A stretch of 58,150 nt of DNA from Oscillatoriales cyanobacterium PMM_0080 (GTDB lineage Bacteria; Cyanobacteriota; Cyanobacteriia; Cyanobacteriales; Microcoleaceae). The notes below the pieces were generated by a model. That model was not told where the DNA came from. It saw nothing but the letters and a program-made list of their open reading frames with translations, and did no database searches. The DNA is taken from the NCBI GenBank assembly GCA_949127775.1, contig CASBQF010000164.1:1-58150 (forward strand), written 5' to 3'. Below are positions 1-58,150 of the stretch, one piece after another. The first letter of the stretch is position 1; the number at the start of each line of letters is the position of its first letter. The translations under genes and the position numbers were made by a program.

Positions 1-249
1 ATTTGCGATCGGCGCGACAATCCTAATGAAACCTCTTATACTTGCAAGTTGTTCGAGGGTGGCGATAATAAGATTCTCAAGAAAATTGGTGAAGAGTCGG
101 CGGAAGTGGTGATGGCTTGCAAGGATGATGACAAAGATGGAATTGCTGGAGAAGTTGCAGACTTATTTTATCATGCTTTGGTAGCGATGGCTCACCATCA
201 GGTTGATTTGAGGGCGGTTTATCGCAAATTGGGCGATCGTAGAAAGTAA
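1..249 (+). CDS. hisIE: Phosphoribosyl-ATP pyrophosphatase domain (HisE part of HisIE), 3' part
   Basis: The open frame enters from outside the window and runs 82 codons to the stop at 247-249. It matches the PRA-PH (HisE) domain, which hydrolyses phosphoribosyl-ATP to phosphoribosyl-AMP in histidine synthesis in the cytoplasm. The signature KIGEESAEVVMACK and the following acidic stretch ending GEVADLFYHALV are the metal-binding helices of the all-alpha NTP pyrophosphatase fold. In cyanobacteria this domain is usually fused behind the HisI cyclohydrolase; the fused part would lie to the left and is not visible. The last codons (LGDRRK and the stop) lie inside a 105-bp unit that is duplicated directly downstream. 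Confidence 0.9.
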   Translation: MCDRRDNPNETSYTCKLFEGGDNKILKKIGEESAEVVMACKDDDKDGIAGEVADLFYHALVAMAHHQVDLRAVYRKLGDRRK

Positions 250-437
250 TCGGTAATTGGGAATTGGTTGGTAGGGGCGGGTTCACCAACAATATTTGCC
301 ACTCACAGACAAGAGAAATAAACCCGCCCCGCCTTGGGCGATCGCAGAAAGTAATCGGTAATTGGTAATTGGTTGGTAGGGGCGGGTTCACCAACAATAT
401 TTGCCACTCACAGACAAGAGAAATAAACCCGCCCCCG
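229..437. repeat. 105-bp tandem duplication covering the hisIE stop codon
   Basis: Two adjacent copies begin at 229 and 334, exactly 105 bp apart, and differ at only a few positions, for example T/C in the first HIP1-like site and G/T a little further on. Copy 1 includes the last codons and stop of hisIE; copy 2 is noncoding. Each unit contains an inverted pair (ggggcgggtt and aacccgcccc) around a spacer, so each could fold into a hairpin and act as a terminator-like structure. Confidence 0.9.
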
Positions 438-466
438 CCCCATGCAGAGGCTATATTCTCGCGACT

Positions 467-2551
467 CTAGAAACTAAAAGTAGTGCGAAGAACCCCTACA
501 CCTACAGTATCATTATTCTTGGTACCTTCAGGATTGAACAACACAAAAGCACCCGGTGTAATGCTGATATTATCGTTAACTCTAAAACGGTAATAAGCCT
601 CCAAATGATAAGGAGTTGCCTTATTTGTCTGAAAACGAGCACCGCCGCTTACCGAATCGCGATCCAAAGGCTGTCCAAACAGAATACCTGCATTATTGCC
701 CTGTGCCAACAAATCTCGGAAATGTAAACCTACCATCCAACTGTTGAAAGTGGTAGAAGCATTGCTTCTTTCGGCATCAGCAATTATCCAACCTCCGTAG
801 GTAGAAACAGCAACTTTCGGAGAAAACCGCCAAGTTGCAGTACCACCAAAGGAATTCATCGTCACACCGCCGCTAACAGGTTCTCTATTTCTTCCCAAAA
901 TCGAACCCAAATCCGCATCGCTTAATCCTGTGGCCAGAATATTCAATTCGTGGCGACTGTAAGCGTAATTCAAACCAATGTCAATACTGCTACTTGGTTT
1001 AATTGTTAACTGTGCAGCAGCAATGGTACTGCCATTAAATAAACCGGCACCTAACGGAGTAGCCGGAAACCCTAAATCAGCCGGCAAAGCAGCATTTACA
1101 CTGCCGTACAAAGCTGTGAGATTGACTTTTTTGGAAACGTTCCAAATAAACCCGCCTGCTGATGCCAAACCTGTGCCGGAAGTGCCGCCGGATACGCGCA
1201 CTACCGGGTTGTAACCTCCAAATCTCGAAATAGATTCTTGCCCTTCTCCAGCGAAGGGAGTGATGGCTTGAAATGCGTCTGAAGTTTCAGCTTTCGGGCC
1301 CGCAAATAGAGTGATGCTGTTAGAAACTGGAAAGACGTAAAGCAGTTTATACAGTTCAACTGTATTAGCGCCAATGCTAGATAAATTCTGAGGATTAATC
1401 CCTGGAAATTGCGGCTCAAAACTTAGCTTTGCCTGACTATCCGACAAACCGCTAAAGGCCCCGGTTGACAAACCCAACTGAGGGCCGAAGCTGCGAATGT
1501 TGTAAGCTTGTAAACCTGTGATCAGTGTATCTTTGCCGGTGAAACTGGTTAGCAGATTCAGTCGCACTCGGTAATTGAAGACTGTCTGAGTATCGCTGTG
1601 ATTGTTTTTGGTAGTATCGGCAACACTAAATATTGCTTCGCCTTTGAGTTTAGTTGTTGTCGAAAATTGATTGGCTTCTAATTCGGAGGTACGGGCTTCC
1701 AAAGCATCGACTCTGCCGCGCAAAGTAGCTAATTCTGCTGCAAATTCTTCTTGCAGTCTTTGCAGTTTGGCTAAGTCGTCTTTGGTTGCTAAATTAGTTG
1801 TACCTGCTTTGATTAATTCGTTAACTTTGTCCAAACAAGCGTTTAAACCGGCGGCAAATTCGTAGCGAGTCATTGCCCGATTGCCTCGGAATGTGCCGTC
1901 GGGATATCCCGCTATACAGCCGTATCTTTCTACGAGAGATTGCAGGGCTTGAAATGCCCAGTCTGTGGGGCGCACGTCGGATAGTTGCGAGACAGATGTT
2001 ACTTGCTGAAGTTCGGTAGATTCTGGGGTTTCGTTGGCTGCTGTGGGCTCTAAGGAATCGCTGTTGGCGATTTCAGCTATTTTTTGGGAAGTAGAAGTTT
2101 CTGTTGGTACTGGCGCAGATGTGCCTGTTTGGGCAATAGCTGGTGTCTGCGGGTTTTGGGCAGGAATAACAGATGTTTCTGCTGTAAGTGTTGTTGGTTC
2201 TGGGTTTGCTGGTTTTTCAGCTAAATTTAAGGAGTTTTCCGACGGATTTTCGGTGGTAGATGCTGCTATTTGTGGTCGATCGAGCTTAGCGCTATCTTGA
2301 GGCAGATTGGCGAGCTCGCCCGTATTTTCCACTTTCACCGCATCGGCTGGTTTTAACCCATGTGTTTCGGGGATTGTAGCTTGATTTTCAACGGTTGTAT
2401 TCGGGCTGATTTCAGCCTGTATTTTTGTTAATTCTTGGGCGCTTAATGTCTCTTTTTCAGCGACAGGAGGCATCGCTGCCAATGGTAAAGAACCGACAAG
2501 TAGATACAGTAGACCTATTCCGCCTGCACTAAATAGTAGACTTGCTTTCAT
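467..2551 (-). CDS. SLH-domain outer-membrane porin (cyanobacterial iron-uptake porin / OprB type)
   Basis: A 694-residue outer-membrane channel protein. Order of parts: signal peptide (about 1-26, ending LPLAA), a long Pro/Thr/Glu/Ala-rich low-complexity linker (about 30-185), one S-layer homology domain (about 188-247, with DWAFQALQSLVERY and GYPDGTFRGNRAMTRYEFA), a short coiled coil (about 250-300) and an OprB-like beta barrel to the end. It ends in Phe (TTFSF), the usual outer-membrane signature. In this family the SLH domain binds periplasmic peptidoglycan or its polymers and the barrel passes solutes; iron uptake has been proposed for related cyanobacterial porins. The linker makes it longer than the usual size of about 550 residues. 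It is monocistronic, and the downstream MFS gene lies on the same strand 228 bp upstream of its start. Confidence 0.88.
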   Translation of the reverse strand: MKASLLFSAGGIGLLYLLVGSLPLAAMPPVAEKETLSAQELTKIQAEISPNTTVENQATIPETHGLKPADAVKVENTGELANLPQDSAKLDRPQIAASTTENPSENSLNLAEKPANPEPTTLTAETSVIPAQNPQTPAIAQTGTSAPVPTETSTSQKIAEIANSDSLEPTAANETPESTELQQVTSVSQLSDVRPTDWAFQALQSLVERYGCIAGYPDGTFRGNRAMTRYEFAAGLNACLDKVNELIKAGTTNLATKDDLAKLQRLQEEFAAELATLRGRVDALEARTSELEANQFSTTTKLKGEAIFSVADTTKNNHSDTQTVFNYRVRLNLLTSFTGKDTLITGLQAYNIRSFGPQLGLSTGAFSGLSDSQAKLSFEPQFPGINPQNLSSIGANTVELYKLLYVFPVSNSITLFAGPKAETSDAFQAITPFAGEGQESISRFGGYNPVVRVSGGTSGTGLASAGGFIWNVSKKVNLTALYGSVNAALPADLGFPATPLGAGLFNGSTIAAAQLTIKPSSSIDIGLNYAYSRHELNILATGLSDADLGSILGRNREPVSGGVTMNSFGGTATWRFSPKVAVSTYGGWIIADAERSNASTTFNSWMVGLHFRDLLAQGNNAGILFGQPLDRDSVSGGARFQTNKATPYHLEAYYRFRVNDNISITPGAFVLFNPEGTKNNDTVGVGVLRTTFSF

Positions 2552-2680
2552 TAGAACTCCTCAGAAAATAGATTGTAAATTTTTTATTACGTTTCAAGAA
2601 TTATACATCTATTTAGTATTGAAAAGCACAAGTCTTGAATTAACAATTTTTTATATCTTTCATAATCAAGACTGCTGAAG

Positions 2681-2811
2681 TATCACAAAACAGCTATTTA
2701 GTCAACTATTTTTTTCAACCTGCGATCGAGAACTTGCAACACAAAATATCAGTGTAAAACTATATCACAAAACAGCTATTTAGGCAACTGTTTTTTTTAA
2801 CCTGCGATCGA
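2681..2811. repeat. Direct repeat copying the 3' end of the MFS gene
   Basis: About 49 bp at 2681-2729 recur at 2763-2811 with about four differences, 82 bp apart. The right copy contains the last codons and stop of the MFS gene. The left copy, in the spacer before the porin gene, would still read DRRLKKIVD then stop on the minus strand, so it is a copied gene tail. Confidence 0.85.
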
Positions 2812-4036
2812 CAATCTCCAAAATCAAGATAGCAACGCTGACACTAAGAGCCAAACCCAACCAAAAATTATCCGCCGCAAATTGCCCTTTATCCAGAGCC
2901 CAACCACCCAAAGGCGGGCCGATTAAATAGCCGATCGCCCAACACTGAGAATTAATTGCCAAATAAACGCCTCGCAAAGACTCTGGGGCTAATTCCACCA
3001 CCAAACCAGAGGCAAAAGGAGTGTAAGCAACCGTGGCAACTGACAAGAAAAACAAGCCGACAACCGCTAAAAATAGATTGCCAGTTGCAGCCATACCCGT
3101 CAAGCCGATCGCAATAAATCCAATGCCCCAAAGCAAAGCAGAAATCATCAAGGCTCGCGGACAAGAAAACCGTCTCAAAGCCCTCGCGATCGGCATTTGC
3201 AGGGCGACAGTCAAAAAAGTGCTAAAAGCAAACAAAATGGTAATTGTCAGCGTAGAAAAGCCCTTTCCCGACGCACCAACCGAGACAAAGTTGGTAAAAT
3301 AAAGCGGCATCGTAGTTTGGATTTGGGCAATATATAAAGTAAACATGGTGTTGACAACGGCATAGATCAACAAAGTGCGATCGCTCAACGCCACCATCCA
3401 GCCATTTTGCTTACCGTTTTTTCCTGTCTCCACGGAAGTAGATGGTTTGTAAGTTTCAGACACAGCACCCCAAACTACGGCAAAAAATATCACAAACGAG
3501 ATGCCATCAATCACAAATAGCGATCGATAATTCCCAGTTAGCGCAATCAAAAAACCACCCAGAATAATCCCCACTTGCAAACCTAAATTATCCGCCAGTC
3601 GAGTCAAAGCAAAAGCTTCCTGTCGTTGCTCGCCATCTGCCAAATCCGCCACCATACTTTCCGTTGCTGGCCAATATAAACCAACACCAAAACCCATCAA
3701 TAAATTCGCCACAACCAAGCTAGGGAAATCATTTGCAGCAGCCAACATGAAACAAGCCACAGCCGAAATAATGGCTGACAGTAATAAAGTTCGCCGTCTT
3801 CCCCATTTTGGCGAATCCGAAAAAGAACCGCCCAAAATTCGACCAAATATGCCAGAAATCGAACCGCTGCCCAAACCAATGCCAACAGCAGTAGCAGATA
3901 AGCCGACTTGAGAGACAAAGTATATGGGCGCGTAAAATAAGGTAAAGCCAGTGCCACTTTGGGAGAGGAATCTGCCGATCGCCAGAATCCATACTTGAGA
4001 AGAAAGACGGGGAAACCAAGAGGGCAATTTAGGCAC
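2780..4036 (-). CDS. Major facilitator superfamily transporter
   Basis: A 418-residue inner-membrane secondary transporter with 12 predicted hydrophobic segments in two halves and a central cytoplasmic loop near residues 195-212. The motif-A region after the second helix is recognisable as GRILGGSFSDSPKWGRRRTL, typical of drug and sugar exporters. The substrate cannot be read from sequence; proteins of this type in cyanobacteria are usually annotated as multidrug or general MFS exporters. The gene stands alone between the porin and a plus-strand gene starting 125 bp away. Its 3' end is duplicated downstream. Confidence 0.88.
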   Translation of the reverse strand: MPKLPSWFPRLSSQVWILAIGRFLSQSGTGFTLFYAPIYFVSQVGLSATAVGIGLGSGSISGIFGRILGGSFSDSPKWGRRRTLLLSAIISAVACFMLAAANDFPSLVVANLLMGFGVGLYWPATESMVADLADGEQRQEAFALTRLADNLGLQVGIILGGFLIALTGNYRSLFVIDGISFVIFFAVVWGAVSETYKPSTSVETGKNGKQNGWMVALSDRTLLIYAVVNTMFTLYIAQIQTTMPLYFTNFVSVGASGKGFSTLTITILFAFSTFLTVALQMPIARALRRFSCPRALMISALLWGIGFIAIGLTGMAATGNLFLAVVGLFFLSVATVAYTPFASGLVVELAPESLRGVYLAINSQCWAIGYLIGPPLGGWALDKGQFAADNFWLGLALSVSVAILILEIVDRRLKKTVA

Positions 4037-4160
4037 TTTTAATAAAATTTATTACTCAATACACAAAAGTTAGCATTAAATTAAAAATACTTAACACGAT
4101 TTGAGAGAAAAACTGGTTAAGCTCTAAAAAGAGGCAGAAAAATTTTTAAGAGGTTCAGTT

Positions 4161-4667
4161 ATGACAGCTATTACTACAACATCAAGAGTAGAATCTATCA
4201 AACCGCGCTGGCAAGCTATTGTGATGGTGGCATTAATTTTCTGGCTGAGTGGCAGCCTGATTATCGATTTAGTAATTATGCCCAGCTTGTACGTGTCTGG
4301 GATGATGACATCTCCTGAGTTTGCAGCGGCAGGAAACTTAATGTTTTGGGGATTCAACCGCGTTGAGTTAGTTTGTGCAGGTTTGATTGCGACTGGTTTG
4401 ATGGTTTTGAACAATTTATCTAGTGGCTTCGGCAAGCAGAGTCGCACAGTTATTATATTATCTTTGGTACTTCTGGCGATCGTCCTGATTGACACCTACG
4501 CTCTGACACCACAAATGAGCGCCTTGGGAATGCAGCTAAATCTGTTTGACACAGCCGAAATTCCTACCGGCATGAATGTATTACACCAAGGCTATTTCGC
4601 TTTGGAAGCAGTCAAATGGGCGATCGGTGGCACACTGCTTACCTTCTGCTATCAACATCAAGCTTAA
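4161..4667 (+). CDS. Small four-helix membrane protein (DUF4149-like)
   Basis: A 168-residue protein with four hydrophobic segments (about residues 20-42, 65-90, 97-115 and 145-163). The spacing of helices, the WLSGSLIIDLVIMPSL start of helix 1 and the conserved ALTPQM after helix 3 resemble the DUF4149 family of unknown function. The ATG at 4161 is preceded by AAGAGGTTCAGTT, giving a plausible Shine-Dalgarno. It is divergent from the MFS gene with 124 bp between starts, so the two may share a promoter region. No function is assigned. Confidence 0.75.
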   Translation: MTAITTTSRVESIKPRWQAIVMVALIFWLSGSLIIDLVIMPSLYVSGMMTSPEFAAAGNLMFWGFNRVELVCAGLIATGLMVLNNLSSGFGKQSRTVIILSLVLLAIVLIDTYALTPQMSALGMQLNLFDTAEIPTGMNVLHQGYFALEAVKWAIGGTLLTFCYQHQA

Positions 4668-4674
4668 TCAATCA

Positions 4675-4860
4675 AAAAAATTAGGACTAGGAGACGGCAG
4701 TGCCGTTTCCTCCATCAAAATTAGGCTACGGCGATCAAAATTAGGATACGGCGATCAAAATTAGGATACGGCAGTGCCGTTTCCCTACCTCAATTCATGG
4801 TAGGGAGACGGCACTGCCGTATCCTCTTATTCTGCCGTCTCCTCTTATTCTTCGTTTCCT
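4675..4860. repeat. Cluster of palindromic CGGCAnTGCCG elements and 20-bp tandem repeats
   Basis: The spacer between convergent genes holds about three copies of a palindrome with core cggcagtgccg or cggcactgccg, flanked by gaga/tttc arms (near 4690-4712, 4767-4782 and 4803-4823). Between them is a 20-bp tandem unit (ttaggatacggcgatcaaaa, about 2.6 copies, 4721-4772). The same core recurs near 15350, 15390, 53964 and 56238. It could form hairpins in RNA from both convergent genes. Confidence 0.8.
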
Positions 4861-4861
4861 C

Positions 4862-5155
4862 TTATTCAGATGCTTCCGGCGCATCAGCTTTTGGCCACAA
4901 CAAGCGTAGCCCCATCACTGCAAATCCGATCGCCGCGATCGTCTTTACCAGACTTGCCGGCAACACCTCAGCCGTACCTTGGCCAACCACAACACCGATG
5001 AAACTCGCCAACAGCAGCGCCGATGCTGTCCCAAAAAATACAGCCCGCGGTGAATTGCAACTGCTACCAAGGGCGATCGCAGCTACCTGACTTTTGTCTC
5101 CCAATTCTGACAAAAATACTGTAATAAAAGTTATTCCTAAAAGTTGCCAATCCAT
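4862..5155 (-). CDS. GDT1/TMEM165 (UPF0016) cation transporter, half-size protein A
   Basis: A 97-residue membrane protein with three hydrophobic segments and the family signature E-x-G-D-K-[ST] as SELGDKSQ (about residues 17-24). UPF0016 proteins export Mn2+ or Ca2+; full-length members have two such halves, each giving one acidic motif to the transport site. Here the halves are separate genes, this one and the gene at 5346-5819, both on the minus strand with 190 bp between them. They probably assemble as a heterodimer, inferred from known split cyanobacterial and bacterial members. The ATG start at 5155 directly precedes the first helix. Confidence 0.85.
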   Translation of the reverse strand: MDWQLLGITFITVFLSELGDKSQVAAIALGSSCNSPRAVFFGTASALLLASFIGVVVGQGTAEVLPASLVKTIAAIGFAVMGLRLLWPKADAPEASE

Positions 5156-5210
5156 ATTTTTTTTTACTTATTAATTAGATATTTAGAACTCTACAACTTA
5201 CTCACAGGCT

Positions 5211-5281
5211 CCCAGAAACCGGGTTTCTGTCCAAAATCCTCGGTTTAATCGCTAAATTTAAGCAGAAACCCGGTTTCTTTG
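5211..5281. repeat. Paired agaaaccgggtttct palindromes between the two GDT1 halves
   Basis: Two copies of a short palindrome (cagaaaccgggtttctg near 5212 and gcagaaacccggtttct near 5262) sit in the spacer. The same element occurs at 9315-9348, 24376-24441 and, in degenerate form, near 20549, so it is a dispersed repeat of this genome. It can fold as a hairpin in the transcript joining the two halves. Confidence 0.75.
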
Positions 5282-5345
5282 GACTTACCCAAACATCATC
5301 AGTAATTCCCAAATCTAAAATCCAAAATCCAAAATCTAAAATCGT

Positions 5346-5819
5346 CTAACCCAGCACTTCCCACAATAGAACCGCCGAAATCGCCAGCAAAATCACTCCC
5401 GCTGATCTCTCCAAAGTTCTCGGATCAATCCGACTAGCCAGCCATCTTCCCAGCAAAACTCCCAACAAACTGGTTGCAATCAAAGCCGAACCCGCACCAG
5501 CAAACACAATCCAAGGATTCCGAGATTCAGCAGTCATCAGCAAAATTGCGAGCTGAGTTTTATCTCCAATTTCAGCCAAAAAAATAGTTACAAAAGTCGA
5601 ACCAAAAATTGCCCAGTGCTTCGGCTTCAGTCCTTTTTCTTCCTGACAAATATCGGGATTTACACTCACTGAGAGTTCAGCCGACTCCGGGCTTAAACCA
5701 GTACAACTCTCGGAAGCCTCTTTTATTTGTACTTGTAGGTGTTGCGGCAAATCGGAATTGGGGGTTGGTGAGTCAGAAGCAGACAAGTTTGGCGGTACAG
5801 AATCAAGTTTCACGGGCAA
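5346..5819 (-). CDS. GDT1/TMEM165 (UPF0016) cation transporter, half-size protein B
   Basis: A 157-residue reading. The last 90 residues form a three-helix UPF0016 half with the motif AEIGDKTQ, pairing with half A just downstream. The first 65-70 residues are hydrophilic and Ser/Pro/Glu-rich without family similarity. The start is uncertain: the longest frame begins with TTG at 5819, and a GTG follows two codons later. If the leader is real it is an N-terminal cytoplasmic tail not present on half A. The predicted role is Mn2+ or Ca2+ efflux across the plasma or thylakoid membrane, from family knowledge. Confidence 0.8.
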   Translation of the reverse strand: MPVKLDSVPPNLSASDSPTPNSDLPQHLQVQIKEASESCTGLSPESAELSVSVNPDICQEEKGLKPKHWAIFGSTFVTIFLAEIGDKTQLAILLMTAESRNPWIVFAGAGSALIATSLLGVLLGRWLASRIDPRTLERSAGVILLAISAVLLWEVLG

Positions 5820-5994
5820 TGAGTGCTAAACGCTATTTATTTTTGACTTCTGGTTTTAATCTTAACTTTGTTGGTGCCTGGTTTTACCAAAGCAGGGTCA
5901 TCTTTTTTCCCGGATATTTCCGCAACTGATTCCAGAAACGAGTCACCGCGCCCAAACACAGACAAACCGAACCTAAGCGGGAGATTTATCTGTG

Positions 5995-6068
5995 GAATCA
6001 ATTCTTCAATCTTCAATCCAAAATCTTCAATTCTTCAATCCAAAATCCAAAATCTAAAATCCAAAATC
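5995..6068. repeat. Heptad repeat array (ccaaaat / ttcaatc type)
   Basis: Interleaved short units such as caatcttcaatc and repeated ccaaaat/ctaaaat fill the spacer downstream of upp. Arrays of the same ccaaaat/ctaaaat words occur near 5310-5345, 35385-35510, 37955-37985, 39470-39545, 39597-39625 and 43485-43515. They are typical short tandemly repeated sequences of filamentous cyanobacteria. Confidence 0.7.
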
Positions 6069-6075
6069 GTCTGGT

Positions 6076-6726
6076 TCATGTGCCGAAAGTTCGATCGCCC
6101 GCGTCACCCAACCCAGGTACAATAAAACCCTGTTCATTGACAATTTCGTCGATCGTTGCCGTGTAAATAGTCAAACTTGGGTACTCTGCACTCAGCCTCT
6201 TCAAAGCCGGAGGAGCAGCCACCACAGAAATGATCCTAATCAAGTTTGGGTCAACTCCCCGTGAAGTCAACTCCTGCATTGTCGCCATAATTGTTCCGCC
6301 AGTCGCCATCATCGGCTCGCTAATAATCACCCGTGTTTCCGGGTTAAACTGCGCCGGCAACTTATTCAGATAAAAACTTGGTTCCAGCGTCTCCTCATTT
6401 CTGGCGATACCCAAATGGTAAACCGAAGCCAGTGGCACAACCGTCTGAATTCCTTCCAGCAGTGCTAAACCCGCCCGTAAAATTGGCACCACACATAACG
6501 GAGCTTGCGGGTTGATAAACGTCGCCGGACATTCGCTCAAAGGAGTCTGCACCGTTGTTTCGACTGTCGGCAGCCAATCTCTGATCGCTTCATAGGCTAG
6601 CCACCTTCCCAATTCTGTCATCGCAGAACGAAAAAGTACCGATGGGGTGCCTGCGTCGCGGGCGACTGCTAGCCAGTGCTTAATTAATGGATGCGGAGGA
6701 ACGAAAACGCGCAGTTGCAGAGGCAT
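6076..6726 (-). CDS. upp: Uracil phosphoribosyltransferase
   Basis: A 216-residue cytoplasmic enzyme of pyrimidine salvage: uracil plus PRPP gives UMP and pyrophosphate. Visible family features are PILRAGLALLEG, the PRPP-binding loop EPMMATGGT and the C-terminal uracil-binding signature IVPGLGDAGDRTFGT. The PRPP loop starts with Glu where most bacterial enzymes have Asp (DPMLATGG), a conservative change. Length and ATG start fit the family. It is monocistronic, with the candidate small RNA lying divergently upstream. Confidence 0.93.
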   Translation of the reverse strand: MPLQLRVFVPPHPLIKHWLAVARDAGTPSVLFRSAMTELGRWLAYEAIRDWLPTVETTVQTPLSECPATFINPQAPLCVVPILRAGLALLEGIQTVVPLASVYHLGIARNEETLEPSFYLNKLPAQFNPETRVIISEPMMATGGTIMATMQELTSRGVDPNLIRIISVVAAPPALKRLSAEYPSLTIYTATIDEIVNEQGFIVPGLGDAGDRTFGT

Positions 6727-6964
6727 GAGGAAATTGGGGAGATTGCTAGGTTTCAGACATTTTATGCGATGCGTTCGATCGTCCTTGAAGGCGGAGCCCG
6801 TTGGCGATCGTTCGCTCTGTGCAACTTATCACATCCTTGGCGGCGCATACAAGGGGAGAGTCCGTGTGGCTTTGTGGGAGTTCGCCGAATGCCTTCTGCA
6901 TGGATCAATGCCTTCGTTTGTCGATCGACCTTCCAGAGCTTATTGAAATACTTTTCCAATAGTA

Positions 6965-6993
6965 TTGACATAAGTTAGCAACAAGGCTATAGT
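6965..6993 (+). promoter_or_regulatory. Near-consensus sigma-70 promoter of the candidate small RNA
   Basis: TTGACA at 6965-6970, a 17-bp spacer and TATAGT at 6988-6993 give a perfect -35 box and 5 of 6 matches at -10 with ideal spacing. The predicted start of transcription is about A7001. This is an unusually strong match for an AT-rich cyanobacterial spacer. Confidence 0.7.
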
Positions 6994-7000
6994 AATTTTT

Positions 7001-7071
7001 AGTGTTCTCCTCTCAAAGGATCGGCAGACGGGGGCAGTCGGCAATGGTAGACTGCTCCCGCATTTTTTTTT
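7001..7071 (+). ncRNA. Candidate small RNA (about 70 nt) with anti-Shine-Dalgarno-like stretch
   Basis: Between the predicted start at about 7001 and the T-run ending at 7071 lies a compact unit with no reading frame. Its 5' part carries a pyrimidine-rich stretch, TTCTCCTCTC (7005-7014), complementary to GAGGAGA-type ribosome-binding sites. Its 3' part is a strong hairpin followed by a run of nine T. The layout (strong promoter, CU-rich unpaired 5' region, intrinsic terminator) is that of trans-acting riboregulators. It does not contain the Yfr1 core ACTCCTCACAC or the Yfr2 GGAAACA loop, so it is not assigned to those families. An alternative is a terminated leader controlling crtH, whose ATG is 177 bp further on. 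Confidence 0.5.
7030..7071 (+). terminator. Intrinsic terminator of the candidate small RNA
   Basis: Arms 7030-7039 (gggggcagtc) and 7050-7059 (gactgctccc) pair over 10 bp with one G-U wobble around a 10-nt loop. The hairpin is followed within three bases by a run of nine T. Confidence 0.75.
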
Positions 7072-7148
7072 GAAGCATTTCTTTTTGAAACATGGGCCTG
7101 CGCAGCGCATAAGGCATAGAGCATTATCGGTTGCCTAACTTCGATCTT

Positions 7149-7191
7149 CGTTACATCCGTTACATCCGTTATATAATCCGTTGCCGAACTT
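7149..7191. repeat. ccgttacat tandem repeat plus conserved tail, locus 1
   Basis: Units of gttacatcc are repeated and followed by aatccgttgccgaacttc. Nearly the same composite (repeats plus aatccgctgccgaacttc) occurs at 36063-36108 next to rpsI, so the whole string is a dispersed element rather than chance repetition. Confidence 0.7.
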
Positions 7192-7247
7192 CTTCCTTCT
7201 GGAGCGATCGACTGTAAAATTATATAAATATTAAGATTTTTAACCTA

Positions 7248-8792
7248 ATGTCAGCTCCTACCCAATCCCAGTTATTCTCTAGCAACTCCCGCCCGACAGA
7301 GCAAGAGTTTGATGTAATTGTCATCGGTTCAGGCATTGGCGGACTCGTCACTGCCACCCAGCTAGCCGCTAAAAAAGCCAAAGTTTTGGTACTCGAAAGC
7401 TACCTGATTCCCGGAGGTAGTGCCGGATATTTCGATCGCGAAGGCTACAGATTCGATGTCGGAGCCTCCATGATATTTGGATTCGGACAGCGCGGCACCA
7501 CCAACCTCCTCACCCGCGCCCTGAAAGCCGTCAACGTCACCCTAGAAACAATTCCCGATCCCGTCCAGCTTCACTATCATCTACCCGCTGGCTTGGATCT
7601 AGAAGTTCCCCAGCCTTATGATAAATACTTGCAAGAACTAATTGACAGATTCCCCCACGAGCGCGCCGGAATCCAAAAATTTTACGGCGAATGCTGGAAC
7701 GTCTTCAACTGTCTCAACGAGATGGAATTGCTATCCCTAGAAGAACCCGGATATCTAGTTCGAGTCTTTTTTCAGAATCCTTTAGCCTGTTTGGGATTAG
7801 TCAAATATCTCCCCCAAAATACTGGCGACATCGCGCGGCGCTACATAAAAGACCCTACTTTGTTGAAATTTATCGACATGGAATGCTACTACTGGTCTGT
7901 AGTACCCGCAGATTTGACACCAATGATTAATGCCGGAATGGTATTTTCTGACAGACATTACGGCGGCATCAATTATCCCAAAGGCGGAGTCGGTCAAATT
8001 GCCCAAAAATTAGTAGAAGGATTAGAAAAATGCGGCGGGCAAATTCAATACAAAGCTAAGGCTAAAAAAATTATCACAGAAAACGGTCACGCTGTCGGAG
8101 TCGAGCTAGTAAGTGGCGAAATTTACCGAGCCAAGCGAATAGTTTCCAACGCCACGCGGTGGGATACTTTCGAGAAATTGCTACCCGCAGCAGAGATGCC
8201 AGCTAGCGAGAAGAAATGGCAGCAGCGCTATCAAAAAGCCCCCAGCTTTTTGAGTTTGCATTTAGGAGTAGAAGCAAGCGTAATCCCTGCTGGTACTGCC
8301 TGTCACCACATTTTGTTAGAAGATTGGGACAAAATGGAAGCACCGGAAGGAACTATTTTAGTGTCAATTCCAACGCTGTTAGATCCAGATTTAGCTCCAG
8401 CAGGATATCACATCGTTCACGCTTTTACTTCGAGTTGGATGGAAGAGTGGGAAGGACTTTCGCAGCAGGAATACGAGGATAAAAAGGAAGAGGCGGGAGG
8501 GAGAATTATTGAAAGATTAGAAAAGATTTTTCCTGGTTTAGATGCTGGTTTGGATTATATGGAAGTTGGGACAGCGCGTTCTCACCGCCGCTTTTTGGGC
8601 CGCGAAGATGGAACTTATGGGCCGATTCCGAAGCAGAAGTTAATGGGTTTGTTGGGAATGCCGTTTAATCGAACTTCTATGCCTGGTTTGTATTGTGTGG
8701 GCGATAGTACGTTTCCGGGACAAGGTTTGAATGCGGTGGCATTTTCTGGGTTTGCTTGCGCGCACCGAATTGCGGTGGATTTGGGTTTTTAG
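7248..8792 (+). CDS. crtH: Carotenoid isomerase (prolycopene isomerase, CRTISO type)
   Basis: A 514-residue FAD-dependent enzyme that converts poly-cis lycopene to all-trans lycopene, acting after the CrtP/CrtQ desaturases in the membranes. The N-terminal dinucleotide-binding fold is seen at residues about 22-52 ([17 protein letters not shown] then LVLES) and the FAD-closing C-terminal motif at about 480-508 ([22 protein letters not shown]). The sequence around [21 protein letters not shown] is diagnostic of the CrtH/CRTISO group rather than CrtI. The length is normal. It is preceded by the small-RNA locus and an AT-rich region (tatataaatatt), a possible -10. Confidence 0.92.
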
Positions 8793-8840
8793 GACGAATG
8801 TGGCAACACAAGTTGCCCCATTTCTAATTTAATTGTTATT

Positions 8841-8890
8841 GTGGAACAGGCCGGAGAGCCTGTTCAAGACGGGCGGGACGCCCATCCCAC
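8841..8890. repeat. Double palindrome of the gtggaacaggc...gcctgttc / gggcgggacgccc type
   Basis: Two adjacent hairpin-forming words (gaacaggc with gcctgttc, then gggcg with cgccc) lie 48 bp after the crtH stop. This common intergenic repeat of cyanobacteria probably ends transcription of crtH or stabilises its 3' end. A related palindrome occurs at 22410-22432. Confidence 0.65.
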
Positions 8891-8960
8891 AAACTTGTGG
8901 AAGTTATTTAATTATCATTCCTAAGTTGGATGTCGTATTGGATTGAATTTGCTTCGCCTT

Positions 8961-9224
8961 TCATAGTCCCAGTTTGGCTTTAGCATTTTCCCAGGAAACG
9001 GTTTTGCCTTCATCTGCTTGGGTGATGCTTTGGCGAAGTTTGGTAACGAATTCAATATCGGTGAGAATATCCAAGGTTTCCAGGAGTTCAGTCAAATAGT
9101 TGTAGCTGATTGCTGCCATAACGGGAACACCATCTTGAGTGATCGCGATCGGCTGATCGGTGAGTTCTTGAACTAGGTTGGGAAGCTGCTGCTGTGCTTG
9201 GGCAATGGTGAGTCGTTTGGACAT
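8961..9224 (-). CDS. Phd/YefM-family antitoxin-like protein, orphan
   Basis: An 87-residue reading from the ATG at 9224 (MSKRLTIAQAQQQLPNLVQ). The frame extends 12 codons further upstream, but the leader is AT-rich and unlike the family. The N-terminal part matches the Phd/YefM fold: a first strand and helix, then PIAITQDGVPVMAAISYNYLTELLET, which forms the DNA-binding dimer. The C-terminal part would neutralise a toxin such as RelE/Txe or Doc. No toxin gene is seen on either side, so it is an orphan antitoxin or a transcription factor derived from one. Confidence 0.75.
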   Translation of the reverse strand: MSKRLTIAQAQQQLPNLVQELTDQPIAITQDGVPVMAAISYNYLTELLETLDILTDIEFVTKLRQSITQADEGKTVSWENAKAKLGL

Positions 9225-9314
9225 GGCTGTATTGTACAAATTTATTAAGATTATCAGCATTAAAGCAATACTAATTTTAATTTAGCACCTGGGCCCAAAT
9301 ACGGCGAATCAATT

Positions 9315-9348
9315 AAAAACCCGGTTTCTGGGGAGAAACCGGGTTTTT
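9315..9348 (-). terminator. Hairpin with T-run after the pentapeptide gene (repeat-derived)
   Basis: Perfect 15-bp arms (aaaaacccggtttct, 9315-9329, and its complement 9334-9348) with a 4-nt loop. Read on the minus strand it lies 36 bp after the pentapeptide gene stop and ends in TTTTT, as an intrinsic terminator would. It is built from the dispersed agaaaccgggtttct repeat and is symmetric, so it could also end transcripts coming from the left. Confidence 0.65.
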
Positions 9349-9384
9349 CAACTGAAAATTGGCTGTTTGCATTTTGGGAATGAG

Positions 9385-9825
9385 TTATTGGTCGTAGCTT
9401 CCACCGACGCCGATTTGGGTATTATAGATTTTGGCATTAGTGATGGTCATATCTTCCATTGAAGCGCCGGATACATCTACGGTGTTGATGATGGCGGCGG
9501 TCAGATTTGCCCGATCGAGGTCTGCATCATTTAAACTGGCGTTAGTCAGGAAAACTGCGGTTAAGTTAGCACTCGTCAGATTAGCGCCCGTCAAGTCAGC
9601 ACCTTCGAGGTTGGCATTAGATAGATTTGCGCCTTGCAAATTTGCTTCTCTCAAATCTGCACCAATTAAATGAGCTTCGGCTAAATTTGCTCCCGACAAG
9701 TCGCACCCAAAACATTGCCCAGTTGAGAGTAACTGCTTGACGTGAGCGGGATTTGCCGCGCGAGCGGGACCTGCCAACAGTAGAGGAGTAATTAAAATAG
9801 TAGCGGCTAATAGATGGCGTTTCAT
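9385..9825 (-). CDS. Secreted pentapeptide-repeat protein
   Basis: A 146-residue protein with an N-terminal signal peptide (about 1-23, ending AGPARA) and a right-handed quadrilateral beta-helix of about 14 pentapeptides with A[DN]LXX periodicity (GANLAEAHLIGADLREANL and onward, residues about 44-115). Two cysteines (QCFGCDL, about 38-41) lie just before the repeats. The signal points to the periplasm or thylakoid lumen, where several cyanobacterial pentapeptide proteins reside. The molecular function is unknown. It appears monocistronic, with a terminator-like hairpin downstream. Confidence 0.85.
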   Translation of the reverse strand: MKRHLLAATILITPLLLAGPARAANPAHVKQLLSTGQCFGCDLSGANLAEAHLIGADLREANLQGANLSNANLEGADLTGANLTSANLTAVFLTNASLNDADLDRANLTAAIINTVDVSGASMEDMTITNAKIYNTQIGVGGSYDQ

Positions 9826-9905
9826 AATCCCTTTTCCTCGCCTGACTGGGTGTTTAAGTTCTTCTGTTTATATCTACAATCTTACCACGGTTGTTTTCGG
9901 AAGTT

Positions 9906-9942
9906 GCAATTGATATCACAGACTAGCTGTGATATCAATTGC
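9906..9942. repeat. Perfect 16-bp inverted repeat (possible operator)
   Basis: Arms 9906-9921 (gcaattgatatcacag) and 9927-9942 are perfectly complementary around 5 nt. There is no T-run, so a terminator is unlikely. It lies 80 bp upstream of the pentapeptide gene start and 510 bp upstream of the GGDEF-EAL gene, in the divergent region, consistent with a binding site for a dimeric regulator. Confidence 0.55.
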
Positions 9943-10451
9943 CTCCACAACGCACAAATAGTCTCGAAAAGTTCGCAAAACTTAATGTCATAAAAATCAA
10001 CACTACCAAACTTAATACAGTGTCTTTTGGGATTAAAATATCCTGACTATTTTAGCAAAAAAAGCTAACAGATGTGTATCTCGGAAGATAGAGCTGATTC
10101 CCGACGCGAGCGAGGATGCTATAAGTTAATTTTATAGCTAAGAATTGAAAACAGATATATTATTTTCAAGAAAACTGTGACCAGGCAGAAAATTTACACT
10201 TAAAATAAAGATACAGTTATAACTTAAGTAAGTACACAAAATTAATCACAGGAAGAATCCTTGCTAGGCAAGGGTTTCAGTCGAAATAGTGTGTAATTAA
10301 TACGGAGAAACTACTTAATAGGTACAGGAGAGCCGTCAACAGCCAGCTCTCCAGCCAAAGATTGGGGTAAATTTTTAACAAGATTTTTTAATTATGTTTC
10401 CGCAGCGCTGTAAAAATCTACCTACTGCTTGGAAAGCAGCATTTTTTAGGA
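9943..10451 (+). other. Long leader region of the GGDEF-EAL gene with hairpins
   Basis: About 500 bp without a gene. Two RNA-type hairpins are visible: 10256-10276 (aatccttgc / gcaagggtt, 3-nt loop) and 10327-10352 (ggagagc / gctctcc). No known riboswitch core, including that of the c-di-GMP GEMM type, was recognised. A structured 5' leader is inferred only. Confidence 0.4.
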
Positions 10452-13400
10452 ATGTCGCAGAGGCGTACCCGCAAAAATGAATTAACTATGATCAAAAACG
10501 ATTCCTCCAAGCATCTGCCGACTTTAGATCAAGTCATTGACAGCTCTCCCTTGAAAGTTGCACCTGATACCGCACTATCCGAAGTAATTACCCTGATGGG
10601 GCAACGGCCCCCAAGTTGTTCTCTCAACGCAGATATTCCACCAACCAATATCTACTACCCGCAACTAACAGAAATCCCAAATCCCCTCACCTCAAGCCCA
10701 GTCAGAGACGCCAGAGGTACTTGCGTCTTTGTTGTGGAAAAATCAGCAAAAAAATCCGCCCGGGAATCTGCTCCAAATTCTCAATTGCAAGGAATCTTTA
10801 CAGACAGGGATCTCGTAGATTTGATTGCGTCGGGCAAAAACTTAAAAAATATCACGATCGCAGAGGTGATGCGCCAGCCTGCTGCAACTCTGACAAAAAA
10901 TGAAGATCAAGACATTTTCAGCGCCCTACTTCTGCTTCGCCAACTAAGAATTCACCACCTGCCAATATTGGATCGTGGGGGTCAACTTCTAGGAGTAATT
11001 ACGCCGGAAAGCATTCGCCAAGCGATGGTGCAACCGACAAAAATCTTAAAAATGCGGACGGTGAAAGAAGTAATGACCGCACAAGTCATTCAAGCGCCTC
11101 GCTCCGCGTCAGTTATCAGTTTAGCTGAGTTGATGGCGCAGCACCGGGTTAGCTGTGTGGTAATTACGGAGTCCACAGAATTTTCGATGACTTTGCTGTT
11201 GCCGATTCCGGTAGGTATAGTCACTGAACAAGATATTGTGGAATTTCAAGCTTTAGATATAGATTTGTCGCAGACGATCGCCCAAACTGTAATGAGTACC
11301 CCTTTATTTAGTCTCAAACCAGAAGACTCGCTGTGGGTAGCTCATCAGGAAATGCAGCAGCGTTTAGTCCGCAGGTTGGTAGTAACGGGGGAACGCGGAG
11401 AACTTCTGGGAATAGTTACTCAAAGCAGTTTGCTGGGCGTACTTGACCCGATGGAAATGTCTGGGTCGATCGATCTTCTGCACGCAAACGTCCAAGAACA
11501 GACTAGCGAATTGCAACTAGCAATCGCTTCCCTCAGCTTGACTAACAGCCGACTAGAAAAGGAAATCGCTACCCGCGTGCGGGCCGAGGTGCGGCTGCAA
11601 TTGCTAGAATCTGTCGTAGTCAACGCTAACGATGCGATCGTAATTATGGATGCGGGATACAGCGATATCTCCGATCCAACCATTATCTACATCAACGAAG
11701 CTTTTACTCAAATGACCGGTTATCGGCCCGAAGAAATTATCGGCCAAACGCCCAGTTGTCTGCGCGGGCCAGACAGCAACCCGGCTCAAGTTGCCAAAAT
11801 TCGCCGCGCTTTTTCTCGCCGAGAACCGCTGCGCTTGGAATTGATCAACTACCGCAAAGACGGTTCAATTTATTGGGTGGAACTCAACAGCGTACCCGTT
11901 GCTGACGAGTTGGGGAACGTCACTCACTGGGTGTCCGTGCAGCGCAATATTAGCGATCGCAAGCGCATGGAACAAGCATTTTTTGATGAAAAAGAACTCG
12001 CTCAGGTGACTCTACAGTCGATCGGCGACGCCGTAATCACCACAGATGCCAGCGGCTGCATTTTTACCCTCAATCCAGTGGCTCAAAAACTCACGGGTTG
12101 GTCAACCTTGGAAGCTCAAGGTTTGCCCCTCGCCAAGGTGCTGAGAATAGTTGACGAAACTACCGGGATGCCGATCGAAAATATCGCCCATATCGCTTTG
12201 TCCGAAGGTCGGATTGTTGACCAAGGACACAACAGCTTGCTGATTGCCCGCAACAACCGCGAATTTGCGATCGACCACTGCGTCGCCCCCATCCACGCCA
12301 GCAACGGCGAAATTGTCGGGGCCGTCGTTGTGTTCCGAGATGTCACCAAAGTACGAACTCAAGCACGGCAACTCACCTGGCAAGCAACTCATGATCCTTT
12401 GACGCAATTAGTTAACCGCCACGAATTTGAGTACCAGCTAGAACACGCCCTGCACAGCGCTCAAGGTTACGGGCAAGAACACGTGATGCTTTACATGGAT
12501 CTCGATCGTTTCAAAATAGTTAACGATACTTCTGGTCACGTTGCAGGCGACGAACTGCTGCGCCAAGTCAGCCAGCTATTCAAAAGCAATATCCGCAAAA
12601 CCGATATTTTGGCGCGTCTGGGCGGTGATGAATTTGCCGTACTCCTCTACAATTGTCCCCCCAAACAGGGTTTAGATGTGGCAGAATTGCTGCTGCAAAG
12701 CATTCAGGGATTCCGGTTTGGGTGGCAGGACAAAACTTTTTCGATCGGCGTCAGTATCGGTTTGGTGGCAATTAATCCCAAAACAGCATCGACATCTGCG
12801 GTTTTGAGCGCGGCGGATATTGCCTGCTACGCTGCCAAAAATAAAGGCCGTAACCGGGTACAAGTTTATCAAGCGGGCGATCGGGAATTAATCAAACAGC
12901 ACGGCGAAACTCAGTGGGTAGTCCAAATTAATCAAGCTTTAGAAGAGAATCGCTTCCGATTGTACTCTCAGCCGATCGTACATTTGCTCAATACTCCAAC
13001 CACCGGCACGCACTGCGAAATTCTGCTGCGCCTCCAGTTGCCAACCGGTCAGTTGGTGTCACCGATGGCGTTTATTCCCGCAGCCGAACGCTACAACTTG
13101 ATGCACGCGATCGATCGCTGGGTAATTCGCACTTTATTTAGCAATTTATCTAAAACTTTCACAGCAAATTTATTAGTCCAAAACCCCGGAGGAGACAGCG
13201 ATAAAATAGTTAGCTTGCCTACTTGCTGCCCTTTGTCTAATTCACAATCTTCATTTGACAAACATCCTAGCCTTTATGCAATCAACCTTTCAGGGGACAG
13301 CATCAACGAAGAAAAGTTTATCGAGTTTATTCAGGAGCAGTTTTCCATCCATCAAATACCGCCCGAAATAATTTGTTTTGAAATTACAGAAACCGTGGCG

Positions 13401-13817
13401 ATCGCTAATCTCAGCAAAGCTGCTAGCTTGATTTGGAAACTCAAGGAACTCGGCTGTGAGTTTGCCTTGGACGACTTCGGTAGCGGGATGTCTTCCTTTG
13501 CTTACTTGAAAAATTTGCCCGTTGACTATATCAAAATTGATGGCAATTTTATCAAGAATGTTGCTGATAATCCTATTGATATTGTCATGGTGGAAGCTAT
13601 CACCAAAATTGCTCATGTCATGGGAATCAAAACAATTGCCGAGTATGTGGAAAGTCAAAGAATTATGGATAAACTGAAGGAACTTGGGGTGGATTACGCT
13701 CAAGGTTATTTTTTGGGAAAGCCTCAACCTTGTAACTTCAGATATCCTGATTTAGAGGGAGTTTTGGGAGAATTTTCGGTTAATTCTTTGGCTTTTGAGA
13801 CCAAGCTGGCTTCTTGA
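10452..13817 (+). CDS. CBS-PAS-PAS-GGDEF-EAL cyclic-di-GMP turnover protein
   Basis: A 1121-residue cytoplasmic signalling enzyme. Four CBS motifs (two Bateman modules, about 25-195 and 207-340) would bind adenine nucleotides. A short coiled coil (about 345-380), PAS 1 (about 385-505, PAC end HWVSVQRNISDRKRME) and PAS 2 (about 515-640) follow. The GGDEF domain has an intact LGGDEF at about 724 and an inhibitory-site motif RKTD exactly five residues before it, so diguanylate cyclase activity with product inhibition is expected. The EAL domain has EILLR (about 856), INLSG, EITET, DDFG, KIDG and AEYVE, all catalytic positions, so phosphodiesterase activity is also plausible. Oddities are a long insert in the first CBS motif and a Ser/Cys-rich insert of about 40 residues before INLSG. 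The start could instead be the ATG 12 codons later; neither has a well-spaced Shine-Dalgarno. Confidence 0.92.
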   Translation: MSQRRTRKNELTMIKNDSSKHLPTLDQVIDSSPLKVAPDTALSEVITLMGQRPPSCSLNADIPPTNIYYPQLTEIPNPLTSSPVRDARGTCVFVVEKSAKKSARESAPNSQLQGIFTDRDLVDLIASGKNLKNITIAEVMRQPAATLTKNEDQDIFSALLLLRQLRIHHLPILDRGGQLLGVITPESIRQAMVQPTKILKMRTVKEVMTAQVIQAPRSASVISLAELMAQHRVSCVVITESTEFSMTLLLPIPVGIVTEQDIVEFQALDIDLSQTIAQTVMSTPLFSLKPEDSLWVAHQEMQQRLVRRLVVTGERGELLGIVTQSSLLGVLDPMEMSGSIDLLHANVQEQTSELQLAIASLSLTNSRLEKEIATRVRAEVRLQLLESVVVNANDAIVIMDAGYSDISDPTIIYINEAFTQMTGYRPEEIIGQTPSCLRGPDSNPAQVAKIRRAFSRREPLRLELINYRKDGSIYWVELNSVPVADELGNVTHWVSVQRNISDRKRMEQAFFDEKELAQVTLQSIGDAVITTDASGCIFTLNPVAQKLTGWSTLEAQGLPLAKVLRIVDETTGMPIENIAHIALSEGRIVDQGHNSLLIARNNREFAIDHCVAPIHASNGEIVGAVVVFRDVTKVRTQARQLTWQATHDPLTQLVNRHEFEYQLEHALHSAQGYGQEHVMLYMDLDRFKIVNDTSGHVAGDELLRQVSQLFKSNIRKTDILARLGGDEFAVLLYNCPPKQGLDVAELLLQSIQGFRFGWQDKTFSIGVSIGLVAINPKTASTSAVLSAADIACYAAKNKGRNRVQVYQAGDRELIKQHGETQWVVQINQALEENRFRLYSQPIVHLLNTPTTGTHCEILLRLQLPTGQLVSPMAFIPAAERYNLMHAIDRWVIRTLFSNLSKTFTANLLVQNPGGDSDKIVSLPTCCPLSNSQSSFDKHPSLYAINLSGDSINEEKFIEFIQEQFSIHQIPPEIICFEITETVAIANLSKAASLIWKLKELGCEFALDDFGSGMSSFAYLKNLPVDYIKIDGNFIKNVADNPIDIVMVEAITKIAHVMGIKTIAEYVESQRIMDKLKELGVDYAQGYFLGKPQPCNFRYPDLEGVLGEFSVNSLAFETKLAS

Positions 13818-13820
13818 ATA

Positions 13821-13956
13821 GTTGACAGTTGACAGTGGATAATTGACAGTTGAGAGAAAGAAGAGCGGAAATTTACCAATTTCTAATTCGCAATTCACAA
13901 TTCGCAATTCGCAATTCACAATGACAACTGTCAACTGTCCACTGTCAACTGTCAAC
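13821..13956. repeat. 19-bp inverted gttgacag repeats bridging two gene ends
   Basis: Arms 13821-13839 (gttgacagttgacagtgga) and 13938-13956 are perfect complements about 100 nt apart, in the spacer between the convergent GGDEF-EAL and sipA genes. The right arm overlaps the end of sipA and supplies its TGA stop. Between them are gcaattcgcaattc-type repeats. Confidence 0.8.
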
Positions 13957-14166
13957 CGCTTCAATGTACTGACTGTCTAACAAAAAAGCACCTTTTGCAA
14001 AGCGAATGCCCCAATAATTGCCGGGACGCCGATCGATCACAACACCTTCATCATCGATCGCAATTACATTCGCAGCCCGCATTGTCGGCATCCGTTCGGC
14101 AGTTTTGAGGTAAGGTGGCATCGCCACAACTCGCACTTTTTGACCGATTGTAAATTCTTTTTCCAT
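13945..14166 (-). CDS. sipA: SipA regulatory protein (DUF3148)
   Basis: A 73-residue protein from the ATG at 14166. A longer frame exists upstream but has no family similarity. The sequence IGQKVRVVAMPPYLKTAE...MRAANVI...EEGVVIDRRPGNYWGIRFAKGAFLLDSQYIE-like pattern matches SipA, a small SH3-like protein that binds the ATP-binding domain of the histidine kinase NblS/Hik33 and modulates high-light and nutrient-stress responses in cyanobacteria (established for Synechococcus and Synechocystis). The last codons and the TGA come from a gttgacag repeat, so the C-terminal VDS may be repeat-derived. No NblS gene is in the window. Confidence 0.85.
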   Translation of the reverse strand: MEKEFTIGQKVRVVAMPPYLKTAERMPTMRAANVIAIDDEGVVIDRRPGNYWGIRFAKGAFLLDSQYIEAVDS

Positions 14167-14248
14167 GAGTTTATTTTTGTTTGGCGATCGGCATAATAAC
14201 TTAAGCGTAACTGGGAGTGCGAGCGCGATCGATGAAATTTCAGATTTT

Positions 14249-14455
14249 TTAGTTACCGCGCCCCGGTTTGCAATCGGCAAAACCCAGTGCTTCGCTATCG
14301 AGGAAGTTAGCAATTGCCATTTCCACAACAATTTCGATCGGATATTCAATTTCAGCAGCACGGGCGATCAGAGCCGCACGAATTCGTTCTGGAAGGTATT
14401 TTAGGATAGCTTCGGCATCGGCAACAGATAGTTGTTCCAGAGTTGTTGATTGCAT
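14249..14455 (-). CDS. Hypothetical small protein upstream of sipA
   Basis: A 68-residue frame with an ATG at 14455, four bases after the stop of the GIY-YIG gene, so the two are probably co-transcribed. It is helix-rich (LSVADAEAILKYLPERIRAALIARAAEIEYPIEIVVEMAIANFL by pattern) and resembles small helix-turn-helix or antitoxin-like proteins without a firm family match. No function is assigned. The close coupling to a nuclease-like gene suggests a regulatory or partner role, which is inference. Confidence 0.6.
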   Translation of the reverse strand: MQSTTLEQLSVADAEAILKYLPERIRAALIARAAEIEYPIEIVVEMAIANFLDSEALGFADCKPGRGN

Positions 14456-14459
14456 GAGT

Positions 14460-14828
14460 CTAGCTTTCCGGTGGGATTTGAACGTTGTAGGGAGGCTCAG
14501 TTGCTCTCAAAATAATCGCTTCTAGCTCTAATAATAACGCAGGGTTGCTCCACGCCGAGAGCGGGTGAATGGCGATGCGAACATCTTCCCAGTTGTATTT
14601 GTCGAGCCATGCCCAGAGAAATGCTTTGTGTCCGCCACTAAATCTACCGCGTAAGCTTTTGGTTTTACCAATGTAAAGCAGACCATCCACACGATGTCTG
14701 ACAGCATAAAGTCCAGGGCGAGAGGGGATGGTATTAAAGTTGCGGGTGAGGGGTTGGCATTGCTCGAAGGGCGTGAATGCAAGGGTTTCGAGAATTTGGC
14801 GGGCTTCTTGTTGGATAGAATCGGGCAT
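14460..14828 (-). CDS. GIY-YIG nuclease-family protein
   Basis: A 122-residue protein with the GIY-YIG core: GLYAVRHR (about 38-45) and LLYIGKTKSLRGRFSGGHK (about 50-68), with the catalytic tyrosines, the Arg of LRGRF and a Glu near the C-terminus (ELEAIILRATEPPYN). Such stand-alone domains cut DNA or are domesticated; homologues in cyanobacteria are uncharacterised. Its stop is four bases from the start of the next small gene on the same strand, so a two-gene unit is likely, perhaps extending to sipA 82 bp further on. Confidence 0.8.
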   Translation of the reverse strand: MPDSIQQEARQILETLAFTPFEQCQPLTRNFNTIPSRPGLYAVRHRVDGLLYIGKTKSLRGRFSGGHKAFLWAWLDKYNWEDVRIAIHPLSAWSNPALLLELEAIILRATEPPYNVQIPPES

Positions 14829-14880
14829 GATGGGGGGCGATCGGACTTTGCTTGATTTTATATTGAAGATCGCCCATTAA

Positions 14881-15309
14881 TTACCCATTTAAATAATCCT
14901 GCAACAATTTCCAAGCCATTTGAGAACCCTCACCTGCATTAACTTTCTCAAAATCTACATCTTTTCTCAAAACAACAAAACCCACACCTTCTTTGATTTC
15001 TATTGCCTCAATATTAATAATTCTAGCCAAAAATAGGTGATTATCCTGTAAAACTGCTTGATTGTTTCGGGTCTTTTGGTGAATAAAAGTTGTGATAAAT
15101 TCCATTTCGTAATTAGTTTCAAGACAAGTTTCTTCCTCTAATTCTCGGACTGCGGCCTGATTTGGACTTTCTCCAAGATCCACACCACCACCAAAAGTAG
15201 AAAGCATCCCTTGACTTGCAATACCTGGGATATTATCTCGCAGTTGTGCCACAATCTGACCGTTTGGGAGGATGAGAAAAATGCGAACAATTGACTTAGG
15301 AATATTCAT
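14881..15309 (-). CDS. Nudix hydrolase
   Basis: A 142-residue enzyme from the ATG at 15309. Upstream codons in the same frame are translated repeats and are excluded. The Nudix box reads G-x5-E-x7-REL-E-EE (GGVDLGESPNQAAVRELEEE), with Cys where the box usually has Gly near its end, so metal-dependent hydrolysis of a nucleoside diphosphate derivative is expected. The substrate cannot be read from sequence. It is divergent from rbfA, with about 236 bp between starts that hold two repeat palindromes. Confidence 0.85.
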   Translation of the reverse strand: MNIPKSIVRIFLILPNGQIVAQLRDNIPGIASQGMLSTFGGGVDLGESPNQAAVRELEEETCLETNYEMEFITTFIHQKTRNNQAVLQDNHLFLARIINIEAIEIKEGVGFVVLRKDVDFEKVNAGEGSQMAWKLLQDYLNG

Positions 15310-15341
15310 ATTAAGTATGTGAGAATCTATAGTTGAGAAGT

Positions 15342-15413
15342 TAGGAGATGGCAGTGCTGTCTCCTCTATCCAAAATAATATTGTAGGAGACGGCAGTGCT
15401 GTCTCCTCTATCC
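15342..15413. repeat. Two palindromic ggagacggcagtgctgtctcc elements
   Basis: Copies at about 15342-15371 and 15384-15413 differ by only a few bases and each can form a hairpin. They belong to the same CGGCAnTGC palindrome family as 4675-4860 and lie in the divergent Nudix-rbfA spacer, where they create a false N-terminal extension of the Nudix frame. Confidence 0.8.
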
Positions 15414-15545
15414 TGACGGAATTTATTTGACTCAAAAACCCGATCGAGCTAATTTGGTCAATTTAGGTTCAGGTCGCGGTACAATTGTCGGTCGGGATAA
15501 AAACAGCCGATCGGTATGTTGTAGAAGAGGTAGGGGATAATTGGT

Positions 15546-15995
15546 ATGGCTACAAGTCGTCGCATAGAGCGCGTAGCTTCAATGATTAAGCGGGAAGTCA
15601 GTCTGATGTTGCTGAACGGCATTAAGGACGATCGAGTCGGTGCAGGTATGGTTAGCGTTACCGAAGTAGTTGTTTCGGGAGACCTTCAGCACACAAAAAT
15701 CTTTGTCAGTATTTACGGTACTGATGAGGCGAAAGCCGAGACTATGGAAGGTTTGAAATCGGCAACTAGCTATGTTCGTAACCAGTTGGGGCAGAGGTTG
15801 CAACTACGCCGGACACCAGGAGTGGCATTTCTAGAAGATGGCTCCCTGGAACGGGGTGATAAAATGGTGATACTGCTGAATCAGCTTTCTGCCGATCGCA
15901 AACCAGGTATGTTTGACGACGAAGAATTGACGGATGATGGCGAAAAATTGACCAATGATGATGATGATGATGATTTAGAAGCAGACGAGGATTAA
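15546..15995 (+). CDS. rbfA: Ribosome-binding factor A
   Basis: A 149-residue KH-like protein that binds the 30S subunit during maturation of 16S rRNA. Family features are [15 protein letters not shown] at the N-terminus, the central ILVSVYG-equivalent KIFVSIYG, and [20 protein letters not shown] near residue 95. The C-terminus has an Asp-rich tail of about 25 residues including a run of six Asp, longer than in E. coli but usual in cyanobacteria. The ATG at 15546 follows GGTAGGGGATAATTGGT. It is followed on the same strand by the GH3 gene 72 bp away; a rbfA-GH3 pairing is common in cyanobacteria. Confidence 0.93.
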
Positions 15996-16016
15996 TTAGC
16001 ATCTGAAGGCAATCAA

Positions 16017-16053
16017 CAGCTAACAGTTAACAGTCAACAGTCAACAGTCAACA
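16017..16053. repeat. cagtcaa heptad array between rbfA and the GH3 gene
   Basis: About five consecutive imperfect copies of the 7-bp unit cagtcaa/cagttaa fill half of the spacer. The same word family recurs inverted near 13821, 19123, 37005 and 47769. Confidence 0.75.
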
Positions 16054-16067
16054 ATTCCAAATTACCC

Positions 16068-17702
16068 ATGATTGACAATCTTTCCTTGCCAGAATTGGTA
16101 GCCCAGATGTTCGTAGTGCGTGCTTCTGGCTACTTGTTCGATCATCAAATTCGCTATCCCGAATGGGAGCCAACCGCCGACAAACTCCGCTATTATTTGG
16201 AAAAGTTGGGCGTCGGTGGGGTGATTTTGGTCGGGGGAAGCGCTGCGGAGTTGGCAGTTCGATCGCACCAATTGCAGTCTTGGGCAAAATTTCCGTTGTT
16301 GTTAGCCGCGGATATTGAAGAAGGTGTTGGCCAGCGGTTTGCAGGGGCGACTTGGTTTGGGCCGCCGATGGCAATTGCTGAAATTGCGACGCATGATCCA
16401 GGTAAAGCCGATCGATATGCTGAACAAATGGGCTCTGTGACTGCGATCGAAGCTAGGGCGATCGGTCTAAATTGGATTCTCGCGCCAGTCGTTGATGTTA
16501 ACAACAATCCCGACAATCCCGTGATTAACGTCCGCGCTTTTGGCGAAACATCGGAAATTGTCGGCAAATTAGCCAGTGCTTTTATTCGCGGTGCAGGCGA
16601 GCACCCGGTTTTGACTACAGCTAAGCATTTTCCCGGCCACGGAGACACGGCGGTTGATTCTCACTTGGAATTGCCGGTTTTGCCACATTCGCCAGCGAGA
16701 TTGGCTGCTGTTGAGTTGCCTCCGTTTGCCCTGGCGATCGCCGCTGGAGTCGATGCTGTGATGACTGCTCATTTGCTGATTCCGGCTTGGGATGCCGAGT
16801 TTCCGGCTACTCTTTCTCACAAAATTTTGATTGGGAAACTCCGATCGGAGTTGGGATTTGAAGGTTTGATCGTGACGGATGCTTTGGTGATGGGGGCGAT
16901 CGCCAGTAAGTACGGCGCTAATGAAGCTGCTGTTTTGGCCGCTGAGGCTGGCGCTGATGTTTTGCTGATGCCACTTGATCCGGAAGGGGCGATTTTGGCT
17001 GTCTGCGAAGCTGTTACTCAAGGGCGGATTTTGTTGTCACAAATCAAGGAATCTGTCAACCGAATTTGGAAAGCGAAAATTAAGGTGGGTTTGTCGATGT
17101 TTGACCCCCCCCAACCCCCCCTTGCTAAGGGGGGGAGTTTGAATCCAGCATTAATCAACCTGAGTTTGCTGGCTAATCCCGAGGCAAGGGCAACTGCTGC
17201 CGATATCTTGCGAGATTCTTTAAAATTTGGTGGTTGTTTGCCTTTAGTGCCGAAAAAGCTCTCAGAGACACAGTTGTTGCGGAATTTGATTGTGGTAGAT
17301 GATGTTTTGGGGTGCGAGTTTTTGGGTAAACACACTCCGGCGATCGCCCTGCCCGAACAGTTTGGTTACAAATTGCAACTAATTGACGATCGTACAGGCG
17401 CGATCGTCCATAATGCAGATTCAAAGCATTTTGCTCCGACACTGCTGCAAATTTTTATTCGTGGCAATTGTTTCCGAGGCAGTGCTGGCTTAACTCAAGC
17501 CGCTCAAGATTGGTTTCAGCAATTATTGACTACGGGAGAATTGCAAGCTGTCTTAATTTACGGAAGTCCCTACGTTTTAGAGCAATTTTTGCCTCGCTTA
17601 CCTCCGAGTCTTCCTTATGTATTTTGTTTCGGGCAGATGCCGACAGCTCAATCTCTCGCTCTAGAATTACTGTTCGGCATTCACAAAACGGGCAATGCTT
17701 GA
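16068..17702 (+). CDS. Glycoside hydrolase family 3 (beta-N-acetylglucosaminidase, NagZ-like)
   Basis: A 544-residue cytoplasmic glycosidase. The GH3 N-terminal TIM barrel covers about 1-345 with KHFPGHGDTAVDSH (about 185-198; the Asp/His pair is the catalytic acid/base dyad of the NagZ group) and the nucleophile loop VTDALVMGAI (about 268-277). The remaining 200 residues form an alpha/beta C-terminal domain as in two-domain bacterial NagZ. It probably removes GlcNAc from recycled peptidoglycan fragments. At residues about 345-355 (FDPPQPPLAKGGSLNPA region) an in-frame C7-N7-G7 palindromic repeat is part of the coding sequence, at the junction between the domains. Confidence 0.9.
   Translation: MIDNLSLPELVAQMFVVRASGYLFDHQIRYPEWEPTADKLRYYLEKLGVGGVILVGGSAAELAVRSHQLQSWAKFPLLLAADIEEGVGQRFAGATWFGPPMAIAEIATHDPGKADRYAEQMGSVTAIEARAIGLNWILAPVVDVNNNPDNPVINVRAFGETSEIVGKLASAFIRGAGEHPVLTTAKHFPGHGDTAVDSHLELPVLPHSPARLAAVELPPFALAIAAGVDAVMTAHLLIPAWDAEFPATLSHKILIGKLRSELGFEGLIVTDALVMGAIASKYGANEAAVLAAEAGADVLLMPLDPEGAILAVCEAVTQGRILLSQIKESVNRIWKAKIKVGLSMFDPPQPPLAKGGSLNPALINLSLLANPEARATAADILRDSLKFGGCLPLVPKKLSETQLLRNLIVVDDVLGCEFLGKHTPAIALPEQFGYKLQLIDDRTGAIVHNADSKHFAPTLLQIFIRGNCFRGSAGLTQAAQDWFQQLLTTGELQAVLIYGSPYVLEQFLPRLPPSLPYVFCFGQMPTAQSLALELLFGIHKTGNA
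17104..17136. repeat. In-frame C-rich/G-rich palindrome inside the GH3 gene
   Basis: Seven C at 17115-17121 and seven G at 17129-17135 around ttgctaa form a perfect hairpin; a further C-run starts at 17105. This is a well-known intergenic repeat of cyanobacteria (translated here as PPQPPLAKGG). It keeps the frame open and falls in the linker between the two domains of the enzyme. Confidence 0.85.
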
Positions 17703-18063
17703 CTTGTCGCACTCCTGAATCTTTCCTTGGCTGTGTTAGGACATAAATTGATTTGACCCGGTTTTTCGCATAAATTTTGCTTCTTTTGTGGCAAAGCATC
17801 TATCCAGAAATCGGGAATCGGGCGCGAGTGCCTAAGTCCTAAATCGAGCTTTGTAGTAGATGAGCCTGTTACCTGGGAAAATGTGTCTCGTCTCAAAATT
17901 CCCACAAAAATCCGATCGCCTACTCATCATTCCCATAACTTTATTAAATTAATAAGTAAATAGTATCTCTGAACACAGAAAAAAAAATAACTTACATATT
18001 CAGAAGTTTGGACTATATTATTACCAGGGCCATAAATTTTTAGTAAAACATTGAGGGCGCATT
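17703..18063. other. 361-bp spacer without a recognised element
   Basis: Between the GH3 gene and the DUF4327 gene. An AT-rich stretch (17935-18050) just before the DUF4327 start probably holds its promoter, but no convincing -35/-10 pair could be fixed. No RNA gene or hairpin terminator was seen. Confidence 0.4.
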
Positions 18064-18294
18064 ATGATTCAGTCAACTATCAATATCCACTACTCTTTAG
18101 ATGTTATCCAAGATGAAGCACGCCACCTCGTGCACGAGGGCGTACTGAGCCGACAACAGCCTATCTACACCCTGTGTCAGTTCATCCCGCCCCGGGAATG
18201 GTCTTGCGTCGAAGGAGAACTCGAAAAATGCGATTTCTTGCTGCGCGATCGTATTGCCGACCTAATCGGTTCTGAAAACTGGGACAATGACTAA
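18064..18294 (+). CDS. DUF4327 family protein
   Basis: A 76-residue cytoplasmic protein that matches the cyanobacterial DUF4327 family over its whole length (IQDEARHLVHEGVLSRQQPI, then FIPPREWSCVEGELE and LLRDRIADLIG). The function is unknown; the family is largely confined to cyanobacteria. The ATG at 18064 fits the family start. It is monocistronic; the downstream gene is on the opposite strand, 63 bp away. Confidence 0.85.
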   Translation: MIQSTINIHYSLDVIQDEARHLVHEGVLSRQQPIYTLCQFIPPREWSCVEGELEKCDFLLRDRIADLIGSENWDND

Positions 18295-18357
18295 AGTTTG
18301 GTTGTCTTACATAACTTTCTTTCCTAAACTCCGGCCGTGTTAAAGATGCTTGATTCT

Positions 18358-18765
18358 TTAATCCTGGGAATTTTCGGCGCGCAAATTTTCCAATTCGGCC
18401 CTCAGCGCGGCCATATGTGCAGTTAATTCTTGAATTTCTAGCTTGACATCCGGCTGTACAACCGACTCGGGGGGAGTGTCAGTTTCTGTATCCGACTGCT
18501 GATGCGAGACTGATTCGCTTTCTGCATTCTCCCGATCGCCCGGTTGAGAAAAAATAGTATCAACAAAATTCCGCGCTTCTCGATCGGTCATTTCTCCTTT
18601 TTCCAGCAACTCATCGGCGAGTAAGCCGAAATCTGATTGCTTAAGTTTGTCCAGATTTTCCGATCGCTTCAGAGGATCTTGCAATGTCTCAATTAAAAAG
18701 GAAGTTGCACCTAAAGTTAGGTGAAATCCTGTTTGCAAAATTTGAGGCAGGTTGTCGAGATTCAT
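18358..18765 (-). CDS. Phasin-like coiled-coil protein
   Basis: A 135-residue acidic protein. The N-terminal 75 residues (LPQILQTGFHLTLGATSFLIETLQDPLKRSENL... then LLADELLEKGEMTDREARNFVDTIF) resemble the poly(hydroxyalkanoate) granule-associated/phasin-like proteins of cyanobacteria. A disordered Ser/Asp/Glu-rich linker (about 76-105) and a C-terminal leucine-heptad helix (about 107-132) follow. It may coat granules or act as a membrane-associated scaffold; the assignment rests on pattern only. No PHA synthase gene is present. Confidence 0.65.
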   Translation of the reverse strand: MNLDNLPQILQTGFHLTLGATSFLIETLQDPLKRSENLDKLKQSDFGLLADELLEKGEMTDREARNFVDTIFSQPGDRENAESESVSHQQSDTETDTPPESVVQPDVKLEIQELTAHMAALRAELENLRAENSQD

Positions 18766-19122
18766 CTAAAGATGCCGCTAGAAAGTTTTTGGGAGTTTTT
18801 GGTTCGCGAGTTTCGATCATGCCGCAAGTTGGCCGCTTCTGGGCGGGAAAATGCCCTGTTGTCGATCGCGATTCAAGAAAAGTCAGGCTTGACAGGGATG
18901 GCTTTCTGTTTTTCCGATATTAAGCTTACCATTACTTTGCAAATTAGAAAATGTCAAGTGTAAAGTTTTGTAACTATAAATAAAAACCTCCCCACTCCAA
19001 AAGTCAGTCTATCAGGACTTAGCAGAAACAATTGGTTTAAAGCCGGAACCCTGATCGGGGAGAAATTAAAACAAGACTATTCATTACTCGAATCCTCCGA
19101 CTTCCAGGTAGACGCCCTCAAG
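18766..19122. other. About 360-bp spacer, no gene seen
   Basis: The upstream region of the phasin-like gene joins that following ugpC. Short open frames here lack a ribosome-binding site and family similarity. Apart from the heptad array at its right edge nothing is recognised. Confidence 0.35.
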
Positions 19123-19157
19123 CTGTCAACTGTCAACTGTCAACTGTCAACTGTCAA
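19123..19157. repeat. Five perfect copies of ctgtcaa overlapping the ugpC stop codon
   Basis: Five contiguous 7-bp units. Read on the minus strand the array is (ttgacag)5, and the ugpC stop codon TGA (19154-19156) is inside its first unit. Confidence 0.9.
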
Positions 19158-20287
19158 GGATACAGCGCCTCGCCGGTGGATGGGTCAAATATAAATAGTC
19201 GATCGAAGTCAAGCTGTACCGCCAGTCGATCGCCCGATCGTAAGCGAACACTCGCAGGTACTTGTAACTGTATAGTAGTTTCAGCAGTCAACTCCGGCAA
19301 ACTCGCCCGGATCAAAGTTTCTCGGCCCAGAGGTTCCACTACCTTTACCTCTACATCGAGAGGGACTTTTTCTAAGGCCCAAAAATCCATTTTCAAATCA
19401 TCATTTGCTGCTGTTTGCGACGTGGAAATTTCTATATTTTCGGGACGGATTCCCAAATCAAATCCTTGTCCTTCTCTCGCTTGCAATCTTTTCTGAATCG
19501 AAGGCGGACAGGCTAAAGATTGATTCCCGACTTGAAAAGATTCGTTAGCATAAATTGCAGGCAAAATGTTCATGGCGGGATTGCCTAAAAATGTGGCAAC
19601 CATCCGGTTAGCAGGTTTAGCGTAAATGCTTTGCGGGTCTCCAATTTGCTGAATTTTCCCCCCATCTAAGACTACAATCTTATCAGCTAAAGTCATTGCT
19701 TCTACTTGGTCATGGGTGACGTAAACTGTGGTAATTCCCAGCCTTTGATGCAGTTGTTTGAGTTCGGCCCTTGTGTCGTCTCGCAGTTGGGCGTCGAGGT
19801 TGGAAAGCGGTTCGTCTAAGAGGAATACTTTGGGTTCGCGGGCGATCGCCCTTCCGAGTGCTACGCGCTGCTGCTGTCCGCCTGATAGCTGTTTGGGCTT
19901 ACGTTTGAGGAGGTGGTCGATCGAGAGCGATCGGGCTACTGTTTCCACTCTTTCTTGAATTTTTGTTGAGTCAACATTCCGCATCCGCAATCCAAAAGCC
20001 AGATTTTCAGCGACAGTCATGTGCGGGTAAAGCGCATAATTTTGAAACACCATTGCGACATCCCGCTGTCTCGCCGGGATGTCGTTAACTAAATGGTCTC
20101 CAATATAAAGATTGCCAGAAGTTGCAGTTTCCAAACCTGCAATAGTGCGCATAATTGTAGATTTTCCGCAACCAGATGGCCCCACTAACACCCAAAATTC
20201 CCCATCCGGGATTTTGAAACTGATGTTTTCGATCGCGGTAACGCTTTGGTAGCGTCTGGTAATATTTTCTAAGCGAACGTTTGCCAT
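19154..20287 (-). CDS. ugpC: ABC transporter ATP-binding protein, UgpC/MalK family
   Basis: A 377-residue ATPase subunit of a carbohydrate or glycerol-3-phosphate importer, on the cytoplasmic face. Walker A GPSGCGKST (about 37-45), signature LSGGQQQRVALGRA (about 133-146), Walker B VFLLDEPLSNLD and the switch His in YVTHDQVEAMT are all intact. The C-terminal 140 residues form the TOBE/MalK regulatory domain (DLGIRPENIEIS, FDPSTGEALYP). No permease or binding-protein gene is adjacent; in cyanobacteria this subunit is often unlinked and shared by several sugar importers. Its stop codon lies in a heptad array. Confidence 0.9.
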   Translation of the reverse strand: MANVRLENITRRYQSVTAIENISFKIPDGEFWVLVGPSGCGKSTIMRTIAGLETATSGNLYIGDHLVNDIPARQRDVAMVFQNYALYPHMTVAENLAFGLRMRNVDSTKIQERVETVARSLSIDHLLKRKPKQLSGGQQQRVALGRAIAREPKVFLLDEPLSNLDAQLRDDTRAELKQLHQRLGITTVYVTHDQVEAMTLADKIVVLDGGKIQQIGDPQSIYAKPANRMVATFLGNPAMNILPAIYANESFQVGNQSLACPPSIQKRLQAREGQGFDLGIRPENIEISTSQTAANDDLKMDFWALEKVPLDVEVKVVEPLGRETLIRASLPELTAETTIQLQVPASVRLRSGDRLAVQLDFDRLFIFDPSTGEALYP

Positions 20288-20757
20288 GTTTATTAGTTAG
20301 TAGTTATTGGCTAGGAATCGAGAATCAATAATTTGATAAATTGTCAGATAATCAAGAACAAGGCTACGTCGCTTACTGTACTAAAAATAAGATACCAAAA
20401 ATAAGAGCAACTTGCAACAGGCTTTTTATTACAATACACGATTCTACATTGAAGCCGATGTTTTATTCTATTTCGATATTTTGGGGAGTTTAGGTTGCCC
20501 AAAAGTAATCCCATATAAAATTTACGATTACCAAAAATATAGAGAAACCTGGTTTCTTGAACAAAATTATTTTCTAGCCTATAACTGTAAAGAAAGCAGG
20601 TTTTTGGAGTGTACTTCATAAACCTGGAATATGCTGTAAATTAAGGGACTAATTTTTTATTACTTAGAATAAGATTACAACTGCATCAGTATTTGTTAGG
20701 CGATTTTAGGTGGCTAGCGGCGCTATGTCAAATGCTATTTTGTTTCCATAGCTTTTA
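20288..20757. other. Spacer without convincing genes upstream of ugpC
   Basis: About 470 bp, AT-rich, with a degenerate agaaacctggtttct palindrome near 20549 and similar words near 20590. A minus-strand frame of 91 codons here has skewed Tyr/Phe/Arg composition, includes these repeats and has no ribosome-binding site, so it is not called. Confidence 0.4.
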
Positions 20758-20853
20758 AACAGGACTTACACACAAACTCTATTTGTATGGTTCTCTTCGG
20801 CGCACCTTACACTATTGGTAGTGTAAAAATTTAAAATTTGCGTAAATCCTGTT
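20758..20853. mobile_element. MITE-like 96-bp element with terminal inverted repeats
   Basis: Ends aacaggacttac (20758-20769) and gtaaatcctgtt (20842-20853) are inverted with one mismatch, with a further partial match (cacaaa / tttgcg) inward. An internal 7-bp hairpin (ttacact / agtgtaa, 20807-20826) lies near the right end. It carries no gene. The right end is 37 bp from the fructosamine-kinase start, so it may supply or alter that promoter. A clear target-site duplication was not found. Confidence 0.5.
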
Positions 20854-20890
20854 AAACTAATTGCGATCGACCTCAACACGATTTGATGCT

Positions 20891-21808
20891 ATGTGGGACA
20901 AAATTGCCGCGAACATCTCCCAAGCAACCGGAGACACATTTTCGATAGATAACCGCCGTTCAGTCAGCGGTGGCTGCATCAATCAAGGCTATGCTATCAG
21001 CAGCAGTAAGCGCAATTATTTCGCGAAAATCAATCAAGCTTCCCAAGTCGCGATGTTTGAAACTGAGGCGCTGGGTTTGCAACAAATGGCAGAAACGCAG
21101 ACGATTCGAGTACCTCAACCGATTTGCTGGGGAACTGAGGGCAATTCAGCTTATATTGTGCTGGAATGGCTGGATTTGCGAGGGCGCGGGGGCGATTCAG
21201 CTTGGGCAGAAATGGGGCGTAAACTGGCTAAAATGCACAAATACATCCCCCCGAATCGACCTTTGGTAATGGGGGGAGAAGAGCCTAATGATAGCTTGCT
21301 GAAGGGATGTTTTGGTTGGAGTGTTAATAATGCGATCGGCTCAACTGCTCAAATTAATAACTGGACTGCTGACTGGGCAGAATTTTGGGCAGAACATCGG
21401 ATTGGTTATCAGTTAAAATTGGCTAGTAATCGGGGTGGAAATTTCAGTCGAGGGGAAACTTTGCTAACAGCTATTCCCAAGTTATTGGAGGGTTACAAAC
21501 CTCAACCTTCCTTAGTTCATGGCGACTTGTGGGGAGGCAATGCCTCGGTAACTGCTGCGGGAGAACCAGTAATTTTTGACCCGGCGGCTTATTGGGGCGA
21601 CAGAGAAGTCGATATTGCGATGACTGAACTCTTCGGCGGTTTTTCCGCAGCATTTTATCGGGGTTATAATGAAGTTTGGTTGCTGGATTCAGGCTATGAA
21701 AAGCGCAAAACGCTTTACAACTTATATCATATTTTGAATCACTTTAATTTGTTTGGCGGGAGTTACGAGTCCCAGGCTAATCAAATGATTAATCGAATTT
21801 TGGGCTAA
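20891..21808 (+). CDS. Fructosamine kinase family protein
   Basis: A 305-residue kinase of the fructosamine/ketosamine-3-kinase family, which phosphorylates Amadori adducts so that glycated proteins are repaired. The ATG at 20891 gives MWDKIAANISQATGD; an upstream TTG is less likely. Visible features are SVSGGCINQGYAI (nucleotide-loop region, about 24-36), the catalytic LVHGDLWGGN (about 213-222) and the metal-binding FDPAAYWGDREVDIAMTELFGGF. Between MGRKLAKMHK and FGWSVNNAIGST lies an extra Pro/Gly-rich stretch (IPPNRPLVMGGEE) encoded by a C6...G6 palindrome, not usual for the family. It probably acts in the cytoplasm. Confidence 0.88.
   Translation: MWDKIAANISQATGDTFSIDNRRSVSGGCINQGYAISSSKRNYFAKINQASQVAMFETEALGLQQMAETQTIRVPQPICWGTEGNSAYIVLEWLDLRGRGGDSAWAEMGRKLAKMHKYIPPNRPLVMGGEEPNDSLLKGCFGWSVNNAIGSTAQINNWTADWAEFWAEHRIGYQLKLASNRGGNFSRGETLLTAIPKLLEGYKPQPSLVHGDLWGGNASVTAAGEPVIFDPAAYWGDREVDIAMTELFGGFSAAFYRGYNEVWLLDSGYEKRKTLYNLYHILNHFNLFGGSYESQANQMINRILG
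21247..21276. repeat. C6...G6 palindromic repeat in frame inside the fructosamine kinase gene
   Basis: cccccc at 21247-21252 and gggggg at 21271-21276 flank 18 nt. It resembles, in degraded form, the C-rich/G-rich repeat seen in the GH3 gene and lies in a variable loop of the kinase. Confidence 0.55.
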
Positions 21809-21843
21809 GATTTCAATATTAGCTGAATTAGACGGAATCACAA

Positions 21844-22266
21844 ATGAAGTTTTGGCACTGTTGCACCAACCTGGGATTTATAGTTTTGTTTTTAAGCGGG
21901 GCTGAGAATGCTTTAGCTGCCTTACCGTTACAGGTAGGTGTCTATCACGGCGGCGGTTCTCGATACATTCAAATTGCTAAAAAACAAAATAGAATCTGCT
22001 TCAAAGGCTTTTCTTCTAACGGAGTTACTGTGGCTTCCGTTACGGCGGATACTAAACGGGAAAAATTCTACAAAATTAACGAATTTGAGGGTGGATTTTT
22101 GTTGCAGCAAGATAAAGATACTCTCTTATTTGGCCCGGTAAATCAGTTGATTAAGTATGTGGCAGATTATGGTTTTCCTAGAAATTTAGATAATGATTTG
22201 GAGGAGTGTCTTAATTCCCAGAAGCCATTCTTCAAACAAAAATTAGGCGGCAGAGGTGCTCGCTAA
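21844..22266 (+). CDS. Secreted protein of unknown function (paralogue of 31863-32345)
   Basis: A 140-residue protein with a signal peptide (about 1-26, ending NALAA). The mature part has GVYHGGGSRYIQIAKKQNRICFKG followed by KFYKI and a C-terminal helix with a late Cys. The spacing and words (IAxKxNRICxK, then KFY) recur in the secreted protein at 31863-32345, so both seem to belong to one lineage-specific family. The predicted location is the periplasm. It starts 35 bp after the fructosamine-kinase stop on the same strand and may be co-transcribed with it. The function is not known. Confidence 0.7.
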   Translation: MKFWHCCTNLGFIVLFLSGAENALAALPLQVGVYHGGGSRYIQIAKKQNRICFKGFSSNGVTVASVTADTKREKFYKINEFEGGFLLQQDKDTLLFGPVNQLIKYVADYGFPRNLDNDLEECLNSQKPFFKQKLGGRGAR

Positions 22267-22409
22267 AATTCTTAATTGATGTGGCTTTCATCACGAGTTG
22301 TAGGCAAGTCAAAGGATTAATAGAATTTTGGGTTAAACTATTAATGAGTTTTTCTATGATAAGCTGTTATACATTTAAATTGTGCATCAAAAATCAATAA
22401 AGATATTGT

Positions 22410-22432
22410 GGAATGGGCTTCTAGCCCGTTCC
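22410..22432. repeat. Palindrome ggaatgggc-ttcta-gcccgttcc
   Basis: Nine-base arms with one wobble pair around 5 nt, in the spacer between convergent genes. It is of the same general intergenic type as 8841-8890. Confidence 0.65.
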
Positions 22433-22496
22433 GAACCAATTTAAATGCAAAACAGCTTAGAGGCACTCTAATATTAAAATTGACTCAATTCAATAT

Positions 22497-22529
22497 TGAT
22501 AGGGACACGACATAGGCGTGTCCCTATCA
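22497..22529. terminator. Hairpin 3' of the ABC-F gene
   Basis: Perfect 13-bp arms (tgatagggacacg and its complement) around 7 nt, 10 bp after the ABC-F stop. It lacks a long T-run, so factor-independent termination is uncertain. The arm sequence (agggacacg) is shared with the palindrome at 53950-53978. Confidence 0.5.
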
Positions 22530-22539
22530 GTCAAATTAC

Positions 22540-24240
22540 TTACTTTTGCTTAGCAGTCGCTTTTTTCTTGGCTTCTTTTTCAGCTTTTTTAGCGTTTTTT
22601 TCAGATTCAAGTTTGGCGAACTTGGCTAGTTCTTTTTCTTCAGTTATTTTGTCCAGATAGTAGTGGTAATCTCCGAGATAAGGGCGAAACTCTCCATCCC
22701 GAATTTCGACTATCTTGTTGGCGACTTGGGAGATGAAATAGCGATCGTGCGAAACAATCATTACCGTGCCATCATAATTCTTGATGGCTTCTTCCATCAT
22801 CTCTTTCGCTGGAATATCAAGGTGATTTGTTGGTTCGTCCAAGATTAGCAAATTCACGGGAGTCAACAGCATCTTTGCCAAAGCTAGACGTGCTTTTTCT
22901 CCGCCACTCAAAGCACTAACGTTTTTGTATACTGTTTCACCGGTGAACAGAAAACGCCCCAAGATAGTCCGAACTTCTTCATTTTTCCAGTCGGGAACTT
23001 CGTCGTGAATCGTCGCCATCACGCTTTTATTCAAATCCAAGGCTTCGGCTTGATTCTGTTCAAAGTAACCGGGGATGACGTTGTGGCCTCCGAATTTGAC
23101 AGTGCCTTCGGTGGGCGTTTCTAAACCCATAATCATTCGCAGCAAGGTAGATTTGCCTGCGCCGTTGGGGCCGAGAAAGGCGATGCGATCGCCTCTTTCA
23201 ATTAATAAGTCTGCTCCCAAAAACAGGATTTTCTCACCGTAGGTGTGCACTAAATTCTCGATTATTGCTACTTCGCGGCCGCTGCGAGGTGCGGGCGGAA
23301 AGCGGAAATGCAAAGTTTTCAATCCGCCAGTGGGCGCTTCGATGCGTTCGATTTTATCTAACTGTTTCTCGCGACTCTTGGCTTGGGTACTGCGAGTGGC
23401 GCTGGCGCGGAATTTCTCTACAAATGCTTGCTGTTTGTCGAGTTCTTTTTGCTGGTTTTCATAAGCGTTGAGTTGGGCTTCTCTGGCTTCGGCTTTTTGC
23501 AGTAAGTATGAGGAATAGTTGCCGAGATAGGTGCTGGAAACGCCACGTTCGGTTTCGACTATTTGCGTGCAGAGGCGATCGAGAAATTCGCGGTCATGGG
23601 ATACGATTACCATTGGGGTTGTCAGCCCTTTGAGGTAAACTTCGAGCCATTCGATCGTTTCTAAGTCGAGGTGGTTGGTAGGTTCGTCTAGTAGGAGGAG
23701 ATCGGGTTTTTGGAGGAGAATTTTACCTAAACTCATCCGCATTTGCCAGCCGCCACTGAATGCGCTAACTAGGCGATCGGCATCTTCTTGCTCAAATCCG
23801 ATTTCTGGTAAAATCTTCTCGATTTGGGCTTCTAAACCGTAGCCATTTAAACCTTCAAATTGTCTTTGTAAGCGATCCATTTTGTGGATCAATTCGTCGA
23901 GATTTTCTGGGGTGGAGTGTTCCAAATCTCGATGGACTTCCATCAAGGATTCGTGAACTTCGTTGGCTTCACTGAAAGCGCGCCAAAATTCTTCTTTGAC
24001 GGTACGGGTGGGATCGATTTCAAATTCTTGGGAGAGGTAGGCGATGTGGAGGCTGGCGGGGCGAATGACTTCGCCTGCGGTGGGTTCGATTTCGCCGGCG
24101 ATGATTTTGAGTTGGGTGGATTTGCCGGCACCGTTAACGCCTACTAAGCCGATGCGATCGCCCGGTTTGACTTCCCAGGTGACATCTTTGAGTACGACGC
24201 CTGTGGGATAAATTTTACTGATGTGTTCGAGTCGCAGCAT
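22540..24240 (-). CDS. ABC-F family ATPase (ribosome-associated, Uup/EttA type)
   Basis: A 566-residue soluble protein with two ABC domains. Domain 1 has Walker A GLVGVNGAGKST (about 33-44), signature FSGGWQMRMS and LLLLDEPTNHLDLETIEWL. A charged linker of about 80 residues (KAEAREAQLNAYENQQKELDK pattern) is the P-site tRNA interaction motif of this family. Domain 2 has AFLGPNGAGKST and LSGGEKARLALA. There are no membrane segments. A Lys/Ala/Glu-rich tail follows (about 540-566). ABC-F proteins bind the ribosomal E site and relieve stalling; no antibiotic-resistance signature is evident, so a housekeeping translation role is most likely. Confidence 0.9.
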   Translation of the reverse strand: MLRLEHISKIYPTGVVLKDVTWEVKPGDRIGLVGVNGAGKSTQLKIIAGEIEPTAGEVIRPASLHIAYLSQEFEIDPTRTVKEEFWRAFSEANEVHESLMEVHRDLEHSTPENLDELIHKMDRLQRQFEGLNGYGLEAQIEKILPEIGFEQEDADRLVSAFSGGWQMRMSLGKILLQKPDLLLLDEPTNHLDLETIEWLEVYLKGLTTPMVIVSHDREFLDRLCTQIVETERGVSSTYLGNYSSYLLQKAEAREAQLNAYENQQKELDKQQAFVEKFRASATRSTQAKSREKQLDKIERIEAPTGGLKTLHFRFPPAPRSGREVAIIENLVHTYGEKILFLGADLLIERGDRIAFLGPNGAGKSTLLRMIMGLETPTEGTVKFGGHNVIPGYFEQNQAEALDLNKSVMATIHDEVPDWKNEEVRTILGRFLFTGETVYKNVSALSGGEKARLALAKMLLTPVNLLILDEPTNHLDIPAKEMMEEAIKNYDGTVMIVSHDRYFISQVANKIVEIRDGEFRPYLGDYHYYLDKITEEKELAKFAKLESEKNAKKAEKEAKKKATAKQK

Positions 24241-24375
24241 TGTTGTGGGGCTGGGGAAGGGGGTTTAGCGCGGGGAATGGGATGCCGGCGCTGAGGTCGT
24301 GTTAATCTTAACAAATTTTAAAGAATTTTAGCGTATTGCCAGATTTTGATTTGGTGGGAGTTACGTGTGGGGCCC

Positions 24376-24441
24376 AGAAACCGGGTTTTTTTACGAGAAT
24401 ACTTCTTGTTACCGACAGATTAGCTAAAAAACCCGGTTTCT
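24376..24441. repeat. Inverted pair of agaaaccgggttttt repeats overlapping the DUF433 3' end
   Basis: Copies at 24376-24390 and 24426-24441 are inverted, about 35 nt apart. The right copy encodes the last codons of the DUF433 gene (ETGFF). Confidence 0.8.
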
Positions 24442-24641
24442 TTGTCGGATGCTAATTCAAGGGCTGCGATCGCCTGTTGACGGCTGACGCTGGGGAAATG
24501 GTCGAGAAACTCATTGAGTGAGTCACCAGCTTCTAGATAATCAAGCAAGATTTTCATTGGGACTCTTGTACCAATAAAAACTGGAGTTCCTCCCAATATG
24601 TCGGGGTCGCTATGGACAATGCGGGATGTGGATACCATCAC
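24420..24641 (-). CDS. DUF433 antitoxin-like protein
   Basis: A 73-residue winged-helix protein of the DUF433 family (IVHSDPDILGGTPVFIGTRVP, then LLDYLEAGDSLNEFLDHFPSVSRQQAIAALE), which normally acts as antitoxin to a DUF5615 PIN-like toxin encoded just downstream. No such toxin is found: downstream are a repeat and the ABC-F gene. The C-terminal residues ETGFFS are encoded by the dispersed repeat, which suggests that the repeat landed at the 3' end and perhaps removed a partner. Confidence 0.82.
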   Translation of the reverse strand: MMVSTSRIVHSDPDILGGTPVFIGTRVPMKILLDYLEAGDSLNEFLDHFPSVSRQQAIAALELASDKETGFFS

Positions 24642-24875
24642 AATCTAGCCTGTAGGAGTGAATATTGCCTCAATCTTAACTCGAAACCGCTTAATTGCTG
24701 CTTGTCGGGAGCTGGGTGACTGATTTGAGTCGGAGGGCGATCGCACTTTCTAATTCTTCTGATGCTTGGAGACTTGTGACTTGCGTTCGGGCGATCGCCC
24801 GCCCTTGATTCTGTTGTAGTTGATGCAATACATTAGAATAGTCAGTATCAACCTTGATTACAAAAGAGAGCGATC

Positions 24876-25291
24876 GTGCCAGCAAAAGACCGTTATCATC
24901 AAGTTGTCAAACAAGCCCTAATTAAGGCTGGCTGGACAATTACCCACGATCCGTATCCATTGGCTTGGGCGAAGAGAAACCTATCGATCTGGGTGCCGAA
25001 CAGCTATTAGCTGCTGAGAACAGTGAGCGCAAGATAGCCGTTGAAGTAAAAAGTTTTATCAGAGAATCTAGAGTTGCCGATTTAGAGCAAGCTTTGGGTC
25101 AATACACTCTTTACTATGACATCTTAAAACGGACAGAATCAGAAAGAAAGCTGTATCTTGCAATTCCATTAAATGCCTTTACCGAGCTTTTTGAAGGAGA
25201 AAAATTTGGTCAGATATTGCTAGATAATAACCGCCTAAATCTTGTTGTTTTCAGCCCAGAAACAGAGGAGATAATACAATGGATAGCTTAA
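24876..25291 (+). pseudogene. xisH: xisH (fdxN element excision controlling factor H), frameshifted
   Basis: The GTG at 24876 opens a frame reading PAKDRYHQVVKQALIKAGW then TITHDPYPLA, the exact N-terminus of XisH. Near 24960-24966 the frame shifts by one base: homology continues in another frame from 24965 (LGEEKPIDLGAEQLLAAE... KIAVEVKSF) to the stop at 25291. One missing base would restore a protein of about 138 residues, the family length. XisH was named from the fdxN excision element of Nostoc but is widespread next to XisI, and the fold is endonuclease-like. Either this copy is disabled or the base is a sequencing error. The last 13 bp overlap xisI. Confidence 0.85.
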
Positions 25292-25653
25292 ATAATTATC
25301 GCAAACTTGTTAAGCAGCTTGTTACTGAATACGCTGAGATTCCCGTTTTTGACAGCGGGACGCAAAACGCAACAATTTTTGACGTGGAAAATGACCGCTA
25401 TATGTTCATCAATATAGGTTGGTCTAAGGAGCGGCGGATTCACCATTGTGTGATTCATATTGATATTATTGACGGTCAGGTGTGGATTCAAGCAAATAAT
25501 ACCGATCGCCTGATTGCTGAGGAGTTAGTTGCAGCGGGAATTCCTCCCGAATCAATTGTTTTGGGGCTTCAACCACCTGATGTTAGACCCTATACTGCTT
25601 ATGGACTGCCTTCTAGGGAAATGCCGACCGCAGTCAAAGAATGTTATAAGTAA
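25279..25653 (+). CDS. xisI: XisI protein (fdxN element excision controlling factor I family)
   Basis: A 124-residue cytoplasmic protein with the XisI pattern: LNNYRKLVKQLVTEYAE, then FDVENDRYMFINIGW, RRIHHCVIHIDIIDGQVWIQ and LVAAGIPPESIVLGLQPPDVRPYT. XisH and XisI are nearly always adjacent and are thought to act together. Beyond the Nostoc fdxN element their role is open, and they are common in accessory regions beside toxin-antitoxin genes, as here. It is translationally coupled to xisH by a 13-bp overlap. No fdxN element or XisF recombinase is seen. Confidence 0.9.
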   Translation: MDSLNNYRKLVKQLVTEYAEIPVFDSGTQNATIFDVENDRYMFINIGWSKERRIHHCVIHIDIIDGQVWIQANNTDRLIAEELVAAGIPPESIVLGLQPPDVRPYTAYGLPSREMPTAVKECYK

Positions 25654-25674
25654 GGAGAGCAGTAGACAAAATCC

Positions 25675-25899
25675 ATGCCAAGGAAAATTCGACAGTTGAA
25701 AGTTCAGATTGCGCGTAAAGGGTTTGTTTATCTACCGAAGCGTGGCAAAGGTAGCCATGAACGTTGGCGACATCCTTTGCTCAAAAAAACACTGACAATT
25801 TCTGGAAAAGATGGAGATGATGTGCCACTCTACCTAGAAAAGCAGTTAGCAGAGTTATTAGCTGAACTAAATGAGTTAAGGGAGGATGAGGATTTATGA
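25675..25899 (+). CDS. hicA: HicA family mRNA interferase toxin
   Basis: A 74-residue double-stranded-RNA-binding-fold toxin. The family pattern is KIRQLKVQIARKGFVYLPKRGKGSHERWRHP with the catalytic His in GSHERW (about residue 27). The ATG at 25675 has TAAGGAGAG about 20 bp upstream. It overlaps hicB by 4 bp (25896-25899), the typical toxin-first HicAB arrangement. It is expected to cleave mRNA when HicB is depleted. Confidence 0.85.
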   Translation: MPRKIRQLKVQIARKGFVYLPKRGKGSHERWRHPLLKKTLTISGKDGDDVPLYLEKQLAELLAELNELREDEDL

Positions 25900-26114
25900 A
25901 TCGATACAGCATGGTCGTTCAATGGTCTGATGAAGATCAGCTTTTCTTAGTGACGATTCCAGAGTTTGCAGATCGCGTTGTCATGCCTTGCACTCACGGA
26001 AAAACTCGCGAGGAAGCTATTCATAGTGGCGAAGAAGTGATTGAAATGTATTTGGAAGCTTGGCAAGCTGAAGGTGAATCTATCCCGGAACCTCGCACGC
26101 TTCAAATTGCTTGA
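25896..26114 (+). CDS. hicB: HicB family antitoxin
   Basis: A 72-residue protein with the partial RNase H-like fold of HicB (YSMVVQWSDEDQLFLVTIPEF, then THGKTREEAIHSGEEVIEMYLEAW). No C-terminal DNA-binding domain is present, so it is the short HicB form. It would neutralise the HicA encoded just upstream. The ATG lies within the last codons of hicA. Confidence 0.88.
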   Translation: MNRYSMVVQWSDEDQLFLVTIPEFADRVVMPCTHGKTREEAIHSGEEVIEMYLEAWQAEGESIPEPRTLQIA

Positions 26115-26240
26115 TTGCTATGGCAAAAGCTTATTTTTGTGTTGAGAAATGGCGATCGCTTAAGGTGCAGTTTCTGTGTTGCGGGATTGATTACAAACCC
26201 GCTAGTCTTATTGAAGAGAGATGAATGGGGAGTAAAAATA

Positions 26241-26468
26241 ATGACAATTGAACAAGCTGTCTTAGAAAATTTACGGGAATTGCAGTCTGAGCAACAGCAA
26301 GAAGTTCTAAACTTCGTGCAGTTTCTCAAGCAAAAGTCTACTCCGAAACAACCTCAGCGTAGTTTGTACGGGTTGTGGAGCGATCTGAATATTGAAATTA
26401 CAGCCGTGGATATTGCCGAAGTCCGTGAAGAAATGTGGGGGAATTTTCCCAAGGAGTTTCCTCTATGA
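26241..26468 (+). CDS. DUF2281-type antitoxin
   Basis: A 75-residue protein from the ATG at 26241 (MTIEQAVLENLRELQSEQQ). The N-terminal helix pair EQAVLENLRELQSEQQQEVLNFVQFLKQK is typical of the DUF2281/VapB-like antitoxins that precede PIN-domain toxins, and the C-terminal part (DIAEVREEMWGNFP) is the toxin-wrapping tail. It overlaps the PIN gene remnant by 4 bp. The upstream frame continues to 26115, but without family similarity. Confidence 0.8.
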   Translation: MTIEQAVLENLRELQSEQQQEVLNFVQFLKQKSTPKQPQRSLYGLWSDLNIEITAVDIAEVREEMWGNFPKEFPL

Positions 26469-26638
26469 GCGCAGTTGTGATAGATACCCATGCTATTGTT
26501 TGGTATTTCTTGAAGTCGGGGAATTTATCGGCTACTGCTTTAGCGGCAATCCAGGGGGCAGAGGGCGATCGAGTTTTGGGTTTGTTGGGAATTGACGAAA
26601 GGGCGATCGCACTTCAACAGCCTTTTTGCAAGCAATGA
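26465..26638 (+). pseudogene. PIN-domain toxin, truncated
   Basis: The frame starts MSAVVIDTHAIVWYFLKSGNLSATAL, the canonical PIN N-terminus with its first acidic residue (D7), but ends after 57 residues; intact partners have about 125-135. After residue 35 the sequence jumps to LGLLGIDERAIALQQPFCKQ, which does not supply the remaining acidic residues of the active site. An internal deletion is the simplest explanation, leaving the antitoxin without an active toxin. Confidence 0.75.
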
Positions 26639-26701
26639 GACAAGGTGGGGAAGAAGTGAGGAGAGAAGTGCGATCGTAATTCAAGCACATACTCTTTATT
26701 C

Positions 26702-27589
26702 TCAAGGACTTGGTGAAGGACTTGGTGGAGAACTTGGTGATGTAACTAATTCATTATTCTTCCAAAATTGCTCTTTACGAGTGCCATCCGAATATATCAT
26801 TGTCCCTGAACCGTTGCGCTTGTCATTCTTCCACTGACCCTTATAGCGATTGCCACTGGACCAAGTGAATTCTCCGTAGCCGTGCATTTTTCCTTCAAGC
26901 CATTGACCCTCATACCGATCGCCATCGTACCAAATCATAGTACCCCAGTCGTTATATTTATCATTTTTCCAATAACCGTCATAGCTTTTTGTTTGTATTT
27001 TCTCGCCTTTAGGGAAAGTTATATTCCCTTTACCATTTATCTCGCCATCTTGAAACTCACCTACATAAACACTACCATCAGCATAAGTTAAAGTCCCGAT
27101 GCCATTCATTTTTGTTAGATCTTTGTTCCACTGTCCCTCATAGCGATCGCCATTTTTGTAAATATATACTCCCTTGACGTAACTATCATCTTTCCACTCT
27201 CCTTCTATGCGATTGCCACTTGGATAAGTGAACACGCCTTTACCATTCGCTTTATTATTCTGCCACTCCACTTCATGACGATTGCCATTCGCATAAGTTA
27301 ACACACCTTTACCATTATATGTTGCGTTCTTAAACTCGCCTTCATAGCGACCGCCATTAGCAGGAATAAATACTCCTTTACCATTTGGCTTGCCATTTAA
27401 AGTATCACCCTTATATCTAGCACCACCATCGTATGTAATCTCACTTGTCAGAGGGCAGAAACCTACCTGCAAGCCCATACAACGTTTAATTTCATCCTGA
27501 AATATCTGGAGAGAAGCACCGACAATAGTTACTATTATTCCTACTACTATTGCTTTCAATACTCCTTGATCCTTCCTTTGTTCATTCAT
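26702..27589 (-). CDS. Membrane-anchored MORN-repeat protein
   Basis: A 295-residue protein from the ATG at 27589 (MNEQRKDQ); a start six codons earlier is possible. One transmembrane helix (about 9-30, LKAIVVGIIVTIVGASLQIF) is followed by about ten MORN repeats of the form GxRYEGQWxxxxxxGxGxxTY (about 50-275) and a short Pro/Ser tail. MORN repeats form a beta meander that binds lipids or proteins. It follows the solute-binding-protein gene on the same strand at 32 bp, so the two are probably co-transcribed. The function is unknown; a role in envelope sensing is inference only. Confidence 0.85.
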   Translation of the reverse strand: MNEQRKDQGVLKAIVVGIIVTIVGASLQIFQDEIKRCMGLQVGFCPLTSEITYDGGARYKGDTLNGKPNGKGVFIPANGGRYEGEFKNATYNGKGVLTYANGNRHEVEWQNNKANGKGVFTYPSGNRIEGEWKDDSYVKGVYIYKNGDRYEGQWNKDLTKMNGIGTLTYADGSVYVGEFQDGEINGKGNITFPKGEKIQTKSYDGYWKNDKYNDWGTMIWYDGDRYEGQWLEGKMHGYGEFTWSSGNRYKGQWKNDKRNGSGTMIYSDGTRKEQFWKNNELVTSPSSPPSPSPSP

Positions 27590-27639
27590 AAAATTATCAT
27601 AAATCAATAATTGAGTAAATCAATATCAAGCTTTTTGAA

Positions 27640-28467
27640 TTATCTGCTCTTACAATAGTCAAGCGTTCCTTTTAAATAAGACCCGAAACCTCCAAACCAA
27701 GTCCCCCAAACCTGTAGCCCTTGACTGCTACCAATAAAAGAGTTCACTGTACCTTGCCACTGAGTATCGTTAGTAGGAAGTATCATTCCATAAAAGTCAC
27801 AGGATAAAGGTTGGTTCGGTACTATCTCAAAAGCACTTAGCGGCACTCCCTGTTTCACCGCTTCTCCTATCAAAAGAATACTATCTCCAGCAAATGCAGT
27901 AACTTGACCGTTCATTGCAGCACTTACGCCCTCACTTCTTTCAGAAAACTGCTGAATTTCAGCTTCTGAATATGCTTGGGTAACTGAACGTATATTGGTT
28001 GATCCTCGAAGTACACCGAGCCTCGCATTTTTCAAGTTAGTGTTTTTGTTTGCTGTCCTTACAATAAATTGCGTCCCCGTGACAAAAAAAGGCTGTGAAT
28101 ATTTAATGTTTTCCTGTACTTCCTTTTCGCGACTAATTGTATTTGGCCCACACTCAATATGTACCGTGCCATCTCGAACTATTCCCTCACGAGTTGGGAG
28201 CGTAGATGTAACTGCTCTGACACTAATAGAAGTATTCATTTGTTTACTGAGACTGCTTGCTAGAGCATTGGCAAAGCCTGCACAATACCCTGTCCAACTT
28301 CCTGAACTTTCATAGCCAAAAAGCACCGCATCTTTTCTAATCCCAACTTTTAAAACTCCTGTTTGCTGAATTTCTTGCAAGACAGTCCGCGCCCAGCTTG
28401 CTGAAGGAAAAAGCACTGTACATATAATGCTAGATGTTAGAAATATCAGTTTTAATTGCTTATTCAT
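27640..28467 (-). CDS. Periplasmic solute-binding protein, family 3, without transporter genes
   Basis: A 275-residue protein with a signal peptide (about 1-26, ending SASWA) and the PBP family 3 fold: TGVLKVGIRKDAVLFGY, then FANALASSL, LGVLRGSTNIRSV (about 150-162) and VTAFAGDSILLIGEAV. These proteins bind amino acids for ABC import. No permease or ATPase gene lies nearby, and the partner downstream is a MORN protein, so it may be a sensor module rather than an importer subunit. It is divergent from the Rpn gene across 201 bp containing direct and inverted repeats. Confidence 0.85.
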   Translation of the reverse strand: MNKQLKLIFLTSSIICTVLFPSASWARTVLQEIQQTGVLKVGIRKDAVLFGYESSGSWTGYCAGFANALASSLSKQMNTSISVRAVTSTLPTREGIVRDGTVHIECGPNTISREKEVQENIKYSQPFFVTGTQFIVRTANKNTNLKNARLGVLRGSTNIRSVTQAYSEAEIQQFSERSEGVSAAMNGQVTAFAGDSILLIGEAVKQGVPLSAFEIVPNQPLSCDFYGMILPTNDTQWQGTVNSFIGSSQGLQVWGTWFGGFGSYLKGTLDYCKSR

Positions 28468-28508
28468 GATGTTATATTGCTACTTGTGAATCCGTGCTCG
28501 CTAGCTAT

Positions 28509-28580
28509 TGGTAAAATAGTTTACCAACACTATCTCAGCCTTGTCAGTGACAAAAAGTGATAAAAAGTGATAAAAAGTGA
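28509..28580. promoter_or_regulatory. Inverted repeat plus three 10-bp direct repeats in a divergent promoter region
   Basis: tggtaaa-atag-tttacca (28509-28526) is followed by three copies of yaaaaagtga (28551-28560, 28561-28570, 28571-28580) spaced exactly one helical turn apart. The position between two divergent starts suggests binding sites for a regulator. The regulator is unknown. Confidence 0.5.
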
Positions 28581-28668
28581 TTACTTTCCCAAATCGCCCT
28601 AAAATCCCCTCTCAGGTAGATGCCGCTATAGCTAAAATCTTCTAATCACCCCTAACAACCCAACTTCC

Positions 28669-29529
28669 TTGGCCTACGACAACACCTGTAAATATCTAGC
28701 CGAAAAATTCCCCGCCGCCTTCGTCCGCTGGCTACTCCCCATTGACGAACCCACCAACATTCAGGTACTCAAAACCGAACTCATCCAAGAACCCATCCGC
28801 GCCGATTCCCTCGTCTTCCTCCAAACCGATCGCCAAATCCTACATCTGGAATTTGAAACCAGACCCTACTCCGACCCGCCGATCGCCTTCAGGATGCTAG
28901 ACTACTACATCAGGCTCAAACGACAATACTCCTGTGACATCAATCAAGTAGTGATTTTTTTGCAGCAAACAGCCTCAGAACAAGTTTTTGTATCCGAGTA
29001 CACAGACGCGAACACTCGACACGGCTATCGAGTTATTCGCCTGTGGGAACAAGACCCCGCTTTACTGCTGTCCGTCCCCGGCCTACTCCCGCTGGCGACG
29101 CTATCTCAAACCAACTCCCCGCGAACTTTGTTAGAGCAAATCGCTACTCAGATTGCTACAATAGGAGAACCTACTCAACAAGCGGATTTACTCGCTTGTA
29201 CCCAAGTGCTCGCAGGTTTGAGATTTGAAAAAGACTTAATTAGACAATTATTTAGGAAAGAAACTATGCGCGGTTCTGTGATTTACCAAGAAATTCGCGA
29301 AGATGGCCTCCTTGAAGGAAGACAACTAGGCCTCCTTGAAGGAAGGAAAGATGAGGCGCTGTCGTTCCTCACTCGCCAGTTGACTCGACGCATCGGTGCG
29401 ATCGCTCCTGAAATCAGAGAGCAAATTCAGACTTTATCCGTAGAAGAATTAGAGGATTTAGGAGAGGCGCTGCTGGACTTTTCAGAAGCCTCAGATTTAA
29501 CCAATTGGTTGAATGAACACCAGCCTTAG
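28669..29529 (+). CDS. Rpn family recombination-promoting nuclease / DUF4351 protein
   Basis: A 286-residue protein. The N-terminal half is a PD-(D/E)xK fold of the Rpn/PDDEXK group (YDNTCKYLAEKFPAAFVRWLL, then ADSLVFLQTDRQILHLEFET, where D and E-x-E mark the active site). The C-terminal 60 residues are a DUF4351-type helical domain (RQLTRRIGAIAPEIREQIQTLSVEELEDLGEALLDF). The start is TTG at 28669, since the frame closes just upstream. A short tandem unit (LLEGRQLG / LLEGRK) lies before DUF4351. These proteins are abundant in cyanobacteria, often annotated as transposase, and nick DNA in vitro in the E. coli Rpn group. Confidence 0.85.
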   Translation: MAYDNTCKYLAEKFPAAFVRWLLPIDEPTNIQVLKTELIQEPIRADSLVFLQTDRQILHLEFETRPYSDPPIAFRMLDYYIRLKRQYSCDINQVVIFLQQTASEQVFVSEYTDANTRHGYRVIRLWEQDPALLLSVPGLLPLATLSQTNSPRTLLEQIATQIATIGEPTQQADLLACTQVLAGLRFEKDLIRQLFRKETMRGSVIYQEIREDGLLEGRQLGLLEGRKDEALSFLTRQLTRRIGAIAPEIREQIQTLSVEELEDLGEALLDFSEASDLTNWLNEHQP

Positions 29530-29593
29530 TTGGTAAAATATAGTCCGATATGTTAAAAAATTACCAGATACATACTTAAAGGAAACTTAACCC

Positions 29594-30403
29594 ATGACTG
29601 TCGATGAAGCTCTCGCCATTGTCGAAACAGTCCTAGATGACGACGAACAGTTAAACAACGTGCAAGAGCTCATCTTCAGACAATGCTGGGAAGGCCGATG
29701 TTCCTATGAGGAAATTTCTCAACTCTCTCAATATAATGATGAATATATAAAAGCGCTGGCGGCTAAACTCTGGAAACAACTCTCAAAGGCTTTTGATGAA
29801 AAGGTAAAAAAAAATAATTTACGCTCTTTTTTTAAGCGATACTTGCGACGACATCAAGTGACAGTACATCGAACTCAAGTGATTGGAGTTAATCTCAGCG
29901 GCGCTAACTTAAGTGGAGCCAGAATATCATTCGCCAACTTAAGTGAATCTGATTCATCAACAGATTTACAGGGTGCAACTATATCTGATTACAATACAGT
30001 ATCAGATGGAATTATCAAGGCTGAAGACGGGCATAATCAGGGGATTTTGTCTAACACAGAAAAACGCCTTTATCACTGGAATGATTTGTGTTTTCGCTGC
30101 GAAGAACAAGTGAAAATTGCCGAAGCACTCGATCGCACAAACGCCCTTTTCTTCCCCAACTCCAAAGCCCGACTGACAACACCCGCAGGCCGACAAAACC
30201 AAGAATCCGATTTCCTCATCTTCCACCAAGGCAAATGGGGTATTCTCGAAATATCGCATCCCGATACAGAAAAAGATCAAACGCGCGATCGCCAGTTTGC
30301 ATCCCACGGCATCCCCATCATCCACTATTGCGACGCTAACAGATGTATGGAAGAAGCCGATCGCATTGTACAAGAGTTTTTAGACCTATTGAGTCAGGCA
30401 TAG
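29594..30403 (+). CDS. HTH (vMAP-type) - pentapeptide - nuclease-like fusion protein
   Basis: A 269-residue protein with three parts. Residues about 1-90 (TVDEALAIVETVLDDDEQLNN, then CSYEEISQLSQYNDEYIKAL... KNNLRSFFKRYLRR) match the N-terminal helical/HTH domain found on many cyanobacterial NTPase, TIR and pentapeptide signalling proteins. Residues about 95-130 are a short pentapeptide helix (GVNLSGANLSGARISFANLS). Residues about 160-269 resemble a small endonuclease-like fold: an ESDFLIF strand, then GKWGILEI, then RDRQFASHGIPIIHYCDANRC...VVQEFL-like ending, related to DUF559/Vsr-type C-terminal domains of cyanobacteria. The usual acidic residue after ILE is replaced by Ile-Ser-His, so activity is uncertain. 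It stands alone, 64 bp after the Rpn gene. Confidence 0.72.
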   Translation: MTVDEALAIVETVLDDDEQLNNVQELIFRQCWEGRCSYEEISQLSQYNDEYIKALAAKLWKQLSKAFDEKVKKNNLRSFFKRYLRRHQVTVHRTQVIGVNLSGANLSGARISFANLSESDSSTDLQGATISDYNTVSDGIIKAEDGHNQGILSNTEKRLYHWNDLCFRCEEQVKIAEALDRTNALFFPNSKARLTTPAGRQNQESDFLIFHQGKWGILEISHPDTEKDQTRDRQFASHGIPIIHYCDANRCMEEADRIVQEFLDLLSQA

Positions 30404-30446
30404 GGTGAATGGTTTGTTCGTAAGGGCGATCGGACCTTCAACCCGA

Positions 30447-30815
30447 TCAACTATATTTTCCAGACGACTCAGCCGCCGCCGCGAGTCTATCCATCACCGC
30501 TCTACCAACCACGGCTAACTCACTAATCGGCATACATTGAATTTTCTTAAGCAGATCATTGGTATCCAAAGGTTCCTGCACCGGCCTACCTTCCAGATGA
30601 GCCATCAACTCTTCCATCGTAAAGCCTGCTCTTGTGGCAATCTGAGTCAAATTTTTCGTATCCGGGAGTACCTGCCCTTTTTCCCAATAGAGGACAGAAG
30701 CAGCAGAAACTCCCAACAATCTGCCAAAGGCGCTCAAACTCATCGAGCCACGCGCTAACTTAACAACCTCGCTCAGTTTTTTCTTAGCTTCTGCGTCCAC
30801 AGTATCAGCCACCAC
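30447..30815 (-). CDS. XRE-family transcriptional regulator, copy 1
   Basis: A 122-residue protein. The HTH covers about 10-70 (KLSEVVKLARGSMSLSAFGRLLGVSAASVLYWEKGQVLPDTKNLTQIA by pattern), followed by a C-terminal helical region ending MDRLAAAAESSGKYS. It is a tandem paralogue of the gene at 30865-31212 with the same architecture (a shared MEELMAHLEGRPVQEPLD / LEEFLRLLEGKPVSDPLD block). The start lies 16 bp from a TCAGTTTA half-site (30831-30838). Autoregulation is likely, by inference. Confidence 0.85.
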   Translation of the reverse strand: MVADTVDAEAKKKLSEVVKLARGSMSLSAFGRLLGVSAASVLYWEKGQVLPDTKNLTQIATRAGFTMEELMAHLEGRPVQEPLDTNDLLKKIQCMPISELAVVGRAVMDRLAAAAESSGKYS

Positions 30816-30830
30816 TTAATCACACATAAC

Positions 30831-30838
30831 TCAGTTTA
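30831..30838. promoter_or_regulatory. TCAGTTTA operator half-site upstream of XRE copy 1
   Basis: The 8-mer is identical to one arm of the 17-bp palindrome upstream of XRE copy 2 (31244-31260) and lies at an equivalent position near the start codon. The second arm is not conserved. Confidence 0.4.
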
Positions 30839-30864
30839 GTGCCCAATTGATTTCGATTCCAGCC

Positions 30865-31212
30865 TTAATCTCCAGAAACCTCAGCCGCCGCCGCCAGCCG
30901 CTCCACACCAGCTCGAACAATCGCCGCCACCTGAGTCAAAGGCAAGAACTTGATTTTAGTAACAATCTGTTGGATATCTAACGGGTCTGAGACAGGTTTA
31001 CCCTCCAACAATCTCAGAAATTCTTCCAGCGTATAACCTGATCTCGCGGCGAGCTTAGCCAAGTTGTCCGTATCGGGAACCGTATCGCCTCTTTCCCAAA
31101 GCTGAACAGCAGTAGAGGAAACTCCCAAAAGCTTACCAAAAGCTCGCTGGCTCATTGTCCCGCGCGCTTTTTTGATAATTTCACTAAGTTTTTCTTTATT
31201 TTGGATGTTCAC
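30865..31212 (-). CDS. XRE-family transcriptional regulator, copy 2
   Basis: A 115-residue HTH protein (KLSEIIKKARGTMSQRAFGKLLGVSSTAVQLWERGDTVPDTDNL by pattern, about 6-50) with a C-terminal helical domain ending VERLAAAAEVSGD. It is transcribed towards copy 1, 49 bp upstream of its start, so the two may form one operon. A perfect palindrome (31244-31260) lies 32 bp before its start and a promoter for the divergent gene follows, so it probably represses itself and perhaps its neighbour. Confidence 0.85.
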   Translation of the reverse strand: MNIQNKEKLSEIIKKARGTMSQRAFGKLLGVSSTAVQLWERGDTVPDTDNLAKLAARSGYTLEEFLRLLEGKPVSDPLDIQQIVTKIKFLPLTQVAAIVRAGVERLAAAAEVSGD

Positions 31213-31243
31213 GACTTAAAAGCTACTCGGCTTTACCTACAAG

Positions 31244-31260
31244 TAAACTGATTCAGTTTA
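31244..31260. promoter_or_regulatory. 17-bp palindromic operator taaactga-t-tcagttta
   Basis: Perfect 8-bp arms around one base in the divergent region between XRE copy 2 and the gene at 31387. One arm recurs upstream of XRE copy 1. Size and symmetry fit a lambda-type HTH dimer. Confidence 0.6.
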
Positions 31261-31295
31261 TAAATAATTATCATTTAAATTCTAACTTGTAACTA

Positions 31296-31324
31296 TTGAC
31301 ATACAGTTATGATTAGTCTAAAAT
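31296..31324 (+). promoter_or_regulatory. Sigma-70 promoter of the gene at 31387
   Basis: TTGACA at 31296-31301, a 17-bp spacer and TAAAAT at 31319-31324 (5 of 6 matches). It lies 35 bp from the palindromic operator, so control by the XRE protein is plausible. Confidence 0.6.
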
Positions 31325-31386
31325 AAAAAGTATAGATATAGTTTTACTGCATCGGAGTGCCCCTCACGATCCAGGAGTGCCCAAAA

Positions 31387-31824
31387 ATGACCAAGAGACG
31401 CAGCCAAAACACTCACAACTCACGTCGCAACCGTCAAAGCCTCACCGCCTCCGGTTGGCTCAAACCCCAGTGCTGGCAAATTTCCAAAACGGAAGCAGCC
31501 GTTGCGCTGAAAATCCCCGTCAACCGCATAGTCAAAGTTTACCCCAAACAACATCAAGTAATAGTCGTTTATCTGAACAAGAAAGGACAAAAATGCAGTT
31601 CCTTTTTCAGCTACCGATTATTTGCTAGATGGGAAAAAGAGACGATCGCCACAATTGCCAGTTGTCGAAACCAGCAAACTCTCGCACCCCTCGAAATCAT
31701 AGTACAGTACGACCTCGAACATTTCAAGTATCCCGTCCAGAGCGCCGATGCAATTTGGGACACCCTACTCAACCACATCCGTCAAGTCATCAGAGACCAA
31801 AGGCTCAGCCTAGCTTGCGCCTAG
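31387..31824 (+). CDS. Hypothetical basic protein with a decayed partial copy downstream
   Basis: A 145-residue protein from the ATG at 31387, which has AGGAG nine bases upstream; a GTG 30 bp earlier also keeps the frame. The N-terminus is very basic (TKRRSQNTHNSRRNRQS), followed by KTEAAVALKIPVNRIVKVYPKQHQVIVVYLN, which looks like a small beta-rich domain, then FFSYRLFARWEKE and a C-terminal helix (AIWDTLLNHIRQVIRDQR). No known family was recognised. The nucleic-acid-like basic N-terminus and position opposite the XRE regulator suggest a regulated partner. A pseudogene copy of its second half is at 34097-34255. Confidence 0.65.
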   Translation: MTKRRSQNTHNSRRNRQSLTASGWLKPQCWQISKTEAAVALKIPVNRIVKVYPKQHQVIVVYLNKKGQKCSSFFSYRLFARWEKETIATIASCRNQQTLAPLEIIVQYDLEHFKYPVQSADAIWDTLLNHIRQVIRDQRLSLACA

Positions 31825-31862
31825 TCCCCCATTAACCCCAGCTATGTCGATCGTGGTTAATG

Positions 31863-32345
31863 CTAGGGCAAATCGATTCCTGAGATGGATATTCCTTGCA
31901 TCTTCTGTACATATCGTCCTTGAGCCGCTACACACTCTGCCATTCTTTGAGCCTGTATAGGTTGACTCCTGGGATCTGGTGAGGTGCCTCTATACTCCCA
32001 TACACCACCACGACCACTATTTATTACTTTCCCATTTTTTTCTAAGATTAACTCTTCTCCGGTAGCATCAATATAGAATTTCCCCTTTTGAAAAGACACG
32101 CTGCTAATTGTGATATCTTCCACTCCCTTGTAAGGATTTGCAGGGCCCTTGACAATCTTGATACAGATTCTATTGTTTTTATGTGCAATTTCTCGGCGGG
32201 AATTATTGAACATGGTTCCTTGAGAGTAGTAATTTCCTGTGGGTAGAATTGTAGAATCTTGTTGATTACCTTGAGCAGATGACAAGTATGAAATTGATAG
32301 AAGAATAGAACTAGCAATTAGTGTTTCGAGTACCCTAAATTTCAT
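31863..32345 (-). CDS. Secreted protein of unknown function (paralogue of 21844-22266)
   Basis: A 160-residue protein with a signal peptide (about 1-25, ending LSSAQG). The mature part has GNYYSQGTMFNNSRREIAHKNNRICIKIV and KGKFYIDATGEELILEKNGKV. The IAxKxNRICxK...KFY words match the secreted protein at 21844-22266. It lies 45 bp downstream of the HicA-fusion gene on the same strand, so it is probably its operon partner and would share the periplasm with that protein's sensor-like domain. The function is unknown. Confidence 0.7.
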   Translation of the reverse strand: MKFRVLETLIASSILLSISYLSSAQGNQQDSTILPTGNYYSQGTMFNNSRREIAHKNNRICIKIVKGPANPYKGVEDITISSVSFQKGKFYIDATGEELILEKNGKVINSGRGGVWEYRGTSPDPRSQPIQAQRMAECVAAQGRYVQKMQGISISGIDLP

Positions 32346-32390
32346 TTGCTATTAAACTCCCTTAAAATTATTTTTTCCGATTCAAGACGA

Positions 32391-34064
32391 TCACAGATTA
32401 TCGAAAAAATCCTCTCTGGTTATCTCTGCTTGCCGAACAATAGTCCTTAGTGTCCCATCCTTTAATGCTCGACCCCCATGTATTGGTACGGGGAGAGAAA
32501 TTGTTCGTCTTATCATTTTTTTCAGGATAACATGGCTGCCGTTTTGCCTATCTTCGGTGAATCCCAAACGCTCTAAACACCGCACCGCATCTCTGCCTGA
32601 AACATTTCTCAAAGGCCTAGCTCCAGCAGAAAAGGAACTATCTATAACTATTTCTTGAGTATCTGATATCAAAGAATTGTTATCATACATTATATTTTGC
32701 AAATAACGGATATACTCTTTAGCTGAATTTAGTTCTCGGTCTAAGTCAGCATTGTCCTCTTCTAGCTTTTCATTTTCTTCTAAATCTGAATTTAGTTGTC
32801 GGTATAAGTCAGCATTTTCCTTTTCTAGCCTTTGAGTTTCTTCTAAAGCATAAACTTCCCAATCCCTTGATCCTGCTTTGAACCGCTCTAATTCGGTCCT
32901 AGATCCTTCTAGAGCAGCATTGAGTTCATTAATATTAGGTATTGTTTCTAACTGTTGCTCTAACTGACGAGATTCCTGTTGTATTAAATCTCGATCGCGC
33001 TTCAAATCAGTTATTTTCTGATTGAGCGCTTGACTCCGCTGCTTTGCTTGAGATTCTCGCTGAGACGTTTCTTGCAACTTTTGCCGTAGTAATTGCAAGT
33101 CTTCTAAAGTTTGAGCAGTTTCTTGCTGTTGCTGTTCTTTAAGATCCAGTTCGCTTTCATAAGATGCAATTTGATTTTCCAGTTCTCTCTTATTTTGCTC
33201 CTGTCCTTGCCGATAAGATTCCAGTTCAGCAAGACCTCTCTCTCGCTCGTCAATTAATTTGATAGTTTGCTGGTTTTTCTTTTCTAATTGCAGCTTAATC
33301 TGTTGAATTTCCCGCTGTAATTGTTCCCGTTCTTGCTGTGCAAGGTTCTGCTCATTCCGTTTGGCAGATAAAACCAGCTCAATAATTATCCACGCGCTCA
33401 AACCACCAAGGAGAAATAAAGCGACTGTCAATGTGTAAAGAGTCGCGGAACCTCTTACTTTAAATGGCTCTTTAATCCAATTATTATAATCTTCAATAAA
33501 TGTCGGCGGTACTCCCCGGACATAGTACACACGACCGATTATTTCTCCTGAGTTAACTCTACCAGTAGGGATGGGTTTACTATCACGAGGTTTTGAATAT
33601 TGCCACTCTGCTTGCAGCGGAGGTGGACTTTCTAGTAAGTTGTACGGATGATTTGATAAAGTTGCTAATGAAATTTCCTTTGTCCACTTCTGAGAAAATT
33701 TTGATTGATAAAGAATTTGCTCGGATGGGCAATCTTTGGCAGCCATTCTGCAATCAGTAACAATCAGCCCAAAGAATCCATAGTTACTGTCTAAAGTTTG
33801 CTGTAATTCTTCTATATTTCCTTGCAATAAGGTATAGGATAGTTTTCCTGGCAGAGTATGAGATAACATATTGAAATCAACTGTTTGCACAGCAAAGATT
33901 GTGCCATTCCAATAGTTGTTATAATTTTGCCAGTTTTTCAAAGTCCCCAGACCCAAAGAAAACGTCGCGATCGCGGTAAGTCGCCCCAAACTCCTAATCA
34001 GCGTAGTCGGGTTGATCCGGGGAAGTTTTTGCTTCATAATGTGCTTCATAAGGTCAACAGCCAA
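32391..34064 (-). CDS. Membrane coiled-coil protein with C-terminal HicA (YcfA) toxin domain
   Basis: A 557-residue protein; alternative ATGs lie 5 and 9 codons in. TM1 (about 28-42), a periplasmic segment (about 45-205) with a Cys pair (DCRMAAKDC, 105-112), TM2 (about 208-232), then a Gln/Glu/Leu-rich cytoplasmic coiled coil (about 235-465) and a complete HicA-type domain (487-557): SGRDAVRCLERLGFTEDRQNGSHVILKK by pattern, with the catalytic-type His at 511 in NGSHVIL and the strand ISLPVPIHGGRALKDGTLRTIVRQA. HicA toxins are normally free proteins of 60-80 residues paired with HicB; no hicB is adjacent. The layout is that of a transmembrane sensor carrying an RNase-like effector, which is inference. 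Its downstream partner is a secreted protein. Confidence 0.82.
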   Translation of the reverse strand: MAVDLMKHIMKQKLPRINPTTLIRSLGRLTAIATFSLGLGTLKNWQNYNNYWNGTIFAVQTVDFNMLSHTLPGKLSYTLLQGNIEELQQTLDSNYGFFGLIVTDCRMAAKDCPSEQILYQSKFSQKWTKEISLATLSNHPYNLLESPPPLQAEWQYSKPRDSKPIPTGRVNSGEIIGRVYYVRGVPPTFIEDYNNWIKEPFKVRGSATLYTLTVALFLLGGLSAWIIIELVLSAKRNEQNLAQQEREQLQREIQQIKLQLEKKNQQTIKLIDERERGLAELESYRQGQEQNKRELENQIASYESELDLKEQQQQETAQTLEDLQLLRQKLQETSQRESQAKQRSQALNQKITDLKRDRDLIQQESRQLEQQLETIPNINELNAALEGSRTELERFKAGSRDWEVYALEETQRLEKENADLYRQLNSDLEENEKLEEDNADLDRELNSAKEYIRYLQNIMYDNNSLISDTQEIVIDSSFSAGARPLRNVSGRDAVRCLERLGFTEDRQNGSHVILKKMIRRTISLPVPIHGGRALKDGTLRTIVRQAEITREDFFDNL

Positions 34065-34096
34065 ATGAATCTGAGTGAGAATATATCTAGTATAAC

Positions 34097-34255
34097 TTCA
34101 GCTACATATTATTATTTGCGCGTTGGCAACATTTCAACTATCCGATCGCGTAGGCGTAGTAAACCATAGGCATCGCCAACCAAATTTGGGATATCCTACT
34201 CAACCACATCTACCACCTCACCAAAGAACAAAGGCACACCCAAAAATGCGCCTAG
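34097..34255 (+). pseudogene. Decayed 3' copy of the gene at 31387-31824
   Basis: In one frame the segment reads FSYILLFARW, QHFNYPIA, then three stops within 21 bp, then GIANQIWDILLNHIYHLTKEQRHTQKCA and a stop. The intact gene has FSYRLFARW, EHFKYPV, SADAIWDTLLNHIRQVIRDQRLSLACA. An internal deletion (between FARW and the EHF equivalent) and in-frame stops show it is dead. It lies beyond the HicA-fusion operon, so that operon is flanked by the intact gene and this remnant. Confidence 0.8.
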
Positions 34256-34270
34256 CACCCAATCAAACCA

Positions 34271-35365
34271 TCAATTAGTAGAAGCAGCCAACTGGGCCAA
34301 ACGATCCTGCTGATCCTGAGAAATGCAAGTCTGAATAATCTCCTCAATATCCCCTTCCAAAACACTATTGAGCGAAAAATTTTCCCCCAAACGGTGGTCG
34401 GTAGCCCGATTATCCTTATAGTTGTACGTGCGAATTTTTTCCGATCGCGAACCAGTACCAACCTGCCCCAAACGCCGCTCCTTCACCTCATCCTGCTGCT
34501 CCCGCAACTTAATGTCATAGAGCTTCGCCCGCAAAATCTGCATCGCCCGCTCCTTATTCTGCAACTGACTGCGCTCCTCAGTACAGAAAATCCGAATCCC
34601 AGTCGGCTTGTGAAACAAATCCGCAGCAGTTTCCACCTTGTTGACGTTTTGGCCGCCAGCACCGCCCGATCGAGCCGTACTCATCTGAATATCCTTCGGA
34701 TCGATATGAATCTCCACCTCATCCACCTCCGGCATCACAGCCACCGTCGCCGTCGAAGTATGAATCCGGCCACTAGCCTCAGTCATCGGCACCCGCTGCA
34801 CCCGGTGTACCCCAGCCTCAAACTTCAGCTTGCTATAAACGCTGTCGCCCTGAACTTCCAGAATCACCTCTTTAAAGCCGCCCATGTCCGCCAGCGACTC
34901 GCTCACCAACTTCACCACCCAGCCTTGAGTTTGAGCGTAACGGGAATACAGCCTGAGCAAATCTCCAGCCCAAATACTAGCCTCATCTCCGCCAGTACCC
35001 GCCCGAATTTCCAACATAATATTCTTATCATCATTCGGGTCGCGAGGCAGTAACAAAACCTTCAAACGACTCTCGAAATGTTCCGACTTTGACTCAAGTT
35101 CCTCAACTTCCAGCGCGGCCATTTGCTGCATTTCGCGATCGCTCGCAGCTTCCTTGAGAACCTGTCGCGCACCGACCAAATCGTCCTGAGTTATTTTCCA
35201 CAGCTCAAAAGTATCGACCACATCCTCCAAGGACGATCGAGCTTTCGCTACCCGTTGGAACTCATAATTATCCCTAGCCACATCCGGATCAGCCATGCGG
35301 CGAGTCAACTCATGAAAAGTTTGCTCCACCGACTTCAATTTATCCAGCAAATAAGATTCAGCCAT
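34271..35365 (-). CDS. prfA: Peptide chain release factor 1
   Basis: A 364-residue RF1 that reads UAA and UAG and triggers peptide release. The GGQ motif is at 237-239 in [15 protein letters not shown], and the codon-recognition tripeptide P-x-T is at 193-195 as PMT ([10 protein letters not shown]), where most RF1 have PAT or [17 protein letters not shown] and the C-terminal HRLG-NF block are conserved. It is the last gene of the ribosomal cluster, 207 bp after rpmE, with ctaaaat-type heptads between. The order rpmE-prfA is standard in cyanobacteria. Confidence 0.95.
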
Positions 35366-35572
35366 GTCAAATGTCCTCCGTCAATCGATTTTAGATTTTA
35401 GATTTGAGATTTTAGACTTTAGATTTTAGATTTGAATAGCAGTTGGGATAGAATGTCGATCGCACTCAACTGCGGCATTGCAACTCTTCAATCTAAAATC
35501 TAAAATCCGAGGGTGGCAAGTTGTCGTCAGCAAAAACTACTCTCAACAAATTGCGGACAAATGACAATCCGG

Positions 35573-35869
35573 CTACTTCTTCTTTTTGCCTTTAGCAGCA
35601 TCTGATTTGGTTTCTTCCATTTTCAGAGGCCCAGACAAAGCATCTACCTGGGGCATTTCTACATCAGTCATGCCATATTTCCGCATAAAGCGTTCCACAC
35701 GACCTTCAGTATCAATAATCTTCTGAGTGCCAGTATAAAAAGGATGATTCCCCGACCAAACATCAACTTGAAGTTTGGCTCTAGTCGAACCAACCGTCAT
35801 CACGTGTTCCCCGTTGCAAAAAACCTGAGATTCGGGATACCACTCAGGGTGAATGCCAGCTTTCGCCAT
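35573..35869 (-). CDS. rpmE: 50S ribosomal protein L31
   Basis: A 98-residue large-subunit protein with the L31 pattern (GIHPEWYPESQVFCNGEHVMTVGSTRAKLQVDVWSGNHPFYTG by pattern). Only one Cys is present, so it is the zinc-free (C-minus) type. The Lys-rich tail (AAKGKKKK) extends it beyond the usual 66-80 residues. It lies 241 bp after rpsI. Confidence 0.93.
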   Translation of the reverse strand: MAKAGIHPEWYPESQVFCNGEHVMTVGSTRAKLQVDVWSGNHPFYTGTQKIIDTEGRVERFMRKYGMTDVEMPQVDALSGPLKMEETKSDAAKGKKKK

Positions 35870-36062
35870 TGTTTTTGCCCTCTAATTTTTGACTTTACAA
35901 CCATTTTAGCCGTCATCGGACTTACATACCAACAACAGCAGCGATTTTGCCTATTGTCTGTTGGAACCAGGAATCAGGAATCAGAAAAAAACCTTGAAAA
36001 AAGGAGGATGGAATCTAGAAAACTTTTCTTTTTTCCCTCTTCCCTCTTCCTTATTTCTTCTA

Positions 36063-36108
36063 TCCGTTACATCCGTTACATCCGTTACAAAATCCGCTGC
36101 CGAACTTC
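36063..36108. repeat. ccgttacat tandem repeat plus conserved tail, locus 2
   Basis: Three ccgttacat units followed by aatccgctgccgaacttcg, matching the element at 7149-7191. It ends three bases before the rpsI stop codon. Confidence 0.7.
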
Positions 36109-36110
36109 GA

Positions 36111-36521
36111 TTACCGCTTCGAGTATTGAGGAGCCTTCCGAGCCTTCCGCAAACCGTACTTTTTCCGCTCTTTCGCCCGCGGGTCGCGAGTCAAATAGCC
36201 CTCAGTTTTCAGAGGTTTGCGGTTGTCTGGGTCTAATTGACAAAGTGCTCTAGCGACACCCAAGCGAATCGAGTCAGCCTGACCCGTCAAGCCACCGCCT
36301 TCGACTTTTACTAAAATATCGTACTCATTTTCCAGACCCAAAGTTTCCAGAGGAGCCTTAGCTAGAGCCAGATAAGTAGGGTTGAATTGCAGGTACAAAT
36401 CGCCCTCTTTACCGTTGACAGTTAATACTCCTGTGCCGGGAACCAAACGTACCCGCGCTACGGAACACTTGCGGCGACCGGTACCCCAGTACACAGCGCG
36501 GCCGGTATCTGTTGCTTGCAT
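36111..36521 (-). CDS. rpsI: 30S ribosomal protein S9
   Basis: A 136-residue small-subunit protein with the S9 signature [19 protein letters not shown] and the Arg/Lys-rich tail ending KAPQYSKR, which contacts P-site tRNA. Its start overlaps the stop of rplM by one base (36521), giving translational coupling as in other bacteria. Confidence 0.96.
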
Positions 36522-36976
36522 TACTCATTTCCTCCCGGAATCGTGTGAACAATTAATTCTTCTGGTTGTTGAGCTGCGTGCGGGTGGTTAGGCCCAGCGT
36601 ACACTTTCAACTTAGTAAACAGTTGTCTGCCCAGAGATGTGTGAGGCAGCATTCCCCGAATCGCTTCTTCGACAATTCTTTCGGGCAAACGTGCTTGCAA
36701 TTTGGCAAAAGTTTCTGTTTTCATCCCACCTGGTCTTCCAGAGTGGCGACGATAGATTTTCTGGGTGCGTTTTTTGCCAGTAACAGCGATTTTTTCGGCA
36801 TTAATCACAATTACGAAGTCGCCGGTATCCATAGAAGGAGTGTAAGTGGGTTTGTGTTTCCCCCGGAGGTGCATGGCAACTTCGGTTGCCAAACGACCCA
36901 GCCGCTGGTCTGCGGCATCGACCACGTACCACTTGTGCTCTAGGGAGTCTTTAGTCGGGACGTAAGTTTTGTTCAT
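36521..36976 (-). CDS. rplM: 50S ribosomal protein L13
   Basis: A 151-residue protein, an early-assembly large-subunit component. [19 protein letters not shown] and the signature [23 protein letters not shown] are diagnostic. Coupled to rpsI downstream. The 166-bp spacer to truA is filled with inverted heptad arrays. Confidence 0.96.
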
Positions 36977-37142
36977 TTTTTCTTGTTAGTTGTCTGTTAA
37001 CCGTTAACTGTTAACTGTTGTCAGTTTTCAGTTGTCAATTGTTATTAGTTAATTGTTGACGATTAATTATTGATTGTTGACTGTTATTTATTGATTGTTG
37101 CCAATAACTAATAACTAATAACCAATAACTAATAACCAATAA
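36977..37142. repeat. Inverted heptad arrays in the truA-rplM spacer
   Basis: The left part repeats aactgttaactgttg, the right part repeats aataactaataac words, and internal segments (ttgttattagtt and its complement) can pair into a long imperfect hairpin. The right edge supplies the last codons (LVIDY) and the TAG stop of truA. Confidence 0.8.
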
Positions 37143-37943
37143 CTAATAATCAATAACTAATTTTGGCTGAGTATCATACCAAACTTCTGGAGCAAAGGGA
37201 AAGTCTTGATAGCCAACTCGCAGCAGGCACAAACCTTGAGCGGGGGCTGCATATTTTACCAGTTCTCGACGTTCGTTGACCCAAATATCTGTAAAATCGT
37301 CGATCGCCCTTTCCCCGCGACCCACCTGCACCAGCAACCCCACCAGCAGCCGCATCATCCCATACAGAAACCCTCTCGCCTGAACCTCGATATAGATCAG
37401 AGGCCCAGAACGGTGACACTCTGCCGCTTGCACGTCAACCCAAGAATGGGGCCTAGCAGACCCCGCACGGTGGAAAGCTGCTAAATGGTGACGCCCGATT
37501 AGGGGTTCCATTGCGGCCTGAATCAAAGATTCATCCACCGGCGCGTGATAATAATGCCAAGCTACAGGACGTACAAACAAATTTGGGATCGGGTCTGTAT
37601 AAAGGGTGTAGCGATAGCGCCGCCAACTGGCTGAGAACCGAGCGTGCCAGGTAGGTTCCACCTTTGCCGAAGCTCGAATTAAAATATCTTTTGCCAGTCG
37701 AGAGTTGAGAATGCTTGCCCAGCGGTGAGCCGGAATTGGGCCCTGGGCATTAAAATGCGCTACTTGAGCAGCAGCATGAACTCCGGCATCAGTTCTACCG
37801 GCTCCGTACAGCGTTACCGGACGCTCTAGAACATTCGAGATTGCTGTTTCAATCTCTTCTTGTACTGTACGCTGGTTCGGCTGTCGCTGCCAACCGTGAA
37901 AGTCGGTGCCGAGGTATTGGATTACCAGAGCAACGCGCTGCAT
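37143..37943 (-). CDS. truA: tRNA pseudouridine(38-40) synthase A
   Basis: A 266-residue enzyme from the ATG at 37943 (MQRVALVIQYLG). Twenty upstream codons come from a ccaaaat-type repeat and are excluded. It modifies uridines 38-40 of the tRNA anticodon arm. The catalytic Asp is in GAGRTDAGVHA (about 53-63); HWASILNSRL-like and RRYRYTLY segments are conserved. The final residues and TAG stop are encoded by a heptad array. Its position between rplQ and rplM is standard in cyanobacteria. Confidence 0.94.
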   Translation of the reverse strand: MQRVALVIQYLGTDFHGWQRQPNQRTVQEEIETAISNVLERPVTLYGAGRTDAGVHAAAQVAHFNAQGPIPAHRWASILNSRLAKDILIRASAKVEPTWHARFSASWRRYRYTLYTDPIPNLFVRPVAWHYYHAPVDESLIQAAMEPLIGRHHLAAFHRAGSARPHSWVDVQAAECHRSGPLIYIEVQARGFLYGMMRLLVGLLVQVGRGERAIDDFTDIWVNERRELVKYAAPAQGLCLLRVGYQDFPFAPEVWYDTQPKLVIDY

Positions 37944-38015
37944 CGATTCAGGGTTTTCGATTTGGGATTTTGGATTGTCAATCATAAAATCAAAAATCTC
38001 CAACCCAAAATAGAA

Positions 38016-38366
38016 TTAAACCAGTTCAACGATCGCCATTTCCGAATTGTCACCTTGACGGGGGACAGTACGCACAACACGGGTGTAGCCGCCGTTACGC
38101 GAGCCGTAACGTTCTTGTGCTGCTTCAAACAGTGCGTGTACTAACTGTTTGTCGTAGATAAAGCCCATAGCTTGGCGACGAGCGGCCAAGGAGCCATCTT
38201 TTGCCAAAGTAATCATTTTGTCCGCCTCTGAACGCAGCGCCTTAGCGCGGGCAAGAGTAGTAGTAATTTTACCGTGACGGATTAATTCGGTGGTCAACGA
38301 GCGCAGTAGTGCGCGACGCTGGTCAGCCGGTTTATTAAGTTGGGGGACGCGACAACGGTGACGCAT
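38016..38366 (-). CDS. rplQ: 50S ribosomal protein L17
   Basis: A 116-residue protein with the L17 pattern [37 protein letters not shown] at the N-terminus and [12 protein letters not shown] at the end. It lies 148 bp downstream of rpoA in a spacer with ggtaattg repeats. Confidence 0.96.
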
Positions 38367-38514
38367 AGCAGTTGGTAATTGGTAAGGGGTAATTGGTGAA
38401 GGGTAATTGGATAGTTTTGAGTCTTGAGTTTTGAATTTTTAATTCAAAACTCATCCCAGGCCAAGCATTTCGAGCTATGGCAAAATCAAAACTTTGTGAC
38501 TAACTACCCTTCGA

Positions 38515-39456
38515 TTAACTTTTAGATGACTTTTCCTGCGGCAAGGTAATGCCCAAGCGCTTTTGCAAAGCTTCAATCACTTCTTCAGCAGATTTCTGCC
38601 CGAAGTTCTTGATCTCCAGCAAATCTTCTTGGGTATAATCCAATAAGTCTGCCACGGAGTTAATCTGAGCTCGCTTGAGACAGTTGTAAGCCCGTACCGA
38701 CAACTGCAATTCCTCGATCGGAATCTGGCTGCCCAGAATGTCTTCAACTGGATGGCCTGGTGTGGCCACTGTTGTGATGTCTTTGAGGGGTGCAAATAGG
38801 TCTACCAGAATATGGGCAGCTTGACTCAGGGCTTCTTGAGGAGCCATGCTGCCATCAGTCCAGATTTCCATAACCAGCCGATCTTTCTCGACTGTGCCAC
38901 CTAGCCGAGCATCTTCAACGCTGTAGTTGACTCTGCGAATCGGCATGAAAATGGCGTCAATTTGGAGAAAATCCAAAGCCGATCCATCATCGCGAGTGCG
39001 GTCTACTGCTCGGTATCCGATGCCTTTTTCAATTCGGAATTCCATTTCCAGAACAGATCCCGGTGAAAGAGTCGCAATGTACTGCGATCGATCGATCAAT
39101 TCCACCTCAGAGGGCAGATCAAATCGATCGGCAGTAACTGTGACAGGCCCCTCAATCCGCAACCTGCCGATTTGCGGCTGCTGAGAATGAGTTTTGAGGA
39201 CAACCTCTTTCATGTTCAGGAGAATTTCCAAAACGTCCTCACGTACCCCTTCGATCGTGGCAAACTCGTGATTGACGCCCGCGATGCGGACTGAAGTTAC
39301 TGCCGTTCCTTCCAAATTTGACATCAAAACACGCCTAAGCGCATTTCCAACAGTTGTTCCCTGACCGCGATCGAGCGGTTCCAGGACAAATTTTCCGTAC
39401 TGACTCCGGTCTTTGTCAGTGCTAGACTCTATACATTCAATTTGAAACTGCGCCAC
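38515..39456 (-). CDS. rpoA: RNA polymerase alpha subunit
   Basis: A 313-residue protein. The chosen start is GTG at 39456 (V/M AQFQIECIES), with GGGAGG seven bases upstream. The frame is open for 37 more codons, but these are repeat-derived (QNPKSVQ..., QSKIQNQKSK). The N-terminal dimerisation and assembly domain (about 1-230) includes VGNALRRVLMSNLEGTAV; the C-terminal DNA-contact domain (about 245-313) has IEELQLSVRAYNCLKRAQI and IKNFGQKSAEEVIEAL. It sits in the cluster between rpsK and rplQ. Confidence 0.96.
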   Translation of the reverse strand: MAQFQIECIESSTDKDRSQYGKFVLEPLDRGQGTTVGNALRRVLMSNLEGTAVTSVRIAGVNHEFATIEGVREDVLEILLNMKEVVLKTHSQQPQIGRLRIEGPVTVTADRFDLPSEVELIDRSQYIATLSPGSVLEMEFRIEKGIGYRAVDRTRDDGSALDFLQIDAIFMPIRRVNYSVEDARLGGTVEKDRLVMEIWTDGSMAPQEALSQAAHILVDLFAPLKDITTVATPGHPVEDILGSQIPIEELQLSVRAYNCLKRAQINSVADLLDYTQEDLLEIKNFGQKSAEEVIEALQKRLGITLPQEKSSKS

Positions 39457-39630
39457 GGAGTGACCTCCCTTTTCCACTTTGGATTTTTGATTTTGGATTT
39501 TAGATTGCAGAGCATACCCCTGAACGGATTTCGGATTTTGGATGGACGGGGCAACAGTTAGAACCATTATTTTTTGACTTTAAGCAGTTAGCCATTATCC
39601 AAAATCTAAAATCTAAAATCTCAAATCGTT
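39457..39630. repeat. ccaaaat/ctaaaat heptads in the rpsK-rpoA spacer
   Basis: Repeats of gattttgga / aatctaaa words cover much of 39470-39625 and extend the rpoA frame artificially upstream of its GTG. Confidence 0.65.
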
Positions 39631-40029
39631 TTAGACTCTACGCCGCTTGGGAGGGCGACAGCCGTTGTGAGGAATTGGGGTAACATCTCTAATCAGGGTA
39701 ATTTCCAGTCCCGCCCCTTGTAGTGCCCGAATTGCAGTTTCTCGACCTGCTCCGGGCCCACTCACCATTACTTCTATTTGACGCATTCCTTGGTCGTTGG
39801 CTCTGCGGGCTGCACTTTCTGCCGCTGTTTGAGCTGCAAAGGGAGTGCCCTTCTTAGCTCCTTTAAAACCGCTGGAACCTGCGGATGCCCAAGATATTAC
39901 TTCGCCGTTAAGGTCGGTAATAGTCACAATCGTGTTGTTGAAGGTAGACTGGATGTAGCCTACCCCATTGGGTACATTCCGTTTCTGCTTTTTTGCACCA
40001 GATTTCTTGCCTGTTTGTTGTCGCGCCAT
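39631..40029 (-). CDS. rpsK: 30S ribosomal protein S11
   Basis: A 132-residue platform protein with [19 protein letters not shown] and the C-terminal signature [26 protein letters not shown]. Length and start match the cyanobacterial family. It lies 84 bp after rpsM. Confidence 0.97.
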
Positions 40030-40113
40030 ATTAGTCTCTTTAACGTTTCTCTCAACTAATGTCCCGAAGCGCTAGGAGCCAAGAGCCCCCAGCGTAGTTT
40101 TCCCAAAAAGAGA

Positions 40114-40497
40114 TTACTTCTTGGAAGGTGCCTTTTTCTTGCCCGCAACAGTTCGGCGGACGCCGCGACGGGTTCTGGCGTTGGTACGAGTTCGCTGACC
40201 TCGCACTGGCAGACCCAAACGGTGGCGCCTACCACGATAAGTCCCGATATCCATCAGGCGCTTGATGTTCATTGACTCCCAGCGCCGGAGGTCTCCTTCG
40301 ATTTGGTAGGTGCTCTCTACGTGAGCCCGCAGAAGTGTCACGTCGGCTTCTGATAGATCCTTGACGCGAGTGTCAGGATTTACGCCTGTTGCAGCGATAA
40401 TTTTTTGGGCCCGCGACAGGCCTATTCCGAAAATGTATGTCAAACCTATTTCGACGCGCTTATCGCGTGGAAGGTCTACCCCGGCAATCCGTGCCAC
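40114..40497 (-). CDS. rpsM: 30S ribosomal protein S13
   Basis: A 127-residue head protein contacting tRNA and L5. [25 protein letters not shown] and [14 protein letters not shown] are diagnostic; the tail is rich in Lys (KKKAPSKK). It lies 83 bp after rpmJ. Confidence 0.97.
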
Positions 40498-40580
40498 ACT
40501 TTTTGTCTCCCTAGTTTTCCTGTTTGGCTACAATGTTGATTGAGACGACACCTGTGTGCAGTGCCCAATCTTCCTGTTTT

Positions 40581-40694
40581 CTAACCTTGGCGTTGTTTGT
40601 GTTTCGGGTTAGTACATATCACCATCACTCGACCGCGACGGCGGATGACGCGACATTTCTCACAAATTTTTTTGACAGATGCTCGAACTTTCAT
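40581..40694 (-). CDS. rpmJ: 50S ribosomal protein L36
   Basis: A 37-residue protein ([20 protein letters not shown], then [17 protein letters not shown]). The zinc-binding Cys/Cys/Cys/His set is complete (C11, C14, C27, H32). The ATG at 40694 has AGGAAGAAAG upstream. It is too short for most gene finders. It lies between infA and rpsM, as usual. Confidence 0.95.
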
Positions 40695-41065
40695 CTTTCT
40701 TCCTGCCTGGAGAACCCCGCTCTACTGGACAATCGCAGGCACGCTGGGACTGCCCGTAGAGCGGTGGGAGGAGAGGCTGGGCAAGGTGTAGGCCTCTCCT
40801 CGATTAAATTGTATAAAGTGGGGGTTGTTTTATGAAGGAGCCCGCTTGCACCCACTCCCATTGCTGGGGTAAAGTTCGCCTGCATACAAATGTTGGCGAT
40901 CGATACTTTTGCGGTGTAACAATGACTTAACCCGATACACCGATGGGTTGTTGACGCCCTTCTAGTCAACACTACAAACGTAGCATTATAGCATAAATTT
41001 GAAGCTTTTTACCAAATTCTCTCTAATTAAACTTAGAATTAGTTTTTAGAAAGTTTTATCTAAGC
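40695..41065 (-). other. 371-bp infA-rpmJ spacer with a strong hairpin
   Basis: The longest gap in the cluster. Perfect 10-bp arms gaggagaggc (40768-40777) and gcctctcctc (40792-40801) form a hairpin about 75 bp upstream of the rpmJ start; no T-run follows in the minus direction, so it may be a leader structure or processing site. The rest shows no gene or repeat array; an internal promoter for rpmJ-rpsM-rpsK-rpoA is possible but not fixed. Confidence 0.45.
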
Positions 41066-41290
41066 CTATTTTTTCCGAAGGCGATAAGTAATCCGGCCTT
41101 TGGTTAAGTCGTAGGGAGTCAATTCGACTTTGACGCGATCGCCTGGCAGAATTTTGATGTAGTTGCGGCGGATCTTGCCGGAAATGTGAGCTAGCACGTT
41201 AAACCCATTATCTAGGTCAACGCGAAACATCGCATTGGGGAGGGAATCCACCACTGTCCCTTCCATTTCAATTAAATCTTGCTTAGACAA
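41066..41290 (-). CDS. infA: Translation initiation factor IF-1
   Basis: A 74-residue S1/OB-fold protein that occupies the 30S A site during initiation ([22 protein letters not shown]-like start, [39 protein letters not shown] by pattern). Its length is normal. It lies between adk and rpmJ, 293 bp after adk. Confidence 0.96.
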
Positions 41291-41583
41291 TTTGGTATTT
41301 ACCTCAACTCTACATTTGATTAACTAGGAGTGTTCCAGCATTTACCTCAAAACCTATTTACTGGTAGAGATTAAACGGGAACAGGGGCAAAAATTCGGGT
41401 GACTCGATCGACTTAAAGACTCAACCAACTGCTCGATCAAGCTTTACTTGAGTAAAGTTGTAGCAATTAGTATCGAGTTCAATCCTGTTTCTAGCAACCC
41501 TCACAAAACCTGATAGCATCGAAAAGCTCCTAGTTAACACATCTTAGCAAAAGCTGGTGAGTAACAAGCTCTATTGAGAGGGT

Positions 41584-42168
41584 TCAAGAGTCGCCAGAGA
41601 GCGCTTGTTGCAGTTCTGCGGTGACTAATTCCATCGCTCGATTGCCATCAACCGCAACCAACTGTTCGCGGTTTCTGTAAAACTCAATCAAAGGCTCAGT
41701 TTGCTCGCGATAAACTTGCAACCGGCGGCGAATCGTCTCCTCATTGTCATCCTGACGCCCCCGCGACAGGAGGCGAGACACCAAAATGTCGTCAGGAACG
41801 TCCAAATTGACAGCTCTCAGATCGCAGTCTTTACCAGACGTACTCCCCGCACCACCGCTAACATCACAGATTAGTTTGTCAAAAAACGCTGCCTGTGGCA
41901 CTGTGCGGGGAAAGCCGTCCAGAATCCAGCCAGAAGTAGCATCTGGTTGATTCATGCGTTCTTGGACGATATCCATCAATAACTGGTCGGGAACCAAATC
42001 ACCAGCATCCATGTAGGCTTGGGCTTTTAAACCCAAGGGAGTCTTCGCAACCACGCAAGCGCGTAGGATGTCACCCGTAGAAATGTGGGGTATTTTCCAG
42101 AGAGCGGCTAATAGCTGAGCCTGAGTTCCCTTTCCCGCCCCTGGAGGCCCCATAAAAATCAATTGCAT
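41584..42168 (-). CDS. adk: Adenylate kinase (short-lid form)
   Basis: A 194-residue enzyme interconverting ATP+AMP and 2 ADP. The P-loop GPPGAGKGTQAQ (about 7-18), the AMP-binding GWILDGFPRTVPQA and the short lid (LLSRGRQDDNEETIRRRL) are present. An extra hydrophilic stretch (DVSGGAGSTSGKDCD, about 104-118) lies where most cyanobacterial enzymes have a shorter loop before VNLDVP. It starts 5 bp after the secY stop and is coupled to it. Confidence 0.95.
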   Translation of the reverse strand: MQLIFMGPPGAGKGTQAQLLAALWKIPHISTGDILRACVVAKTPLGLKAQAYMDAGDLVPDQLLMDIVQERMNQPDATSGWILDGFPRTVPQAAFFDKLICDVSGGAGSTSGKDCDLRAVNLDVPDDILVSRLLSRGRQDDNEETIRRRLQVYREQTEPLIEFYRNREQLVAVDGNRAMELVTAELQQALSGDS

Positions 42169-42173
42169 TGCGA

Positions 42174-43478
42174 TTACTTCACCATTCCTTCATATCGTTG
42201 GGAGATGACGTAAGTTTGAATTTGCTTAGCAGTTTCGATCGCCACACCTACTAGAATTAGCAGGGAAGTTGCACCAAAACCTCTAAAAGTTTGGACGCCG
42301 ATCGCGCTTTCCACAGCCGTTGGTACAATAGCTACCAGACCGAGAAATATCGCTCCCAAGAAAGTCAAACGATTCAAAACCTTCTCCACATAATCGCTCG
42401 TCTTCTGACCAGGACGAATTCCAGGAATACTGGCGCCCATTTTCTTCAAGTTCTGAGACATATCTACAGGGTTCATAATCAATGAAGTGTAGAAATAGCT
42501 GAAGAACAGAATCAAAGTCAGATAAAAGAGAGCATAAGCCCAAGGCGCAGAGCCGCTCGGACTCAGGACATTAGCAACTTGAACCAAAAATGGCTGATTG
42601 AGAGACTGAGCAAGGAAAGAAGGCACAATCAACACCGAAGATGCAAAAATAATCGGCATCACTCCGCCTTGATTTAAGCGCAGGGGTAGATAGCTACGAC
42701 TCTCCCGATAAACTTTGCGGCCGACTTGGCGGCGAGCCGAAATAATCGGAATGCGACGAATACCTTCCTGAACAAAAACAATCCCGACAATCGTCACCAA
42801 AAAGACCAGCAGCAGCACAAGTACGCGGCCGACAACTTGCGTGTCGCCACTTTGAGCCAATTCAAACGTTTGTCCCAGAGAACGCGGTAAAACCGACACA
42901 ATGTTGATAAAAATCAACAGCGATGCTCCGTTCCCAATGCCTCGCTCTGTCACCACTTCCGATATCCACATCACAAACATCGAGCCGGCTGTTAGAGCCA
43001 AAGCTGTTTGTGGGATGAAAAAAGGCCCCGGAGATTGAGCAAAAGGACTGACCCAAATCGCAATGCCAACGCTTTGCAAAATAGCCCAGCCCAGGGAAAC
43101 GTAGCGAGTAATTTGAGAAATCTTGCGTCGCCCTGCTTCTCCATCATTTTTCTGCATATCTTCTAAACTGGGCAGAGCCGCAGTTAGAAGTTGCACGATA
43201 ATTGAAGCATTAATGTAGGGCAAAATCCCCAGCGCGAAAATCCCCAAAGCTGATAGCCCGCCTCCTGAAAACAAGTCCAAAAAGCCAATTAAAGGGCTGT
43301 TTTGAACGTTTTGGGCAAAGGCAACTCGATCGATGCCGGGGACTGGCAAGTGGACACCCAGGCGTACTAAAATCAATAAGCCAATGGTGACGAGGATGCG
43401 GCCTCGCAAACCAGCAGCTTGAGCCATCTGCATGAAAGTCTCTTGTGCAGTTGGCGCTTTTTCTCTACTAACGTCCAT
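42174..43478 (-). CDS. secY: Preprotein translocase subunit SecY
   Basis: A 434-residue protein of the protein-conducting channel in plasma and thylakoid membranes, with ten membrane helices. The plug-proximal signature VPGIDRVAF and FSGGGLSALGIFALGILPYINASIIVQLL (TM2) are conserved, as is the cytoplasmic loop with GVMPIIFASSVL. The order rplO-secY-adk is standard. Confidence 0.96.
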   Translation of the reverse strand: MDVSREKAPTAQETFMQMAQAAGLRGRILVTIGLLILVRLGVHLPVPGIDRVAFAQNVQNSPLIGFLDLFSGGGLSALGIFALGILPYINASIIVQLLTAALPSLEDMQKNDGEAGRRKISQITRYVSLGWAILQSVGIAIWVSPFAQSPGPFFIPQTALALTAGSMFVMWISEVVTERGIGNGASLLIFINIVSVLPRSLGQTFELAQSGDTQVVGRVLVLLLVFLVTIVGIVFVQEGIRRIPIISARRQVGRKVYRESRSYLPLRLNQGGVMPIIFASSVLIVPSFLAQSLNQPFLVQVANVLSPSGSAPWAYALFYLTLILFFSYFYTSLIMNPVDMSQNLKKMGASIPGIRPGQKTSDYVEKVLNRLTFLGAIFLGLVAIVPTAVESAIGVQTFRGFGATSLLILVGVAIETAKQIQTYVISQRYEGMVK

Positions 43479-43581
43479 AGTTACGATTTTGGATTTTAGA
43501 TTTGGGATTTTCGACTAAATCATTTTCTGATAGCAAGAAGAGAGGATTTGAGATTTGGACATATTCTCAAACCTCAAATCT

Positions 43582-44028
43582 TTAGGCAACTAATTCACAA
43601 CTTCCGCCGGCGGCTTCAATTTTGGTGCGAGCACCTGCGGTAAAAGCCTTGGCGCGCACTTGCAGAGGCACATTTAGTTCGCCATCTCCTAAAATTTTCA
43701 GAGGCCCATCGTCTGTCGTGACAATTTTTGCTTGAATCAAAGAGGTGAGAGTAACTTCTGTGTTTGCTGGCAGTGATGCTAACTTACTTACATTAATGGT
43801 AGTGTACTCTTTGCGGTTCACTAAAGGGAAGCTCTTCAGCTTGGGCAGGCGGCGGTAAAGAGGATTTTGCCCACCTTCAAAACCGGGTCTAGTTCCGCTA
43901 CCGGATCTAGCTTTTTGACCGCGCATCCCTTTACCGGAACTCGCACCTTGACCGGCAGAAATACCTCTGCCCAAGCGACGCGGGCGCTTTGTGGAACCCG
44001 CTTTTGGTCGGGCGTCTTGCAATCTCAT
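43582..44028 (-). CDS. rplO: 50S ribosomal protein L15
   Basis: A 148-residue protein with the Gly/Arg-rich N-terminal half ([29 protein letters not shown] by pattern) that threads into 23S rRNA, and the C-terminal [21 protein letters not shown] signature region. It lies 103 bp upstream of secY. Confidence 0.96.
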
Positions 44029-44035
44029 AGTTTTG

Positions 44036-44075
44036 GTAGTTGGTAATTGGTAATTGGTAATTGGTAATTGGTAGT
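44036..44075. repeat. ttggtaa heptad array in the rpsE-rplO spacer
   Basis: About five consecutive ttggtaa units at the rplO start side. Related arrays occupy other spacers of the cluster. Confidence 0.85.
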
Positions 44076-44166
44076 TTTGAGTTTTGAGTTTTGAGGAATG
44101 AAAATTTTTTATTCAAAACTCAATACTGAATACTCAAAACTGACAATTCGTCCCGTTCCCTCTGCC

Positions 44167-44715
44167 CTAACCGTAGAGGTTTTCTACTGGAATTCCGCGC
44201 TCTTGAGCAACTTCGGACAAGGTGCGGAGGGTGGAGAGGGCGTTGACAGCGGCTCGGGCGTTGTTTAAGGGATTTCCGGAACCTAGCTGTTTGGCTAAGA
44301 TGTTGCGGACTCCTGCTAGTTCGAGAACAGTTCGGACTGCTCCCCCTGCAATTACCCCGGTTCCGGGTGCTGCTGGACGCATCATGACTTTGGCTCCGCC
44401 GCCTGCACCGTTGATGGGGTGAGGGATGGAGTTAGATTTAGTCAATGGGACTTCAATTAGGTGCTTTTTGCCGTCAGCGACGCCTTTTTTGACGGCACCG
44501 ATTACGTCGCTGGCTTTGCCGACTCCAACTCCAACTTGACCACGTTCGTTGCCGATAATGACGATGGCGCGGAAGCTGAGTTTTTTACCACCTTTAACTA
44601 CTTTGGTAACGCGCCGAATCTGAACAACTCGTTCTTGCCATTCGGATTCTTTTTCGCGCCCTTTGTTGTTGCTGCTGCTTTTTTTCTTGTTGCGCTGTTC
44701 TTTTTGTTCTGCCAT
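44167..44715 (-). CDS. rpsE: 30S ribosomal protein S5
   Basis: A 182-residue protein important for decoding fidelity. The double-stranded-RNA-binding signature ([25 protein letters not shown] by pattern) and [18 protein letters not shown] are conserved. The N-terminal 25 residues are very basic ([21 protein letters not shown]), longer than in E. coli and usual in cyanobacteria. Confidence 0.96.
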
Positions 44716-44877
44716 AGTTTTGTCCTGTGGGAATTAGTAATTGGTGAAAGGCGATCGGCAATTGGTAATTGTTTGAGTAAAAAGTAAAAATAGAAGAAAT
44801 CTGGTTTTTGCCTTTTAACTTTCAACTTTTGACTTTTTACTTTTTAATTACTCATTACCCGCTACCCATTACCTCCT

Positions 44878-45240
44878 CTAGAAGTCTAACCCGCCTTCGC
44901 GAGCTGCTTCTGCGAGGGCTTTGACACGACCGTGATAGAGGTTGCCTCCGCGATCGAATACGACTTTGACTATGCCAGCGCTGGAACAGCGTTTGGCAAT
45001 CAACTGACCGACTTGCGCACTGGCGGAGCAGTTGCTTCCCGATGTGAGAACGGACTTCAAATCCGGGTCTAGGGTTGACGCAGCAGCCAAAGTATGCTGT
45101 GTCGAGTCGTCGATTACTTGGACGTAGATGTGCTGATCCGATCGAAATACCGCTAGTCTGGGACGTTCGGAGGTGCCGAACACTTTGCGCCGCACTCGGC
45201 GGTGTCTGCGGTGGACTGATTCTTTGCGAGTAAGCTTCAT
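44878..45240 (-). CDS. rplR: 50S ribosomal protein L18
   Basis: A 120-residue 5S-rRNA-binding protein ([34 protein letters not shown] by pattern; ending [27 protein letters not shown]). It starts 2 bp after the rplF stop and is tightly coupled to it. Confidence 0.96.
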
Positions 45241-45242
45241 GT

Positions 45243-45791
45243 TTACTTCTTACCTGTTTTGCCTGTTTTACCAGCTTTGCGACGGACGACTTCGCCGCTG
45301 TAGCGAATGCCTTTGCCCTTGTAGACTTCAGGGGGACGCACCGCGCGGATGCGGGCTGCTGTATTGCCTACGAGTTCTTTGTCAATGCCGGAGACAATGA
45401 CGTTGGTGTTGCCTTCAACTGCCATTGTGATGCCTTCTGGAGGGGGCATTTCCACCGGCTTGCTGTAACCGACGTTTAAAATTAGGTTCCGTCCTTGAAC
45501 CTGTGCCCGATAACCTGTGCCGATAATTTCTAGGCGGCGCTGAAAACCTTGTGATACACCTTCGACCATGTTGGCGACGAGGGTGCGACACAAGCCGTGC
45601 AGTTGACGGGCGACGCGAGATTCGTCTCGGCGGGTGACGAGTAGAGTTTCGCCTTCAATTCCCATGATAATTTCGGCTGGAATCACTCGGGAAAGTTCAC
45701 CTTTAGGGCCTTTGACGGCTACTTTTTGACCGTCTAGGGTGATGGTGACTTTCGTGGGAATGCTAATCGGACGCTTGCCAATTCGCGACAT
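45243..45791 (-). CDS. rplF: 50S ribosomal protein L6
   Basis: A 182-residue protein near the factor-binding site. [21 protein letters not shown] and the signature [26 protein letters not shown] are present. Its length is normal. It lies 122 bp after rpsH, in a spacer of ttagtgatt-type repeats. Confidence 0.96.
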
Positions 45792-45799
45792 AATTTTTT

Positions 45800-45913
45800 G
45801 TCCTTTGTTTTTAGTTATTAGTCCTTGATGATTAGTCTTTAGTTATTAGTCCTTAGTGATTGATTTTTTAGTTTGTTGCCAATGACCAGCGACTAATGAC
45901 TAATTACTAATGA
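45800..45913. repeat. Heptad arrays in the rpsH-rplF spacer
   Basis: Repeated ttagttatt / agtccttag words on the left and gactaatgactaattac words on the right are imperfect inverted copies. The right edge abuts the TAG stop of rpsH. Confidence 0.75.
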
Positions 45914-46318
45914 CTACCAAACATAACAAAGCACTTCACCGCCTAAACCTTGGCGACGAGCTTCTCGATCCGTCATGATGCCGCTGGAGGTGGAGATAAT
46001 GGCTATGCCAATTCCGCCTAATACTCTGGGCAGTTCTTTTCGGTTGGAGTAAACGCGCAGTCCTGGTTTGCTGACTCGCTTTAGTGCCGTGATAATGGGC
46101 TTGCGAGTTTTACCTTTGTACTTTAAAGAAAGCACTATGTGTCGCTTAATCCCTTCTGGTTCTCCTTCTTCAAATTCGCTGATAAAGCCTTCGGTTTTGA
46201 GAACTTGGGCGATGCTACGGGTCATTTTTGTAGCTGGAATTTGTGTGGTTTGGTGGCGCGCCATGCAAGAATTGCGAATGCGCGTCAACATATCTGCTAT
46301 GGTATCGTTAGCTGCCAT
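45914..46318 (-). CDS. rpsH: 30S ribosomal protein S8
   Basis: A 134-residue central-domain protein ([18 protein letters not shown] at the N-terminus; signature [31 protein letters not shown] by pattern). The TAG stop directly follows Trp and is the first base triplet of a tagtcat heptad array. It starts 22 bp after rplE. Confidence 0.97.
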
Positions 46319-46340
46319 CTTTTGCTTATTACTCTAGTGC

Positions 46341-46886
46341 TTAGTTGTCCCGGAACGGCATTCCCATTTCTTTAAGCAAAGCGCGTCCTTCTTCGTCGGT
46401 GTTTGCTGTGGTGATAATCGAAATGTCCATGCCTCGAATTTGATCGATGCTGTCATATTCTATTTCTGGAAAGATTAGCTGCTCTCTCAGACCCAAGCTG
46501 TAGTTGCCGCGTCCGTCGAAGCTTTTGGGACTGATGCCCCGGAAGTCGCGGATTCGGGGGAGTGCTAGGTTGATCAGCCGATCGAGAAAATCGTACATCC
46601 GATCGGCTCGTAGCGTCACCATAACACCTACGGGTACTCCTTTACGGATTTTGAAGCCGGCGATCGCTTTTTTCGCCCGCGTCACTACCGGTTTTTGTCC
46701 GGTGATGATGCCAATTTCGTTAATCGACGAATCCAGTGCCTTAGCGTTTTGAGATGCTTCTCCCAAACCCCGGTTCAGGGTGACTTTCACGAGTTTGGGA
46801 ACCTGATGGATATTAGTATATTTAAACTGATCCATCAGTTTCGGAACGATTTTCCCTTGATAAAGAACTTTGAGTTTATCCGGCAT
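46341..46886 (-). CDS. rplE: 50S ribosomal protein L5
   Basis: A 181-residue 5S-rRNA-binding protein ([21 protein letters not shown], then [22 protein letters not shown], and [19 protein letters not shown]). Its length is normal. A 134-bp repeat-rich spacer separates it from rplX. Confidence 0.97.
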
Positions 46887-46954
46887 AGTTTTTGTGTTTC
46901 GTTAACTGTCCCTGGGCGTGGTCAGGGAATTGCTCGATCGTCATTTGTCCTATG

Positions 46955-47020
46955 TTACTTGTTATTTGTTGATTATTAGTTGTTATTTGTTGCCAACCAC
47001 CAATAATCAATAACTACTAA
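46955..47020. repeat. Heptad arrays in the rplX-rplE spacer
   Basis: ttgttattt / ttgttgatt words on the left and caataatcaataactac words on the right are imperfect inverted copies around tgccaa. The right edge abuts the TAG stop of rplX. Confidence 0.75.
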
Positions 47021-47383
47021 CTAATTATCCAGGATTTCTCCGGTTTTTTTGAGCTGTCGTAGTTTCCGACCATCTTCGCTAAAGGTATAGCAAACACGGC
47101 TAGCGATTTTTTCTTTTTCGGAGTAGTGCATCACGTTGGAGCTGTGGATAGGAGCTTCAAAGGTGACGATTTTTCCAGATTCTCCTTCTTGCTGGGGCTT
47201 AACGTGCTTGGTTCTGACGTTTACACCTTTAACAATTACTTTGCTGACTTTAGGATATGTCTTTAAGATTTCTCCGACTTTTCCTTTCTCTTTGCCAGTA
47301 ATTATTTGCACGGTGTCACCAGCTTTGACGTGCATTCTGTAGCGTTGCGGTTCGCTAGTTGGTTTACCCTTTTTTCCGTACAT
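47021..47383 (-). CDS. rplX: 50S ribosomal protein L24
   Basis: A 120-residue assembly-initiator protein with a KOW motif ([24 protein letters not shown] by pattern, about 16-40). It starts one base after the rplN stop. Confidence 0.96.
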
Positions 47384-47384
47384 T

Positions 47385-47753
47385 TTAAAGTACCTCCGGG
47401 GCTAAGGAAACGATTTTAGTAAAGTTTTTGTCGCGTAGTTCGCGGGCGACTGGGCCGAAGACGCGAGTACCTTTGGGGTTTCCGTCTACGTTGATAATGA
47501 CGGCGGCGTTGTCGTCAAAACGAATGCTCATACCGCTGTCGCGGCGCAGGCCTTTGCGGGTTCTGACAATGACGGCCCGGACGACATCAGATTTTTTGAC
47601 TGCCATATTCGGGAGGGCGTCTTTGACTACGCCAATGATGACATCGCCGACTCCGCCGTAGCGACGATTACCACCTCCTAATACGCGGATGCACATTATT
47701 TTGCGGGCTCCGCTATTGTCGGCGACATTGAGATATGTCTGGGGTTGAATCAT
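47385..47753 (-). CDS. rplN: 50S ribosomal protein L14
   Basis: A 122-residue protein ([20 protein letters not shown] at the start; GRA-type signature replaced by [21 protein letters not shown] and [29 protein letters not shown] by pattern). Coupled to rplX. Confidence 0.97.
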
Positions 47754-47757
47754 GGTA

Positions 47758-47812
47758 GTTGTTGAGTGTTAACTGTTAACTGTTAACTGTTGACTGTTGA
47801 CTGCTAATGGAT
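47758..47812. repeat. gttaact/gttgact heptad array in the rpsQ-rplN spacer
   Basis: About six consecutive 7-bp units (gttaact then gttgact) lie just upstream of the rplN start on the minus strand. Confidence 0.85.
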
Positions 47813-47839
47813 TGTTAATCTTCGATCGCGAGAGCGCAA

Positions 47840-48088
47840 TCAGCCGTTTTTTGTCCCGAAAATTTCAGCAACCGCCCAGCGTTTGGTTTTGCTCAAGGGG
47901 CGAGTTTCGGTGATGCGGACACGATCGCCCGATTTACACTTATTTTCTTCGTCGTGAGCTTTGTAGCGTTTGGTGCGAACTACGATTTTGCCGTATTTGG
48001 TGTGGGAGGAGCGGTTTTCGATCGCTACCACGACGGTTTTGTCCATTTTGTCGCTGACTACTACGCCAACTCGTTCTTTAATTGCCAT
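47840..48088 (-). CDS. rpsQ: 30S ribosomal protein S17
   Basis: An 82-residue OB-fold protein ([35 protein letters not shown] by pattern; signature [23 protein letters not shown]). It lies 38 bp after rpmC. Confidence 0.97.
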
Positions 48089-48126
48089 ACCTACCTATTT
48101 TTGTTGTGCAATTGAGGTTTTTTGAG

Positions 48127-48435
48127 CTACTGGGCGATCGTCGGCTCGACTGCTTCGGATTCTGGGCTGACTGCGGTTGCAGCTTGCTCTGCGGCTGCTT
48201 GAGATGCGGCTAATGTTTTAGCAGCTTCTGCCTCAGCCGCCAATTGGCGCTCGCGTTCAACTGTCATCAATTGACCGACGCGGTGTTTGGCGTGCTTGAA
48301 CAGGTGAGGCTTTTCCATGCGGCCGGTGGCTTGCTGGAGCCGCAATTCCATTAGTTGGCGCTTGACGGCTAAAATTTGCTCTGCTAGTTGTGCATCGCTT
48401 AAATCTCTAGCTTCTTTAATCTTGGGCAAAGACAT
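48127..48435 (-). CDS. rpmC: 50S ribosomal protein L29, with Ala/Glu-rich C-terminal extension
   Basis: A 102-residue protein. The first 68 residues are the helical hairpin of L29 near the exit tunnel (LPKIKEARDLSDAQLAEQILAVKRQLMELRLQQATGRMEKPHLFKHAKHRVGQLMTVERERQL by pattern). The last 35 residues are an Ala/Glu-rich extension (AAEAEAAKTLAASQAAAEQAATAV) beyond the usual length, expected to be helical or disordered near the exit site. Confidence 0.94.
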   Translation of the reverse strand: MSLPKIKEARDLSDAQLAEQILAVKRQLMELRLQQATGRMEKPHLFKHAKHRVGQLMTVERERQLAAEAEAAKTLAASQAAAEQAATAVSPESEAVEPTIAQ

Positions 48436-48588
48436 AATTGTGTGCTTTATCGTTAGCGGTCAATTGTTGACCGAGTTGTCTAGATGCTGAAGCCTGAAGG
48501 CAAGAAAAGTTATGAATGCCTGATTTTAAATTGCTGTAGCCGTTTAAAATTCGGACGAATGCCAAACTAATTCTACCTTCATTTGTGG

Positions 48589-49008
48589 CTATGACTGGTC
48601 TTGTTCGCGGGTGATGAACTTGGTTTTAATCGGTAATTTGAAAGATGCCAAACGCATCGCTTCGCGGGCGACTTCTTCACTTACGCCACCAATTTCAAAC
48701 ATGACGCGGCCGGGTTTGACGACGGCAACCCAAAATTCAGGTGAGCCTTTACCGGAACCCATCCGGGTTTCTGCTGCGCGCTGAGTGACTGGTTTGTCGG
48801 GAAAAATCCGAATCCAGATTTTGCCACCCCGGCGGATATAGCGAGTCATGGCGCGCCGTCCGGCTTCTATTTGGCGAGAAGTGATCCAGGCTGGTTCGAT
48901 CGCTTGGAGCGCGAAGTCGCCAAAGCTAACTGTGTTGCCGCGGGTGGCAATACCGCTCATTCGCCCGCGCTGTTGTTTGCGGAATTTGGTTCTTTTAGGG
49001 CTTAACAT
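48589..49008 (-). CDS. rplP: 50S ribosomal protein L16
   Basis: A 139-residue protein organising the A-site tRNA pocket ([17 protein letters not shown] start; signature [24 protein letters not shown]). The Arg whose side chain is hydroxylated in E. coli L16 lies in this region. It is separated from rpmC by 153 bp without an array. Confidence 0.97.
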
Positions 49009-49021
49009 GGCTTTGAGATTT

Positions 49022-49074
49022 GGGTAATTGGTAATTGGTAATTGGTAATTGCTAATTGGTAATTGCTAGTTGGC
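49022..49074. repeat. ggtaatt heptad array in the rpsC-rplP spacer
   Basis: About seven consecutive ggtaatt/gctaatt units lie upstream of the rplP start on the minus strand. acaactaacagttaacaa words follow on the right. Confidence 0.85.
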
Positions 49075-49123
49075 GCGTGAACAACTGATACTTAACAAGT
49101 AACAACTAACAGTTAACAATTAA

Positions 49124-49852
49124 CTAGCCTTCGTTCGATCGATCTTCAAAGTTCTGGCGGCGGCGCTTTTGTTTTGTACGAGGCACTGCTGCATTTGGTG
49201 CAGATTCTTGTTCCTGTCCGGGAATAATTTCGCCTTTGAAAACCCAAACTTTAATGCCGAGAATACCGTAGATGGTTTGAGCAGTACAGCAGGAGTAGTC
49301 GATGTCGGCTCGCAGTGTGTGCAAGGGGACTCTTCCTTCTCGTGTCCATTCGGTACGAGCAATTTCTGCACCGTTGAGCCGTCCACTGACTTGAATTTTG
49401 ATGCCTTGGACTCCCACTTTTTGGGCGCGAGTGATTGCTTGGCGGACAACTCGGCGGAAAGATACGCGCCGTTCTAGTTGCTGAGCAATGTATTCGGCGA
49501 TCAGTGTGGCATCGGCGTCTACTCGCTGGACTTCGACGACGTTGATGCGGATTTGGCGGTTGTTGCCGAGTTGCTGTTGCAAACCGACGCGCAAAGTTTC
49601 GATGCCGGCTCCGCCGCGACCTACGACAACGCCTGGTCTGGCAGTGAATACTTCTAGGTCGATTTGATCGGCTTTCCGCTCAATTCTGACGGACGAAATC
49701 CCAGCATTGCTGAGGGTTTTGCGAACGTACTTGCGAATTTTATAGTCTTCTTGCAAGAGTTCTGGATATGTTCTGGCGTCTGCAAACCAACGAGAGCGGT
49801 GCTCTTGGGTAATGCCGAGGCGAAAACCAATTGGATGTATTTTTTGGCCCAT
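49124..49852 (-). CDS. rpsC: 30S ribosomal protein S3
   Basis: A 242-residue mRNA-entry protein with the KH domain signature [20 protein letters not shown] region and the C-terminal domain signature [13 protein letters not shown]. The basic C-terminal tail ([18 protein letters not shown]) is as in cyanobacteria. The ATG at 49852 gives [13 protein letters not shown]. Confidence 0.97.
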
Positions 49853-49861
49853 AATATTTGA

Positions 49862-49912
49862 TGAGTTAATTGGTAATTGGTAATTGGTAATTGGTAATTG
49901 GTAATTGATGAT
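49862..49912. repeat. ggtaatt heptad array in the rplV-rpsC spacer
   Basis: Six consecutive ttggtaa units just upstream of rpsC, followed at 49912-49950 by inverted attacct words that can pair with them. Confidence 0.85.
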
Positions 49913-49965
49913 TACCTATTTTTTTCAACTTTAAGCTGTTTATTACCTATTACGTTTTCCCTGGT

Positions 49966-50325
49966 TTAGTCTTCTAAGATCGGAGCTACTATCACGGTAA
50001 TGTGGCAAGTTGGCTTGCGGATTTGGTAGGCGCGACCTTGAGCGCGGGGTCTAAACCGTTTGAGGACTGGGCCTTGGTCTGCGTAAGCTTGAGATACTAC
50101 GAGCTTGGCTTTGTCCAATCCTGCGTTGTGTTCGGCGTTGGCTACTGCCGATCGCAAAACTTTAACTATGGGTTCGCAGGCGCGGTAGGGCATGAATTCG
50201 AGTAAAATCAGCGCTTCTTGGTAGCTTTTGCCACGAATTTGGTCGAGGACTCGGCGCACTTTGTAGGGGGATGTCCGTATGTAACGGGCGATCGCCTTAA
50301 TTTCGGATGTGGTATCTATAACCAT
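49966..50325 (-). CDS. rplV: 50S ribosomal protein L22
   Basis: A 119-residue exit-tunnel protein ([27 protein letters not shown]; signature [26 protein letters not shown]-like hairpin loop entering the tunnel, here [17 protein letters not shown]). Its length is normal. Confidence 0.97.
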
Positions 50326-50333
50326 TTCGATTT

Positions 50334-50412
50334 GGGTAATTGGTAATTGGTAATTGGGGAAAAGGTAATTGGTAATTAGGGAAAAGTTTTTCCGATTACC
50401 GATTACCTGTCA
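50334..50412. repeat. ggtaatt and inverted attacc arrays in the rpsS-rplV spacer
   Basis: Three ggtaatt units, two ggggaaaaggtaatt words and inverted gattacc units at 50395-50412 give a potential hairpin covering most of the spacer. Confidence 0.8.
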
Positions 50413-50422
50413 CCTAATTTGG

Positions 50423-50704
50423 CTATCTTTTTGCCTTTTTATCACCACTTTTCGCGTGACCTCTAAAGGTGCGAGTGGGGGAGAATTCTCCGAGTTTGTG
50501 ACCGACCATTTGGTCTGTCAGGTAGACTGGTACGTGCTGTCTACCGTTGTGAACGGCGATCGTGTGACCTACCATTTGGGGCAGGATTGTCGAGGCTCGC
50601 GACCAAGTTTTAACTACTTGCTTTTGACCTGCGGCGTTGAGTCTTTCGATTTTTGTCATCAGATGGTCTGCGACAAACGGGCCTTTTTTTAATGAACGAG
50701 ACAT
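50423..50704 (-). CDS. rpsS: 30S ribosomal protein S19
   Basis: A 93-residue head protein ([22 protein letters not shown]; signature [32 protein letters not shown] by pattern). Its length is normal. It lies 86 bp after rplB. Confidence 0.97.
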
Positions 50705-50790
50705 AATTTTAGGAATTGGGAATTGGGCATCGGGAATTGGGCAGTGGGTATTGGTAATTTGTTATTTCCAATAACCCATTACCTAATAAA

Positions 50791-51654
50791 TTAACTCTGT
50801 CTACCACCCTTGCCACGTTTGGAAGATTTGCGACGGCGCCGCACGATTAAAGAGTCGCTGCGCTTGTTTTTGCTGCGAGTTTTTGCACCCAATGCTGGCT
50901 TGCCCCAAGGACTGACTGGCCCTGGACGCCCGATCGGAGCTCTACCCTCACCACCACCGTGCGGGTGATCTACCGGGTTCATGGCACTACCGCGAACGGT
51001 TGGTCTGCGACCTTTCCAGCGGGTGCGGCCGGCTTTACCGAGGCTGATGTTTCTGGCGTCTATGTTGCCAACTTGACCAATGGTGGCGTAGCAGTCGGCA
51101 CGGACTTTGCGCTGTTCACCAGATGGCAGTTTGAGGGTAACGTAGGTACCTTCTTTTGCCATTAGCTGAGCGCTGGAGCCTGCGGAACGGACGATTTGTC
51201 CGCCTTTACCTGGTACTAGCTCGACGTTGTGGATGCTGGTACCGAGGGGGATGTTTTTCAGGGGTAAGGCGTTGCCGATTTCGATCGGCGCGTCTGGGCC
51301 TGAAACAATCACTGTACCGACGGCTAAGTTTAGCGGGTGCAGGATGTACCGTTTTTCGCCGTCTTTGTAGAACACGAGGGCGATCCGGGCGTTGCGGTTG
51401 GGGTCATACTCGATCGCGTTGACGGTAGCAGGAATGCTGTGTTTGTCGCGGCGGAAGTCGATCGTTCTATAAAGCCGTTTGTGACCGCCTCCCCGGTGGC
51501 GACAGGTGATGACGCCTCGGTTGTTGCGGCCTTGCTTGGTGTGCTTGTTGCTGGTTAGAGACTTTTCTGGTTCTGATCTGGTAATTTCAGCAAAGTCCGA
51601 GACGGTTTTTTCTCGGGTGCTGGAGGTATAAGGTCGGTAAGAACGAATGCCCAT
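50791..51654 (-). CDS. rplB: 50S ribosomal protein L2
   Basis: A 287-residue protein near the peptidyl-transferase centre. [18 protein letters not shown] at the start, the [11 protein letters not shown] block and the signature [29 protein letters not shown] with the functionally important His are present. Its length is normal. Confidence 0.97.
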
Positions 51655-51659
51655 TATTT

Positions 51660-51815
51660 TACGATCGGTAATTGGGAAAAAGGTAATTGGTAATTGGGAA
51701 AAAGGTAATTGATAATTGGGAATTGGTAATTAGAATTTAGGAAGTCCGAATTCATCCTTCATACTTTCTGATTACCTATTACCTATTACCTATTACCCAT
51801 TGCCGATCACCTATT
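51660..51815. repeat. Opposed ggtaatt and attacct arrays in the rplW-rplB spacer
   Basis: The left half carries about six ggtaatt/gataatt units separated by gggaaaaa; the right half carries four attacct units (51772-51800). The two halves are complementary, so the intercistronic RNA can fold on itself. Confidence 0.85.
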
Positions 51816-51823
51816 ACTAAATT

Positions 51824-52132
51824 TTAAACTTCTGGGAATAGGAGTTTGCGGATCGAGTCTCCGTCCTTGAGAGTTACGGTTGCTCGTTTGTAACAAGGTT
51901 TGAAACCGACAAACTTGCCAACGCGACGCTTTTTACGCGGCGGGTTTTGGGTGTTGACTGCGGTGACTTTTACCTTAAAGAGCTCTTCGATTGCAGCTTT
52001 GATTTGAGGCTTTGTCGCTTTGGGGGCTACGTCGAATGTGAATTGATTCAATTCCATCATCCTGGTAGCTTTCTCGGTGAGAATCGGGCGCTGGATCAAA
52101 TCTGCGTAGTCGCGGGGGTCGATTTTACTCAC
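51824..52132 (-). CDS. rplW: 50S ribosomal protein L23
   Basis: A 102-residue exit-site protein that docks trigger factor and SRP ([45 protein letters not shown] by pattern; the [11 protein letters not shown] loop follows). The ATG at 52132 overlaps the rplD stop by 8 bp, giving coupling. Confidence 0.96.
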
Positions 52133-52757
52133 CGTAAATCTCCTGAATTTTTGCTATGGCTGTAGATGTGACGATAATTTTGTCAGCCGCAAGAACGTCA
52201 TAAACATTCAGGGAAGTTGCCAAGATGACGTTCATCAATTCGATGTTGCGTCCAGACAAGTACACGTTTAGTTGCGGTTCTGGCAAGATTAACAGAACTT
52301 TTTTGTTGGGTTCGATACCCCAACGGGCGATCGCACTCAGCAGTTCTTTGCTTTTCGGTCTCGGAAATTGCTCTGCAAATTCTTCAACCACAATCAGATC
52401 TTCGGTACGACTGAAGAATGCTGTCCGCAGAGCGAGACGGCGTTCTTTTTTGTTCATTTTGACTTCAAAGTCTCTCGGCTTTGGCCCGAAGATCACACCG
52501 CCGCCCCGCCATAATGGAGAACGGATAGAACCTGCTCTGGCTCGACCTGTTCCTTTTTGACGCCATGGTTTGCGGCCACCACCTCTAACTTCCGCTCGAG
52601 TTTTGGTGCAAGCATTACCTTGACGAGCGTTGTTTAATTGCCGCGTCAATGCTCTGTGAACGATGTGAGAGGCATTTTCTTCTTTGGCTACGCGCAGCTC
52701 TAAAGTTGTTTCTCCAACTTCTTCGCCTTGCCAATTTCGCACTACACAGTTAACCAT
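52125..52757 (-). CDS. rplD: 50S ribosomal protein L4
   Basis: A 210-residue protein whose loop lines the exit tunnel ([54 protein letters not shown] by pattern). In E. coli L4 also represses its own operon; nothing here shows whether that holds. Its length is normal. A 123-bp repeat-rich spacer separates it from rplC. Confidence 0.96.
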
Positions 52758-52762
52758 ATCTT

Positions 52763-52880
52763 TTGTCCTTTGTCCTTTGTCTGTTGTTAGTTGTCTGTTA
52801 TTAGTTGTTTTTTGTTAGTGGCCATTTGTTATTGGTTAATTGCTACTAATAACAAATAACCAATAACCAATAACTAATGA
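52763..52880. repeat. Heptad arrays in the rplD-rplC spacer
   Basis: tgtcctt and ttgttagttgt words on the left, aataaccaataac words on the right; central segments are complementary. The right edge abuts the TAG stop of rplC. Confidence 0.8.
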
Positions 52881-53516
52881 CTACCACCCAACTTTTTTCT
52901 CAGGCACAACATTGACTAAGGCGCCAGCTTTGCCGGGGACGGCTCCTTTAATGAGCAACAGATTCTGCTCTGTATCCACCCGGACAATTGTTAGCTTGCG
53001 GACGGTGACTTGAACGTTGCCCATACGTCCTGCCATTTTCTTCCCGGGATAAACACGACCGGGTGTAGTTCCAGGTCCGATCGATCCAGGTTCGCGGTGA
53101 TTTTTGGAACCGTGAGACATCGGGCCTCGTTTGAAGTTGTGGCGCTTTTGAAAGCCTGCAAAACCTTTACCGATGCTTGTACCGATGACATCTACTATTT
53201 GTCCCGGTGTAAAAGCCTCAGCGCTTAGTTGTTGACCTAACTCAAAGGAACTGGTATCTTCCAAGCGGTATTCCTGCAAGTGGCGCAACGGATTCGCCCC
53301 CGACTTGGCAAGATGTCCCAATTCTGGCTTGTTGAGAGCCTTTGGTTTGACTTCGTTGTATCCAATCTGAATAGCACCGTAGCCATCAGTTTGTTTTGTT
53401 TTGATTTGAGTTACTGTACAAGGCCCTGCTTGTATGACGGTGACGGGGATTGCTCTCCCTTCGGCGTCAAACACTTGAGTCATGCCTAGTTTAGTGCCAA
53501 GAATGCCTACAGACAC
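52881..53516 (-). CDS. rplC: 50S ribosomal protein L3
   Basis: A 211-residue protein, first gene of the cluster in this window. The start is GTG at 53516 with AAGGA upstream (spacing about 9). [26 protein letters not shown] and the signature [20 protein letters not shown] are diagnostic. rpsJ, which precedes rplC in many bacteria, is absent, as is usual in cyanobacteria. Confidence 0.96.
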
Positions 53517-54266
53517 GGATTTTTTTCCTTTTATTTACGCAAGAGGTTTCGGATTGCGAAAGTTACGTCAATCCGCTTGCTCTTGTGCAGAAACATTTAT
53601 TTCAGTGTTCCTGCAATTAACTGTTATCAACCAACAGCTTTCCTCGGTGTTTAAAATTTAAGGTTTAAAATTTAAGTTTTAAATTTGGGAGCTAGCTTGT
53701 GGAAGTCTTGCAAGGGTTGAGATTCGAGGTTTTTTACCTGTTCGATCTCCGAGTTTTGCCTCGGTCTTGCTTTTTTGTGCCAGGACTTAAGCGGCAAGCT
53801 ACTTAGTATCCTTATACGGCGACAATTCAAAATAGTACATGAAGTCTTTGCGGTTTGTCAAGGCCGCGAGGATAATATTTCGCCGTTTATTGAGGATTTA
53901 CAGCAGATTCCACGTTTATGAAGTACACCCCGATCGCTCTTCGATTACCGTAGGGACACGGCACTGCCGTGTCCCTACCTCTGTGCGTACCTACTAACCT
54001 GAAAAGTGCTGTATCAAGAAACTGGGTTGAAAATCCTGTCACTTCGGCGGAGTTTATCCGATCGCTCCCGTCGAAAGGCTCAGCACATCGCCTTCGCTTG
54101 ACGGCTTTGTCTTAGAATACAGAAGTCAAGGTTCAACTCCTTTGCCCAGAGTGAAATAAAGACACACTTTCAGGCATCAATTGTTGGATACAGAGCAGTG
54201 TCAAAATACTTATAGTTCGCCATGAGTGCGAGTCAGCAAACTTAACGCAGTACGCAACACAAATTT
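53517..54266. other. 750-bp divergent region between the ribosomal cluster and ndhN
   Basis: It must contain the main promoter of the ribosomal cluster and that of ndhN. Seen here are an AT-rich repeated stretch (tttaaaatttaagg words, 53650-53690) and a 29-bp palindrome (53950-53978). No secure -35/-10 pair and no open frame of note were found. Confidence 0.4.
53950..53978. repeat. Perfect 29-bp palindrome with core cggcactgccg
   Basis: gtagggacacggca and its complement around one central base. It has the same length and core as 56224-56252. Confidence 0.85.
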
Positions 54267-54743
54267 ATGGGACTAATTACGAGTGGTTCGGATCTGATTC
54301 GGGATTTGGAAAAGTCGGGTTCTCTAGCCTTGTACGTTCCTTTGGAGGGAGGATTTGAGGGGCGCTACCTGCGAAGGCTGCGAGCTGCGGGCTACGGTGC
54401 TTACACCATTACGGCCAGGGGTTTGGGCGATTTGGCGATGTATTTAACCGGGGTTCACGGGGTGCGGCCACCGCATTTGGGTAAGAAAACTACTGGAAAT
54501 GAGGGGGCTGTCGGTTATACGTACTATGTGCCGCCGATGTTGCAAACTCAATTAGACAATTTGCCACCGAAAGCCAAAGGACTGGTGCTATGGATTATTG
54601 AAGGGCAGATTTTGTCTAGTCAGGAGATTGAGTATTTGACTGTTTTGCCGACGTTGGAACCGCGAGTTAAAATAGCAGTGGAGATGGGGGGCGATCGCAC
54701 TTTTACCTGGAAGCCGCTTAAAGATGCTTTAGTTGCAGCTTAG
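54267..54743 (+). CDS. ndhN: NAD(P)H-quinone oxidoreductase subunit N
   Basis: A 158-residue peripheral subunit of the photosynthetic NDH-1 complex of the thylakoid membrane, found only in cyanobacteria and chloroplasts. MGLITSGSDLIRDLEKSGSL at the start, GVHGVRPPHLGKKTTGNEGAVGYTYYVPP by pattern, and VLWIIEGQILSSQEIEYL are diagnostic. Its length is normal. It is monocistronic and followed by an intrinsic terminator. It acts in cyclic electron flow and respiration. Confidence 0.94.
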   Translation: MGLITSGSDLIRDLEKSGSLALYVPLEGGFEGRYLRRLRAAGYGAYTITARGLGDLAMYLTGVHGVRPPHLGKKTTGNEGAVGYTYYVPPMLQTQLDNLPPKAKGLVLWIIEGQILSSQEIEYLTVLPTLEPRVKIAVEMGGDRTFTWKPLKDALVAA

Positions 54744-54780
54744 ATTCCGGTATTGGCGATCGTAAATCAACTAAAAAAAC

Positions 54781-54836
54781 GCAGCGAGCAACTAAAGCTC
54801 GATAGCTTCTGCTCGCTGGTTTTACTCTTTTTTGAA
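54781..54836 (+). terminator. Intrinsic terminator of ndhN
   Basis: Nested hairpin: outer arms cagcgagca (54782-54790) and tgctcgctg (54810-54818), inner arms aagct / agctt, followed by gttttactctttttt. It lies 38 bp after the ndhN stop. Confidence 0.75.
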
Positions 54837-54862
54837 AAAACTTAATTAACCCAAAAAATCTT

Positions 54863-55468
54863 ATGCTTCAAAACCGAGATTATACAATTATTATTGACAA
54901 AAGCGGCAGTATGTACACGAAAGACCAGGTTGGTGGTAAAAGTCGGTGGGCGCTCATGCAAGAATCGACGATCGCCCTGGCGAACAAATGCGAAGAATTA
55001 GACCCGGATGGCATGACCGTTTATTTGTTTTCCGGTCGTTTCAAGCGCTACGACAACGTAACAGTCGCTAAAGTAGTGCAAATTTTCCAAGAAAACGAAC
55101 CTTCGGGGACTACGAATTTGGCTGCGGTACTGCAAGACGCTCTGAACAGTTATTTTCAGCGCAAAGCATCCGGTAAGACTAAGCAAAACGGGGAAACAAT
55201 ATTAGTAGTGACGGACGGCGAACCAGACGATCGCAAAGAAGTGATGAAAACAATTATAGAGGCTTCGCGGAAGCTCGATCGAGATGAAGAGCTGGCAATT
55301 TCTTTCATTCAAGTAGGGAATGCACCCGAAGCCACTAAGTTTCTCAAGATATTGGACGACGAACTGCAAAGTGCCGGAGCTAAATTCGATATAGTTGATA
55401 CTGTCACGATGGATGATCTTGAAGGAATGACCCTCACCGAAGTATTGCTAAATGCAATCACAGATTGA
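54863..55468 (+). CDS. von Willebrand factor A domain protein
   Basis: A 201-residue protein that is a single VWA domain. The metal-ion-dependent adhesion site is complete: DKSGS (residues 12-16), the Thr of SGTTNL and the Asp of VVTDGEPDD. It has no signal peptide, so it is cytoplasmic. Such stand-alone VWA proteins in cyanobacteria resemble TerY/TerF-like or tellurium-resistance-associated VWA proteins; no Ter genes are nearby. It is followed at 75 bp by a small repeat-containing gene on the same strand, likely co-transcribed. Confidence 0.88.
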   Translation: MLQNRDYTIIIDKSGSMYTKDQVGGKSRWALMQESTIALANKCEELDPDGMTVYLFSGRFKRYDNVTVAKVVQIFQENEPSGTTNLAAVLQDALNSYFQRKASGKTKQNGETILVVTDGEPDDRKEVMKTIIEASRKLDRDEELAISFIQVGNAPEATKFLKILDDELQSAGAKFDIVDTVTMDDLEGMTLTEVLLNAITD

Positions 55469-55542
55469 GGAGGCTGCGCGTTGTTCGCGCGATCGTATTT
55501 ATGCCAGTTTGCCGAGCAGCATTTTTTAGCGGGGTTTAAGTT

Positions 55543-56052
55543 ATGGAATCGATCGATCGCCTGTTAGCTGAACTTAAGGCAGAATATCAAGCATCTCAAA
55601 AAAATGCTGAGTCAAAGAAAAGTCAGCCATCGGTGCAAACACAAGTGCCTTTGCCATCAGTAGAAATATCATCAAATCAAACAATTGAAAAATCACATTT
55701 AAATTTGTACCCTACTGCTCTGGATCGGGATTTAGCTCAAATTAAGGCTGAGTACGAAGCTCAAAATAAAGCTCAGGAAGTTACTTCACCGAAACCAGTT
55801 AAGGCTGAGTATGAAGCACCAAATAAAGCTCAGGAAGTGACTTCACTGGCACAGCAGCCATCCGCAAAAATCGCTGAACCGCAGTTGGATGTACAGACGC
55901 AGAGACAGAAAGTTAGGCAAGCTCAGGTTTGGCTGAAAAAGTTGGATAAAAATTCCGATGAGCGATATTGGTTCGATCAGTTTGCTTTTAAGTATACTTC
56001 TAGGATAGATGCGGCGATCGACTATTTGCAAGCAGTGAATGAGTTTGATTAG
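55543..56052 (+). CDS. Hypothetical protein with internal KAEYEA repeats
   Basis: A 169-residue hydrophilic protein. Three LKAEYQA / IKAEYEA / VKAEYEA units (about residues 10, 66, 86) are present; two of them arise from a 57-bp DNA tandem repeat (55744 and 55801). The C-terminal 55 residues (RQAQVWLKKLDKNSDERYWFDQFAFKYTSRIDAAIDYLQA by pattern) are conserved-looking and probably globular. The ATG at 55543 has no strong Shine-Dalgarno. Position after the VWA gene suggests they act together, by inference. No family assignment. Confidence 0.68.
   Translation: MESIDRLLAELKAEYQASQKNAESKKSQPSVQTQVPLPSVEISSNQTIEKSHLNLYPTALDRDLAQIKAEYEAQNKAQEVTSPKPVKAEYEAPNKAQEVTSLAQQPSAKIAEPQLDVQTQRQKVRQAQVWLKKLDKNSDERYWFDQFAFKYTSRIDAAIDYLQAVNEFD
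55744..55857 (+). repeat. 57-bp tandem repeat within the hypothetical gene
   Basis: Two units (55744-55800 and 55801-55857) encode KAEYEAxNKAQEVTS; the length is a multiple of three, so the frame is kept. Confidence 0.85.
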
Positions 56053-56395
56053 ATGTTGACTGTTGACTGTTATGGTTCTGGATACATAAACTCTATGTGT
56101 AGGGTGCGCAATCCGCACGGCCTATTATGGTTCTGGATATATAAACCTCATGTGTAGGGTGCGCATTGCGCACCGTACTATTTATCAAATCCGCCCATAG
56201 CATCGGAATTAATATTACCTACAGTTAGGAAACGGCAATGCCGTTTCCTAACAATTAATCGGGCGATAGTTACATCTCTTGCGATCGTAATCGATTATTT
56301 GACGTTGCTGAATCTAGGTATGATTCACTCGCTTAAACAATCCATGAAATTTAGAGTAGGGGCAATTCATGAATTGCCCCTACTCTAGCCCCAAC
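56053..56395. repeat. Repeat-filled 343-bp spacer between convergent genes
   Basis: It holds a 55-bp direct repeat (tatggttctggata... starting at 56071 and 56126, each with a gtgcgca palindromic word), a perfect 29-bp palindrome gttaggaaacggca-a-tgccgtttcctaac (56224-56252) and a perfect 36-bp palindrome (56352-56387) ending 9 bp before the deaminase stop. No gene is seen. Confidence 0.85.
56352..56387 (-). terminator. 36-bp perfect palindrome at the end of the dCMP deaminase gene
   Basis: tagagtaggggcaattca and its exact complement without a loop. It would form a strong RNA hairpin right after the deaminase stop (minus strand). There is no T-run, so a 3'-end stabiliser is as likely as a terminator. 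Confidence 0.5.
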
Positions 56396-56974
56396 CTACA
56401 AATTCTGGGGAATAAATGTTAAAGCATCTTTTGGTACAGAAGTAGGACTCAATAGAAACAAAGCAGCCTTTTTTGCTGTATCTTCAGATAGCTGAATTTG
56501 TTTTAACTCAACAATACCCTCACTGATAAAGGTATCTCTCAAAGCAGCTTTTTCGCCACTGTTAAAACTCGTTTCGTAAAACACTTCTCTAATGCCAGCC
56601 GCAATCACTAATTTTAAACAGTAGATGCAGGGTTCTAAGGTCACGTAAATGCTAGCGCCAGCAGTAGATATACCATGTTTTGCAGCTTTGGCGATCGCAT
56701 TTGCTTCTGCGTGAACCGCCCGGGAAGGCAAAGTTTTGCTGGCGTCGCAACTGCTCAAACCAGGATAGCAGAAGCCTTGAGTCGTGCAGTGTGCCGAACC
56801 CGACGGCGAACCGTTGTAACCGGTTGCTAAAATTTGCCGATTTTTGACTATTACCGCACCTACGGGAAATGCCAGACAAGTCGATCGACTTGCGGCCAAT
56901 TTTGCTAACATCAAAAAGTATTCGTCCCAATTTGGTCTTTGAGGAGGTTCGTAGTTATCTGGTGTATTATCCAT
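56396..56974 (-). CDS. dCMP deaminase family protein
   Basis: A 192-residue zinc enzyme that converts dCMP to dUMP. The zinc site is HAEANAI (about 97) and PCIYC (about 127-131), and an additional Cys/His cluster (HCTTQGFCYPGLSSC by pattern) precedes it, as in bacterial ComEB-type deaminases. The last 40 residues extend beyond the core. It is the downstream member of a minus-strand group thyX-dut-deaminase, all feeding dTMP synthesis. Confidence 0.9.
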   Translation of the reverse strand: MDNTPDNYEPPQRPNWDEYFLMLAKLAASRSTCLAFPVGAVIVKNRQILATGYNGSPSGSAHCTTQGFCYPGLSSCDASKTLPSRAVHAEANAIAKAAKHGISTAGASIYVTLEPCIYCLKLVIAAGIREVFYETSFNSGEKAALRDTFISEGIVELKQIQLSEDTAKKAALFLLSPTSVPKDALTFIPQNL

Positions 56975-57012
56975 TTAAAATCTAGAATTAGAGATGTATT
57001 GAGACAAGGGGT

Positions 57013-57447
57013 TTATTGGGAGATTCCAGTAGACCCAAATCCATTATCTCCTCTTGAACTCGAACTTAATATTTTTACTGCTTCAATTTCCACGCGAATT
57101 ACTGGCGCGATTACCATTTGAGCAATTTTCATGCCTTTTGTCACTTGAAACGAAATTTGACCGTGATTGATTAAGATGACTCCGATTTCGCCTCGATAGC
57201 CTTCATCTATTGTTCCCGGTGCATTAAGTACAGTGATTTGGTGCTTGAGGGCTAAACCGCTTCTGGGACGAATTTGCGCCTCGGTTTTTTGGGGTAATTC
57301 TATAGATATCCCCGTATGAATTAACTGACTTTCTCCGGGATTAATTTCTAATTCATCTATCGAAAATAAGTCTAGTCCAGCATCAGTATTGTGGGCGTAT
57401 TTAGGGATTATGGCTGATTCATGCAGTTGCAGAATTTTTAGTTTCAT
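57013..57447 (-). CDS. dut: dUTP diphosphatase (trimeric)
   Basis: A 144-residue enzyme from the ATG at 57447 ([12 protein letters not shown]); the 23-codon upstream extension is repeat-derived. It hydrolyses dUTP to dUMP, protecting DNA and supplying ThyX. The five motifs are visible: AGLDLFS (1), [10 protein letters not shown] (2), [15 protein letters not shown] (3), [10 protein letters not shown] (4) and the Gly-rich [10 protein letters not shown] (5). It starts 106 bp after the thyX stop and ends 39 bp before the deaminase start. Confidence 0.94.
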
Positions 57448-57459
57448 CTTGTTTGGTGA

Positions 57460-57525
57460 GTGGAAGGAAGAAGGAAGAAGGAAGAATGATTTAACCACAG
57501 AGAGCGCAGAGGACACAGAGGAAGA
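57460..57525. repeat. ggaagaa heptads and accacagag repeat in the thyX-dut spacer
   Basis: Three ggaagaa units (57463-57486) are followed by the cyanobacterial dispersed word accacagagagcgcagagg. They extend the dut frame falsely. Confidence 0.7.
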
Positions 57526-57553
57526 GAATAGAGATATGAAAACCTCGCAATTA

Positions 57554-58150
57554 TTACGGCGCTAGTCTGGCTTTTCCGAGACGAGTAGTTGTGTACCACT
57601 TGGCAATGTCTGGTGCCCAATTTTCAAAATGAGGCCACATCATTTCACAGAGTTTTTGAATTTCTAGTTGAGCATTTTTCTTGTTTCTTAAGTCGGAAAA
57701 GTGTAGGAAAGACCTGAGATTGAAACTGACTACAAAATGCTGGCGGTAGTCAAAGGGTAATTTCCCTCGGGCGTGTTCTTCCGACATTCCGCCGTCGAAG
57801 TCTATTTTGTAACGTTTAGCTGCTTCTAGACACCACTCTAAATCTCTTTGTCTTTGTTCCGGAGAATAGTAGTATTTTTTGCCTTCGCGGTCTGTATAGT
57901 AGTCTGCTGGACGCAAGTAAAAAATGTCTTCTATATCTTTCTTGCCGGTTGCTGCGTCCAGAAATTGATTGCCTGTATAGCGGAGGGAATTATGTACTAC
58001 TAAACCATTAGCAACGAAATTATGCCATTCACCATCCACCTCTAGGTCATAAGTCATTTGTTCGCCAACATATTCAACACTCTTGACTTTTACGGGATGA
58101 GAACGCAATTTTCTCCCTTTTGGCTTTGGCTTGACTTGCCAATTTTGAGG
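57554..58150 (-). CDS. thyX: Flavin-dependent thymidylate synthase ThyX with intein (3' part)
   Basis: The open frame enters from outside the right edge. The first 54 codons seen (57989-58150) are the end of an intein: [21 protein letters not shown], then [12 protein letters not shown], the canonical block F with His-Phe and the block G His-Asn. The extein resumes with Ser ([12 protein letters not shown]) at 57988 and runs 144 residues to the stop ([36 protein letters not shown]). ThyX converts dUMP to dTMP with FAD and methylenetetrahydrofolate. The insertion point lies in the signature R-H-R-x-x-S-x-N-x-x-S-x-R motif, between its middle and the SLRY end. Splicing nucleophile Ser+1 and terminal Asn are intact, so splicing is expected. 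Confidence 0.9.
57989..58150 (-). mobile_element. Intein C-terminal region within thyX
   Basis: The C-terminal splicing blocks are complete (YDLEV..., HNFVANG, VVHN followed by Ser). The rest of the intein, including any homing endonuclease, lies beyond the window. Confidence 0.9.

What the first reader, a model, noticed from the sequence alone, without database searches (positions are those of the whole stretch)
32391..34064. Transmembrane sensor-like protein ending in a HicA toxin domain
HicA toxins are normally small free proteins neutralised by an adjacent HicB. Here a full HicA-type domain with its His (511) is fused to a coiled coil of about 230 residues, two membrane helices and a periplasmic segment with a cysteine pair, and there is no adjacent HicB. 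A secreted protein is encoded 45 bp downstream. This could be a one-protein envelope-stress or phage-entry sensor that releases or activates an RNase-like effector, with the secreted protein as signal or inhibitor. The domain calls are seen in sequence; the role is inference.
Basis: partly seen in the sequence, partly recalled or inferred. Interest (0 to 1): 0.75.

Follow-up and report, generated by a model that had tools for sequence, protein, structure and literature searches.

The report
Membrane sensor fused to toxin domain
In some cyanobacteria a sensor that reaches outside the inner membrane is joined in one protein to an RNA-cutting toxin domain or, in relatives, to other nuclease-like ends, which suggests that an outside signal could switch on a self-targeting enzyme directly.

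Summary
ORF 32391-34064(-) carries a full HicA domain (PF07927, E 7.5e-16, His511) after a membrane sensor and coiled coil, with no HicB nearby; the genome's 11 other HicA matches each have a HicB-like neighbour. The sensor matches no Pfam family, is patchy in cyanobacteria and is predicted Cache-like. Among 69 family members scanned, Pfam finds HicA 25, NERD 13, histidine kinase 6, DUF2325 4, HigB/Gp49 2, Card1 2, ParE 1 and one CHAT-nSTAND1 (DUF2325, Card1 and ParE matches seen individually are sub-cut-off). Both kinase members tested precede a response regulator, supporting a real signal input. Outputs change at least 13-15 times on the sensor tree; fused HicA is under purifying selection in two other families. 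Best reading: a one-component receptor-effector, a periplasmic signal controlling a cytoplasmic RNase without a dedicated antitoxin. Not shown: RNase activity, ligand, benefit. Against: the secreted gene is not a general partner; no PADLOC enrichment nearby; in Microcoleus dN/dS is 0.67-1.78, with broken or lost copies, so this copy may be decaying. New variant of a known kind; interest 0.75.

The parts
32391..34064 (-). Fusion gene, 557 aa from TTG or 552 aa from ATG at 34049
33930..34001 (-). First membrane helix (weak in this copy, stronger in most relatives); 6 K/R and no D/E in the first 23 residues, so the N-terminus is probably inside
   Evidence: borders approximate
33456..33914 (-). 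Extracytoplasmic sensor domain, predicted Cache/PDC-like, with a Cys pair (105/112 in TTG numbering) kept both or neither in relatives
   Evidence: borders approximate
33366..33443 (-). Second membrane helix
   Evidence: borders approximate
32640..33344 (-). Predicted cytoplasmic coiled coil of about 235 residues; divergence jumps near codon 320-360 against two relatives
32421..32597 (-). HicA toxin domain (PF07927)
32532..32534 (-). Codon of His511, the HicA catalytic histidine position
31863..32345 (-). Signal-peptide-like ORF 45 bp downstream; local passenger, not an established partner
34183..34269 (+). Decayed partial copy (76%, 87 bp) of part of ORF 31357-31824, which lies beyond the other end of the fusion-secreted-gene block
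25675..26114 (+). Ordinary free HicA (25675-25899) with HicB (25896-26114), same-window contrast

Best explanation
A one-component transmembrane receptor-effector. A Cache-like domain outside the inner membrane senses an unknown signal; TM2 and the long coiled coil carry the change into the cytoplasm, where the HicA RNase domain is switched from held-off to active and cleaves the cell's own mRNA, causing growth arrest or death of the cell. The C-terminal effector is an exchangeable cassette: relatives carry other RNase-type toxins (HigB/Gp49, ParE-RelE), nucleases (NERD, Card1-like), DUF2325 or a histidine kinase behind the same sensor. Shown here: architecture, swaps, absence of HicB, conserved His, purifying selection on fused HicA in two families, two kinase forms beside a response regulator. 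Inferred: RNase activity, direction of control, self-targeting, benefit.
For: PF07927 at E 7.5e-16. Sensor family members with HicA 25, NERD 13, HATPase 6, DUF2325 4, Gp49 2, Card1 2, ParE 1 of 69 at E 0.001. Both kinase members whose next gene was tested (of six) are followed by a response-regulator gene, which suggests that the domain signals and that its C-terminal side is cytoplasmic. At least 15 output changes on a quick tree of 59 sensors, 10 states, some labels by eye; 13 changes of 8 states on 52 rows when eight doubtful labels are dropped. DUF2325 form L165 and NERD form L167 are sisters at SH-aLRT 98. AF2 sensor model pLDDT 91.3; 28 of 50 structural rows shown are kinases' or chemoreceptors' sensor structures, several repeating one protein. 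GSH or GDH in 24 of 24 fused relatives. Fused HicA dN/dS medians 0.06-0.09 against sensor 0.20-0.34 in two families. No HicB in 68 loci. A further output without a Pfam name folds most like HicA.
Confidence: 0.6

Rival explanations
1. The fused HicA domain is a non-toxic RNA-binding or HicB-binding module: the coil tethers RNA, or titrates HicB of the other HicAB pairs, at the membrane.
For: HicA has a dsRBD-like fold (PMC3969222, passages); the genome has 11 free HicA matches with HicB-like neighbours.
Against: GSH or GDH is kept in 24 of 24 fused relatives. The swaps are with unrelated nuclease or toxin domains that share predicted catalysis rather than HicB binding.
Confidence: 0.17
2. The toxin is held off in trans by a HicB from one of the free HicAB pairs, so membrane sensing is secondary and the protein is an antitoxin-controlled toxin with a membrane anchor.
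For: The best-scoring free HicA relatives are 45-55% identical and the genome has 13 PF15919 HicB matches.
Against: NERD, Card1 and kinase forms use the same sensor, and no HicB-like gene was found in the fetched flanks of 68 sensor loci.
Confidence: 0.1
3. In Microcoleus the gene is a decaying relic of a formerly useful system.
For: dN/dS 0.67-1.78, an internal stop in G020, loss of HicA in G026, a 36-residue HicA remnant in G013.
Against: An open frame of 552 codons with GSH kept here and in G004 and G012; low synonymous divergence of fusion and secreted gene against G004 suggests recent exchange; two other families show purifying selection.
Confidence: 0.22
4. A polymorphic toxin delivered to other cells (conserved N-terminus, variable C-terminal toxin).
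For: A variable C-terminal toxin cassette with replacement inside the gene resembles polymorphic toxins (PMC3482391, passages).
Against: The N-terminus is a membrane sensor without a Pfam trafficking domain, and kinase members imply a cytoplasmic C-terminus. Of immunity genes only HicB was searched for.
Confidence: 0.04

Closest known systems
HicAB toxin-antitoxin (HicA, PF07927)
   Same: Full HicA domain with its catalytic His position and flanking Gly
   Different: C-terminal part of a membrane receptor, with no HicB gene found beside it
CARF-domain effectors, including the CARF-RelE protein of Synechocystis (PMC4012209, PMC9676260; passages)
   Same: One sensor domain joined to interchangeable nuclease or toxin effectors (RelE, restriction-endonuclease fold, HEPN)
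   Different: CARF binds cyclic oligoadenylate and is a soluble sensor (the latter recalled); here the sensor is predicted to lie outside the membrane and is joined by a long coil
Shield ShdA (PMC10270631, passages; coiled coil noted in PMC11090510 passages)
   Same: N-terminal membrane anchor, long coil, C-terminal nuclease; antiphage
   Different: RmuC-type DNase; no extracytoplasmic sensor of this kind mentioned in the passages seen
Cache/PDC-type transmembrane histidine kinases and chemoreceptors (LuxQ, WalK, CitA, KinD)
   Same: TM-sensor-TM topology and similar fold arrangement; some members of this very family are kinases, two seen beside a response regulator
   Different: The output is an RNase-toxin or nuclease domain
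Polymorphic toxins (PMC3482391, passages)
   Same: Conserved N-terminus with an exchangeable C-terminal toxin
   Different: No Pfam trafficking domain found; predicted to stay in the producing cell; immunity genes other than HicB not searched

Membership tests
HicA toxin family (PF07927) | Match to the HicA profile above the curated cut-off over the whole profile | tested here: met
   58.4 bits, cut-off 27, positions 1-58 of 58
HicA toxin family (PF07927) | Catalytic histidine | tested here: met
   His511; 24 of 24 fused relatives have GSH or GDH; role of His24 from PMC3969222 passages
HicA toxin family (PF07927) | RNase activity and toxicity | not testable with these tools
   needs expression
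HicAB toxin-antitoxin system | HicB antitoxin encoded next to hicA | tested here: not met
   0 of 68 sensor loci with an HMM that finds the window's own HicB; no PF15919 match beside the fusion in the own genome
HicAB toxin-antitoxin system | HicA as a small free protein | tested here: not met
   557 aa with membrane sensor and coil
CARF sensor-effectors | CARF (Rossmann) sensor domain | tested here: inconclusive
   No Pfam match of the sensor region at E 1 and a Cache-like rather than Rossmann-like arrangement, but no CARF-specific test was made; three members' nuclease ends match PADLOC CARF4 PD-DExK models
Cache/PDC sensor domains | Cache fold between two membrane helices | tested here: inconclusive
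Shield ShdA | RmuC-type nuclease domain | tested here: not met
   No RmuC family among the 14 Pfam families matched by 69 members at E 0.001
Polymorphic toxins | N-terminal secretion or trafficking domain | tested here: not met
   None among the Pfam families matched
Polymorphic toxins | Adjacent immunity gene | not tested
   Only HicB-like genes were searched for

The most novel reading that the evidence does not exclude
A new class of transmembrane receptor-nucleases in cyanobacteria: one extracytoplasmic sensor domain built onto an exchangeable palette of toxin-antitoxin RNases (HicA, a divergent HicA-fold domain, HigB, ParE), nucleases (NERD, Card1-like), caspase-STAND modules and kinases, in which toxins that elsewhere need an antitoxin are controlled directly by an outside signal.
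Probability: 0.55. Interest if true: 0.87.

Novelty: new variant of a known kind. Interest (0 to 1): 0.75.

Why it matters
Toxin-antitoxin toxins are thought of as free enzymes held by a labile antitoxin. Here the same enzymes appear as outputs of a membrane receptor without a recognised antitoxin, in the modular way known for CARF proteins but with an input predicted to lie outside the cytoplasm. If right, it gives a direct path from an external signal to RNA cleavage and growth arrest in cyanobacteria. The kinase-type siblings, two of them seen beside a response regulator, offer a reporter route to the unknown ligand.

Tried and rejected
Secreted gene 31863-32345 as partner: rejected as a general rule. 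Of 59 genomes 9 have it, all in this genus, including G011, G013 and G019, in which no sensor match was found. G013 keeps a 36-residue match to the HicA end (50%, E 5e-7) just upstream of it, so the fusion was probably lost there. The gene was not seen at six non-Microcoleus fusion loci checked (L125-L129, L131) nor in the 1.0 kb left on the contig beyond the truncated G026 copy.

Defence-island association: the nearest ORFs (up to four) of 25 loci (99 proteins) and of 25 offset control loci in the same genomes (97 proteins) gave 68 and 61 PADLOC families at E 1e-10; no family matched more than two members in either set, and the 25 families shown are nearly the same generic ones. The test is small and most of the families are not shown. 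The Synechococcus elongatus plasmid context with HEPN, methylase and helicase genes is an anecdote.

Phage or virus origin: no match of the window's sensor in the phage records; no confirmed relative in IMG/VR contigs.

Number of HicA captures: the HicA tree needs 5 changes of fused/free but starred branches force only 1, so the number is unresolved.

Positive selection: dN/dS 1.78 (P 0.026) for one pair only; the two other whole-gene comparisons give 0.83 and 0.67 and include a replaced C-terminus. I do not claim it.

Sharp borders of an exchanged block: nucleotide identity along 30-38 kb shows none (fusion and secreted gene 89-98% to G004, flanks 73-97%); the exchange rests on synonymous sites alone.

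Literature: no paper on a HicA-membrane-sensor fusion appeared in searches of the held open-licence library; most subscription papers are not in it.

Full report
Observation. The ORF at 32391-34064 (minus) encodes 557 aa from a TTG, or 552 from the ATG at 34049. Pfam gives one family at E 1, HicA_toxin PF07927, residues 490-548, all 58 profile positions, E 7.5e-16; the only solved sequence matched is 1WHZ, E 3.4e-5, a HicA-family protein according to passages of PMC3969222. His511 lies in GSH. The coil has a heptad score of 2.25, against a shuffle mean of 0.22 and maximum of 1.36 over 500 shuffles. TM2 is strong (2.37 on the 19-residue Kyte-Doolittle scale); TM1 is weak in this copy (1.12), while the N-terminal maximum is above 1.3 in 56 of 65 members. 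Six K/R and no D/E in the first 23 residues suggest that the N-terminus is inside.

HicA in this genome. The genome has 12 HicA matches, 11 above the cut-off; 11 are in short frames and one is the fusion. Seven short ones have a PF15919 HicB match beside them, one of these (in the window) below cut-off in that search but above it as a protein. The other four have a small upstream ORF: two match PF15919 below cut-off, one matches UPF0150 at 6e-31 and one matches UPF0150 weakly; that UPF0150 is HicB-like is recalled. A HicB profile built from seven such ORFs finds the window's own HicB at 25890-26114 but nothing in 68 fetched sensor loci. In one search the HicA-only matches listed among 98 relatives lie in frames of at most 157 aa, so long HicA frames are not common noise.

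Outputs. One search found 74 sensor frames. Five short fragments and one frame with masked bases were left out and the window protein added, giving 69 proteins. Pfam at E 0.001 gives HicA 25, NERD 13, HATPase_c 6, DUF2325 4, Gp49/HigB 2, Card1_endonuc 2, ParE 1, and one protein with CHAT plus nSTAND1. The DUF2325 (L138, L150, L165, L166), Card1 and ParE matches that I saw individually are below Pfam's cut-off. The rest match weakly (DUF2325 in L134), are truncated, or have no recognised output (L148, L152, L151; L176 looked like DUF2325 by eye but was not confirmed). Two kinase members, L139 and L173, were tested for the next gene, and both have a response-regulator domain there (E 4.5e-19 and 2e-9). 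This is the strongest indication that the sensor is a genuine input and that what follows TM2 is cytoplasmic. PADLOC matches three members to CARF4 PD-DExK nuclease models.

Swapping. On a quick tree of 59 sensors with ten output states, some labelled by eye, at least 15 changes are needed; without eight doubtful labels it is 13 changes of eight states on 52 rows, against a minimum of 7. Many branches are weak. DUF2325 form L165 and NERD form L167 are sisters at SH-aLRT 98, and ParE form L050 with kinase form L173 at 95. Within Microcoleaceae, window against G012 and against L043 shows synonymous difference of 0-0.13 in windows starting at codons 0-280, 0.15-0.21 at 320, and 0.35-0.75 from 360 on: the coil end and HicA were replaced inside the gene.

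Selection. In family f7 (9 genomes, 36 pairs; 34 usable for HicA, 31 for the coil) the median dN/dS is 0.09 for HicA, 0.15 for the coil and 0.34 for the sensor; in two f9 groups (3 and 4 genomes) HicA is 0.09 and 0.06 and the sensor 0.20 and 0.21; the single f11 pair gives 2.35 for HicA and 1.25 for the sensor but differs at only about 2% of synonymous sites. In Microcoleus the fusion differs: window against G004 has 17.8 synonymous and 110.2 nonsynonymous changes, dN/dS 1.78, P 0.026; against G012 0.83 and against L043 0.67 (P 0.006 below 1), both with a replaced tail. In the same three comparisons the flanking genes other than the secreted one are 0.01-0.23 and the secreted gene 0.35-0.56. 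Synonymous difference to G004 is 0.05-0.07 for the fusion and secreted gene and 0.25-0.40 for the seven other genes tested, which suggests recent exchange of the block; overall nucleotide identity shows no sharp border. One relative has an internal stop, one lacks HicA and G013 keeps a 36-residue HicA remnant. This copy may therefore be diversifying, relaxed or on the way out; I cannot tell which.

Surroundings. Where the contig reaches, the Microcoleus fusion sits between prfA and the secreted ORF, except that no secreted ORF was found beside the truncated G026 copy. A decayed partial copy of ORF 31357-31824 lies on the prfA side in the window and in three relatives checked. The secreted ORF is genus-restricted among 59 genomes and also occurs without the fusion. 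Nearest-neighbour PADLOC content does not differ from controls in the part shown.

Comparison. CARF proteins join one sensor to HEPN, RelE or restriction-endonuclease-fold effectors (PMC4012209, passages), and Synechocystis has CARF-RelE, for which no RNase activity was seen in vitro (PMC9676260, passages), a caution for this case. Shield ShdA is a membrane-anchored nuclease (PMC10270631, passages). The HicAB review (PMC11594946, passages) has no hit for 'fused', 'orphan' or 'solitary'. Two surveys of conflict systems (PMC7159879, PMC8195603; passages) have no hit for HicA or NERD. So the kind (sensor plus exchangeable nuclease) is known; the combination of an extracytoplasmic sensor with toxin-antitoxin RNases appears new in what could be searched.

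Mechanism and verdict. Most likely a ligand or envelope change at the Cache-like domain shifts TM2 and the coil and releases or pairs the HicA domains, which cleave mRNA. Steps shown: architecture, swapping, conserved His, purifying selection elsewhere, two kinase siblings with response regulators. Steps inferred: ligand, switching, RNase activity, self-targeting, benefit. Confidence 0.60.

Noticed in passing
L146:4680-7769 (G089): One 1030-aa frame with the sensor domain at its C-terminus; the nSTAND1 match lies in this gene and the single CHAT match is most likely in the same frame (not checked alone).
   Followed up: partly
L202, L203, L204: Hydrophobic N-terminus plus coil plus the divergent HicA-fold domain without the sensor (read by eye), so the effector also exists on a simpler scaffold.
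   Followed up: partly
L137:7768-9606 (same gene as L026, L057): The HigB/Gp49 output is followed in frame by a stretch that resembles the start of a HigA antitoxin (resemblance recalled, not tested).
   Followed up: no
window:34183-34269 and 31357-31824: A decayed partial copy of ORF 31357-31824 flanks the fusion block in direct orientation; longer copies are in three relatives.
   Followed up: partly
L199:1198-1305 (G013): A 36-residue HicA-end remnant just upstream of the secreted gene in a genome without the sensor.
   Followed up: partly
window:30447-31212: Tandem HTH genes; relatives show differing numbers of matches at the same place.
   Followed up: no
L050 (Synechococcus elongatus IITB3 plasmid): The ParE-type member lies beside Swt1-HEPN and N-6 DNA methylase genes, with HEPN, GIY-YIG and DEAD/DEAH helicase genes further on.
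   Followed up: no
L148:8044-9543 and L152:8372-9742: Sensor and coil without a recognisable output domain.
   Followed up: partly
window:31863-32345: Signal-peptide-like protein without a Pfam match, found in 9 of 59 genomes and only in this genus, with low synonymous divergence like the fusion.
   Followed up: partly
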